Assembly (NCBI GenBank): GCA_963678705.1
Contig: OY783209.1
Coordinates: 7,006,001 to 7,070,000, forward strand
Reading direction: 5' to 3'
From: Panorpa germanica
Lineage: Eukaryota > Arthropoda > Insecta > Mecoptera > Panorpidae
Length of the DNA: 64,000 nt
The position numbers and the translations under genes were made by a program. Below the pieces are notes generated by a model, which ran no database searches, was not told where the DNA came from, and saw only the letters and a list, made by a program, of their open reading frames with translations. Below, piece by piece: positions 1 through 64,000 of this stretch. How positions within the stretch are numbered: position 1 is the first letter of the stretch; every line of letters begins with the position of its first letter.

Positions 1-834
1 TTCTTATATTCTTATATGTTTACGCGATTCGTATGGTAGCTCGAAAACGGCTCCATGGAAGTTTTTAAAAATTTCCTATTTCGTAGAGAAAAAAATTCTA
101 AGACTTTTGGCGTCCTCGGATTTTTCCCTGAATTTCCTGGAAACCCGTAATTTTGGAAAAACTGGAAAAAAAGTGAACCCTTTTTTGCTGTATTACTTTT
201 AATTCGTAAAAGATAGAAAGTTGAAATTTTGCATGTGTATTAAGGTATTCAATGCTGACATTTTTCAAAAATTAGAAATTCAAAAAGTGAAAAAGGGGGG
301 GTTGAAGAAATTCAGGGGCCCGGTAGGGAACTTTGGAGAAAGTTCATATTCTGGATTCTAGAATAATTAAGTATATTATTAATAAAAAAAAATTCAAAAT
401 TCCAAAATTTTATTTGGGGGCACGGGGGCAGTATTTGCCGAGAGTAAAAATTGTGCCAGAAAGTTGAAATTTTGTATATAGGCTAATCTTGGTAACTTAT
501 TTACGAATCGAAAAAAAAAATCCCAAATTTTGAAAAAAAGTTGGTCAAATAACGCATAAATTGAAAATATTTTTTATTTTGTTAAAAAAAAAAATTTTTT
601 TTAGTCAATTTATATGTCATGTATATGTGCGCGAGTTTATTTATTATTTCAATTTAAACATAGAACAGTTAAATATGAAATGTAATTACGAATTATTTTA
701 TTGGTTTCAAATCATACACGTCAAAAAGACTTCGCTTTGCGACGGGGGTAAACGTTACTGGAATTTAAATTTTTACATGAAGTTCAAGCCACACATAAAA
801 GACAGACGTCGCTTGCGACGGGGGTAAAAGCTAG
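1..834 (+). repeat. Array unit 1, 5' end at or before window edge
   Basis: This unit repeats at 835-1670 with a period of 836 bp and only a few differences. It ends with the hairpin at 807-820 and CTAG at 831-834. A 88-codon open frame at 561-827 is low-complexity and recurs with the repeat; I do not regard it as a gene. Confidence 0.75.
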
Positions 835-1670
835 TATGTTTATATTCTTATATGTTTACGCGATTCGTATGGTAGCTCGAAAACGGCTCCATGGAAGTTT
901 TTAAAAATTTCCTATTTCATAGAGAAAAAAATTCTAAGACTTTTGGCGTCCTCGGATTTTTCCCTGAATTTCCTGGAAACCCGTAATTTTGGAAAAACTG
1001 GAAAAAAAGTGAACCCTTTTTTGCTGTATTACTTTTAATTCGTAAAAGATAGAAAGTTGAAATTTTGCATGTGTATTAAGGTATTCAATGCTGACATTTT
1101 TCAAAAATTAGAAATTCAAAAAGTGAAAAAGGGGGGGTTGAAGAAATTCGGGGGCCCGGTAGGGAACTTTGGAGAAAGTTCATATTCTGGATTCTAGAAT
1201 AATTAAGTATATTATTAATAAAAAAAAATTCAAAATTCCAAAATTTTATTTGGGGGCACGGGGGCAGTATTTGCCGAGAGTAAAAATTGTGCCAGAAAGT
1301 TGAAATTTTGTATATAGGCTAATCTTGGTAACTTATTTACGAATCGAAAAAAAAAATCCCAAATTTTGAAAAAAAGTTGGTCAAATAACGCATAAATTGA
1401 AAATATTTTTTATTTTGTTAAAAAAAATAATTTTTTTTAGTCAATTTATATGTCATGTATATGTGCGCGAGTTTATTTATTATTTCAATTTAAAAATAGA
1501 ACAGTTAAATATGAAATGTAATTACGAATTATTTTATTGGTTTCAAATCATACACGCCAAGAAGACTTCGCTTTGCGACGGGGGTAAACGTTACTGGAAT
1601 TTAAATTTTTACATGAAGTTCAAGCCACACACAAAAGACAAACGTCGCTTGCGACGGGGGTAAAAGCTAG
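835..1670 (+). repeat. Array unit 2, near-identical to unit 1
   Basis: It matches unit 1 almost base for base over 836 bp. Visible differences include one A/G change near 1150 and small changes in the A/T runs near 1425. The high identity points to recent duplication or homogenisation. It ends in CTAG at 1667-1670. Confidence 0.75.
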
Positions 1671-2519
1671 TATATTATAATGTCCGAGGTGTATGTTTAT
1701 TTTCTTATATGTTTATATTCTTATATTCTTATATGTTTATATTCTTATATGTTTACGCGATTCGTATGGTAGCTCCTAAAACGGCTCCGTCAATGTTTCT
1801 GAAAATTTCCTATTTCGTAGAGAAAAAAATTCTAAGACTTTTGGCGTCCCCGAATTTTTCCCTGAATTTCCTGGAAACCCGTAATTTTGGAAAAACTGGA
1901 AAAAAAGTGATCCCTTTTTTGGTGTATTACTTTTAAGTCGTAAAAGATAGAAAGTTGAAATTTTGCATGTGCATTAAGCTTTTTAATGCTGACATTTCTC
2001 AAAAAGTAGCAATTTAAAAATTGAAAAAGGGGGGCTTGAAGAAATTCGGGGGCCCGGTAAGGAACGTTGGAAAAAGTTCATATTCTGGATTCTAGAATAA
2101 TTAAGTATATTATTAATAAAAAAAAATTCAAAATTTCAAAATTTTATTGGGGGGCACGGGGGCAGTATTTGCCGACAGTAAAAATTGTGCTAGAAAGTTG
2201 AAATTTTGTATATAGGCTAACCTTGGTAACTTATTTACGAATCGAAAAAAAAAATCCCAAATTTTGAAAAAAAGTTGGTCAAATAACGCATAAATTGAAA
2301 ATATTTTTTATTTTGATAAAAGAATATATTTTTTTAGTCAATTTATATGTGTTAATGTATATGTGCGCGAGTTTATTTATTATTTCAATTTAAAAATAGA
2401 ATTAAATATGAATTGTAATTACGAATTATTTTATTGGATTCAAATCATACACGCCAAATAGACGTCGCCTTGCGACGGGGGTAAACCCTGAACTTTAAAA
2501 GAGACTTTAAATACTTTAA
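1671..2519 (+). repeat. Array unit 3, diverged, lacking the CTAG terminus
   Basis: It begins with an A+T-rich leader of repeated tattcttatatg-type words, then follows the unit 1 order with many substitutions. It reaches the hairpin at about 2462-2476, but the sequence afterwards (gtaaaccctgaac) has no CTAG and runs straight into another unit interior. Confidence 0.65.
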
Positions 2520-3082
2520 AGAGAAAAAAATTCTAAGACTTTTGGCGTCCCTGGATTTTTCCCTGAATTTCCTGGAAACCCGTAATTTTGGAAAAACTGG
2601 AAAAAAAGTGAGCCCTTTTTTGCTGTATTACTTTTAATTCGTAAAAGATAAAAAGTTGAAATTTTGCATGTGTATTAAGGTATTCAATGCTGACATATCT
2701 CAAAAATTAGAAATTCAAAAATTTAAAAGTGGGGGGTTGAAGAAATTCGGGGGCCCGGTAGGGAACGTTGGAGAAAGTTCATATTCCGGGTTCTAGAATA
2801 ATTATGTATATTATTAATAAAAGAAAATTCAAAATTTCAAAATTTTATTTGCGGGCACGGGAGCAGTTTTTGCCGAAAGTAAAAATTGTGCAAAAAACTT
2901 GAAATTTTGTATATAGGCTAACCTTGGTAACTTATTTACGAATCAAAAATTATTTATTTTTGTATGTAAAATTTATATAGAACAAGTTAAATATTTGAAT
3001 TTTAAAATGGAAATTAAATTTGACATGAAACTAAAGCCATACACAAAAGACAGACGTCGCTTGCGACGGGGGTAAAAGCTAG
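2520..3082 (+). repeat. Array unit 4, 5'-truncated
   Basis: It starts inside the repeat at the gagaaaaaaattctaagac segment, so the 5' third is missing. A shortened interior leads to the full 3' hairpin and CTAG at 3079-3082. Confidence 0.65.
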
Positions 3083-3850
3083 TATATTATAATGTCCCAG
3101 GTGTTTGAATCTATTCTTATATTCTTATGATCTTATATGTTTGGTACTGAATTTTGTATGGCAGCGCGAGAACGGCTCCGGCGATCTTTTTAAAAATTTC
3201 CTATTTCGTAGAGAAAAAAATTGTAAGACTTTTGGCGTCCCCGGATTTTTCCCTGAATTTCCTGGAAACCCGTAATTTTGGAAAAACTGGAAAATTCGAA
3301 AAAATACTTTTGCAAATATCTGACGAACTAGAAAAGATAGAAAACTGAAATTTGGTATGTGTATTGAGATTATAATTGTGCACATTTTCCAATAGTTGGA
3401 AATTTGAAATTTGAGTTCAGTAGCGGCGCGAATTTTTGGGGGCAATGTTAGAATAGAGTTAGGACGTTCAAATTTAATATGTAGGCTCGCTGTAGACAGT
3501 AATTAATGAAAAAAAATAAACAGCCCCAAATTTCCAGTGGCGGCGGGAGTTGAGACAGTAAAAGCCAAAAATATTGAAAATGTAGTATTATAACTTAGGG
3601 TATGTATTAAGACACTAATTGCGCATGTTTGCCAATAATTGGATTACCAAAATTTTAATTCAGTAGCGGCGTGATTTTTTGGGGGCAATGTCGCAACAGA
3701 GCTAGCACGTTGATATTTGGAACGTGGGCCCTATATAGAGTGTCATTAAAGACACACTATAGAAAATTGCAACTTTCCAGAGGCGGCGGGCGCTGGGGGC
3801 CAAAGACCAGAAATATAAAATATATAGAGATAGGGCTATAGTTTAAAAAA
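3083..3850 (+). repeat. Array unit 5, variant interior with internal duplication
   Basis: The first 220 bases match the other units. The rest is a different module containing two diverged direct copies about 245 bp apart; the motif cagtagcggcg, followed by a T/G run and gggggcaatgt, appears near 3419 and 3661. It looks like a second subfamily sharing the same 5' end. Confidence 0.6.
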
Positions 3851-4768
3851 TATCCTGTATTATAATGTTCCAACTGTTTGAATCTATTCTTATATTCTTA
3901 TCCTATATTATAATGTTCCAACTGTTTGAATCTATTCTAATATTCTTATATGTTTATATGTTTGGTACTGAATTTTGTATGGCAGCGCGAAAACGGCTCC
4001 ATCAATGTTTTTGAAAATTTCCTATTTCGTAGAGAAAAAAATTCTAAGACTTTTGGCGTCCCCAGATTTTTCCCTGAATTTCCTGGAAACCCGTAATTTT
4101 GGAAAAACTGGAAAAAAATTGAGCCCTTTTTTGCTGTATCACTTTTAATTCGTAAAAGATAGAAAGTTGAAATTTTGCATGTGTATTAAGGTATTCAAAG
4201 CTGACATTTCTCAAAAATTAAAAATTCAAAAATTGACAAAGGTTGAAGAAATTCGGGGGCCCGGTAGGGAACTTTGGAGAAAGTTTATATTCTGGATTTT
4301 AGAATAATTAAGTATAGTATTAATAAAAAATAATTCAAAATTTCAAAATTTTATTTGGGAGCACGGGGGCAGTATTTTCCGAGAGTAAAAATTGTGCTAG
4401 AAATTTGAAATTTTGTATATAAGCTAACCTTGGTAACTTATTTACGAATCGAAAAAAAAAATCCCAAATTTTGAAAAAAAGTTGGTCCAATAACGAATAA
4501 ATTGAAAATATTTTATATTTTGTTGAAAAAAATATATTTTTTTAGTCAATTTATATGTGTTAATGTATATGTGTGCGAGTTTATTATTTCAATTTAAAAA
4601 TAAAGTTAAATATAATATGTAATTACAAATTATTTTATTGGATTCAAATGATACACGTTAAAAAGAACCTTTGTGACGAGGGTAAACTGTGGTGGAATTT
4701 AAATTTTTACATGAAGTTCAAGTTACACACAAAAGACAGACGTCGCTTGCGACGGGGGTAAAAGCTAG
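3851..4768 (+). repeat. Array unit 6
   Basis: The leader (tattataatgttccaactg) is present twice, near 3858 and 3907, showing a small duplication at the 5' end. The body follows unit 1 order and ends with hairpin plus CTAG at 4765-4768. Confidence 0.65.
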
Positions 4769-4784
4769 TGTGATTATAAAATTA

Positions 4785-4880
4785 CTAGCGGTCATCCCCG
4801 TCGCAAAGCGACGTCTGTCTTTTATGTGTGAATTGAATTTCATCTCAAATTTTAATTTCCTTTTTCAATTCAAATTTTTA
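4785..4880 (-). mobile_element. Inverted Helitron-like 3' end
   Basis: Read on the minus strand it has the palindrome cgtcgctttgcgacg, ten bases, then CTAG at 4788-4785 followed by T. It faces the end of unit 6 tail to tail with 16 bp between the two CTAG motifs. The inner limit is uncertain. Confidence 0.5.
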
Positions 4881-6697
4881 TCTCATTCTATAAGTCACGA
4901 TAAATGTCGCAGTCACGTGATGGTATTGTTTTATCGTAACAAGATTTTTATATCGTGACAACCCAGTATCGCACTTGCCACAAGCTTATTATAAGGTTTA
5001 TTTTTTACTTGTCTTATAGAAAATAGTTTTGCAGTGCATTTCGATTTGCTTGTTTCCCGTAACTTGTACTTCTCTTATAGAAAACTGCCTTGCAGTGACT
5101 ATATATTACACTGATAGCTTACTACAATCTAATTAAAGTGTTTCTTTTCATAGATAGTTGTTAACCTCTAATAATATTATTTCTTTAAAGTAGTAATATA
5201 TCTAGATACGTCTACGTGAATATTATTGTAGTGGAAAAAGAGCGTTGGCTGCCAACGTCGTGTAAGTATAATAATCATCATTTGAAGAAAAAAATTTACA
5301 AAATGATAAATAAAGGTTAAAACTAAATCGTTGTTGAAATAAAACAAAAATATTTTTTTTGTAAATAATTAAAAATTAAGTTTGAAATTAGGTAATTTTT
5401 AACTGCATATAACTTAAGTTTGGTTTGATATATTGAAAAAGCGATTCAACAACAACGTAGATTGCACCTTTCTTAACAATATTCTTTTATAGTAATAAAC
5501 TATTAAACTTTAAGCAAAGAGGAAGACGTTGGCAGCTAATGCACTAAAACATGAATTTTTGAACAAATTTACAATCTGCTTAGACTGCTAACACAGTAAC
5601 ACTAACACATTGAAATTGGACTATGTGTGTTTTTTCAAAAAAAAACCCGTCTTCACCCGCAATTTCCTGACCCGACGGAATATTTCAACGATAAATGCCC
5701 TTAAGAATTTAAGAATATCTTCGGTTATTTATGTATATCTGAAGCTAGTTCCTCTCTAATTTCTTGTTGAGTTACTTTACCACTATAACTTAGAAAGCAT
5801 ATAAATATATCATAACTTTTTGTAGCATAGAATTGGTTGGATTCTGTATGATTCACATAAAACTAAACAAATTACAGTAGTTAACAAGATATTATAACAA
5901 TAATATTTGTTTCGGACAAGCGGTCACTATTACATACGACTTTATACCATTACGAGTAAGCCATAGAATTAGTCTCTGGTGTATCATTTATCCAGCGAGA
6001 TTTTTGTGTTATAATTTATGAATGCTATCAAATAAAAACATAAATGGTTGTTTTTATAGGTCCAGTCTAATGGCTCTCTCTCTCTCTTTTCCCTTTCTAG
6101 TTCTACTACATATTATCAATGGCTTTAGGAGAGGAGAATAATAGTTAAGTACCGAGATACAAAGATCTTAGATAAAATATATATAAAGCCTTATATAATA
6201 ATAATTAAATTAAGTAAATATATCATCGTTTTGAAACGGGTAATAATTAAAGCTTTACCATCATAATTATTATATAGATCAGTCCAGTACATCACTTCGC
6301 AACCCTTGTGCGGGACTTGATTTCCCCTGAATCCTGAAAATACTGGATAGGACCCTTTTGTAGTAGTACAGTTCCCAGAGGAACGCCCATTGGTCGGTTA
6401 TATCTCGTTTGGACAATGATTCTGTCCAAATAAATGGAGGAGGACAGACGAAAACAATTCAATGCAGGGATATCAAGAACTTATTTCAGATTACTTGATT
6501 TCGGTAAATTTAACAAACTTTTGTTATAGACTGAATGCCTCTGCCATGTTTGTCTCTGTGGTATACTCGTATTTTAAACGCGACTCTATTCTTATAACAC
6601 TGTTAAAGATTTTTGTCTTGCAATTGTTTTTATATATTTTAAAATACAGTGTCATTTTGTTTTTCATGAAGATTTACCTAGTTCAAATACGGACTAG
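4881..6697. other. Gene-free A+T-rich stretch
   Basis: No convincing gene. It has a 9-bp inverted pair gtcacgata/tatcgtgac at about 4905-4958 enclosing a CACGTG, a diverged direct repeat near 5008-5095 (cttatagaaaa.. ttgcagtg twice), and a short CT microsatellite near 6076-6088. Confidence 0.5.
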
Positions 6698-6951
6698 TAG
6701 CCTTGCTAAAGAAAGTTGACATTACCATCGTCTATTACCATCTTTCAAACGACACCATTCAACATTTCAGAGTGATTTATAGGTTAGTTCAGATTTGACA
6801 TCCATTCGTGCATTAATTTCCATTGTATCGAAAAACATCAACCACGTTTAATACAAATGAATGTTAAATCGAAACTAGCCAATGAATCACTCTGAAATTT
6901 TGTATGGTGTCGTTTGAAAGATGGTAATGTCAACTTTACTTAGTAAGGTTA
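6698..6951. mobile_element. Foldback element
   Basis: Almost the whole 254 bp is a long imperfect inverted repeat centred near 6825. The outer arms share aaagttgacattaccatc and ctttcaaacgacaccat. The left arm has an extra ~11-bp insertion beside a repeated ttaccatc. No coding capacity. It looks like a foldback or MITE-type element; I see no clear target duplication. Confidence 0.65.
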
Positions 6952-8709
6952 ATTGTCCTCAAACACGGGTTCTTATTAATTCACCATCCTAGTTTTGATA
7001 TATCATGTAAACGCATAATTAACTATGCCACCCGTGTTACCGGTGGCGCAGTAACAAGTTTCTGCCTTCAACGCCTAATTTCTCATAACAGTAGTACATA
7101 TCCTGACCTGTACAATTGACCGTGCTACTTCTTAAACATACACTAAAAAAAACTAAATATAAAACTATTCCTAATAATTTATTACGTACGCATACATGAA
7201 ATGAACATGACATATTGTTTGTCAACTTGTAAAAGGTCAAGTTAATGATTTACTGCCACTCTAGCGGCCATTTTATGTACTAAATATTCTCTTTGACTTC
7301 ACACAACAAACATATTATATTCCACACACCATACACCGCCATCTGCCTACAATGAGTGTTTGGTTGTATTGTAGTGCGTCTGTTTTATATGTTTTGTGTT
7401 TTGAATAGCCCGCCCGTTTGTCCCGTTTGTCCCGTTTGTCCATTCAATGGTTTTGTACATTTGTAGTTAGTTGTGCTATTCAGATTTACCTAGAACGCGT
7501 GTTTGATTTTAATTCAAATTAATCAGAATTGTTGTTAACCATAGATACGTCCCCCACTTCTCTCACCCTTGTAATAAACACGAACTGATACTGGCTGAAT
7601 TTACCACTCCCAAAAATACACTATCTATTCTATTACCCAACCTCATCATTGTCCGAGAGAAGGATATAGTGAAAAAGCTAGTGAAGCCAGTAAAAGAAAA
7701 TTTAAAAACATTTATTTTCGAACACGCTTATAGAAATCACACAAACTTAAGTGTTTTTTCCGCAAGTGTGTCAATATATCGTAAAAATATAAAGTAACAA
7801 TATATCGTAACAATATATCGTAACAATATATCGTAACAATATTATCTTGCATAAAAAGCTTTACTAACGTTACAAATTATAAATTTATGTCTAAAGGTAT
7901 TTTTTGTTATGTAATATTACATTAGAACTAAACTATTTACTTATTTTGACTTAATTTGAGCATCACTTGTTGGAAAATTAATTTCGAAATGAATAATAAA
8001 GAAATAGTTGTGACAACACTAATCAAAGATACAGGCACACAATTGCTCACGGCTTTAGTCACTAGATCACTGGTCACTACAAGGAATTATTAATTAGTTG
8101 TTCATGTATTCATGGGATAATGAAGTTCCACACCGAGAATCTATGCCTCTTCATATATTCAGAATATCCTCTAGCAATCTGCGAATAGGGTGGCAGGGTG
8201 GTTCGTGGGGTGACCGACCTGCTACCCCATTGTCAGTATGCTATGCAGATGGTCCATATACAAATAAGATGAAATGGACTTTGCTTTTTCACAAATAGAT
8301 AAACAAACCACATAATGAATCTCGATTGTTTGCTTACAACACCATTATGCTTTGCATATTGAATTCGCTTGGCTTGTAAAACGAATTCAATTATTTTAAG
8401 CTCAAATATGACTGAAAAACTTTTTAATTATTCAAGACATGTTATGGAGTATTATTGTAGTGGTATGTTTTCACCCAGAGCCATCATTAGTGAGGCCAAT
8501 TCTCCATTAATTTTGTGAAAAACAATTTATTGTACTTGGAAAATAGTGCTGTTTAAGAAATCAGGTAAAAATCATAACGTTGCATTCTAGATTCACTCTA
8601 AATTTTGAATAAATGAAATATTAATAGCTTTTGTTTACGTAACATTTCATTGATATATTATTTAATAAATTTTTACGAGGTTTGTCCAAAATTCGTTTAT
8701 CAATGTTTA
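6952..8709. other. Gene-free stretch with two small tandem repeats
   Basis: It holds three copies of a 9-bp unit (cccgtttgt) at about 7413-7439 and about four copies of a 13-bp unit (gtaacaatatatc) at about 7793-7846. I see no gene. Confidence 0.5.
7793..7846. repeat. 13-bp tandem repeat
   Basis: Successive copies of gtaacaatatatc are seen, the last one slightly changed. A related caatatatcgtaa sits just upstream at 7772. Confidence 0.85.
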
Positions 8710-9276
8710 CTATATATTGATAAAGTGGGTTACTAGAACCTCAAATGTCCAATTATTTTTTAATAACTCCTTATATGTTAAGAGATATTAACAATTAAAA
8801 AAGTCATTTTGTCTCTTTAATTAATAAAGGGATTCAACGTTGTACACATTCCAAGTGCATGTGACATCACAATCCTTGTGTAAGGTTACCAACCTTACAG
8901 CTCATAAATCTCTGCTATATGCATTTATATATCAAAATATCAAATATTATTTACAGCTATTTCAAGGAACAATGAAATTCCAATATTATGTCTGCCTTAG
9001 CAGGGTTAAATAAAATTAAAACTTATTATTCTTTGATTGGACTTGATTATTTGACTACCAACAGCTACAAAACATTACCACAGCACTGACCTACTCAACA
9101 ACTAATTGACGTTAAAATGCAATTCACGTCATACAAATATGGCCGACCATTTCTAGCGCTAAAACTACAATTCAAACTTTTAATTGCTACATCTCCGTCA
9201 ATATTTAGATATTTAATAAAATAGACACGCCAATACACATTTATTAACATCAATTTCAATCAACAATTGAAAAATC
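8710..9276 (+). repeat. Left long terminal inverted repeat
   Basis: It is the reverse complement of 13957-14527 with scattered mismatches and small indels. Shared landmarks are the motif around ttggtaaccttac near 8890 and caatcaacaattgaaaaatc at the inner end. Confidence 0.8.
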
Positions 9277-12200
9277 TACCACTAAAAAATGAGGACACAA
9301 GCCCATTGATCTAATTTTTTATGTTCCAACCAGTGTTTATTTATGCATACATTTCAATCATATCGAATGAATAATTTTTGATTGACAGTTAAGAATATTC
9401 GACGAAAATAGAATATAATAAAGCTCTATTAAATTTACTTAAATATCAAATATCTCTTAAACCGTAATTCAGCAAATACCATAGTTACCAAAACAATTTA
9501 ATTCTACTTTTAAAAACAATTTTTCCAATATGTCAACTGATAATATCTTCAAAGCAATTGCTCACTTCATCTTCATCTTCATCTTCCTCTTGAGTTTCTT
9601 GTTGGTATTAAATTCTTAGCTTCGGTTTATTGGCATTTCTCCAAGATATCCAATGCAACTATCAACTTTTATTTTTTTAAGAAAATAAAAAAAATAAACA
9701 AAAATAAATTTAAAAGACCTGGTAGACCTTGGCACGCATGTCTTGTTTTGCTTCCAATAAATATAAATAAATGGTGCAGTGGCTGGAATTCTTCGAGCAT
9801 AGCTTTGTTCCATCCACATATGGAAGTTATATAACGTGTGTATATGTATGTTATATCTATAAAAGTATTCATAATACTGAGCATGGAATTTGCATGTAGT
9901 GGTCTAACAGAATGTAAAACCAACCACTATTAAATTACAAAAGTAGCGTCACTTAAACGACTGTAATTATTAAACTAATAGTTGGAATGTTGAGAAATTT
10001 TGACACATATCGTTTGAAGGTTGATACTATCTAAAAATCATATGGATTTTTTAATAATCTGTATGTCTCCTATTAAAAGTTGATAGAAATAAAAAAAAAT
10101 CAGAAATGTCCAATGATTAGAAATTAACTATCAAAAATTCTTATTTGAAGAATAAAGAAAAAGGATTATTGCGAAGTCTTTTAATTGTAAATAACACAAC
10201 ATTTTTAATATCTAAACATGTAAATAGTTCTATTCCAGCCATTGGTTTATAACTGGTTTATAAGCTTTTCCTTTTCCATTCCATTCAAATAAAATTATTA
10301 CCACATATCCACACTTTGGCGATCGATTAATGCACAAAGTATGTTTTGTTTGTTAAGTTTTTCATCACAATTAAACATATATTGTACATATATCAGAAAT
10401 TAAACTAGTTAATAAAAGTATTACAAAATTATAAGAACAAAAATACAAGTGCAAATAACTAAAAATAAGCAGTATTCGTATAACAATTTCTTTGTTCACT
10501 AAAAACATACATCTAAAACAAAACACATATGTGTTTTCTATGAAACATGAGGACAAGGACACTTCCTTTTTGAAAATATGAGCTGTGTTGGAACTTGTAA
10601 AATATTAGATTGTCTCCTGCCTGCATTTATTTAATGATAATGCAACAGAGTTATGTTAATCTTTAGTAATATGTGTTCGAACACAACCTTGTTAACGTTT
10701 CAATTAAAAATTAATTATATCCAAATTAAATTAATGTTATTCAGTAATCATCCAAAAACCACATTTACTTAGAAAAGAATTCTGCCTCGATTTATTCGCA
10801 AAAAGAGCCCTGTTTACATATATTTCGATTACAACAAATTAAAGTAGATAATCAATATTTGTGGAATGGAACAGACCGGAATTTCCAACAAATAAAACAA
10901 ACGCCTCTGTGTAATAAATTTGGCGCTGTTCTCTCCGATCTTAGAGAAGAAGCTATAAGATATTTTTGGCACTGATTTCGCTGTTATGCACGTACATATT
11001 TCTTTTCTTTATTTGTTACTTAATGGTCGAGATGAGTAAAATATATTACCACTTGAAAGTCAAAGGCTTTAATTTGTGTGTGAATTCACAATTATTTATA
11101 CTCACAAGTCGCACTAATGTATGAAACTGGATTGGTCCTTCGAAGCCGGATTCAACATAGATATTTGTAGAAGTACTTATTTCAAATATTCTAGTTAGTG
11201 ATTCAGTCGAATTTGAAATTATTTAGTGATTCAGTGATGTACTTAATTAATTTCTAAAATTGACGAAGTTAATTCTGCAAATGTGATGAATTTTCGTAAT
11301 AAACTTTCAAGCTTGAAATAAGTTTACCGTATCTTTCTCAGAATCCATCTTCTTAGAATTTAACATAAACATTTTTAGTAGAAGATGCGAGGTTATTTAA
11401 AAACTATAAAAAAAATCTATAAAATTTACAAAAGATTCTAAAAAACCCAAACAAGTTGTTGAAGAACGGACATTATATAATATAACGATGACTATATGCC
11501 CGCCATATTACATCAGATGGGCATAGAAACGCGAGCGGGTGAAGAGAGGAAGACAAGTTTTATAACTTCAGCTTTAGTAGGTTACCCGAGCGAGAAATAT
11601 CTGCAGTCTATTGAGTTTGCCCTTGAGTCTTTCTGAGAAGGGCAAATTATATTATGGTGTATTAGGTTTTATTATTTTGTTTTGTTTTGTTTTGTTGTGT
11701 TGGTATTCTTTCGTTGTGTTTCTTGCGATGTTGTACAATCGTGCATCATTTCATTCCTGTTGCACCGCGCGCCATGGTTTAAGTTTAAAATGTTATCCGG
11801 TAAATTGTAATCAGCGAGTTGCGAGTCCTGTTGGAATGGAAGCCCCATAACAACCAGGCACGGCCTGCCTGCCTGCCTGCCTGGCTGGATATTTGCAGCT
11901 TGGATGGTCACCGCCAGACCCAGTGTAGGGTTTGCCAAGGCCAACCACTTCGGTTTATTGTATTATTGCATGATGTTTAATGTGTTAAAGTATGCGAATA
12001 TAGCTACAGAAACATGCAAAACACACAACGAAATGCGGTTTTTAAAAAGGGCCGCACTAGAGAAAGTCATTCATAAATCTGTCTGCATTCGCGGAATTGG
12101 AAAACATATAGAAGAAAGGAGCCAGATTGTATAATAATTCTACTTTCATTAAGTTTTGCATATGATGCAACAGCTCTTCTGTTTTTATCAAAGGAACTTG

Positions 12201-13520
12201 TTTATGATGAACGAACCCACAGATTAAAATGATTAATTTCAGATCGTTCACTAATTACTAATATTAATTAGAAATGTATCTCAAGAATATTTACTATATA
12301 ATAAGATGTATTTTTAAGATTGCTCTACTGGCATATCACGACTTAATGTTCTGCAGCGCTGTACAGTGGTGCCACCTAAACAAAATGGCAAACGATTATT
12401 AAAATCATTTCAATTTATTAACCTCTTAGTATATATGCAGATATTACAATATTATACGTGCAATTACTCCTCACTAACAAAGAAAATAAGAATTTGATAT
12501 GGTATTTATCCACAACAGAATCCTTGCACACACGTAACGAACTTCATTCTGTTGTGAAAATTAGACGCCTTTTATTTCTAAACTGATAATCATTCTGATT
12601 TTTAACTTTGAACAAGACAATACACGAATTCTAAATTTAATACTACTATTTTACTATTCTAAATTAATAATTCTAAATTTATATTCTAAAATAAATAAAA
12701 CATAAAATAATAATATATCAAAGTTTATTTCTTTGATTAATGGCAACTAGGCTACTCAAATTAATTGTTTCAATTCTAATTATACATGGTTCAACTTTGA
12801 ATCTTCATTCTGTCTTTGACTCACCTTTCCTCTCATTTTTAATCCGGTGATGACAAATTAGAATTCAATTTTTTAGTTACACTAAAAAAGTTGTATATTC
12901 CTCTCCATTTCGAAATGTATAGAATCTTTAGTTAATTTTTATCCCGCAATGCCAATCATATCAATAACTTAAAATCGACATGATTTTTATTTTATTATTT
13001 TCAGAGATTTAATCAAAATACAACTCGTTAATAGATCTTCATCTGTCATGTATAGATTAAAACCAGAGTAATATTTCATTGTCATATATTTTTAATAATC
13101 GACAATATTTTTAATTAAAACATGCAATACATTCTTCTTTATGATTTTAATCTTCATATGGGTTGTGTTCATACTGATACCATGGGAAATAAATATTGTA
13201 AATTTAATTTATAGAATAAATCTTTAATACAAAAGCCTCGCCTTGTCTCGGGCTACAAAAACATGTTCTTACTCTATCGTTGTATACTCATAGATGTTCA
13301 AATAGCCTTAGAAATACTTGATTCTATCATATAGAGACAAAACAAAACAAAACGTAACAAAAAATAGTTTGGTGCAGTGTTTAGTTAGATACAAGTACAT
13401 GTAGTATTTGTGTGTATACATGTATAAATAATAGTGGAGACCAAAGCGTATGTATCGTAAGTAACCCTACGACCCCTATGCATTCAGGGGTTGACAACTG
13501 TCACTTTCTTTTTGTATCTC
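9277..13520. other. Element interior, no recognisable gene
   Basis: A+T-rich sequence with no supported coding region. A short cctg microsatellite lies at 11864-11885. The words around 11500-11940 are richer in G+C than the surroundings, but I cannot name a product there. Confidence 0.4.
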
Positions 13521-13742
13521 TTACCCAATCATTTTCGTTTTATCATACTTGGAATGTATTATTAAGCTTGCTTCTTGTAATTTGGGAATAAATTGTTCTT
13601 TAAGCCATTTCTTGAACAATTCCGCATTCATATCATGGTAATCAAATATCTGACACTTTGTTGAAAATATTAGTGGCGCATTCTCCACTGAAATTAGGTT
13701 GCAAATAATTAATATTTCAAAATACGTTTTAGGTTCATACAT
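13521..13742 (-). pseudogene. Decayed DDE transposase fragment
   Basis: The 73-codon open frame contains DYHDMNAELFKKWLKEQ followed by FIPKLQEASLI. This resembles the segment before the second catalytic aspartate in IS630/Tc1-type DDE transposases of arthropods, where a Tyr-His, Met-Asn pattern and a Phe-x-x-Trp motif precede a hydrophobic strand and an Asp-Asn-Ala motif. Here the Asp-Asn-Ala part is missing: the frame runs from SLI to IHSKYDK and ends. The rest of the enzyme is not readable in one frame. It sits just inside the right terminal repeat of the 5.8-kb element, which supports a transposase origin. Family assignment is from recalled motifs. Confidence 0.5.
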
Positions 13743-13956
13743 CTAAATATATTCTTACATTGAAAATGCTTCTCATGAATCTTCAACAAATTCATCTACA
13801 TCCTCTGACTTAACTTTGACACTATTACGTATTTTCGATGGAGAAATGTGTACTTCTGAACGAGCATCAACTACACGTTTTTTGATACTCAACGATTTTT
13901 TCCTATACTACATGCTGCTGCTTTCTTCTACGCGTATAAAAAATGTTTGTACTGTT

Positions 13957-14527
13957 GATTTTTCAATTGTTGATTGAAATTGATGTTAATAAATGTGTAT
14001 TGGCGTGTCTATTTTATTAAATATCTAAATATTGACGGAGATGTAGCAATTAAAAGTTTGAATTGTAGTTTTAGCGCTAGAAATGGTCGGCCATATTTGT
14101 ATGACGTGAAATGCATTTTAACGTCAGTTATTTGTTGAGTAGGTCAGTGCTGTGGTAATGTTCTGTAGCTGTTGGTAGTCAAATAATCAAGCCAAGTCAA
14201 AGAATAATAAGTTTTTATTTTACTAAGCCCTGTTACGGCAGACATAATATTGAAATTTTATTGCTCCTTGAAATAGCTGTAAATAATATTTGATATTTTG
14301 ATATATAAATACACATAGCAGAGATTTATGAGCTGTAAGGTTGGTAACCTTACACAAGGATTGTGATGTCACATGCATGCATTTGGAATGTGTACAACGT
14401 TGAATCCCTTTAATAATTAAAGAGACAAAATGACTTGTTTAATTGTTAATATCTCTTAACATATAAGGAGTTATTAAAAAATAATTGAACATTTGAGGTT
14501 CTAGTAACCCACTTTATCAATATATAG
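13957..14527 (-). repeat. Right long terminal inverted repeat
   Basis: Inverted counterpart of 8710-9276, ending at the TA at 14528-14529. Confidence 0.8.
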
Positions 14528-14529
14528 TA

Positions 14530-16159
14530 CACTTTTATAGAAATTAAGACATAGGACACAAGCCCATTATCCAGACCAATTGGGGTTCAAACCAATTCGA
14601 AACTATAGTTTTATTGCGGCTTTAAGTAATATTTAAAAAATAATCCAATATTTATGTTAAACTTCCATCGTGTTTACATTCGTTTTCAAAATATCGAAAT
14701 GCTTTTCTTTTCAAAGACCTCAACATTTACACACTTTTAATGCTTATAATATTATAAAATTTGACAATAAATTTGACAGTTCGTTATATTACAATAAATA
14801 TTTGACAAATTTGAATTTGTTTACAAAACAAACACAGACATGCGTTGTATCCATCAGTCTATACTTAACCTAGCAGAAAACTGGTAAATTTATTATCGTT
14901 ATACGATAGTCGTGTCTTCAGTGCGTGATCGCCCTTAGATTCAGTTGTATCTCCTGTTATTATACTTTACTGTTATTTTTTTAGTAAACTGATTAAAAAA
15001 TGGCACTGATCATACTCGCACTCAAATGGTTAGCACCCCCTGTAATAGTTTATTTACGTATATTAACATCTTAAAACAGGGGTCGCATTGGCAAGTAGCC
15101 ACAGTGCTACACACAACTAATACATGCCTTATAATATAACAGAACACACTATCACACTATTTATCGTAATACAGAACAAGTAATTTTCTTTTGTACAGTA
15201 TCCGGGCGTTAGAGATTTTTATTATATCTTTTTTTTCGCGCTTTGCAAACTAAACACAATGGTTAAAAATAAAACGCGATTTTCAAACAAAGGATTTCTA
15301 TTCTTTAAGATTACAAACGCTCAGCTGCAGTACTTGTTTGGCCTTGTGCAGATATTTACAAAACTTCTTTGCGGATGGTATGAGGTGGTTTGGTCTAACT
15401 TCAAACACCACAGTCCACAGTGGTTGAGAAGACCGTGTCAATAAGAATTTCTTAACCCTATGCTGTGGCAAGTAATAAAGTATATTGTCCTTTCGTTCCC
15501 TTTGAAATTTTGATCGTACATCAAAAGATTATATTATTGGTTGTAAGGTAATAAATTTAACGCTTAGCTCTTCTTACATTGGCCCTTTGGTCTTCCTCTC
15601 ATCAAATAGCCGTAACGATTTAAGTTTTTGTTTAGTTTATTCTACCTATATAAATTTTACTTAGTGTTTTTCTTGCTACTTGTCTTTGCTCTTTAATTCC
15701 TTAGAAATGAATGGATCACAAATTATTGAAGCCTTGTGTTTGTTGTGTTGGATCGTTCTCCATATTTACATAAGCAGTGGCGTAATTAGGCTTGGCCACA
15801 CGGGAAAATATTGCTGAGTTGTCAAACTAAGGGGATCCCCAAGTAGGAAGTAAAATGAAATGAAATAGATAATTTCTATGACCTTCTTAGGTATTAAATT
15901 ATGCTTCTGATATTTTCCATTTCAATTTAATATTGTAACTGTATTAAAAGTTTGTTCTTTTCTCCATGTGTTTTTCTAAAAGACATCTCGAAAGCAGTAA
16001 TTTATTAAAGCAATAAAAGGGTCAGCTATAGAATTCCCGGATTAAGCAATGTAACAATGTTTGCAGAGATAACGGAATTTGTTGATATCTACAGTTAGGA
16101 AATGTTGCTTCTATTAAGTACATAAAATGTGTAAAATCCCAATAAGGTATTATATATCA
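14530..16159. other. Gene-free stretch
   Basis: No gene recognised. The word cagtggcgtaattagg at about 15776 resembles termini of DNA transposons (compare ttacgccactg at 30700), but no partner terminus is seen nearby. Confidence 0.4.
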
Positions 16160-16656
16160 CTAGAGTTTACCCCCGTCGCAAAGCGGCGTCTTTTTGGCAT
16201 GCATGATTTGAATCCTATAAAATAATTCGTAATTACATTTCATATTTAATTCTATTTTTAAATAAAAAATATTTTCAATTTATGCGTTATTTGATCAACT
16301 TTTTTTTTAAATTTGGGATTTTTTTTTCGATTCGTAAATAAGTTACCAAGGTTAGCCTATATACAAAATTTCAACTTTCTAGCACAATTTTTACTCTCGG
16401 CAAAAACTGCCCCCGTGCCCCCAAATAAAATTTTGAAATTTTGAATTTTCTTTTATTAATAATATACTTAATTATTCTAGAATCCATAATATGAACTTTC
16501 TCCAAAGTTCTCTACCGGGCCCCTGAATTTCTTCAACCCCCCTTTTTCAATTTTTGAATTTCTAATTTTTGAAAAATATCAGCATTGAATACCTTAATAC
16601 ACATGCAAAATTTCAACTTTTTATCTTTTACGAATTAAAAGTAATACAGCAAAAAA
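16160..16656 (-). mobile_element. Helitron-like fragment, minus orientation
   Basis: Reverse complement of the 3' half of the array units at 1-4768. On the minus strand it has a hairpin (one stem base changed), ten bases, and CTAG at 16163-16160 followed by T. The 5' part is missing beyond 16656. This dispersed copy fixes the 3' end of the element independently of the array. Confidence 0.65.
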
Positions 16657-19600
16657 GTAATACTGCATTAAAATCCCTTTTTTAAATATATTTAATAACA
16701 AAACATTTGCAACAGACGTGACGTTTATAGTTTAGTTATAAAACGTAATTAACGTTTATTTTCCCGGTTATTAAACTATCAATTATTTTGTTTTTGATCA
16801 ATCGACATTCGGTGTTTTATTTATTTGTTTACTAGCTTATTTCAAGTCGTTTTTTATGAATGTATTTATATACATAGTCATGGGCGTCGGAAAATTTTGG
16901 CAAAGGGGTACTTCATAACTCCTCTAGAAAAAAAACTACAAAGAAAAGAAAAGAATATTATTTACATTTTCTGGAAGTATATACAAATTTACGGTTCGCC
17001 CCTACTTGAAATTTTTTTGGGAATGCCTATGTTAATGGTGACTGCATTGCAGGTTGCAACATGTCGCTGTGTTTACGTATTTTGTCAACAGAGCTACGAA
17101 TAAATATATTTTCATGTTTTGTTTAAATTTTAATTGAGTTTATAAAGCTATAGAAAATGCTAGATGCACAGCCTAAGGCTTTTCCCTGTTTATTGGAAAA
17201 TGTTGTTACATAAATACACATTGGTCCATGCCAGACGAACGGTCATGTCATCGTTGTTATATATTATTTAATTTAATTATTAGAAAAATGGTAAAAACAT
17301 TGCAAATTTAATAAAATTATAGTAAAGTTAGACACAATTAAATATCTAATATTCTAAATATAGCGGATAATGTTAAACAAAGCAGTGACTTATGTATATT
17401 CAATGAGGATTGTATAAAACTGAGTCAACATCGAATGAAAAATAAACTGAAACGAAAATAACAAAGTTTGAAGTTGAAAGTGTTGCACTGCGTTATGTTC
17501 GTTCGTCTCTGCTGCATTGCATCGTAGTGACTAAAACTACAACTCATTGGGAATTCTGTAGCTAAAAATGTATGGAACCTGAACAAGAATAAGAACAAGA
17601 AACAGAACAAGGTCCCAAAGCAAATCGTTTTGGCGTTCTGTTGTCTATGTCTAGGACCAGCAGTAAGCACTGGAGGACGTTTTAAGAAGCAGGCGTTGAG
17701 CCCAAGCTGGGTGGTGTGGAATGGAATGACTATGTGCTAGAGATTACGATAGATCAGCAGATGGTAAGCCGTGCTCTTTGTAGCTTTTGTCGAAAGAAAT
17801 AACTAAACTTATAAGATGCAATTCTAAGTGTATTTTATATAACACTGTGTTTGGAAGAGGTAGGGTTAGTCGCCGCGTTATTTCAAAGCTGATTTATAAA
17901 CATTAATGTATAGACTATTATTTATAATGAACTAGTCGTACGTTTTAGCAGAGATGATCAAATAGCGGCCCGTGAGATAACTACAAGTTATGTCACATAA
18001 CATTAAATATTTTCTGTATATTCATAACATATGCTATATGCTCCACAATGTGAAAATAATATTCAGTGTATATATATTGCATATAAATGAAATGAATAAA
18101 CATACTAGTACATACTATGTACATGCAGCAAAGTTTAAATATGCACATACCTTTGTATTTGCACATACATATGACATACAGTGTAGGTTTTATATCACAA
18201 TAGCATATACATAGGATATGCAATACGCATGAAAATATGTACTCGTACCTTGTTGTTGTCCTGTTTATTTTGATGTCATGTCATGATTTTGATGATTATC
18301 ATGTCTCATTAAGAAACCGATGGATAAAAAATTGTTAGAGACAACGCTATCGATTTCATCTTATCCCATAAAACATACATGTACTTTACATTAATTAATA
18401 TTCATATAATATCCAAAGTCGAAATTGTTTTGCAAGATAATTCAAGACATTTTCTTGCAATGCAAGTTTCGCACTTGCTAGCTTATTACGAGCTAATGAA
18501 AGTGTTACCTGGGTTACCTGTTTTAAGTAAAATCTAGTAAAACTTAATCTAAAAGGTACTTATACTATTATTTTATATTGTAAAAGCTTTTACTCCTTAA
18601 AAAATACTTCCTAAGTTTTCATAATCCTAAAAATAATATCCATAAGAGCATTTAAGAGTATCCTAATTCACACAATTACGCTAAACTTATTCGTTAAAGT
18701 TTTGTAATGTATTTTTGCAACCTTGTTTTTAGCTTAGAATACGAGCCTTGTATATCAAGCTAAAATAACACCACACTCTTACACTTCTACGTATTTTGCA
18801 CAGTAAAACAATTTTATATCTAGGAGAAGGTTCTTTTTTTAAATGCAGTGAAATAGCAGTTCCACATTTTCTATACGTCTAAGATCGAACTGATATAACT
18901 GAAGTGAATTTATTAATTTCGCCAACGTTTAAATAAAATCAAAATTTAATATATGAAAACTATAATAGAAGTTGTAAAAATATTATTATTACTTGTTTTT
19001 AATTACCACCTCCTTCTGCACTGTGACGTCGCGGCACTCCAGTGCGCGCATTACTTCACTATACCACAAGAGTAGATGACACTTGAACCTCTTCAGTTTG
19101 GGCTTTTTCTGGTTCGACAGTTGACAAAATATGACGTATAAACAAGCACAAGCACAGAACCTACAACTTTAACTCGTTTATGAACTACACTCGTTGCGCA
19201 GTTCACGTTATAAAATAAATAAAAGTGAAAAGGATTTTTTTGTTTTCAATGACATTTCATTTGGTAAATTGTAGTTAAAATTCCGTGAAATATGAAAACC
19301 GTTTTGTAGTCGACTCGTAAAATGATATAATAACTATCTATGCACTTTTATTTAGTTAATTATTTTTATATAGCGGTTTTGAGAGATGCACATAGAATTT
19401 TTTTTATGTTTAAAGTTGACATGCCCATGAAGATAATCTCCACGTTTTGTCGCTAGATGGACGCACATTTCTAAATATAATATATATATGTTTGTTTATA
19501 TGTATTTATTTTGTCCTTTTATTTGGACAAACTTTTCTCTTTATTGAAATACTAATGTATTAAATAATATATTTATATATCGCCTGTTACGTTGCGTTGT

Positions 19601-20810
19601 CCAGCCGTGTTTGGTGTAGGCCTCCATGCGTTGCGTTCGTCCGATTCGTTTGTTGGCTCCATTGTTGACATGCGGGCTTGTGTACTTAGATATGAAATAT
19701 CTGTTTGTTAACTGTCTGTAAACAACTAAACATGGATGGTAAAAGTTTTATTTTTAGTTTTTTTTATAAACGTTTTTTTGTTGTTTGTATGCGAAAATTT
19801 AATATTGGATATTAGGAAAGTTATACAACATGAATTTTTAAAAGATACTTTATATAGATATTGTGTAAAACTTTCAATCAAACTGGCGTCACACAAATTG
19901 TCATACATGTGTACCCACGATTGGGATTTAACTAGAAAATATAGCAATATTAATTTTCAAAAGTTATTTTTGCGGTTCCAACTCATTAAAAGTCAGTGGA
20001 AGAAAGCTTAAAATATAGATACGTTATTCATCTAACTAATTGCAGCTTTAGATTTTGATTCGCGTTTATAGTTACTTACATAAAACGATTTAAACATAAA
20101 AAAACATTGTTTTTTTTATAATATTTAACCTGCTGTATAGTATCGACATCTATATTTCGCGAGAAAAAATGGCCAAGTATCGTTTCACCTTAAGGAGGTT
20201 ATATAAGCCAAAGTTTAATCCATAAACAAAATAAATCCTTTAAATAAACTTAAAAAAATATTTTATTGATTCCTGCATTAATTAAATGAAACGCAGTCAC
20301 TGTAATAATTACAATTAACATACATAACAACTTATATTTTTTTTATTTCTGAATTTTCATTCTGCAAATATTGATATTTTATTTATAAATTATGAATTAC
20401 ACAAACTGGACTTAAATCAGCTTTGTTTACCTTTCGCTCCAGTGATATTTTTATGTCAAATAATAAAATACAATGTATTTTTCATTTACATTAATAATGA
20501 CCAAGTGGCATCAGTATTTCATATCAGTAAATTGAAATCAGAAATGAGTAAATTGTGTGTGGGAACCCATCATCCGTGAATTCATTAAACAGTCCGTGGA
20601 TTGGCTTAAAGTCTTTTGACGAATAGCTCAATAGGTGGCCTCCCTGACACCCCTCGATACCGCAGAATATTACCAGTGAAGTAGACCTAAAAAAAAAATC
20701 CGGGTGGTTTGAAATAAATTCTGAGGTTGAAGTAAATAACGATTTATTTTCATGACCATTTAATTCTAAAATTATAATATTCCTGGTGGTTATGTGCATT
20801 TGTTTATATG
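16657..20810. other. Gene-free A+T-rich stretch
   Basis: Only short frames without recognised motifs. The frame at 20524-20820 (minus, 98 codons) has reasonably mixed composition and overlaps the end of a small inverted-repeat element, so it may be transposon-derived, but I do not recognise it. Confidence 0.4.
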
Positions 20811-21000
20811 GGTCTTTCAATAAGAGCGGTCATTTTAAATCATAAGTAAAACGAAATATTTCCGTGAAAGATATTTTTGTTTTATCTAAAGTACAAACTC
20901 TGATGTTAGTATGAGAATGAAACACAATATCTGTCGCAATATTTACAATGATCGCTGTTGTAGAAGCATCCAAAAAATGACCGCCCTTTTTGAAAGTCCT
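20811..21000. mobile_element. Small inverted-repeat element (MITE-like)
   Basis: The left end (tctttcaataagagcggtca) and the reverse complement of the right end (actttcaaaaagggcggtca) match over about 27 bp with a few mismatches, giving a 190-bp element. No clear target duplication was identified. Confidence 0.45.
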
Positions 21001-21260
21001 TATATATACGTTTATATATTTACGCGTTTTGTATGGAGGCTCAAAAACGGCTTCATCAATATATTTGAAAATTGTTAATTTTATAGAGAAGAAGATATAT
21101 AGATAGAAAGTTGAAATTTTGTATGTAGACTAACTTTAGTAACAAATTTACACACAAATCGAATAAAAAAATTACAAAGTTTGAAAAAGGGTTGGTCAAT
21201 TCATAAAAAACACTCATAAAAATATATTTTTTAAACTTTTATATTATAATATATATATTT
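21001..21260 (+). mobile_element. Diverged relic of the Helitron-like repeat
   Basis: It keeps the order of landmarks of the array units: tttacgcg, tgtatgg, ctcaaaaacggct, agaaagttgaaattttgtat, then aaagggttggtca. Many deletions and substitutions are present and the 3' hairpin is not seen. Confidence 0.55.
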
Positions 21261-22975
21261 AATAATTAAGGTCCATATGAATTATGTATTTTGTGATATA
21301 AATTATATGTGGACGTCTCTGTGTTGATAGAGCACCCTTAATTCATATCTGAAATGAATTCAAGGTTAGGGTATGCGGGGATTATATTGGACAGCATTGG
21401 GGGTGACATTTTGAATAAAATAATCTACGCAGCGGGGGACTTATGTTATATATGAGTAGAGCTTGAAGGCCTCATGATTGGTCACTGTTTCAAAATAGCA
21501 AGTGATGTAAAAAACAGGGGTACTTAACAGTTTTACAATTTTAATATGCCTTGTAGTAAGATTGTATATTTTCACCGACATAGTAGTAAAGAGAATTTTT
21601 TTTCTACTTTGAAGTATATTTATATATGCTTTTGATTCATGAAAATAAGTGTTTACCACCGGAAAAGTTTATAGAGTATCAGGTAAAGCCTAATCATCAA
21701 ATTTTCTTAAAAATAAGTGCTGCAGTAGCACTATCAACGATAAATAGATGACAAAATTTGATAATTTCTTAAATTGAAATATTTAGTATATTATATTTAC
21801 AGTGAATTACAGTAGAAAATTGTATACCAATTTTGTGGTGGCGGCGTATAAAGTAGATAAACACACAAGACAACCTACAAGAGGCTGCCTTGTTAGCATG
21901 CAAGGGTACGTCAGTGTTGGGATAACAAAATATAGAATTAAAATATCGGAAATATAAAACATATAATAAAACAGAAAAGAAATATATATAATATAGCTTT
22001 ATCAATGTTGGTTGCAAGCTTGCCTTTACCGATCATAATGAAGTTGGTAATGAAACATAACATATGCTGGCGATCTAGTTGAAACGTAGAGGGGCGTCTT
22101 CGGGGATTATGAGAATAATTTGAGATGAAAATAAGGGCTGTAGGTCGAATCGAATTTGGGATAGGGCGTCCGAAATTTGAAGTAAAGCGCTCTGACGTCC
22201 GGATTGGTTTTTAAGTTATTTTAGGTAATTTAAGAAATGAGTATGTTTAGGCATTGTCCCACTAGTTTAGGTCATGTAAGACTTCTTTTTATTGACAGAT
22301 ATCCAATCTTTGTAATAATTTTTGAAATAACTGTTTGTCTCCCCTTATTTATCTTCACTCAACATGATCCAAATATTCATCACACATATTTGAATGTGTT
22401 ATTTGAAAAGCCGTTGTTCAAAACATGAACGAACGGACGAACGGAACAGCAGCACCCGCCCAAACAACGTGCAGCGTTCGGCATGACTATAAAGCGCACA
22501 GAGCTGGCCGGTTGCTGAATGAAAATCAAAATAATTAAATTCATTACTGTGAATGACATATCTGTAACAAAATCATTGAATAGATTCTGTGACCACGTGA
22601 CTGATGCAATATGGTGATACGTCACAACAGCGGGATGATAACTGACCAAATGGTCACCCCCACCCACCCAGAAAACCACCAGCCACAAATATCATAAATG
22701 GATATGATAGCCAGGAAATTAAAATGTGAACCTTTTGTTTGAAGTTGATGAACAAATGTTTATATATCATTTGACACATCACTTAAATTGTATTGCATAT
22801 TCTAGTTAGGTTTTCTATTAGCTCAAAAATATGAAAATTGTATCATCGGTGGAAAACTCTTTTCATGTACCATCCAACTGTTAATGTCATCTACATTTTG
22901 AAGAAGATTTCCAGTTTAATTTTACCAGATTCACTAACACGGAAGGCAGAGGTTCAACGTTTTTCCAATTGGCAT
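21261..22975. other. Gene-free stretch
   Basis: No supported gene. It has a short gaacga/cggacgaacgg repeat near 22426-22445 and otherwise featureless A+T-rich sequence. Confidence 0.4.
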
Positions 22976-22983
22976 CTGGAGCT

Positions 22984-23773
22984 CAGAGATCTGCACAAAT
23001 GCTTTTAAAAAGCATTTAAATACAAAATACAAATACCTCGTTATTTTCCTATTTCAAATACAAAATAAAAAAAACAATTTTTCGAAATACGTATTTTAAA
23101 AATACTTTTGAGAAAATAGAATACTCTTTATGTTAATAATATAAATGTTATTTTTTTTTAATAATTATGAAACTTTACATAAAATATATATGTTATTTCT
23201 GTTATGGACTAGCACTAAGTTCAAATAATTTATTTTTCGTTGATGGAATTATTTTCATTTTGTAGGATAAAATATTTATATGTAGTTGTGGTAGTTTAGG
23301 GATTAAAGCGGACAAGTGTTAAGGTTAGTAGGTAAAATAATATATATTTATGTATATATATATTTCGGTAAGGAATGTAGTGGAGTGATTGTCTTGTACT
23401 AAAACAAATAATGAACGAGAAAATATGATAAACAAATTTAGGTAAACGAAAATCAGAAAGGATAATAAAATAATCTATCATTTTAAATTAGAATATTATG
23501 ACAATTGTGTAGATACTTTTAGATCAAAGATAGTGCTAATGTTGGTGAGGCTTTAAGTTTATATTCAAAAATAATATTTACTGATTACACATTAATTAAT
23601 ATTACAATATTAATTAATATTACTGGTTGTATTTTTCAAATAGGAAATAGGTTTTCAAATAAAATTAAAAACTCTATACACTTAAAAGATATTTAAATAC
23701 AAAATAGAAAATAGGTATTTACTATTTTGTATTTGCATTTTGAGTGTTTGTATTTGAAAAACGCACATCTCTG
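22984..23773. mobile_element. hAT-like nonautonomous element
   Basis: The left terminus cagagatctgcacaaa and the reverse complement of the right terminus (cagagatgtgcgttttt) form short inverted repeats. They are flanked by 8-bp direct repeats, ctggagct at 22976-22983 and ctgaagct at 23774-23781 (one mismatch). Sub-terminal aaatacaaaatacaaata words occur at both ends. An 8-bp target duplication with short inverted ends is typical of hAT elements. At 790 bp with no transposase frame it is nonautonomous. Confidence 0.7.
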
Positions 23774-23781
23774 CTGAAGCT

Positions 23782-26742
23782 AACAAACAAATTTACACTC
23801 TTCAATAGATCATCAATCGATACGTCATTATTATTTGTAGATTCTCAGGTACGGGCTCAGCAAATCTTACCGAATTTGTTTATTGTTTATTTAAGACCTT
23901 TTACGTTAAAAGAAAATATCTTGTTGTAGTTAAATCACTTCACGATTTTCTGAGTCTTATCTATTACTTTTCCTTTAAATCCACGTGGTATTGCACGTCG
24001 CTAATATCGCCCAACTAATTTTGAAGTAAGTTTCTTAAAAACACTTACTTCTATCTAAATAATTTCCTTATTTCTGAATCTACAACACCGTAAAAACTTT
24101 CAAAATATTATAATCATTATCTAGCGCGTCTTCGTCTGCTCGTCATCGTCCTCCCCCCGTCTCCACCCCCGCCCCGTTCTTGTACTCGTAGTTAAATTAA
24201 ATATTCAATTACTCAGCCGCATAACGGTTAATAATTAGTCCATTATTTCAGCTATTTCCTTACCGAGTTACCGTAGCGAAAGTTTTGATACTTTGAAAGT
24301 TTATCATTACTTATAAGTATTTCATATATTATAAACTACCTAGATAGAAACCCCCAAAGCCCCCGCCCCGCCTCCGCTCTCGATCGCTCCTATTCCTTTC
24401 CTTCATTTTACTTTATCAACCATGTGCTGGGTAGAACTTTTACGCGTCCCAGTTTAATTGAATTTTCGTTGCTTAATTTAACTTTTCGCCTTTAGGGTTC
24501 GGGGTGTTTCTTACCCCATCGTTAACTGTATGGAACCCCGAACCATAAAGATTTTTCCCGATATTTAAATTAATGAATTGTGGATAAATTTAACACGTAA
24601 CTAAAAATGTTAGCATCAGCTTAATTTACAATTAAATTACAATTAGCGCGCGGGCGCGGTGCATTTACATTCAGTAATAATATTATGAAGATGGCGGTAA
24701 TGATGCCTGCGAGGTCTTTGCTTGATCTCACACTGGAATAGACTACTTGCGACGCCGAGTATTGAAGTTGTTTCGCATTAGTACATTTGATAAAAGAGCT
24801 GCTGCTTTATTAGCACTTAAAAACAATATATACCTTTGTAAACATTTCTAATACATAATTTATAGTCTCTAAGTATTTAAAATAAAGAGTTTTAGGGCCT
24901 TATTCTGTAAAGTATTTCCACCGGTGAAAAAATTTCATCGCTGTAAAATGACGTCACAAAAGCGATGAGTTTTTATTTGGTATTCTGTAAGAAATTTCCA
25001 TCGATTTTATTTTTGTGGCTGGAAAAAAATCGACCAAATTATAAGATCGCCTGTATTTTTTAAATCTGTTAAACAATTTGAACTATAATTTGAATTTCAG
25101 TACAAATTTTTTAATACACAGCATATGTATAGTCATATGAATATTAAATATACATATATATCAGAAAGTGAGGTTATGTTGCTTGTCAATTGACTTGAAC
25201 AATTGACATGTATTCGTACTTGTTTTTCTTGGCACGAAAAACTAAACATTCTTAGTATATGCCTAAAACAAAGTACATGTATTCGTTGTATATCGCATGT
25301 GGGTGGGCGGCACTTAGAGGGACGGGGTGACGTATGGGGGATGATTTGGATGGGTTATATAACTCCAGATCACGTTTATTCATTTAACAATTTTCAACTT
25401 GGGAAATAGAGTAGATTAAGTTTGTGTGTAAGTCATGAGATCCGAGTAACTCGGTGTAGGACCACGTCCAGTTACAACCCTTCTTGTCTGATCATGTTTA
25501 TTGTTTAGAATACATCCCTTGGCATTGCAAGCTACCCTTTAAGACACGCTGAATATCTGACCACACCATAGTATGCCACGCCATGTCAAGTCATGTCAAG
25601 TTACATTTGATGTTAGCCAACTTCAAGTCAATCCTATCTCTGCTTTTGTTTTCCATTGTGATACGAGTGAAGTGATAATTGAATAAAATGTAAACACGAG
25701 GCGTACCAACAATAGAATTTCGGAAACGGAAACCTACTCATTATATGTTTGTTCTTGTTATGAATAGGAATAGGATGGGGGGAAAAGGTTGTAGTGGGGT
25801 TGGGTTAGAGTACATTAGTTATTTCATATTCAGGCAAATAATAAGTCATGTTTTAAATGTTTAGCTTCAATTTGATGCATACCTTGGAAGCCATAGATAA
25901 TCATCAACTCTTTTACTGGTCTTTTTTAAGGAAAATTAATGGAAAATTGAACAATACATCTAAAATTTCTAATTTAATAACTACTGTCACTCAGAACTGG
26001 AATCATCCACGAAGAATTAAAGTATAAAATAATTGAAGTAATTTCTTATTCAAATAAAATCATGTTTTATTATCTTTTTTCTATCAAACTTAAGGCACAA
26101 CCCAGCTCCTACAGCGACAGCTATAGCCTATGGTACTCACAACTCGTAATCCATCTAAATGTATTAGTCAGGGTATTATTGTATATGGTATTGCATAACA
26201 AGCGAGTCGAATTGTCCCCGAAGGCCCAAAGTCATTGGTATTCAACTGCAGGATGTAATTAGATTCTCTCTCACGTTGACAGGATTTTCTGCAGTAAAAT
26301 AAGTTTTGAAAGCACAGAGTAGTGTACTGTGACAGCAGGGACTAGTGATAGGTTGGTACACTGAATAAACGAATGTCCGAAACTTGAACGCCTCGCCACG
26401 GCCGAACGAACGAACGGACGAACGAACGGTTGCAGATCCAAAACACATTACCAACTGTAGACGTAAAAAAAACTAAAAGATTTTTAAATAAAACTTGTTA
26501 CTTAAAACCATTTCACTGTAGTGTAATGCACACGTCTATCAGAAATTTCAAAGTTTTTGTGCCCAGACTTATATGCGAATGCGTATTTATAAGTTTCAAT
26601 CAAAAGATGGTACATGGATAAAACATGAAAACAAGAAATAAAGTTGTAAAATTTCGACTATGAAAATTAATATTTTTCAGAGAATAAATAGTAAAAGCTT
26701 TTAGTCACCACAATATAATAACGGAAACCACTGGACTATCTC
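23782..26742. other. Gene-free stretch with G+C-rich islands
   Basis: C-rich tracts at about 24146-24178 and 24352-24395, a CpG-rich word gcgcgcgggcgcgg at about 24645, and aagatggcgg at 24688 stand out from the A+T-rich background. A perfect 10-bp inverted pair ggttcggggt/accccgaacc spans 24496-24544. These could mark a promoter or first exon, but I find no splice or coding evidence. Confidence 0.35.
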
Positions 26743-26745
26743 TTA

Positions 26746-27144
26746 TGCCGGTTTCACATCAGAGAGACAGTTCAACAAAACACGAACAAAAACTGTTTTT
26801 CTGAACAAAAACACCAATGAGACAGTTCTTAAAACATTTTTGCGTTTTATTGCTGTTTTAGTAAACAAAACACATTCCCATTTGGAGTCAGTAAGATCAA
26901 AAGAAAACACGTTTGTTGTTGTTTTTTAGTATGCTTGGTTTAAACACGCAGTTTTGTTTTTTGTGAACATTTGCGCTTGTCAATTGTTGTTTATCATGTT
27001 TATAATTTTTATGGAACACACAGAAAAACACTAAAAACAAAACCAGTCTGTTTTTCGAAAAACACAACTGTTTTAAAATAAAACAAAACATGATTTTGTT
27101 TTGTTTTTTGACAACAAAACTGTCTCTCTGGTGTGAAACCGGCA
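26746..27144 (+). mobile_element. PIF/Harbinger-like MITE, copy 1
   Basis: A 399-bp element with terminal inverted repeats of about 25 bp (tgccggtttcacatcagaga at the left; tctctctggtgtgaaaccgg then ca at the right) and 3-bp direct repeats TTA at 26743-26745 and 27145-27147. A TWA target duplication with short inverted ends fits PIF/Harbinger (Tourist-like) MITEs. A homologous copy in opposite orientation lies at 60702-61143. Confidence 0.75.
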
Positions 27145-27147
27145 TTA

Positions 27148-28177
27148 TAAATCTCTTCGGGGTAGTGGATGGGTGGAGAGGGGTTATATTAGTCTTATAA
27201 TAACAACGTAGCGGTGATCAAAAGGGATCGAGAGAAATCTGAGTAGCCTCAGCCAGATAATATATTCACGAAGTACAGATTGTCAACGATATCGAGAGAT
27301 GATGAGATTTTACCGTTAATTTTGCCTTACGCATAGGTTCGGCGCGTTGTGGCGTCGCGCGTACCTCGGTGCGTTGCGTCATTAAACTGACGTTGACAGG
27401 AGCGTTGAAGCGTGACGCGGATAATATGTATAAATTATAACAAACCGAATGTAATTGACTTATAAACAAATCAACGTGCGTTCAGAATCCTTCATTAAAC
27501 TTATTGCTTGTGAACGCATTTATATTGAGAATTATAAGTTACATAGTGATGTATCTCAAGATACATAGTCGTCCAAAACAGGAGGGTTAGAGGCGTTTGT
27601 TTGTTTATTCATATTGTCTATACAAAAAGGCTTTAGTGGACTGCAGGAGTCAAGCGTAACTTTTTCGTGTCCGGACTTGCAAATAACATACATAAAAGAG
27701 AAACCACGTTACCAGTCAAATTTGTGACAATCTGTCAAGGAACTTATCGGGGATTCTGGATGTCAAATATCAACATTAGGGGAAAAAAAGGTCCTGAAAT
27801 ATTTATTGATGTGATGCAATTTGTATATAGTTTGCACAGAATGGATTTAACAGGATTCGGGTTGGCGTCAAGGCACTTTGTGAATAACCAATGGACAAGA
27901 ACGGAGACAGGTCTTGTTTAGAATATTTTTTTTGACAAATAGGTATACCTTCTTCAGTGGTGGACTTACCAGACTTATCCGATGGAATTAGGCTCTTGAT
28001 GAAGCAAACACAGTGAATAAAATGGGACCCAATTGTGAAATGTTGACTGAGTTGATTTTTTATATCGTTGTTGATATTTTGTTGCTGCTGTTACCCCTTT
28101 AAAAAAAAACGTTTTTGTTTTTGTGTACCATAATGCAAAGGTCGAAAAATAAAGGGCCTTTGTAATTAATAAAGCCC
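27148..28177. other. Gene-free stretch
   Basis: No recognised gene. The 84-codon frame at 27667-27921 (plus) has no motif that I know. Confidence 0.4.
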
Positions 28178-28187
28178 AATTGAGAAA
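28178..28187. repeat. Left target-site duplication (10 bp)
   Basis: The sequence aattgagaaa is repeated exactly at 28801-28810 on the other side of the chimeric insertion and lies immediately before the first base of U6. Confidence 0.85.
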
Positions 28188-28282
28188 GTTCTTGCTTCAG
28201 CAGAACTGGAAACGACACAGAAGATTAGCATAGCCACTGCGCAAGGATGACACGCAAAATCGTGAAGTGTTCCACATTTTTT
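28188..28282 (+). pseudogene. U6 snRNA pseudogene
   Basis: It starts with gttcttgcttcagcagaac and contains the conserved U6 core gaagattagcatagcc, ctgcgcaaggatgacacgca and tcgtgaagtgttcca, ending in a T run. About 13 bases expected after the 5' stem-loop (the atatactaaaatt segment of U6) are missing, and there are substitutions in the core. It therefore cannot be a normal spliceosomal U6. It starts at the exact U6 5' end and is joined to LINE sequence at its 3' end. Confidence 0.85.
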
Positions 28283-28287
28283 AAAAC

Positions 28288-28545
28288 ATGAGAAGGATTG
28301 CCAGATTTAGATTGCGAAACGAGAAGAAAGGAAACAGATATTGGGCAAATAGCGAAGAAAGTATGTGTAGAGTGTGCGGAACGGAGATTGAAACATTGAA
28401 GCACATTAAGTTTTCATGTCAGAAAAAAGTAATGAGCAAGAAGAATATTGTGCAGTTATTAAACGGAGGCAGTGAAGGAAAGTGGAGGATGGCGGAAATA
28501 GAGAAAAGGAACGAGGAAAGAGAAGTAACGCCAGAGCAGAAGTGA
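28288..28545 (+). pseudogene. 3' fragment of LINE ORF2 (C-terminal zinc-knuckle region)
   Basis: The 85-codon frame begins IARFRLRNEKKGNRYW and contains a Cys-x2-Cys-x8-His-x4-Cys motif (CRVCG then ETLKHIKFSC). This matches the C-terminal region after the reverse-transcriptase domain in Jockey/R1-type insect LINEs. The polymerase and endonuclease domains are absent because the element is 5'-truncated at the U6 junction. The rest, about 250 bp to the (aat)n tail, is the LINE 3' UTR, with aaagccgaaaggcgaa just before the tail. The clade is uncertain. Confidence 0.7.
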
Positions 28546-28800
28546 TTTTAATCTGAAGTGACAAAGAGACGAAGAGACAAAGAAGACAAGAGGTGAGGAA
28601 ACGATGAGAACGAAGAAGGACGAGGAAAAATGAAGGGTCAAGAAAAGAAGAAGCAGAAAAGCACTTTTGGAAATAGAAAGGTCTAGAATAGTATTAAGTT
28701 TAATATCAAGTTGAAGTTCTATGAAATGTATTAAGAATGTAGATTGTAAAGCCGAAAGGCGAACAATTAATATAATATAATAATAATAATAAATAATAAT

Positions 28801-28810
28801 AATTGAGAAA
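28801..28810. repeat. Right target-site duplication (10 bp)
   Basis: Exact copy of 28178-28187, directly after the (aat)n tail. Confidence 0.85.
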
Positions 28811-31809
28811 ATTGTAGACACATGTTCGAGTAGATTAAACGTAGCGCATCTGTCATAACTAACTTCAAACGTTTCTAGAAACGTCTATGTATATGTGAGT
28901 AAAAGCGTAAAAGTAATAAGCGAATAAAAGCTTAAATTTCAGTTGTATTTTCTTTAACAAATGAATATAACACTAGTCGTATGTCGTCAAAGAAATAATT
29001 ACACAATAAGGTTTTTTTAAGTTCGTTTTTTTGGCTGTCCTTAGTTTCCTGGAAATTAATATCTTTAGACCTATTCCGCCACTGTCTTCTCCGCTTTATT
29101 TCTACTATTTCTGGCAAGTACAACGTGTGCGGAATATGTCTATATGTCTATATAATATATAAATATCTTCACATGGAGAGAAAGAACTTATTGTTGAAGA
29201 TAAAATGGAACAAATTACCGAAGTAAATTGACGATTTGGGAGATATTTATTTGTAGATTTTAAACACACGTTGATTAAAATTGAAATACCGAATATAGGA
29301 TCAGGTGTTTTCTGCAAATGGAAGACATGTAGACAGTTGAAGGTCTGGACCATCGATGATAAAATAAAACGCAATAGCCACGTCCGCACAATGCAGACAA
29401 GACATCTTTGAAAATAGAAAATTGTACCGAATTGAAGTTAGAAACAAAACAATATATTTTGTTAGAAGTGTTAGAATAGAATGAATGTTGGCGCTCTTAC
29501 TGTAAATTGTGTGACTCTAACGGGTCAAAGGGAGGGTTGTGGGGAAGAGGGAGGTAGTCGAATAGAATGGGGAATGAGAGATGGATGTGTAAATAGAAGT
29601 AGTGTGGAGAATGAGGGAGAGGAAGTAGTAGAGTTGTTTAATCCGCTGGACCCTGAGTTCTGTCGCGACCTGAACGGAATGCCAAGCGATCTTCATAGAA
29701 AAATTACATAAAAGTTTCAATGCATACATCGCTGCAGCGATTTTCCTTTGGGATGACGAAAATAATAATCATTGTATGTAAAGATTTGTATATATCAATG
29801 TTTAAAATAATATTAAACAAAGTAATGGATTCTACTGGATATAATATAAAGCAAGTTAGCAATTCTAAAGTGAAACACACAGTGTCAAAAAGAAGTAGAT
29901 ATGGAAGAGAAAAATGATTGCAACGGTGTTGAGAATGACAGAAAATATAAAATAAAATGAGAAGAAATAAAGAAATATGAAAGAAGAAGAAATGAAAAGA
30001 AACAAAAAGAGACTTCATTTAAATTATTATTTACTGGTAAAATAGACATGAATTTGATTGACTAGGAGATGCAGATTTTTAATTAAAAAACAAAATATCT
30101 TATTTAGATCAATATTACAATATTACGTGTGAAATATTACATTAACAAATGATCTCTGGAGAAGATCCTGCTGTTCAATCTATAATTGAGAGTGCTATTT
30201 TTATTAACTTTGAACATGATGATTTTTTATAAAAATACAATCCCAATCTATTAGTTTTTTGAGTCCTTGAGACTTGTTTGTATATTTCTAATACTAATAG
30301 TTTTACTGACAACCTCTTTACATTGCTTGTTTTTATGGTGTCGAAGCCTCATTTATTTGGTGTGTACTATACCAAAAAGTTTATATATGATAAAAATGTT
30401 TTAGTTATGATGCTTATATGTTTATTAATTCACTATAAGTCAATTAATTATATTTCTAATACATTTTTGTACTTGTTACAGGTTTGAAATATTCTTTCAT
30501 CCGAAGTAGTGACGCATTTGCCGGACCCGAACCCTAACAACGACTAGACACAGATGAATTTGACCTCAAACCAAAGAAACAGTCTTCACCGAAGAAAAAG
30601 AAAACATACACCGGTTACAAATAAACTTTTGTGAAGTACAAAACAGCTTTCTCATAAAATCAATGGTCGAGGAGGCCCTTGTTGAACTCTAGTGATGTTA
30701 CGCCACTGACTGATACTACAGAAATCGAAGTACGTATTGTATTTTTATGAATTATTTTTATGTAGGTAAACTTTATATAAAACTTTTAACTAATGTTTTA
30801 TATTTGTTGACTTAACAAACACATAACTATGTTTAGCGAGTTTACTATAAAGTATGTGACATCAGTGAACCACAAATTCTAACGTCAAAGGGTAGATTGA
30901 AGGGTAGGAATAGTTAATATGATGCAAAGTGCAGGGCAATCACACTCGCCTGTGTTTCAACCCCACGTTGTTACAGTACCACCCCAATATTTTGAATCCT
31001 GCATCAACCATGTGAGATAAATACAAAACCATGTCCAGAGAGACAGAGAAAGGGAGGAGGCGTCCAAAACTATGTCTAAGGCAAGCCGTATACAGGGTCA
31101 CGGTAGTAGAGTGAGGTGGGGTAACTGGTTAAGATGGGCCGGGTGATTGGGCAACCAAGACATTCGTGACTTGAAAGTTCAGGGATGAATGATGCATACT
31201 AAACGCAAGGGATGAAAAAGAGTTGCACAAAATACGCTCAGTCACCCAATTTATATTGGACATGATGGTGCTAGTGCTGCCGGGTTGTTTCTTTTGTCAC
31301 TTTGCCGTTACTGCAGTCATAGTAAATGAGTCGCTGAACACAGTTACGTAAATTTAAGGTTTTTCTAACAAAACAATAAATATATTATATTTTAAATATA
31401 AATAAGCATGCTCATAAGGCTTTATTAATTAAGTAACAAATATGATTTGTGTTTTTGCGTTAAATAATATTGTTATAGCTTAGCTATATCGGACTATGTA
31501 TTGATTATAAACTAATATGTTATGGCTTTTGGAAGATACTTATTTTAACTTACCGTTTGATATATTTTTTTCTTAATTTTCAGAAGATGGGGATTGACGA
31601 TTTCCACTTTACATCAGTACCTGCGAATTTTTAGGCGAACATGAAAAATTTTGTTTTTTTAAATATAAACTATTGCAATTGAATGAAATAAAATTGTTAA
31701 CCATTGTACTGTAAAAATACCTTAATATTTAATTTAATAAAAAAATCACTAAACTCATATTTCTGTTTTATTTTAAATATTATGTATTTAAAAATTACAA
31801 TAGGAAAAG
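28811..31809. other. Gene-free stretch with a possible decayed exon
   Basis: No intact gene. At 30482-30729 a segment is bounded by an acceptor-like acttgttacag and a donor-like gtacgt and reads as protein-like in one frame apart from an in-frame TAA; it overlaps a ttacgccactg transposon-type terminus at about 30700. See findings. Confidence 0.35.
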
Positions 31810-34800
31810 ATTAATTTTGTGTCTCCAAGTTAAAAATTCTGTGGTTTTTATCAATTTTAAGAAGGTTATACTCTTGTTTCGTTGAAAAAAATTGATTAAA
31901 ATTATGTTTTTCTAAGTTAAAAATTCTGTGGTTTTTATCAATTTTAAGAAGGTTATACTCTTGTTTCATTGAAAAAAATTGATTAAAACTATGTTTTTCT
32001 AAGTTAAAAATTCAGTGGTTTTTATCAATTTTAAGAAGGTTATACTCTTGTTTCGTTGAAAAAAATTGATTAAAATTATGTTTTTCTAAGTTAAAAATTC
32101 TGTGGTTTTTATCAATTTTAAGAAGGTTATACTCTTGTTTCGTTGAAAAAAATTGATTAAAACTATGTTTTTCTAAGTTAAAAATTCTGTGGTTTTTATC
32201 AATTTTAAGAAGGTTATACTCTTGTTTCGTTGAAAAAAATTGATCAAAACTATGTTTTTCTAAGTTAAAAATTCTGTGGTTTTTATCAATTTTAAGAAGG
32301 TTATACTCTTGTTTCATTGAAAAAAATTGATTAAAACTATGTTTTTCTAAGTTAAAAATTCAGTGGTTTTTATCAATTTTAAGAAGGTTATACTCTTGTT
32401 TCGTTGAAAAAAATTGATTAAAATTATGTTTTTCTAAGTTAAAAATTCTGTGGTTTTTATCAATTTTAAGAAGGTTATACTCTTGTTTCGTTGAAAAAAA
32501 TTGATTAAAACTATGTTTTTCTAAGTTAAAAATTCAGTGGTTTTTATCAATTTTAAGAAGGTTATACTCTTGTTTCATTGAAAAAAATTGATTAAAATTA
32601 TGTTTTTCCAAGTTAAAAATTCAGTGGTTTTTATCAATTTTAAGAAGGTTATACTCTCTTGTTTCGTTGAAAAAAATTGATCAAAATTATGTTTTTCCAA
32701 GTTAAAAATTCTGTGGTTTTTATCAATTTTAAGAAGGTTATACTCTTGTTTCATTGAAAAAAATTGATTAAAATTATGTTTTTCCAAGTTAAAAATTCAG
32801 TGGTTTTTATCAATTTTAAGAAGGTTATACTCTTGTTTCGTTGAAAAAAATTGATCAAAATTATGTTTTTCTAAGTTAAAAATTCTGTGGTTTTTATCAA
32901 TTTTAAGAAGGTTATACTCTTGTTTCGTTGAAAAAAATTGATCAAAATTATGTTTTTCTAAGTTAAAAATTCTGTGGTTTTATCAATTTTAAGAAGGTTA
33001 TACTCTTGTTTCGTTGAAAAAAATTGATTAAAATTATGTGTCTCCAAGTTAAAAATTCAGTGGTTTTTATCAATTTTAAGAAGGTTATACTCTTGTTTCG
33101 TTGAAAAAAATTGAATAAAATTATGTTTTTCTAAGTTAAAAATTCTGTGGTTTTATCAATTTTAAGAAGGTTATACTCTTGTTTCGTTGAAAAAAATTGA
33201 TTAAAATTATGTGTCTCCAAGTTAAAAATTCAGTGGTTTTTATCAATTTTAAGAAGGTTATACTCTTGTTTCGTTGAAAAAAATTGATTAAAATTATGTT
33301 TTTCCAAGTTAAAAATTCAGTGGTTTTTATCAATTTTAAGAAGGTTATACTCTTGCTTCGTTGAAAAAAATTGATCAAAATTATGTTTTTCTAAGTTAAA
33401 AATTCTGTGGTTTTTATCAATTTTAAGAAGGTTATACTCTTGTTTCGTTGAAAAAAATTGATTAAAATTATGTTTTTCCAAGTTAAAAATTCAGTGGTTT
33501 TTATCAATTTTAAGAAGGTTATACTCTTGTTTCATTGAAAAAAATTGATTAAAATTATGTTTTTCCAAGTTAAAAATTCAGTGATTTTTATCAATTTTAA
33601 GAAGGTTATACTCTCTTGTTTCGTTGAAAAAAATTGATCAAAATTATGTTTTTCCAAGTTAAAAATTCTGTGGTTTTTATCAATTTTAAGAAGGTTATAC
33701 TCTTGTTTCATTGAAAAAAATTGATTAAAATTATGTTTTTCCAAGTTAAAAATTCAGTGGTTTTTATCAATTTTAAGAAGGTTATACTCTTGTTTCGTTG
33801 AAAAAAATTGATCAAAATTATGTTTTTCTAAGTTAAAAATTCTGTGGTTTTTATCAATTTTAAGAAGGTTATACTCTTGTTTCGTTGAAAAAAATTGATC
33901 AAAATTATGTTTTTCTAAGTTAAAAATTCTGTGGTTTTATCAATTTTAAGAAGGTTATACTCTTGTTTCGTTGAAAAAAATTGATTAAAATTATGTGTCT
34001 CCAAGTTAAAAATTCAGTGGTTTTTATCAATTTTAAGAAGGTTATACTCTTGTTTCGTTGAAAAAAATTGAATAAAATTATGTTTTTCTAAGTTAAAAAT
34101 TCTGTGGTTTTATCAATTTTAAGAAGGTTATACTCTTGTTTCGTTGAAAAAAATTGATTAAAATTATGTGTCTCCAAGTTAAAAATTCAGTGGTTTTTAT
34201 CAATTTTAAGAAGGTTATACTCTTGTTTCGTTGAAAAAAATTGATCAAAATTATGTTTTTCCAAGTTAAAAATTCAGTGGTTTTTATCAATTTTAAGAAG
34301 GTTATACTCTTGCTTCGTTGAAAAAAATTGATTAAAATTATGTTTTTCTAAGTTAAAAATTCTGTGGTTTTTATCAATTTTAAGAAGGTTATACTCTTGT
34401 TTCGTTGAAAAAAATTGATTAAAACTATGTTTTTCTAAGTTAAAAATTCAGTGGTTTTTATCAATTTTAAGAAGGTTATACTCTTGTTTCGTTGAAAAAA
34501 ATTGAATAAAATTATGTTTTTCTAAGTTAAAAATTCTGTGGTTTTATCAATTTTAAGAAGGTTATACTCTTGTTTCGTTGAAAAAAATTGATTAAAATTA
34601 TGTGTCTCCAAGTTAAAAATTCAGTGGTTTTTATCAATTTTAAGAAGGTTATACTCTTGTTTCGTTGAAAAAAATTGATTAAAATTATGTTTTTCCAAGT
34701 TAAAAATTCAGTGGTTTTTATCAATTTTAAGAAGGTTATACTCTTGCTTCGTTGAAAAAAATTGATCAAAATTATGTTTTTCTAAGTTAAAAATTCTGTG

Positions 34801-35645
34801 GTTTTTATCAATTTTAAGAAGGTTATACTCTTGTTTCGTTGAAAAAAATTGATTAAAATTATGTTTTTCCAAGTTAAAAATTCAGTGGTTTTTATCAATT
34901 TTAAGAAGGTTATACTCTTGTTTCATTGAAAAAAATTGATTTAAATTATGTTTTTCTAAGTTAAAAATTCTGTGGTTTTTATCAATTTTAAGAAGGTTAT
35001 ACTCTTGTTTCGTTGAAAAAAATTGATTAAAATTATGTTTTTCTAAGTTAAAAATTCTGTGGTTTTTATCAATTTTAAGAAGGTTATACTCTTGTTTCGT
35101 TGAAAAAAATTGATCAAAATTATGTGTCTCCAAGTTAAAAATTCAGTGGTTTTTATCAATTTTAAGAAGGTTATACTCTTGTTTCGTTGAAAAAAATTGA
35201 ATAAAATTATGTTTTTCTAAGTTAAAAATTCTGTGGTTTTATCAATTTTAAGAAGGTTATACTCTTGTTTCGTTGAAAAAAATTGATTAAAATTATGTGT
35301 CTCCAAGTTAAAAATTCAGTGGTTTTTATCAATTTTAAGAAGGTTATACTCTTGTTTCGTTGAAAAAAATTGATTTAAATTATGTTTTTCTAAGTTAAAA
35401 ATTCTGTGGTTTTTATCAATTTTAAGAAGGTTATACTCTTGTTTCGTTGAAAAAAATTGATTAAAATTATGTTTTTCTAAGTTAAAAATTCTGTGGTTTT
35501 TATCAATTTTAAGAAGGTTATACTCTTGTTTCGTTGAAAAAAATTGATCAAAATTATGTGTCTCCAAGTTAAAAATTCTGTGGTTTTATCAATTTTAAGA
35601 AGGTTATACTCTTGTTTCGTGGGAAAAATTTGATTAAATTTATTT
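31810..35645 (-). repeat. 87-bp minisatellite array, about 44 copies
   Basis: A unit of 87 bp, with some copies 86 bp (one T lost in the gtggttttta stretch) and two copies carrying an extra CT, is repeated head to tail. Core words are atcaattttaagaaggttat and actcttgtttcgttgaaaaa. Variants (attctg/attcag, tttttcta/tgtctcca, gattaa/gatcaa/gaataa) recur in blocks, giving a higher-order repeat. On the minus strand a 29-codon unit stays open for stretches of two to four copies but is broken by the 86-bp units. I see no sign that it is a gene. Confidence 0.95.
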
Positions 35646-38600
35646 TTAAACGTTTAATTTTTTAAGTTTGCAAAACTAACATTTTCTATATTTTTGAGTT
35701 GAAAGAAGAGTATATATAACCTTCTTAAAAACCAAGGAAACGTTGAATTTTTAAAAATTGTAAAACTAAAAATTAATTTATTTTTGTATTGTTGTACAAG
35801 ATTCTTTTTACCCTTTACTGATCTGTCATTGTGGTTGTATTAGACTTTCATCACTCGTTTCCGGCGATTCCTGAAAATTCTTCTACAAAGATGGGGGAGG
35901 GGGTCTTCTTAGGGAAATATTTATGAGGAATACAGGGTAGGGGTTTGGATGAACTTAACTAAATAAATAAAAGACAACGGTTAAATTTTTATGTCCATTA
36001 CCAAATGTTGGCAATAAACATTTATTAATTTTATATTCTCAAAATTGTATCTTTAGTAGGTGTAGGTAATAATTACATTTATTAAAAAAAAGCCATTGAA
36101 AGCTCGGTACAACGCCCTTAAACGCTGCACTTCACCACACGTCTTATAACTCTATGTTATTATTATAGATACATACATATTTATGATTTATTTATAATTA
36201 TTATATTAATATTATTTTTAATTATTATCTGTTATCCAAACGCTTCTCGTGATAATAATAATAATAATTTATAAAATTTTTATTTTTATTTTTATTCAAT
36301 AAGATAAAAACTTGATAACTTGAAATTTTTTTTTTTTTTAATTTTTAATTTTATTGTTAGATTTGTTTGTGTATTGGATACACTTCAACATATTTTTATT
36401 ATGAGAAAAGTTGCAAACATCTTTGTAATGAATGATTGAATTAATTAATAATATATTTGTTTACTTCCCACGTACATAAGCACTGATTTTTCTAATAAAA
36501 TCCGTAAAATATCTACGGAAAAATTAAGCTATATCAAACTAAAACTGAAATAGATTGAGTGAAATAGACGTGGCAGTGAACGCATTGGATTTATACAATC
36601 TGCAACATTTTAGATATTTTAATAACAAAGATATAGTTAAGATAAATGCGGACTTTAAGTCAATTATACTATAATATAATATATAAACAAATATACACAA
36701 AATGTATACACAAAACATATTTTACCTAAATTCATTTATTCAAATAACAACATATTACGCTAAAGCCCACTGCCACACAACTCAATCTAGTAGTCTTGTT
36801 CGATGGAACAAACTGGCTGCATCAAAAATGACAACGGTCTCAAAATGGCTACGATGCCGCCGATGCCGATTTTTGATGCAACCAAAATAAATAATGAATC
36901 TATATTTTAAATACAAATATAATAAAGTATAAAATATTGTTTCATATATGTTAAAAACTTTAGTAAAAATAAAAAAACAAATGAATAAATTCAAATATTT
37001 CTAAATAAAATTTATTACTTTAATAACACAAAAACGTTGATCAATATATTAATTAATGTATAATGATTAACTTTAAATTAAACCTATGTTGTTAAACTGC
37101 TTTCATTTATTAAATTTTTTTTTTTTTTCACAATTTTTTTTTTTTATAGATTACGTTACAAATAGTTCTAAATATTCTTGATTCGTTAGAAGTGGGAAGA
37201 TGATTATTTATTAATTATATAATTAATATGTGTGTAGGAAGGTAGGTAGTAGATATTTTTGTTATATTTTAAATATCTTTTTAACTTTTCATTTTTATAT
37301 TTTTAGTTTTTTTCATTTTATAAACTCATCAAACTATTCGAAGCTTTGTATCATTCCTATCACTGACTTTCCTCATTTTTTTTAAATAACTTCTGCAAAT
37401 AGGTACTCTAGTAATTCACAATATAATCAAGTTTTATGTCGTATGTATATTTGTTGTTTGCACAGGTAGGTTGTTGGAGACTATCTTTAAGTATGATACT
37501 TTAGTACATGTACCATATATTCATCTAGTATAGTTAAGTATGATTTATTTTTCATAGTATTGTAGTTATGCATTCTGCTTTTACTGGTTTTATATGCTAT
37601 CTCTTTATTTGTGATTATTTTATAAATGAGGAATACAATACATTCTCATAACATAACCTCAAAAATTATAATCTGGAATTACAAAAATATTTAAACCTTT
37701 AAAAAGAAAAATTAAACTATTTCTACTAAAACTATTAAGCTTTAATTAATTTTGACATTCACTAATAAGAAATTGGTTCACATTACTTAATCCAAGTTGT
37801 TACCACCTGAAGTTTGTCCCAAAAGCTCAGTATGGCACATTTGTTTGACCATTACGGCATTTAAAACAATTGAACAAGGTGGTTTACATGTAAAACTACA
37901 GAGCAAATAATGCGAACATCTGCTGATATTTGATGATTTTAAATTAAATGTAATGTCAAATTTATGTAAAACATAGTTTTAATATTTTTAAAGGTATATA
38001 AGTCATAATGTTTAGATACAAGTGAAGTAAGCTGTGTTTCATTGCCATGAACATAGCAACAAGACAGCAGCAATTTCTCTGCCAACTATGTGTTACATAT
38101 ATGCCTAATAAAATTGTATTATATATAGTTATATATTGTTTTGTTAAATAGGGATATAGTTTTCAAATATATTGTGTAATAATTGAGAAGAGCAAGGGAG
38201 TTCGAACGTAGTACATCAGTGGACAGAACCCTAAATAAACGAATCTGTCCACCACTGTAACTCTACGTTGCACTAGACAATTCTAAAATAAGTAAACATC
38301 GTCTTCTACAATTCCTATTAAATTCTTACAAGGCCTACTACAGATTCCTACACCAAAACATATTTTTCAACTAGATTTATAAAATTGTTACTCATATTTC
38401 TACAATTACTTATTATTACATTTTATTTATTATTAAAAAATTTGTACTTTGATAGGGGGGACGAGGGGAGGCTGGATTTGAGTTTTGCAGACGTAAATTT
38501 ATTTTATTATTTCACTTTTGTAATAGTGAATGTATTGATAAAGTTTTTTTTATGTTTCTATTTTCATTTGCTCAACAACAAAATAAAACTCCGATTTAAT

Positions 38601-41600
38601 ACCGATACGGCTTCTATATTTAACAGAATATATTTCGACTTTGTTTATTTTTGTTCTCCGTTTTGTTTTGCTGTTCGGGGTGAATTATCGACGTGTTTAT
38701 TTGCCAGCACCCCACAAACTTGAGTGATAAAAAATACAATAAAAAAAAACTTAAAAAACATATATATTTTACAATATACCTTTTAAGGGTTTTAAATAAA
38801 TATGTTTGTACCCCACAAAACGTGTGCAAATGTTGTAATCACAGCCCCCTCCCAAGAAAAACGAGAAAAGCAAACGGCGAAACAAACCCTACCAACCACA
38901 AAGCTTACCGACTTATACCGAGCCTTATATTATAGCATGTTTATAGAGTTGCGCCCCTCTGGTTCCTTAACTTAATATAAATATGCCAATAGTAAAAAAT
39001 GTTAAATTTGTACAAAATATCAAATCTACAATATATCATCCATTATACATTACGACTTTATATCTAAAAGTAGAAAATTTTCCAATCTTATAATAAAATA
39101 TAATTTGGTCGGAAATTAGAACCTCATTATTATCTCCGTATTCTTACAGCCTACTATATCTTAGCTTATTAGCTTACAAAACTACGCTTGTCATGTCAAA
39201 AGAGACCAGCGGCTTTATTACTTTTATACACTTATATAAACTTAGTTTATTATATTTTGGCGTACCGCTGGTTCCTTTCTTAATAATTAACTTTTATCTC
39301 AGATTCGCTCTGTGTAAGGCTTGTTTGTATTTTGATAGTTTAATCCAAAGGTCGTACAACGTAATTAGCGCGATCCGTCTTGCGAGAAATTCCATTACGG
39401 GAAATGTGAGAACTATTTAGTCAGGGAAGGTAATTATGCTCACCTCTTCTGTTTCATTCAAAGTTGAACGAAAAACAAGAAACGCGATCTTTGCGACAAA
39501 GTAATGATGTTTAGAAACAAGAAAACAAACTGAACCTTACGTACAATTTGAAGAGGATCAATGCAAGTCAGAGTACGACCAATGATCAAAAAAACTATTC
39601 AAAATGTTTACAGCACTTATGAAAAACACCAACTTATACCGCAATTTGTTTGTGCTAGATATTTCAAGATTTAGAGCAGCTTAAAATAAATATCACAAAC
39701 AAATCTGATCTATGAACTTAACAAGAATATATTTCTCACAGCTAGGAGCATTAGAAGTTTATAAAAAACATACTTTTATATAAAAATATCCATTCGCGTA
39801 AAAATATTATAAAAGCTCTTGTACAAAAAAACATTCAAATCGTATAAAATTCTTAAAAAAGAGTCTCACATATTTTTCATATTCTATGCCAATAGTATAA
39901 TTATTATCAATTTTTTTTTTTAATTTTCCATTATTTTTTTAAAATAAATCTTACAAGTTAAATTTTGATTCCTTAACGTTACATTTTTTACATTTACATT
40001 TGTGGTTGGTATTTGAAGGTTTTATTTCTATAACTAAATAAAGCCCAGCTTAATAATATACATATGATTATTTATTAATTATTGTAAGTGCCTTCAGCCC
40101 TAAACCTATGACCTCCTACAGCCTATAGAACTGATCACACACATAAGCCACACCCACACAAAACAGGGACAGTTACAAGAAAAAAGGGACATTTCAATAA
40201 GGATTGCGTATGATGATTCTTATAAAGTTATTTTTTATTTTTAAAAACAAAAAACTTACTACTATATATTATGTGTATATTATGCCACGCACTTTCAAAA
40301 TTCAATGATTGTAATAATTTTGTCAAATCTTTTTTTTAATGAAAAATATTCATAACACTCAGATTTATTAATAGATAGTGATAAGCTTTCTAAGTGAATG
40401 TGAGGCGATACGTGAGATCAGCTGATAACACAATTAAACTCCGGATTATCCGACCATCCGACGGTTTATTCACATTATCCGACCTCATCATCTAACCGTT
40501 CTCGATAGTCGGACGATCAGAAGTTTTTGGACATTCAAACATTTTCTGAATGTTATAAATATTAATAATAAAAAATAAAAATGAATAAAATGGACACCCA
40601 TATCATTACAATCATCTTGGTTTGTAAATTTGACTGATTACGCTGATGATTAACAATTAGTTAATTGTTTTAGTCACATATGGTTCACGAAATTTATTAA
40701 TATAAATATATTTTTAAATAGTAAAATAGCTGTTTATGAAATTGAATTAGTATCAAAGTCAAACCATTGAGAGTTATCAAACTGCCATCTGTGATCAACA
40801 AACTAAGTAACCAGTCACCTTACAGCTTCAAAATGATAAGATGATTAATATGATTACTACTAGAGTAATACATTTCTCAAATGTCAGCCGGATCTGTATA
40901 GAAAGTATAAATTTTAATTGTAGAGAAGTACAGGTAGAGTTTGAATATTACTCCATACACATTAGAACGACAATAGAACGTTAATATTTAAATATGAATG
41001 AATTATTATGTAAATACGATACGTTACAACGTGACGTGACGCGTGATGCGTTACGCGTGACGTTACATTACAGACACCAACTACGTTATAATAATGCCTT
41101 ACGACAGAGCTTACCCTGATGTCGCCATCGGTAGACAGCGGTCAGCGCCTTTTTATTTATTATATTTTATAGGACTCGTCCTCTGAAACTGGTGGCGACT
41201 TTTTTTTTTATTAATTTTTTATAATATTGTGCAATGACAGCCTTTTTAAACGTACGACCTAAACAACTAGAGTTACGACACATTTTTACTGGTTTTTAAT
41301 TTTTTTATCTTAATATAAAACGGATTAATTTTTTTAGTATCAAAAACACCTTCGGTAAAAAAACGATTCAGTTCATCTCATAAAATACCTTATCGACAAC
41401 TTATCTAAATGTAAATTTTCAGTTTTTTTAAATTTAATTTTTTTTTCTCTCATAAAAGGAACCTTTATTTTATAAATTTAGCCAATCAGTATACGTTTTA
41501 AACATTGCTTCTTTTTACTTATGGTTCAGATTGTTGTTTCAAACATTTCGCAGTGGATTTTACATCCTGACTAGGTTTGTTGGCACTACTGGCAGAATCG

Positions 41601-44002
41601 GGAATTAGAAAACATAACACAAAACAACTATCTAAAATTAAAACGTAATTAGAGATAGAAGTTTTTATTTTAAAAAGTAGAAACTACAGAAAACTGGTAG
41701 ACACTGAAAAACAAAAACAAAAAGAAATACTGTTGGGGTTCCAACGTTGTTTTTAAAAACACATCAGTTACACCCCCTCTTTGTCGCAGTTTTAAGGGTG
41801 GTCGTCCACAGTTTACGACTTCCCCACTCACCCCTAAATGGACGCAGATCGTACAATTACAATGGACAAATGACTACACACTTTTAATTTATCTTCACTC
41901 AAGTTTTGTAAAAGTAATGAAAATTTTGTAATTTAGGTACCTGTGTGGTTTTGAAACCGCACTTTATATCAACTGGTAGAATGGACATTAACGGTTGATG
42001 GCCACGGTCGGGGCGGGGGCAGTGGGGAGCTTTCAAAAGTTGTAAATTATATGAAGAGTGAATATTTTTGTTTTATTTAAAATAAAATAAATGTGAAGAA
42101 TTAAAACTGCACCGTGCATACAAATATATAAAATGAAACAATAGAAAGTTGCACGTATAATGAATTAATGTGATAAAAAGTTTATTTAGAAACTTCACAC
42201 ACATGTTAAAAATAAAACATAGTATATTCTCTAGTGTACATGACATAGTGAAAAACAAAGACAGTTTTAAAAATAATTAATCTTGTAGACACGTCTGTGA
42301 AAATATGAAATTAAATTCCATTTATATGAAAAGAAAGCATTAAAAATATTAATTTGAAAGTCGTCGAGAAAACTTATATTAAAAAATATGAAAAATAAAA
42401 AAAATAACTTTTCTAAAGCTCTCTGTTCTGTAATTATTATATTTAAAAAAAAAGTATCGCAAAAAGAGATTCATTTTTCTCTTATAAGAAATGTTAACGC
42501 CACGCCAGACAAATCAAATGTTGAATTAAAATATGCGTTTTGTATAGAAAAATATAAATAGTAAATAAAATGATTAAAAAAGACGTACAAACAAAAAAAC
42601 TCAGACGCTGTGGAAATGCAAACAAGAATAAACTGAAAGCAAATTCAACTGGTTTAAACGCTTTCAGTTCTTTAATTATTATTTTAAAGTCTTTTGAATT
42701 GGTTCAATTCACATACTGAAAAATTTAAAAGCATAAAATGAAACACATATTTAAAAAAAACACATGTGGTGCTGATTCTGCTCTCTTGTTCGTAAGAGAC
42801 TGAGGCCCATGGGAAGATAAGTTTTTTATTATGAACACAAGGAACAGTGAAACGAAAAGTTCTTTTTTAAATTTTTGAATACCACTTGTACAAATGATAC
42901 GTACTTTTAAATACTAAACCGTATATATTAAATGAAAGAAAATTCTAAAGTAGTTTTTACAAAAATTATTTTCAAAGTTTAATTTGAAATGTGCGTTTAA
43001 GAATTGTCTACCTTTTAACCTTATTAACGAAGAAAATAAAATAAATTACAAACAAAGTAATAAACTCACCGATCTGCAGCCTTAATTAATATATTCTTAA
43101 TGAAGCAACAATCTGAACCACCAAACTTTGCACCTACATCGTTAATCTAAGGCTTTATAAAACTATTCGTTATCAAATCTAATTATTGGGAGGCTTTTTT
43201 ATCTTAATTTTAATTTTTCTCGTAAAAAAAACTTAATAAAAATAAATTTTTCTCTTACAACAATACTTAAATATTTATCTTGCCAATTAGAATTTTATTT
43301 TATTGATTCAAGTTTTTATTTTTTCGTTAACTCTAATTAAATACATTGATTGTTTAATTCAGCATTAGAAAATGTTTCAAGTCTTTTTTTTAAATTTCTG
43401 ATACATGTAAAAAATCTGTCAGTCTGATCTATATAATAATTGACTTAGCGCTTTTATTTAATTAATAGCGTGATTTTATGACACTCAAACATGAAATAAT
43501 AACTAGTTTAGAATGTGTTTCTAGTTTTACTTTTATAGGACGTACCGAACTAAACAATTAACACATTTTTAATAATAATTTCTTTATAATTTACATATAA
43601 GACAGTCGAAGTACACGTTTTGCTTTTTAAGACTTGGTTTTCTTTTTTATTTGCGACGTATCGTAACTTTATCTTTTTATCTTTCAAATTTTGGTTTTTG
43701 GTCCACGAACCAGCCGTGATGGGCTGTCATTCTGAAGCCTGTTCTTTTTTTTAAATGTTTTATTTTCTGTTTGATTAATTCAGGCTGTTCCGAATTATTC
43801 GTAAACCACCATGCAGCAAGTGCTTCTAATTAATATTAATATCGTAATAAATATACCTATTTATTATAAATTCGTGTATATTTTTAAATTTTTAAATTTT
43901 ATTCTTAATTTTATTCTTCATTTTATTTCGTATAAAACAATTAGTGATTATCCAATATGGTTCCACAATATTTACAAATGGCTCACACGTTTTTGTTTAA
44001 TA
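35646..44002. other. Gene-free A+T-rich stretch
   Basis: Long T and A runs, no supported gene. Small inverted repeats occur at 38206-38268 (cagtggacag/ctgtccaccactg arms) and 36818-36890 (tgcatcaaaaat/atttttgatgca). Words such as ccggattatccgac near 40442-40470 recall pogo-type transposon ends. A CpG-rich quasi-palindromic patch lies at about 41028-41072. Confidence 0.4.
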
Positions 44003-44267
44003 TAGAAATACCCCTTTGGTTTGATCTTCTAAACATACATTAATTACTTACCGTAATACGTGCTGCAATCAACGATCTTCAATAATATGAACGTAAAAAG
44101 CGAGGTTATGAATTTCGTAAAAATACATTAACCTTTATTAGTAAATATGAAAATTGAGGTTATGGTATTTAAAGATAACCTCAAAAATAAAAGAATATAC
44201 TTCCGATTAACAAATAACAAAATATGGAGGCTAATTGTTTATTTTTCTCGAGTGGGGGGTATTTCTA
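44003..44267. mobile_element. Small MITE with TA target duplication
   Basis: The left end tagaaatacccc and the right end ggggtatttcta are perfect inverted repeats, each flanked by TA (44001-44002 and 44268-44269). Internal copies of gaggttatg and its complement ataacctc are also inverted. At 265 bp with no coding capacity it fits a mariner-type MITE. Confidence 0.5.
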
Positions 44268-44269
44268 TA

Positions 44270-47200
44270 AAACGTATATTTTATTTAAATACACAAAAAT
44301 AAACTTACATTTAAAATTTTGATAAAAAATATTGAATTTTGAGAAAATATATTTATATAGAGTACCTTTATAACTGATAGGCCGATTTACTTTTATTTTT
44401 TTGACTAAATGCATTTTCATCATGCAACATAAAAACAACTAAACGAGGAAGACTACCTTGAAGTTTTATTTTGCCAATTAGAATGATTTTAAAATATATT
44501 AGTTCTAAAGTCTTGACTCGAAACGGGTTTACGTAACTACATCTTATGTTTAAATTCTTAATGACTATAAAACCGTGATTATTTTCATTTAAGTATTAGG
44601 GTTACTTTTTAACTTTAATTCTACCTCTTATTACTAAGTGAGTAGCAAACATAGCTACGAGAGCTAAGCTTTTTATACTTTCTAAATGGAATAACGTTAA
44701 GATTATTTATTTAGTAAAATGCTTTGTTATTAATGTAACATTTACGCAAACCATTCATCCATCTATACGGCTCGAAAGTGTGGAACAAATAAACTAATAT
44801 TATAGTGTATGTGATATTATATATTTATATAAAAAACAAACGCATATATTTTGATTGTTAGGCGAAAGAAACAGAAAAACAGAAATCTTTATGTCGACTC
44901 GTTGACTTACAATGAAGCTTTAGTTTCCCCTAATGATAAAGTGGCGCTAGTTGCTACTAGTTTTACATTTTCTTACAAAAGGTCTAATATAATTTAATGT
45001 AGTTGTTAAATATATTTAATTAGTTATTATGCGTGTGTATTGTATTGTATGTCACTATTATTTATTACAGGAGCATTGTATTAGAGTCTTGATACGAGGG
45101 AAGGGGGGGGGGACACGGATACGGATACAGATACGGACTGCACTGAATGCTATGTATTGTATTGTATATAGGGAATAAGATAATTATACTTTTCTTAACA
45201 ATTATTTATAATGTATTTTTATTTTTATTTGTTTTATTATAAAATCTGCAAAAGTAACAAATTTGTTTTTGTACTTTTTAAGCATTTACTAAGTTCTACC
45301 ACATTCATTTATTTAATAATTATTAAAATTGTTTTAAATAAATGGAAATATATTTTATAATTAATTAGTAATTCAATAATAGGTATATATAATATGTATT
45401 TAGTGTTTTGCCACTTCCATTCGGTGATGCGAATTAAATATTTACTCATTGCTTTGTTAAATTAGTTCTATTTTATTTTATTTTTAAAAAAATCTGTATC
45501 AAAAATTTATCTATCTAACAATAATGAAACTCGGGTATTTTGTTTTGCTTTATTGTATGTGTATATATTACTGTATAAAATGATTTAACTGGTTTTCCAA
45601 ATGGTTTTTCATGAAAATTTCTCTGAATGTAAAATGGCAGTACGATCAGCCGAACCGGCAGAGGTAATTTCGGATTTGTAGCAAGAAGTTCATTGCACAG
45701 TAAAAGAAAAGTTGTCTAATTCGCACTCGAAAATAATACACAATAAGAAAAACAACAAAAAAACGCACAAACTTTGTACCGACGTTAAAAACAAAACGAT
45801 TGGTCAGTTAATTCAGTAGTAGACAACTTTAAACGTACGTAATAACTTCGTAACTAAAAAATAAACATGTTGATATAATAGTTACGATTAACGCCTATTT
45901 ATTTATTGATTTGTATTGTATAAAATGTAAATTTATTAACAGTGGAAGTGTGTTTTTTTTATTCTGAAAGGATTTGATAATGATAATTGATGCGCTGCTT
46001 GTCGGGATGGCCCTTCGATAGAGATCGTTAGGTCAACGCGACAGGCAGGAGTTTGTCGCGACACTTTTGAAGTTTTGAATGATTTTTAATAATAAATCTT
46101 TGTACATTCGTTTCCAGTATTGAAGGCGACGACAGTTTCGACATTTTAGACAAATTTGAGGTACCGGTTTGTACCCAGTATGATTTTATTTATTTTTATT
46201 GTTAGTAAATGGAGGAAATTCGTTTTTGTGCATTTGTTTTTTTTTTCTTCTTTGAAATTGTTTCTTTTATTTTTAAACATAAATTTATTTATGGAATACT
46301 ATAGATATAAATTTAAATTTCTTTCAAAAAAAATGGACGCGCGCTCTGAAACATTGACCGCATTCTCCCTCGATATTGTAATTTTATTTAATATTGTAGA
46401 TTTCTTTTATTGAAGCAATGTAATTTATTTATTAGACTATTATATATTTGTAATATCAACAGATTTGACACAATAGTTAGATCCCCCGCGTCACGCGACA
46501 TGCGCGCCTTCTGATGCAATGCGGTCAATGTTTGAACTGATATTGTCGCCATTCGTTTATGACTACTTCGCTCATTCTACAAAAGACATCTAACTTCACG
46601 TTCCAGCAAAGCCACGTCATCGGAAAACTAACAAATTCTTTTGTACATCATTACCATCAGATGATCTGAGTTAGAACTGCACCCTTAATTATTAAGGGAT
46701 GCATATAAAATATTCAAATAACAAAAATGATAGAATTTATAAATTTTTCGACGACATGGTTCTACTTTATCTAACATAGTTAATTTTTTTACATATAATA
46801 TAGTTTTTAGTAATTTAATATATGTAATATTTCAGCAATGCAACACTCGCGACGGCCGTTATACTCTTTCTAGCGCATAGGTACTGTGTATATGTGTTTT
46901 GTGTACTGTCTCAAGATGGCGGTCCCAGTGTCATGGCGTTTAGTTCTTAACCCGACTAACAGATGGCACTGGTACACTGGCATCTTCTCTAAATCTCCCT
47001 GAAATTGTATGATAATATAAACAGTGTTTTTATGTCTCTGTACACATCTATCCTACTCTGATAACGTGATTTGAATTCATTCGGACGCGCATTCATTCGA
47101 CAAACATTCACTCGCGATGAAGATGATGATGGGCAGTCCATATTGGGTTAGTATACCATTTTGGCAACATTTAATACATCTAATCCAACCGCTATTACCG

Positions 47201-48837
47201 CAAATATCAAATTTTAATAATCTTATAGAAATTTACTTTAATTTAATTTTTAAATTTAATTTTATTCACATGTAAGAAAAGTCCTTATTCTACAGTTTCT
47301 TATTGAAAACCGATATCGAGACATATACGTAAAACTTATTTTTGATAATCGTAAATATTTCTTAGTCCTATATTTTGTTTCATACATTTAGAAAAGCATT
47401 AACGTAGGTTTTCTTTGACTAATTCTAGAATATTATAATTTGGCAATTCTAAAATATAATAATCCAATATGCAACAATTTTTTTATTTCATTTTTTATAA
47501 TAAAGCATTTCATATCATTTTCTTATTTTTTTTTTTCTTTAATTTTCTTCAAACACTTTCCATAACTTAGCGAGTTTTTCACATATTCTTATCACACAAT
47601 TCTTTAAATTTCATTCCTTACTAAAAATCTTATATACACACTTAATCTAGAAACCTGAACATCCTAATTCAGACTACGACGCACAAACGTCTCGACGACG
47701 TCTTAAGATGGGATAGATTACAGATCAAAGATCAAAGATCGACGTCGTGCTCTCGGTCATCACACTAAAGTATAAAACTGGTTTAACCTTAGAATTATTA
47801 TTGGGGCACAGCAAATACTAGTGTTTTCTTAATGGTGTGTAAATCTAGAAAATTTGTGTACAATTATACACAATACGTTAATTTATATGCGACTTGAAAA
47901 ATCCTATCTAAAACACTAGGAAAAATGTATAGTATTAATATATTATATCATTATCATTATATCTAGTATAAATGTTATAGAAAATCCTATGAATCTAATT
48001 ATTTATTCTCTTATATTTTTTACACTTACTTAATGTCGTGTAGAGCTATATTTAACGCTCTAAGAATGCCGGAACTTTAAGCCCGACTGTTCTTTATCGA
48101 AAATCAATTTGATTTTTACCATAATTTAGTATATTTTAAAACGCTTAGTATGCACTATGTATATAAAGACTAAAATTACTTTTCTCCTGCTCGTACGAGC
48201 ATCTCCTTCTATCAATCAACATTCACACTGTTGCCACACTGTAGACACACGATTTAAGTTGTCTGTACGCCATTAGCGTTTCATTAGCGCCTCTCATTCC
48301 TGTTGTATTACTTGTTACACGTTATATACATACAATACATATGTATATATAAGGGAAGCATATGTTAGTGTTGCCACATGAAGTGAAATATTTCACAATC
48401 ACACTTTAAAACATATGCTATTTCAAAAATATAAAAACCAAAAAAATAATCATGAATTTTTAAAAAGCAAGTGATTTCATAACTCAATAATATAAAGAGA
48501 ATTAGATCCTAACCTAAAATAAAGCGACTATTGGGACGTCACTGCTCGTGGTCCCTTGATGAAGATTTGTGATAACAAAAATTAAAATAGAATAAACTTT
48601 TCAAATGTCTGGAAAATAAATGCCAGACTAATAACCATTGATAAAGTAAAACTATATTTATACAAAAAATCAAAAATTATAATAATTAAAAATAGAATAA
48701 AAAACTGCAATTAAAATGGTTAGCTTCAAAATGTAACCTCCGATTCAAAAACAACTCACGGAGATCTCCGAACGTGATCGAGAATTTAATTTCATTTAAT
48801 TTAATTTATCAGTAACCATTCCAATTACATTAATAAT
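44270..48837. other. Gene-free, probably includes the headcase 3' UTR
   Basis: The part next to 48838 lies immediately downstream of the headcase stop codons on the minus strand, so a 3' UTR of unknown length is expected here. I cannot place the polyadenylation site. It also contains a long G run followed by ggatac repeats near 45102-45135 and an inverted pair aaacattgaccgcatt/aatgcggtcaatgttt (about 46348 and 46518). Confidence 0.4.
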
Positions 48838-49497
48838 CTAACTTATTTGATTAAGGTAATTAATGAACTCGTTAGAAAAGAGTTGTAGACAGGAGTCAGA
48901 AGCGCAGGTGTCGCTGCCTGTTGCCCTAGGTCTCTGCTGGAATATGGGAGCGTTGTTTGGAGGATTGTTTAGAGATCTGTGCGTCTTGTACGAGGGTAGC
49001 GCAAGTGGTTGACTTGCCGTGAAGATATCGCTCAATGGTTTGTACTTAAGACGGGACGCGTTAGACGAGGACGTGTTAATGGATGAAGAAGCTGCAGAGC
49101 TCATCTTGCCGAGATCGTTGGATCCGCTGAAGAGCATGGATCCATTAACGGGTTTGTTGACAGGATTCAAGGATGTCAGGGAGGACAACGAGGACAGGGA
49201 TGACAACGAGGAAAGAGAAGACAACGAAGCAGTTGCAGAGGAGATGGGTTTGGAAATCACTGGTCCAGGTGAGGTAAGTTTTGAAGGTTGGATGATGGAC
49301 GAACTCGGGTAAAGAGGTTTTGAGGACTGACGGACGCTGGAGAGAGTGGAGGAGGGAACTCTGTCGTAGAGGCGGTTACTTTGTTGTGATGCTGTTGTTG
49401 AGGTTGTTGTGGGAGGTGGAATTTGGAGAGCGCTAAGTGAGAGACAACTTGTGACTGGGGCAGCTGGTCGTACCTGCGTGCCTAGGGTGGCATTGTG
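48838..49497 (-). CDS. hdc: headcase readthrough extension (219 codons)
   Basis: Continuing in the same frame after the TAA at 49500-49498, the sequence is open for 219 codons and ends at TAG 48840-48838. The first codons read HNATLGTQVRP. The middle is rich in Ser, Pro and Thr with a run of Ser-Leu/Ser-Ser-Leu repeats at about extension residues 89-106. The end reads SCLQLFSNEFINYLNQIS. Many codons end in C or G although the flanks are A+T-rich, as in the upstream exons. No domain is recognised; it looks mostly disordered. In Drosophila, hdc is known to produce a longer protein by reading through a UAA stop, and that product is needed in tracheal branching control. Translation here is inferred, not shown. 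Confidence 0.75.
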   Translation of the reverse strand, partial: HNATLGTQVRPAAPVTSCLSLSALQIPPPTTTSTTASQQSNRLYDRVPSSTLSSVRQSSKPLYPSSSIIQPSKLTSPGPVISKPISSATASLSSLSSLSSLSSLSSLTSLNPVNKPVNGSMLFSGSNDLGKMSSAASSSINTSSSNASRLKYKPLSDIFTASQPLALPSYKTHRSLNNPPNNAPIFQQRPRATGSDTCASDSCLQLFSNEFINYLNQIS

Positions 49498-49671
49498 TTA
49501 TGGCCACTGCTGGTAAAGCTGTATGGCCTGTTTGGTGTAACAGTAGGCCAACGACTTGACGAAGTGATTATCCTGGACGTGGCAGAATGGACAATTCACT
49601 GTATGGCTGTAATCGCTGAAGAAGTTCAGACGCTGATGCGGATGCAGCAATGGCTTGTAGCAATGGTTGCA
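49498..49671 (-). CDS. hdc: headcase, exon ending at the first stop codon
   Basis: Acceptor tttttcacag precedes the TGC codon at 49671-49669. The exon gives 57 codons before TAA (49500-49498), in phase with the upstream exon. It begins CNNCYKPLLHPHQRL and contains FFSDYSHTVNCPFCHVQ and NHFVKSLAYCY; two Cys-x2-Cys pairs are visible. These match the last part of the headcase domain, and vertebrate HECA is known to end shortly after the HFVK segment, so this TAA sits at the ancestral C-terminus. The base after TAA is C, a context associated with weaker termination. A short GTGGC/GCCAC stem could form around the stop. Confidence 0.9.
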   Translation of the reverse strand, partial: CNHCYKPLLHPHQRLNFFSDYSHTVNCPFCHVQDNHFVKSLAYCYTKQAIQLYQQWP

Positions 49672-51082
49672 CTGTGAAAAAGGAAAAAACAAAAGTTAAC
49701 AAAACGATAAAAATTAAGCATATTTTCGATAATGTTTTTTGACGACACAGTTAATAAATAATTATTTCTTTAATTACTACATGATAAAAAGACATTTGAA
49801 GAATACTTTGTGAAATTTTCATAAATAAATGTCAAGAAATGAGGCATTGACAGCGAATCTCTGCAGACGTCACAAAAAAAAGTAACAATGCGGTGCCACT
49901 CATAACTCATCACTAGATTTTCTGAAATCGAAAAACTAAAATGATTTTATTAGTTGATAAGTTTCTGCAGGTAACGCTGTCGAGCTTTTCTTTTTTTATT
50001 GATTTTTAAATTTTTTATAGCACTTAAAAGTCAAAATATCGATTTTTGATATTTTATATTAGAAACTTTGATATTTTAAATACATTAAAATTAAAAAAAA
50101 TTAAAAATAAACTCGACAACGTTACCTCGGCATTTATGTAAAGAAAGAGTGTTCAAAATTTTAAAAGAATCGATCTAGTAGATTTTGAGTTAGAGAGGAC
50201 ACCGACTCTGAAAAAGTTATGTGTGAGAAAACGCGTTTAAAAATTTTAAAGAAACACGAAAGCAAACCAGAGAAGTCTTTTAACTTTATATTTCCAACAG
50301 GTTTACTCCAATCGATTTCAAATTTTTGCACAATAAACTTCATATGTTGTACAATCATATAAATAAATAGAATAACAAATGAAAAGATGTCCTTTGTTGG
50401 CTGATGATTCATTTGTTATAGGCATTTCCATCAACAACTAATGTTATGCGCACTTGCGCAAAATATATGTGTTCGAGTATCTTAAAATACAATCTAAGTT
50501 TTAAGTAACGTCCAGTAGAAGTAATACGGTATTGCACAATAAAACAAAACTTCAAATAAAATAAATTCTATGTATTATATAAGTAGCTCATATAAAACCG
50601 TCTGAGCAACACTTAGAGCGCAATATCATTCACTTAAAGTACCACAGCAATGGAGGGAGGACGTCCACAGCGTAGAGATATCGTAGTCATAATATACGAA
50701 GTGGATGCTGGTCAAAAGTACCGTGCCATACCGTACTGGACCGCCAGACAGCCAGCCAGCCAGATCACCAGACTCTGGACCGGACTGGACCGTAATACAC
50801 AGGATACCGGATAATGAATTCTGGACAGACATTTATATGGTTCAACTCCTGTGGGAATTAGCAGCTGTTGCAATATCATTACGAGGTCTTCTATGAGGAC
50901 ACATATGTTTCACTCTGGGTTATTTCTCTCGATGTATGAGTTTAATTTAAAGCTTTAGGGACTGTTAGAGGATGTAAAATACGTGAAAATTTAAAGTGAT
51001 GTTTTTTAATTATTTTTATATGAAGTTTATTGCAGAATGTTTTACTAGAGGAGTACAGTCAATTCACTTTTATTGAACTTAC
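49672..51082 (-). other. headcase intron containing repeat copy 1
   Basis: A 1411-bp intron between phase-0 exons, with gtaagt at the 5' end (51082-51077) and a T-rich tract plus cag at the 3' end. It contains a 0.67-kb repeat at 49716-50384 that begins only about 45 bp from the splice acceptor. Confidence 0.85.
49716..50384 (+). repeat. Intronic inverted repeat, copy 1
   Basis: It matches the reverse complement of 53554-54197 over its full length with substitutions and small indels. Shared words include aagcatattttcgataatg and aaatgtcaagaaatgaggca. It has an internal inverted pair ggtaacgctgtcgag/ctcgacaacgttacc near 49971 and 50112. It is probably a nonautonomous transposon, family unknown. 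Confidence 0.8.
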
Positions 51083-51271
51083 CTTATTTCTTTCTGCACA
51101 ACATGGCATGGCAGCGAAAATATCGTAGGAGTACATGGTTCCCAATACTAGGGAAGAGCCGTCCCACTTATGATTGCAAAATCTGCACCAAATAACGCGT
51201 CCAGGAGTTCCTCCTTCTAGACAACCCATACACACTGCGGAGAGATATTGGGTGCGACCCTCAACCTTAAC
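51083..51271 (-). CDS. hdc: headcase, internal coding exon (63 codons)
   Basis: A 189-bp exon with acceptor ttgttttag before GTT (51271) and donor gtaagt after AAG (51083). It encodes VKVEGRTQYLSAVCMGCLEG, then an Arg-Val-Ile-Trp-Cys-x2-Cys stretch, WDGSSLVLGTMYSYDIFAA and MPCCAERNK. The Cys-x2-Cys pairs and the WDGS, LGTMY, YDI and PCC motifs are the core of the Headcase domain shared with vertebrate HECA. Both ends are phase 0, so it could be skipped or duplicated without frameshift. Headcase is a cytoplasmic protein that acts with Unkempt downstream of nutrient/TOR signalling and restrains growth and differentiation in fly imaginal and stem-cell lineages; that role is from the literature. 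Confidence 0.93.
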
Positions 51272-53259
51272 CTAAAACAAAAGAAAATTATTGAATAACT
51301 GATTGGCGTCGATAGATAACAGTCTCTTATGTCAGATATATTTAAGGGTCAATTTGTTGTTGTATTAAATTCTCCTACTGACTTTGTGTTGAACATAAAA
51401 TTACGTGTTAAAAATATAAACAACTGTTAAAAGTTTGTTATAATTATGACTATTACTATATTCCTTTTTACGTGAGCAGAAAAGTGAGTGAAAAATCTAA
51501 ATAAAATACTAATTATTTTCTCCTAAGGTAGTACCATTTTGTCTATCTATCTTACGCATCAGAACTTAAGACAAAATAACAATTAACAGTTTTTCTTTTT
51601 ACTTTAGTTAAAAACTCAACAGAATCATGTTTTCAACGCTACAATTTACACAAAGTTAGACTGTAAGAATATTATATTTTAAATAAAAACTTCTCTTTTA
51701 AATGTAAATTTTTTTATGCATTGAAAACTTTTAATTATTACAAGACATTTTTTTATTTTAATATAAGTCAAGAATTTTTACAGACTTTATTATATATTTT
51801 TTTAATTAAGTAAGCAATCTTTTCTTTGTGTTTGACAATTAATTTAGTTTTGACGTTGGTACAAGTGGACTTGAAACATTTTATTAAATTTTTGCTTTAG
51901 TAACACTTACATCTATTGTACAAAACTACGCCGTGGTAGAAATGTATTTAATTTATTTAATGCGTCTGATTTTGAAGTAATATTAAATCGAACCAAGGTA
52001 ATACATCAACTCAATCAAAATGCCAATAATATAGCTTTATGAAAAGTTATGCAGACATATGGATTGGATTACATTATCAAAATTCAATTTCAAAACGAAT
52101 TGATATAAACATACCAAATAATAAATGAAAGCTTATAAAATGCAATATCACCGTCCATTCGTAAGTTGGACATACTCATAAACCAATACCCCGTACAATA
52201 TCAGAAGTGGGATGGAATTGTTGAAGGTTGCCTAGAGCGATGGCGCTACGGTAGTGACCAGAGCAGACTCTAGCGGTAGTGCTAGCAACTTCTGTCTGGA
52301 TTCCACTGAACTCGACAATAGAAAATAACAATTCAACATTTATCATTATGTCATTTTTATTGACATTTCATCATTTTTATTTTTATTGAATAGTAATTTA
52401 ATGTATAGGTATACGAATTGAAATGGAAATTGTAATGGTCATAGTATTGTTCCCGTGTACTTGGACGGTAAATATAGTAAGGTATTGGTTTAGTAATACA
52501 TTACTTGGTAAGATTTATTATTGGTAATGAAACTAGAAACATTATACTAACAATAAGTCATCTTGGTTGAACACTTAGAGACAAATCATATATAGCAGTC
52601 TGGAGGATATTTATTACTAACTTTAAAGCTCTTCGGGTACAAAAGATTATGTAATAGTTGAGCAGAAATAATACACTGTCAAAATATTTGTATTAATTAA
52701 TAACTCTCTACATCTAAACCATATGTTTACCAAATAATGTAGGAGCAAAATATTAATTGATTAATTGAGAAAATATACTTAAGAAAAGAGAAAATAAAAT
52801 GATCAATAGAATCTAGAAATCATCAAATCATCATCATCATCAATTGATCAAAGCCAAATGAAAGAAACATTAACGTACCAAATAAAAAATGTCTTGTAAA
52901 TATTTTTTTAATTTTAACAGTGTACTTCCAATTGTACTTAAATATTGCCTTGTATCATTGTCTGACAACTTATATTCTTCGCAAAGTTCAAGATTCATAT
53001 TTAGAAAAATAAAACAAAATTAAAGAGAAATATAGACAAGCAAACAAACAATAACATTAAACTTAGAAATAAACTTTTTGACATTAAATATATTGCTAGA
53101 AATACTTTTCCAATATAGTTTGTCTCGTAAGAGTTGCTTATATGTGTATTGAATTTGTTATAGTTTATGCGCTGTGCAGTTTTGTGTGTACCACCCGCGA
53201 TGGACGGCGCTGACAATATAGTTTTACAATAACGTGTATAATATGTGTATAAAACTCAC
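51272..53259 (-). other. headcase intron
   Basis: A 1988-bp intron, gtgagt at the 5' end and ttgttttag at the 3' end. A+T-rich, with a short cat repeat near 52828-52840. No gene seen inside. Confidence 0.85.
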
Positions 53260-53448
53260 CTCGACGCAGCCCTTAGCATGTTGTCTGGGACTTAAGAAGA
53301 AAGTGCCATCTACCAGTGGATAGCGATCAAAGACCAACATCACTTCCTCACAAAGGACGCAGTTTACACGAGATTTCTGCTGAGCGGCTAAAGTGGACAA
53401 GATGAAGCATCTTGTGTCGTCGTTGCCATGATTTCCTTCATCCTCCAT
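53260..53448 (-). CDS. hdc: headcase, first coding exon visible in the window (63 codons)
   Basis: A 189-bp exon with acceptor tttgttacag directly before ATG (53448-53446) and donor GAG|gtgagt at 53260. It encodes MEDEGNHGNDDTRCFIL, a Cys-x2-Cys pair (NCVLCEE), then FDRYPLVDGTFFLSPRQH. The LVDGTFFLSP motif and its spacing match HECA. The ATG is probably an internal methionine, not the start: the acceptor abuts it and HECA has a Met-Glu-Asp at the same place inside the protein, with several hundred residues before it. The upstream exons with the N-terminal HECA domain were not found between here and base 64000. Confidence 0.92.
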
Positions 53449-53553
53449 CTGTAACAAAAATAAAACAGATTATTAAATATGCGACTACTGTTTATCGAAT
53501 TACATAAATTGAAAAAACTCAAGAAAGTTACAGAATTTAAGGGGGCGGTAAGG

Positions 53554-54197
53554 TTTCATTTTTTTTTTATTTATTTATATTATTGTACAACATATTAAGT
53601 TTATTGTGTGAAAATTTGAAGTCGATTGGAGTAAAACTGTCGAAGATATAGAGTTTTAAGTCTTCACTTCTCTGGTCTGCTTTCGTGTTACTTTGAAAAT
53701 TTTAAATGCGGTTTTTCACACTTAGCTTTTTCAGAGTAGGTGCCCTCTCTAGCTCAAAATCTACTGGACCGATTCTTTTGAAATTTTGTACACTCTTTCT
53801 TTACATAAATGCCGAGGTAACGCTGTCGAGTTTCTTTTTAGTTTTTAATTTTAACGTATTTTAAAATAACAAAGTTTCTGATTTTTTTTATGAAAAATCG
53901 GTATTTTGACTTTTAAGTGCTGTAAAATTTTTAAAAAGCAATCTGCAGAAACTTATCAACTAATGAAATCATTTTGGATTTTCGATTTCAAAATATCCAG
54001 TGATGAGTTATGAGTTTCACCGCAATGTTACTTTTTTTTGTGACGTCTGCGGAGGTTCGCTGTCAATGCCTCATTTCTTGACATTTATTTATGAAAACTT
54101 CACAAAATATTCTTCTAATATCATTTTATCATGTAGTAATTATAGAAATAATTATATATTAACTGAGTTGTTAAAAAACATTATCGAAAATATGCTT
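53554..54197 (-). repeat. Intronic inverted repeat, copy 2
   Basis: Reverse-complement partner of 49716-50384. It lies 106 bp upstream of the acceptor of the exon at 53448, in opposite orientation to copy 1. Confidence 0.8.
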
Positions 54198-57100
54198 CTT
54201 TTTTATGCCGCTTAATACACAAGAACACTGCTTTTCTTTTACAGATTTTAACAGCATCTTTCTAAGCAAATAACCTTAAAAAATAAGTAAAGGTGATATA
54301 TACTATACTATACTATACATTTATTGGTAGACATTTTCCTTTAACTTTTACCCTTGTGTGTAACCACAAAAAATCAAGTTTTTTTTTAGTCTTATGGTTT
54401 ATGACTTTACTAAAAATAAAACATTTTAAAATTAAATGTATAAAAGCTGAATAAAGTCAATGTTTGTCTGTCGGCGGGTGGAATCTAGATTCTAGAATCT
54501 GCTAGTGACAGCGGTTTAATGAACGACGAAAATACTTTTATGTTACCTTTTAATGGCAGACAGATATACCTGTAGCAGGTAGATGTGTATATTGGAACGA
54601 CAAAGCTCTGCACAGTTCAACGAACGAAAATCACCGTTCCCAAAGTATTATTAATTGAAAAGAAATTTAGTTATACAACTTCAATATATTGTATTGTTTG
54701 GGAAATAGCAACATTTTATATATAAGGTATATTATCATATTTTCAGCAATTTCACAAAACATTCTCTTCTAAGAAGGAAATCACTTTCAATGTGATGATA
54801 TCATGTACCAACCCTATCATAAAACCACCCTCACTATCCGCCCTTCCAGTTTCTCTGTTAAATTGCCCTTAAAATTGTGAGACACTTTAATTATATGTAT
54901 CTTGTTAATGCAGTTCACATCTGCATAACACATTTTCTCTCTTTTTATTATTTTGAATGCAATTTCTTTAAGAGAGAAAGAGAGAGAATACTAAGAAAAG
55001 GAGACGACTAGCTGAGTACAACTATTTCATGAGAGATGCAGTTTTGTTGTATAACATTAAAGCAGTTTCCGCCAATGTATGGTTAGTTTTATCACTAGGT
55101 GCTTTGAATTTAAACTGCCTTATATCGTTTTTACGTTGGTAGACTTTACTGGTGGTACTTGTAGCTAGCTTCAGACCCTTTATACTTTGAGATATGTTAA
55201 ATATCGTAAACTTCTTTTATAGTTTTTAGTATTTTTTTTAAATTAGCAAGTTTGTTTTTGCAACACTTAAAAAGTTTAATATAGTTTTATTATATTCATA
55301 CATAGTCATTTACTTTATAAATTGTAAATATACATTTAAAATAACGTATTTATTATATAACTTAGAATATTATTTAAATTTGTTTATGTAAAAAAACAAA
55401 AATATTACCTTTTATTACTGATTATACATTTAATGTAAATAAAGCTTACTAATACTTTATTTATAATTTAATTGTAATATTTCTTAACAAGCTACTTTTG
55501 TTAGTGATCATAATTGAAAATAGTTTTTGACAATATTATATATTAGTTTAATATGTAATATTACACAACTGTTTACATTAGACGTGGATGCGTAGACGGT
55601 TAAGTTATAAATGGTAAACGTTTGATGTTTATTCAACGACTATTGTGGCGATTGATTTCAGTTGTGAACTTCAAAGCTGTCAGATTGTAACTGTCGTCAA
55701 AAAGTGTCCATTCCAAGAGGCAAGAGAAGGGTATTAAATTATTAATATAATTGTTTTCTGGGAAAAAAAATTATTTTGATTTAATAAAATTACTGAGAAT
55801 AATAATGTAGAAGAATTGAAGAATAATTGTGTTAAAAAATATTTTAAAGAAGCTACAGTATAGCTATTAAATTATTAGAGTTAGTTATTAAAGGAATAAA
55901 GGATAGTAAATTAATTTCTGAACCTATTCATGCTTCTATTCAAGAATTAGAAGAAATGTAATTAAGGTTCCTCTAATTTGGTTATTAAAAATAAAAATAG
56001 AGCAAGAGGTGCTATTATTTAACAGAGAACGACATAGTTACAAAGCACGTGACCTGTCATGAACAATGATGTCGTTGAATGTCGATGAATGATGTCGTTA
56101 CGACACGATTGCAAGCGATATCTGTTTAATAAACTTGTAAAATAGATAAGAAACCTGGAATAATTATAAAAATAAAAATATATAATACAATATATTAAAA
56201 ACAAAAGATTTTTAAAAAATCTAGAACTGCAGACATAGTTTAATTCTGACAATTTTGAACCACTAAATTTAATGAACATATATTTATTAAAATAATCATT
56301 TTGAAAAGTACATCACGTCATATTATATAAAATAATGTTAGATCTCAAAATTTATCTGCATGGCTTTAAAGACGATAATATATAATTACTAATTCTCTTT
56401 TTGACAAATGCGCTAGTAATTAATATTCACACGTAATGAAGTTATCTCTACGTACGGAGAGCATAATAAATTAGACAATAATTCATAATAGTGAAAAGCA
56501 TTTACCAGACTCTCCTAGTCTGGTTGAAGAGGTGAAACCACAAAAGGAACAAAAGTCTCAGGAAAACTATTTCGAAAGACAAGTCAAGACAAGTTCGCGT
56601 TAAAACAGAGACGACTACGACAGTACGAGTGCGATGAACAAGCACGACTCCTACTTCAATCAAATGAAATTGTTTGGTTAAGAACAGCAAGTTGGAAATA
56701 CAAGCTTTTGTTCTTCAACGTTGGAAATACGTTCCAGTGTATGTAGTAAAGACGTTCCAAAACTTTAATTAAAGAAATTGTTTAAAAGTTGAACTATGTC
56801 ATTTCCAGAGTTGATGGTGTCGCGCAGACTAAATTATTACATTAAGTTAGATTCATACGGTCTGCTGTCTATATGACAAAAAATGTTTTTGTCTAAAAAA
56901 AATAGAAAACGAGAATACTTGCGATTAGTGAACAAATTGTACTATAGTAGTATTGCTATAAAAATAATTTTTATTTATTTGTTAGCTTTTATCACAAAGA
57001 ATTATCAACAGATATTTTTTGATGTGACACAATCGAGTAATCTTATAATCGTATAATCGTGCAGCCAGCTATTATATGACGACCAGTAGAGAGAAACGAC

Positions 57101-60100
57101 CAACTTCTGTCAAACGCATTCATTACAAATGACTGATTCCTTTTATTTCTTCCGTTCTTCTAGTTCTCCTGTTTTCCACTAAACATCTCCCCCTCCACCC
57201 CCCTCTCGACCCTTCATACAAAAATAACTGACAGCATTTGCTGTATCTCAATCCGCTGAAATGTCAAGAGTTGACAGGAAATATCTATAAGACAGTTACT
57301 AAAATGGTCACTGGTGGAAAGAATAACCGGAAGTTGTAGTAAAAACTATTAGATGTTGTACAGTCAGCTTGGATTAATATAAAAGTTTGCTAAAAGTCAT
57401 GTATAGTTCAAATTAGGAGAGTTCGGCAACGATTCTCTGATTGAGAAATATTCAAAGGTATAGCTCTAAAAATAATTTTAAAAAAAAGATAACAAATGGC
57501 CCATCCTAAACAAGACTCGGATAAATTACAGATGCTTAAAACAAATAAAATATTTGTAGAATATGTATTTTCATTCCTTGTAAAAACGTATAAAATATTG
57601 TGTGTCCGTCCATCCGTCGGTCTCTCTAACTGCACTGCATAAAGAAGCTGTAGAAGTATATTTTTCTGTAATCTTTCTTTTTCCCAGACATATAATTTTT
57701 ATTTTATAAGTAAAAACTGTTTTTATCATAGAAACTATCAAGTCTTGTTAGTACTTAGAAATAAAATCCATTCTAGAATATGAACTCTAATCTGATTTCA
57801 TGTCAATGCCAATACGTTTCTCCGTAGTTTTCTGTCTCCGTTGATCGCCGCCTCCTCCTCTTTCAGCACCCCGCCCCGTCGTTTATCTTCCTAGCTATTC
57901 TTCGTCCGTTATTAATACAGTTAATGACAGCTGATGTCACATGTACGTAAGCTGTACCTTCACTAGATGAGGAAGATTGCATCAAATATTAAATTAAGTT
58001 GACAGATGATATGATATATCCCCCAGCCCCCTGCCAACTCTGTATCTCTCTCCACCCCAACGTATTTTCTATATTTCTAATTGCATTTTTATAAAGAGGT
58101 TAAAAATCGATTATTATGATTCTGTTTTATTTTTTGTTAAATATTTGTACGTTAGCTAAGCGCTCTTAAAGTTAGTTTAAAACGTTATGCCTGTACTCAG
58201 CCGTTGGGGCAAGTGAACTTGTTTATAATTATTATAAAACGTCATTTATTAAAAGGGTCGCGATGGTGTGCGCAGTAAGGTCTGATCGTGAGTCTACCTG
58301 GAACCATTATTGGTGCAAATGTTGGTGGTAATAGCAACCGCTGGACTTCAAAACGTGAAAATTTGTTCCTTAGTCATACAAAATTAATGATTCCTTATTT
58401 GTAGACATTCCCGAGCAGAGTCAGATACATGGATCGTGTACCAGCAAGATGAAAGAAAAACTGCACGCTTGTATTGTGGAATAAAAATACAAATATACAG
58501 ATATTCATAACACATGATTTGTCTAACAATACAAGTTAAATTAAATCATGAAGTTATTCTTTCGGCTTCATGTTTTACTATTTGGTGCTGGTGTAACAAA
58601 ACAGGATTCGACTGTTACAATATTTTGAAAATTCTTAATTTAAATAAATTCGTGTGGGATTGTTGAACTATGTTTAACACCTTTGCACATTGGCTGCATA
58701 ATATTTACATCCGGATAGTTTTGCAATGTCAATAATTAGAAATGAAAATTTACTTATACAAATTACTATTTTTAAGAAGGTTTTGTGTGTTGCCTATATT
58801 AAAAAACAAATGAATATCACAATGGTCTAATTACAAATTACAAAATAAGGCGTTGAGATTGGCTAAATACAATGTCAGATTTTACCTATTATAAACCGAC
58901 AACATTTGAGAGGACGATAGTTCAAAAAAGCGATGTATTCATACATAGATATGCAGAATGAATAAAATATGAAACAATTTAAAGCACAAAAAAGATTTAA
59001 AAATTGTTGTCTGCAAGTCGACGACTGGAAATGTGTAGTTGACTCAAAAACCAAAGCTGTCATTTGCGGAATATTTAATATTCCGACCACAAAAATCATA
59101 AATAAGTTTTATGTATGGCGTCGTTGTTACTGCTTTCATACGACAAGTAGAAAATGCTGGAATACGGGAATATATATATGTGAATGCAGGAATACGGGAC
59201 CGCCGACGGTGCTGCCAACAATAAACACTAAGAAAAGTTGTAATTCACAGTCAGCGGTGTGCGCGAGACAATTTACACGTCGGTGTAAGAAGGAAAGTGG
59301 TTTTTCGTAAGTTTAAAGGAAATTCAGCCTGTCTACATTCAGAAATATGTTAGCTATTACGACAGAAGTAACAATTTTTTGTGTATAATTTTTTTGATAT
59401 AACTTATAAATGCGTAGACGACGATTTCGTAAATAACAGCTCGTGCAAGCAAGAGAGATTTGTGTTGAATTTGCATTAGTAACGGATTTTGTTAAATAAT
59501 TCTGAATATGTCAAGAGTTTGGGCTAAAGGTACAGAAAGCACTTTAACAATGTTCAAAAAGATCAAAGATACCTCTTTTTTACAAGTAATTTATTATTTC
59601 GAGCCATTCCTAGTTACGTAGTTTAAATTTTATATTTTAACCTTTAAAGAAAATTTCACCTTGTGAAATATAAATAAGTGAAAATAATTAATATTAAAGA
59701 AAGTATATTACTGACGCTTGACGCTTATTACTACTGTTAAAACTTAAACAGTAGGTGGGAATGGTGGTCTACACCAATAAAAAATCTAACGTTTCCTTTT
59801 TGATAATCCAGAAAATTAATTTTACTAGTAGATTAGCAAATTGAAAGTTTCTCGATATGGGATATGGTTAAGCAACTACCTACTACGCTATAAATTTATA
59901 ATACCATGAAAAACTACTGTTTCATTAATTTTTTTAATATTATTTTTATATTTATGATTATTAGCTTAATACGGGTCTTATAACCTGTTTTAAGGATGAG
60001 TGACTCTCGCAAATTGAACTATAAAAGTAATATTTTTTAAATAAATCTATTTGTCATCTTCAATTCTTAAAAATCATTTTTAGTAAAACATATAGTTTGA

Positions 60101-60701
60101 AAATGACTCTTATATAGAAGCTTTAAAATTCTAGTATATAGAAATTTAATTTTATATACCGAAATATTCTTTCATAGTACGAAACGAGGAATGGTTTTGC
60201 CATGGACACATACATTTTATATGTCTTTCTCTTCTTTTTGTATATTTCAGTTCGAGCCTGTGTATTTTCTAGTTAAATATTAATGTTCAACTTACAAAAT
60301 TAATTTCAGATATGCATCTGTCATGGCGAGTATTTTCAAATAAAGTACAAAATTTAACTGTCATATTTTTTAACGTTGTTTGAATAAATCGTGAAAACAT
60401 TATTAGATAAAAATAAATTCAACTGGAGTTCCTAGACAAGTTAAGAGTTAGAATATCATAAAGTCAGTCGTACGGTATTGTCAGTCTAGTTTGTCTAGTC
60501 TGTCTGAATGTCTGATATCCAAATACATTACGCTAATAACTTCAGATCGGAATGGAGATATACTATTAAAACATTCAAGAATGATTTAAATCGGTTTGTG
60601 AATTAAGCGAAACCTATGTGAAAACATTTTTATAAGTTTATTTTTGATTAGTAACTAATTTTACACTATAGGGAAACGGAACATGTTTTCTGCATCTTTA
60701 A

Positions 60702-61143
60702 TGCCGGTTTCACACCAGAGTTTTGTTGTCAAAAAACAAAACAAAAACATATTTTGTTTTATTTAAAAACAGTTCTGTTTTTCGAAAACAGAACTGTTCA
60801 TACTGAACAGACTGCATTTGTTTTTAGTGTTTTTCTTGTGTTTTAGTTTTTAGTGTGTCCCATAAAAATTATAAACATGATAAACAACAACTGACAAGCA
60901 CAAATGTTCACAAAAAACAAAACTGCGTGTTCAAACCAAGTAGACTAAAAATCAACTACAAACGTGTTTTTTTCCTTTGATCTTACTGACTTTAGATGGG
61001 AATGTGTTTTGTTTACTAAAACAATTTTTAAAGACAAAAATGTTTTAAGAACTGTCTCTTTGGTGTAATGATTGGTGTTTTTGTTCAGAAAAACAGTTTT
61101 GGTTCGTGTTTTCTTGTTTTGTCTCTTTGGTGTGAAACCGGCA
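60702..61143 (-). mobile_element. PIF/Harbinger-like MITE, copy 2
   Basis: A 442-bp element whose termini (tgccggtttcacaccagag and its inverse) match copy 1 at 26746-27144 and whose interior matches that copy in reverse complement. It is flanked by TAA at 60699-60701 and 61144-61146, a 3-bp TWA duplication. Confidence 0.75.
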
Positions 61144-64000
61144 TAAGAAACAGACCATTGCACACAAAACATCCGCTTGAGCATAGACCGACTTACGGTT
61201 CATATGAAAAATTTGTAAACAGTCAAAATCTAAAAAATTAGTACCGCAAGTACATTAATAAATATATATATATATTCAAATTTCTAGATGACCTTATGCT
61301 GGAAATAAATAAATAATCTTATTTATAGCATGTACGCTTTTATCAAATCAAATTACAATTTACCGGCTGATTGTTCACCAATTGACAACAAATATCTCTT
61401 CAACACATTTTTGTTATCACAGATCAACGATTCTATTATTCTGATCATCCCCCCAAATTATCCACGATGACAATATCTATGCAAATGTCTAAACAGAATC
61501 ACTCAATAAGAATCTTTTAAATGTAAAATCATCGTATAAACACGTTTAGATTAAATTCCTTCCTTTCCAAACAGGATGCCGTACTTTGTGATTAAATGAA
61601 CGCATTCTTTTAAACAATCGGCTCATTTATGTGCTTCCAATTTACACTGAAATCACATTGTGTGACATACCGTTTACCGTCGTTCTACTTTTGTTAGCTA
61701 CAAGACAATTACCGTATTCTCGACTTAACATATATATTCTATGGATGCATATTATCATATATAAATGTAGTGTTCTAAAATAGAAGCACAGGTATTCGAT
61801 TCTTTCACCGATGAGTATGCAAAGCGGAGATAAATTAGGATTAAATTGCTGTGAAACTGGCTAGAGCTTAATACAAAGCATCGTTAATATTTTCAATTGG
61901 ATTCTCGTTGCTCCCCGTTACCCCCCAACCTTCTACCACTTTTCAATATGGTTCCTGCTGTTCGTTTATAAGTACTTTTGTACATTTACCAGCTAGTTAG
62001 ACAGTTTCGTAGTTACAAATGTTTTTATCGTAGAGACATTAAAATTAGTAGACATTTACGACATTTTGTATTAGTCTGGGAAATAAAATATGTTCTTTTT
62101 TTTATTTTTGCTATTCACAAATTTCATTAATTCTTATAACGGTCTAGTGTTGTCAAGACATAGTGGAATTACATGGAATTACATACAATTTATTCCTTTT
62201 ATTGATTCTTCAAGACACGAATAAGATTTCAAACGATCTGTAAAATCAATACATTTTTCGTTTTTTATTGAAGAGATCCTTGAAGAAGATCACAGAAAAG
62301 CAAATGCTTTAAATCTCCTAAAAATTTTGAATAATTAATATTATTCGTTATCGTGGTAACTTGAGTCTTCATAAGCGTCCAGCGATCAGCTTGTACAATC
62401 TTTGATAAAAGTATTTACTTGCTTATGAAGGTTAAACACGTAACGATTTACCTGGCAGGGATACTTGAGCAGATTGCCTGTACAGGTAAACCAGAGAATG
62501 TATGTGACACAACTAAAGAGATAACTGTACAGTTTTATCACATGTAAAACATTCCATTTCTTGAATACCGCCCTCTAATTCAGAATTGAAATGTAGAATA
62601 TATTTATTTATCTTAGTAACGTTATATTCAACTTAAATTCTTTAATACCGTTATGAAATTTTCTATAATTTTCCACGTGATACAGCTGCAGTACTTTAAT
62701 AGGATTACTCATGAGAATTTCGCCAGATTTACAAGTCACTACCGGGCAATAAAGATAGCGCAACTAAGCGGATAACAACACGAAAAGTACTACAACGAAA
62801 AGGAAAAGGAAATGCATTTTATGTATTAAAATAAAAAGCTTTGAAACTCTTGTACTGTGAAAAACAAGGGATATAAAAAATCACCCCAACTCCTATTATA
62901 TTCGTTTAACCTAACTTTAAAATTAAATAAGCATAAAATGCCTTTTTTATTGAGAATTACAACGAGTGCCGGGTTGATACCTACCAGGGTCGGGAGGGGT
63001 AAAAGGTGGGATGGGGTGATGTTTCGTAGACTGTGAAAGTGTGCAGCGTAATCGAAAATTATGAGATTTAAAATTAAAGTTTAATTTAACGAAAAGAAAT
63101 AAACAATTTGTCTTTCTTATTTTTACATAATTAAATGGATTTGTAAAACACTCTTGTTTAATCCCTGAAAAGAAAGCATTATACGTAATAAATCGGATTA
63201 TATGTTAATTAAATGTCCAATCGAAGGAAAGTACAAGAATATGATTCCACTTGGGGTCGATTACTTCCAGTTATTGCAAAATATAAAAAGAATCTTATTC
63301 AAAAAGATGCAGCCAAGAAAGAAGTCCACTTTAATATCCCAAATTTGAATTATCGCCATAAGAAAAACTTAAGTTGCTGCCATTCCGAGAGGTTACGGAT
63401 TAAACTCATTATATGGAGTGTCTTTCGTTTTAGGCACATTTTTTCGCCAACTTAGAAAATATGCCCAATTTCATTGTGCTACAGCGCGCTTGTTGTTGGG
63501 TTTAGAGAAAACTTGTAAATGTTAAACTTGTTCAAAATTTTGTCCTCTTTAAGATTGATAATAACTACCAAAGCTCTAAAACCAACCAATGCGGAGATAT
63601 TGAAAGAAATCATTAAAAAAAATGAAAGAATTGATACATGATCATATTCCAGTCATATGAAAAACAGTCCAAAGCGCACATCAGCCGTAAGACGGACGCT
63701 CATCCTTATATCTAAAGAAGATATTACTCAAAATAACAAGAGTAGAGTATTTGAACCAACTAAACGTTTTTATATATTTTTTATTTAATAACTTTTAGCA
63801 ACCATAAATTTCCTTACATTTTCCTTCGCGTAACTAGCTTTTCCAACGTCTGTTTATATTTATTTTTCCAGCACATGCTGTCACTAATAGTGAAGAAGTT
63901 CTTTCTTCATAATGTCCGTATAAATTCTTTAATAAAAGAACATCATCTTTACTCTAAGAGCACCTTAGTGACTGAAACAACAACTTTAGAACGGGCGTTT

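Follow-up and report, generated by a model that had tools for sequence, protein, structure and literature searches.

Readthrough of the headcase (hdc) stop codon is established in Drosophila, and was among the early examples of functional readthrough to be described in animals. There, the stop codon that is read through is UAA. The HDC protein of D. melanogaster has 649 residues followed by an extension of 430 residues, which is predicted to be 64.8% disordered (PMC4999894). The long product is reported to be required in tracheal development (PMC7244557), and stem-loops are reported to be both sufficient and necessary for the readthrough (PMC8417969).

Jungreis et al. (2016) infer that readthrough is abundant in all Anopheles and Drosophila species, and in most of the other insects that they tested (PMC5100048). 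According to the same report, ancient cases of readthrough are enriched in TGA, and readthrough of TAA and TAG has been lost more often. In dfr (drifter/vvl), UAG is reported to be followed by CAA UCA and by a conserved stem-loop that spans +9 to +59; in constructs derived from that gene, UAA was the least readable, or tightest, stop (PMC13170385).

Here, the locus is hdc of Panorpa germanica, as found in a window of 64,000 nucleotides (the whole stretch of DNA that was analysed). Like its Drosophila counterpart, the gene belongs to the PF16002 family and has a stop that is followed by a long in-frame extension. Unlike that counterpart, it has an extension that is half as long (219 residues versus 430) and no supported downstream stem-loop. 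It resembles the insect and crustacean readthrough genes, as PMC5100048 reports them, in having a conserved in-frame extension, and departs from the enrichment in TGA among the ancient ones in that its stop is TAA. It resembles dfr in the long extension after a stop that has C as the next base; it differs from dfr in that TAA is followed by CACAAT, and in that a loop of the +9 to +59 type is unsupported. The kind of event is, of course, known, both from fly hdc and from the readthrough that is reported to be common in insects, and Panorpa hdc would be a further member. In the literature searched, we noticed no report of hdc readthrough or of conservation of its extension outside of flies; the supplementary lists of PMC5100048 might name the Anopheles orthologue.

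The headcase gene

The gene is headcase. Its PF16002 Headcase domain is spread over three exons, whose matches are consecutive and together take in profile positions 32-198:

53260..53448, minus strand: hdc coding exon B, 63 codons, phase 0 (PF16002 E 2.4e-33, profile 32-98)
51083..51271, minus strand: hdc coding exon C, 63 codons, phase 0 (PF16002 E 5.4e-26, profile 97-158)
49501..49671, minus strand: hdc coding exon D, pre-stop, 57 codons, phase 0 (PF16002 E 5.5e-13, profile 158-198)

Exon B is bounded by an acceptor that ends in TTACAG and by the donor GAG/GTGAGT; the donor of exon C is AAG/GTAAGT. These are strong sites. With a scoring matrix that is a general consensus and is not fitted to this species, the donors score 11.8 and 12.0, ranking 3 and 2 among the 3269 GTs of the minus strand, and the acceptors score 9.5, 11.3 and 11.4, ranking 19, 2 and 1 among 2866 AGs.

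Residues 1-41 of exon D are the end of the Headcase domain; between the end of the PF16002 profile and the TAA lie 16 residues. This position is compatible with the earlier suggestion that the stop marks the ancestral C-terminus of HECA. Three minus-strand frames across approximately 54198-64000 (an interval that leaves out 53470-54197) gave no Pfam match to N-terminal HECA exons; those exons may lie outside of the window.

Exon D also gives a weak match to PF12760 (E 0.067), and a scan of genome_contigs gave one match, a Bradyrhizobium locus with 35% identity to exon D. This likeness possibly reflects a zinc ribbon shared with IS1595-type transposases, to which the weak PF12760 match would point.

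The stop and the open frame beyond it

The frame of exon D runs into a stop, and then stays open to a second one:

49498..49500, minus strand: first in-frame stop, TAA, then C (TAA CAC AAT)
48841..49497, minus strand: in-frame extension, predicted readthrough ORF, rich in Ser, Pro and Thr, 219 codons, with homologue P0001
48838..48840, minus strand: second stop, TAG

On rereading, the coordinates and strand given by the first-pass annotation, its TAA-C, and its counts of 57 codons before the stop and 219 codons after it, all proved exact.

The extension is the longest stop-to-stop frame of the window, with a runner-up of 141 codons. The first-pass annotation had called the chance of such a frame tiny in A+T-rich DNA. 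This stands at the window-average stop rate, where the probability that a given frame stays open for 219 codons is ~10^-6.7. The extension, however, has a G+C content of 49.5%, against 30.2% for the whole window, and when its dinucleotides are shuffled, 37 of 20,000 sequences (about 0.2%) are still open. Thus, taken by itself, the open frame says less than was claimed. The statement that the extension shares the C- or G-ending codons of the exons was correct in part: the extension has a GC3 of 0.51, versus 0.67 in the last exon, and the GC2 of the extension (0.56) exceeds its own GC3.

Serine makes up 24% of the encoded polypeptide, proline 10% and threonine 8%. No polyadenylation signal (AATAAA or ATTAAA) occurs within the extension; the first ATTAAA beyond it is at 48805.

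Facing the extension's Ser/Leu repeat, an antisense frame is open for 99 codons (49013-49309, plus strand), encoding the acidic sequence REDNEDRDDNEEREDNE. This frame is likely to be a by-product of an 18-base repeat at 49177-49227.

Conservation of the extension as a protein

The extension was searched against ~5.8 billion proteins, with the 8000 candidates that were best in shared words being scored, at E values up to 1. Among these 8000, one homologue emerged: P0001, a protein of 165 amino acids from a Logan contig (E 7.5e-5). Further homologues may have been missed by scoring 8000 candidates. The likeness to P0001 is concentrated in two blocks:

49360..49380, minus strand: conserved block SNRLYDR, extension residues 40-46, identical to the 7-mer at P0001 residues 13-19
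48841..48921, minus strand: conserved C-terminal block TGSDTCASDSCLQLFSNEFINYLNQIS, extension residues 193-219

In the C-terminal block, the last 26 residues of P0001 align with the last 27 of the extension, with 20 of 27 identical, and both proteins finish on the same serine. When this block is removed, the rest still aligns at a score of 80. In 2000 shuffles, scores averaged 46.9 and reached at most 79, one point below the real alignment. A common 7-mer of any kind arose in 6 of 5000 shuffles. P0001 begins near extension residue 30, leaving the first 29 extension residues with no counterpart, and the middle of the extension is diverged from P0001 and unequal to it in length. The two blocks are nevertheless colinear, with a spacing between them that differs by 27 residues, and therefore the reading frame has been held through insertions and deletions. 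This pattern, in which blocks are kept and the middle is changed, would fit a tail that is disordered and carries two functional motifs.

The extension therefore looks to be conserved as a protein, as judged from one homologue compared at the protein level. The first-pass annotation had staked its proposal on such conservation, and in P0001 it is present. This homology is stronger evidence than the open frame itself. A frame open by chance within a G+C-richer 3' UTR might have been suspected from the shuffles that stay open and from the finding of one homologue, but the two colinear conserved blocks and the identical C-terminal residue in P0001 make such an accident highly improbable.

Nor is it credible, except at the very margin, that the extension is translated on its own through internal initiation. 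P0001 is listed as starting from an internal Met, which may be only the choice of a gene caller. The first in-frame Met of the extension is residue 121, downstream of SNRLYDR at residue 40; this placement counts against initiation at an internal ATG.

Other searches were negative. Two narrower protein database searches gave zero matches and missed P0001 as well. P0001 shares eight 5-residue words with one of these narrower queries and eleven with the other (the eight, plus three from SNRLYDR). Because a protein sharing these words was missed, the scarcity of further matches is evidence neither way; the miss is probably a limit of the candidate step. Scans of viral_contigs with exon B, exon C, exon D, P0001 and alignment A1 gave zero relatives, and tblastn gave zero matches for exon D in phages and for P0001 in plasmids. 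The extension matched nothing in the PDB at E up to 1, and nothing in Pfam at E up to 0.1; the one Pfam match to P0001 was insignificant (E 0.4).

The C-terminal peptide

The conserved peptide at the end of the tail, SCLQLFSNEFINYLNQIS, has residues spaced as in an amphipathic helix. The helical hydrophobic moment of the last 18 residues was equalled by 66 of 5000 shuffles for the extension, and by 23 of 5000 for P0001. From this moment, one might guess that the peptide is an amphipathic docking helix. It is, in any case, a candidate for the working part of the extension in hdc.

One survey reports that readthrough extensions lack conservation among orthologues, as that statement appears in PMC4999894. 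A peptide that is kept to its last residue, while the middle of the tail has diverged, would be an exception to that survey. The two conserved motifs, kept through the last residue, may be new; in the literature searched, we found no paper that treats SNRLYDR together with headcase.

A wider proposal is held more tentatively, at somewhat less than even confidence. Here, SCLQLFSNEFxxYLNQIS would be an old insect interaction module that belongs to the readthrough isoform only. In distant insects alike, a single UAA would then have served to switch a docking motif on or off, and the switch would work in Panorpa without the large stem-loop of flies.

Routes past the stop

Translational readthrough probably takes ribosomes past this stop. 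Most ribosomes would terminate at the TAA to deliver the Headcase protein. A fraction would decode the TAA as an amino acid, translate a further 219 codons in the same frame, and terminate at the TAG. The resulting long isoform would be Headcase joined to a Ser/Pro/Thr-rich tail that is probably disordered. This tail would carry SNRLYDR and the C-terminal peptide, the latter as a putative docking motif that is present in the long isoform only.

Readthrough is the likeliest route because a stop plus an extension is also the layout of the fly orthologue. Given the identity of the gene, the open frame and the conservation of the tail, which are read from the sequences directly, it is the best explanation of how the stop is passed. 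The C after the TAA and the lack of polyadenylation signals within the extension also speak for it. Counting against it are the single homologue, the empty narrower searches, the UAA, the CACAAT at +4 to +9, and the lack of a supported stem-loop.

The same tail could, of course, be reached by alternative splicing that bypasses the TAA, joining exon C, or a donor internal to exon D, to an acceptor in the extension. Candidate sites are not scarce. There are 266 internal donor-acceptor pairs that remove the TAA in frame and introduce no new stop, and 60 of these keep both conserved blocks; for exon C, eight phase-0 acceptors lie in frame within the extension, and one of them (49473) keeps both blocks. 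The sites are, however, weak. The best pair that keeps both blocks (donor 49599 with acceptor 49473) scores 2.9 + 4.4 = 7.3, and the next (49507, 49432) scores 6.0, whereas the real introns score ~23 each (11.8 + 11.3 and 12.0 + 11.4). Among minus-strand GTs, donor 49599 ranks 424 of 3269 and donor 49507 ranks 1386; among the 2866 AGs, acceptor 49473 is in place 301. A splice from exon C to 49473 would, moreover, remove the last 57 codons of Headcase.

Of the acceptors in the extension, 49336 is the strongest; with a score of 10.1 and a rank of 10 among 2866, it is on par with the real ones, and it is in frame with donors 49555 and 49507. It is, however, out of frame with exon C, and its in-frame donors score at best -0.7. 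Further, splicing to 49336 or to 48936 drops SNRLYDR. Thus, where splicing in frame would excise the TAA and retain both blocks, the sites are all weak, and a spliced route is improbable.

Quite improbable also is the view that the gene is otherwise one continuous ORF, interrupted by a TAA that is an error of sequencing or assembly, a recent nonsense mutation, or a codon removed by RNA editing, such as A-to-I. The stop is known from a single assembled sequence, and P0001 was compared as protein alone; PMC5100048 reports that counts of readthrough in a single genome are confounded by nonsense sequencing errors. Against this, the fly gene is reported to have the same stop and extension (PMC4999894), and the Panorpa TAA sits shortly past the end of the Headcase profile.

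RNA structure around the stop

For readthrough, the first-pass annotation had offered two RNA pairings, a GTGGC/GCCAC stem enclosing the stop and a second pairing downstream. Neither was borne out by folding. In single-sequence folds of 48 windows, 50-150 nt in length and offset by 0 to 30 nt from the first base of the stop in the downstream direction, no stable structure of the hdc type was found just after the stop: z-scores ran from -1.57, a fold matched by 5 of 100 shuffles, to 0.80, and two further folds near the stop gave z -1.00 and -0.84. The GTGGC/GCCAC stem is worth -5.5 kcal/mol on paper and is absent from the minimum-energy fold of the 110 nt around the stop. This hairpin takes in bases 5' of the stop, and a ribosome in the act of terminating would be expected to cover those bases. 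The six bases at +4 to +9 after the TAA are CACAAT.

The conserved C-terminal peptide and the missing clear stem-loop are the less expected features of this locus. Passage beyond the TAA might use a structure that single-sequence folding misses, a factor acting in trans, or readthrough at a low level. If readthrough persists here without the stem-loop, then recoding can outlast the RNA signal that promotes it, as that signal is turned over; turnover of this kind is reported for other genes (PMC5100048).

Other features of the window

At 28184-28542, a full-length match to U6 snRNA (model positions 1-105, 98 bases) has a T tract that almost abuts an ORF. The match of this ORF to zf-RVT is weak (E 0.0013), its 19.8 bits lying below the curated cut-off of 27.5. 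Together, the two look like a chimera of U6 and a non-LTR retrotransposon, as might be formed by template switching.

At 4-4540, five to six repeat copies run in the same direction, mostly with start-to-start spacings of 690-898 bases, and are 60-100% alike over reference pieces of 300 bases.
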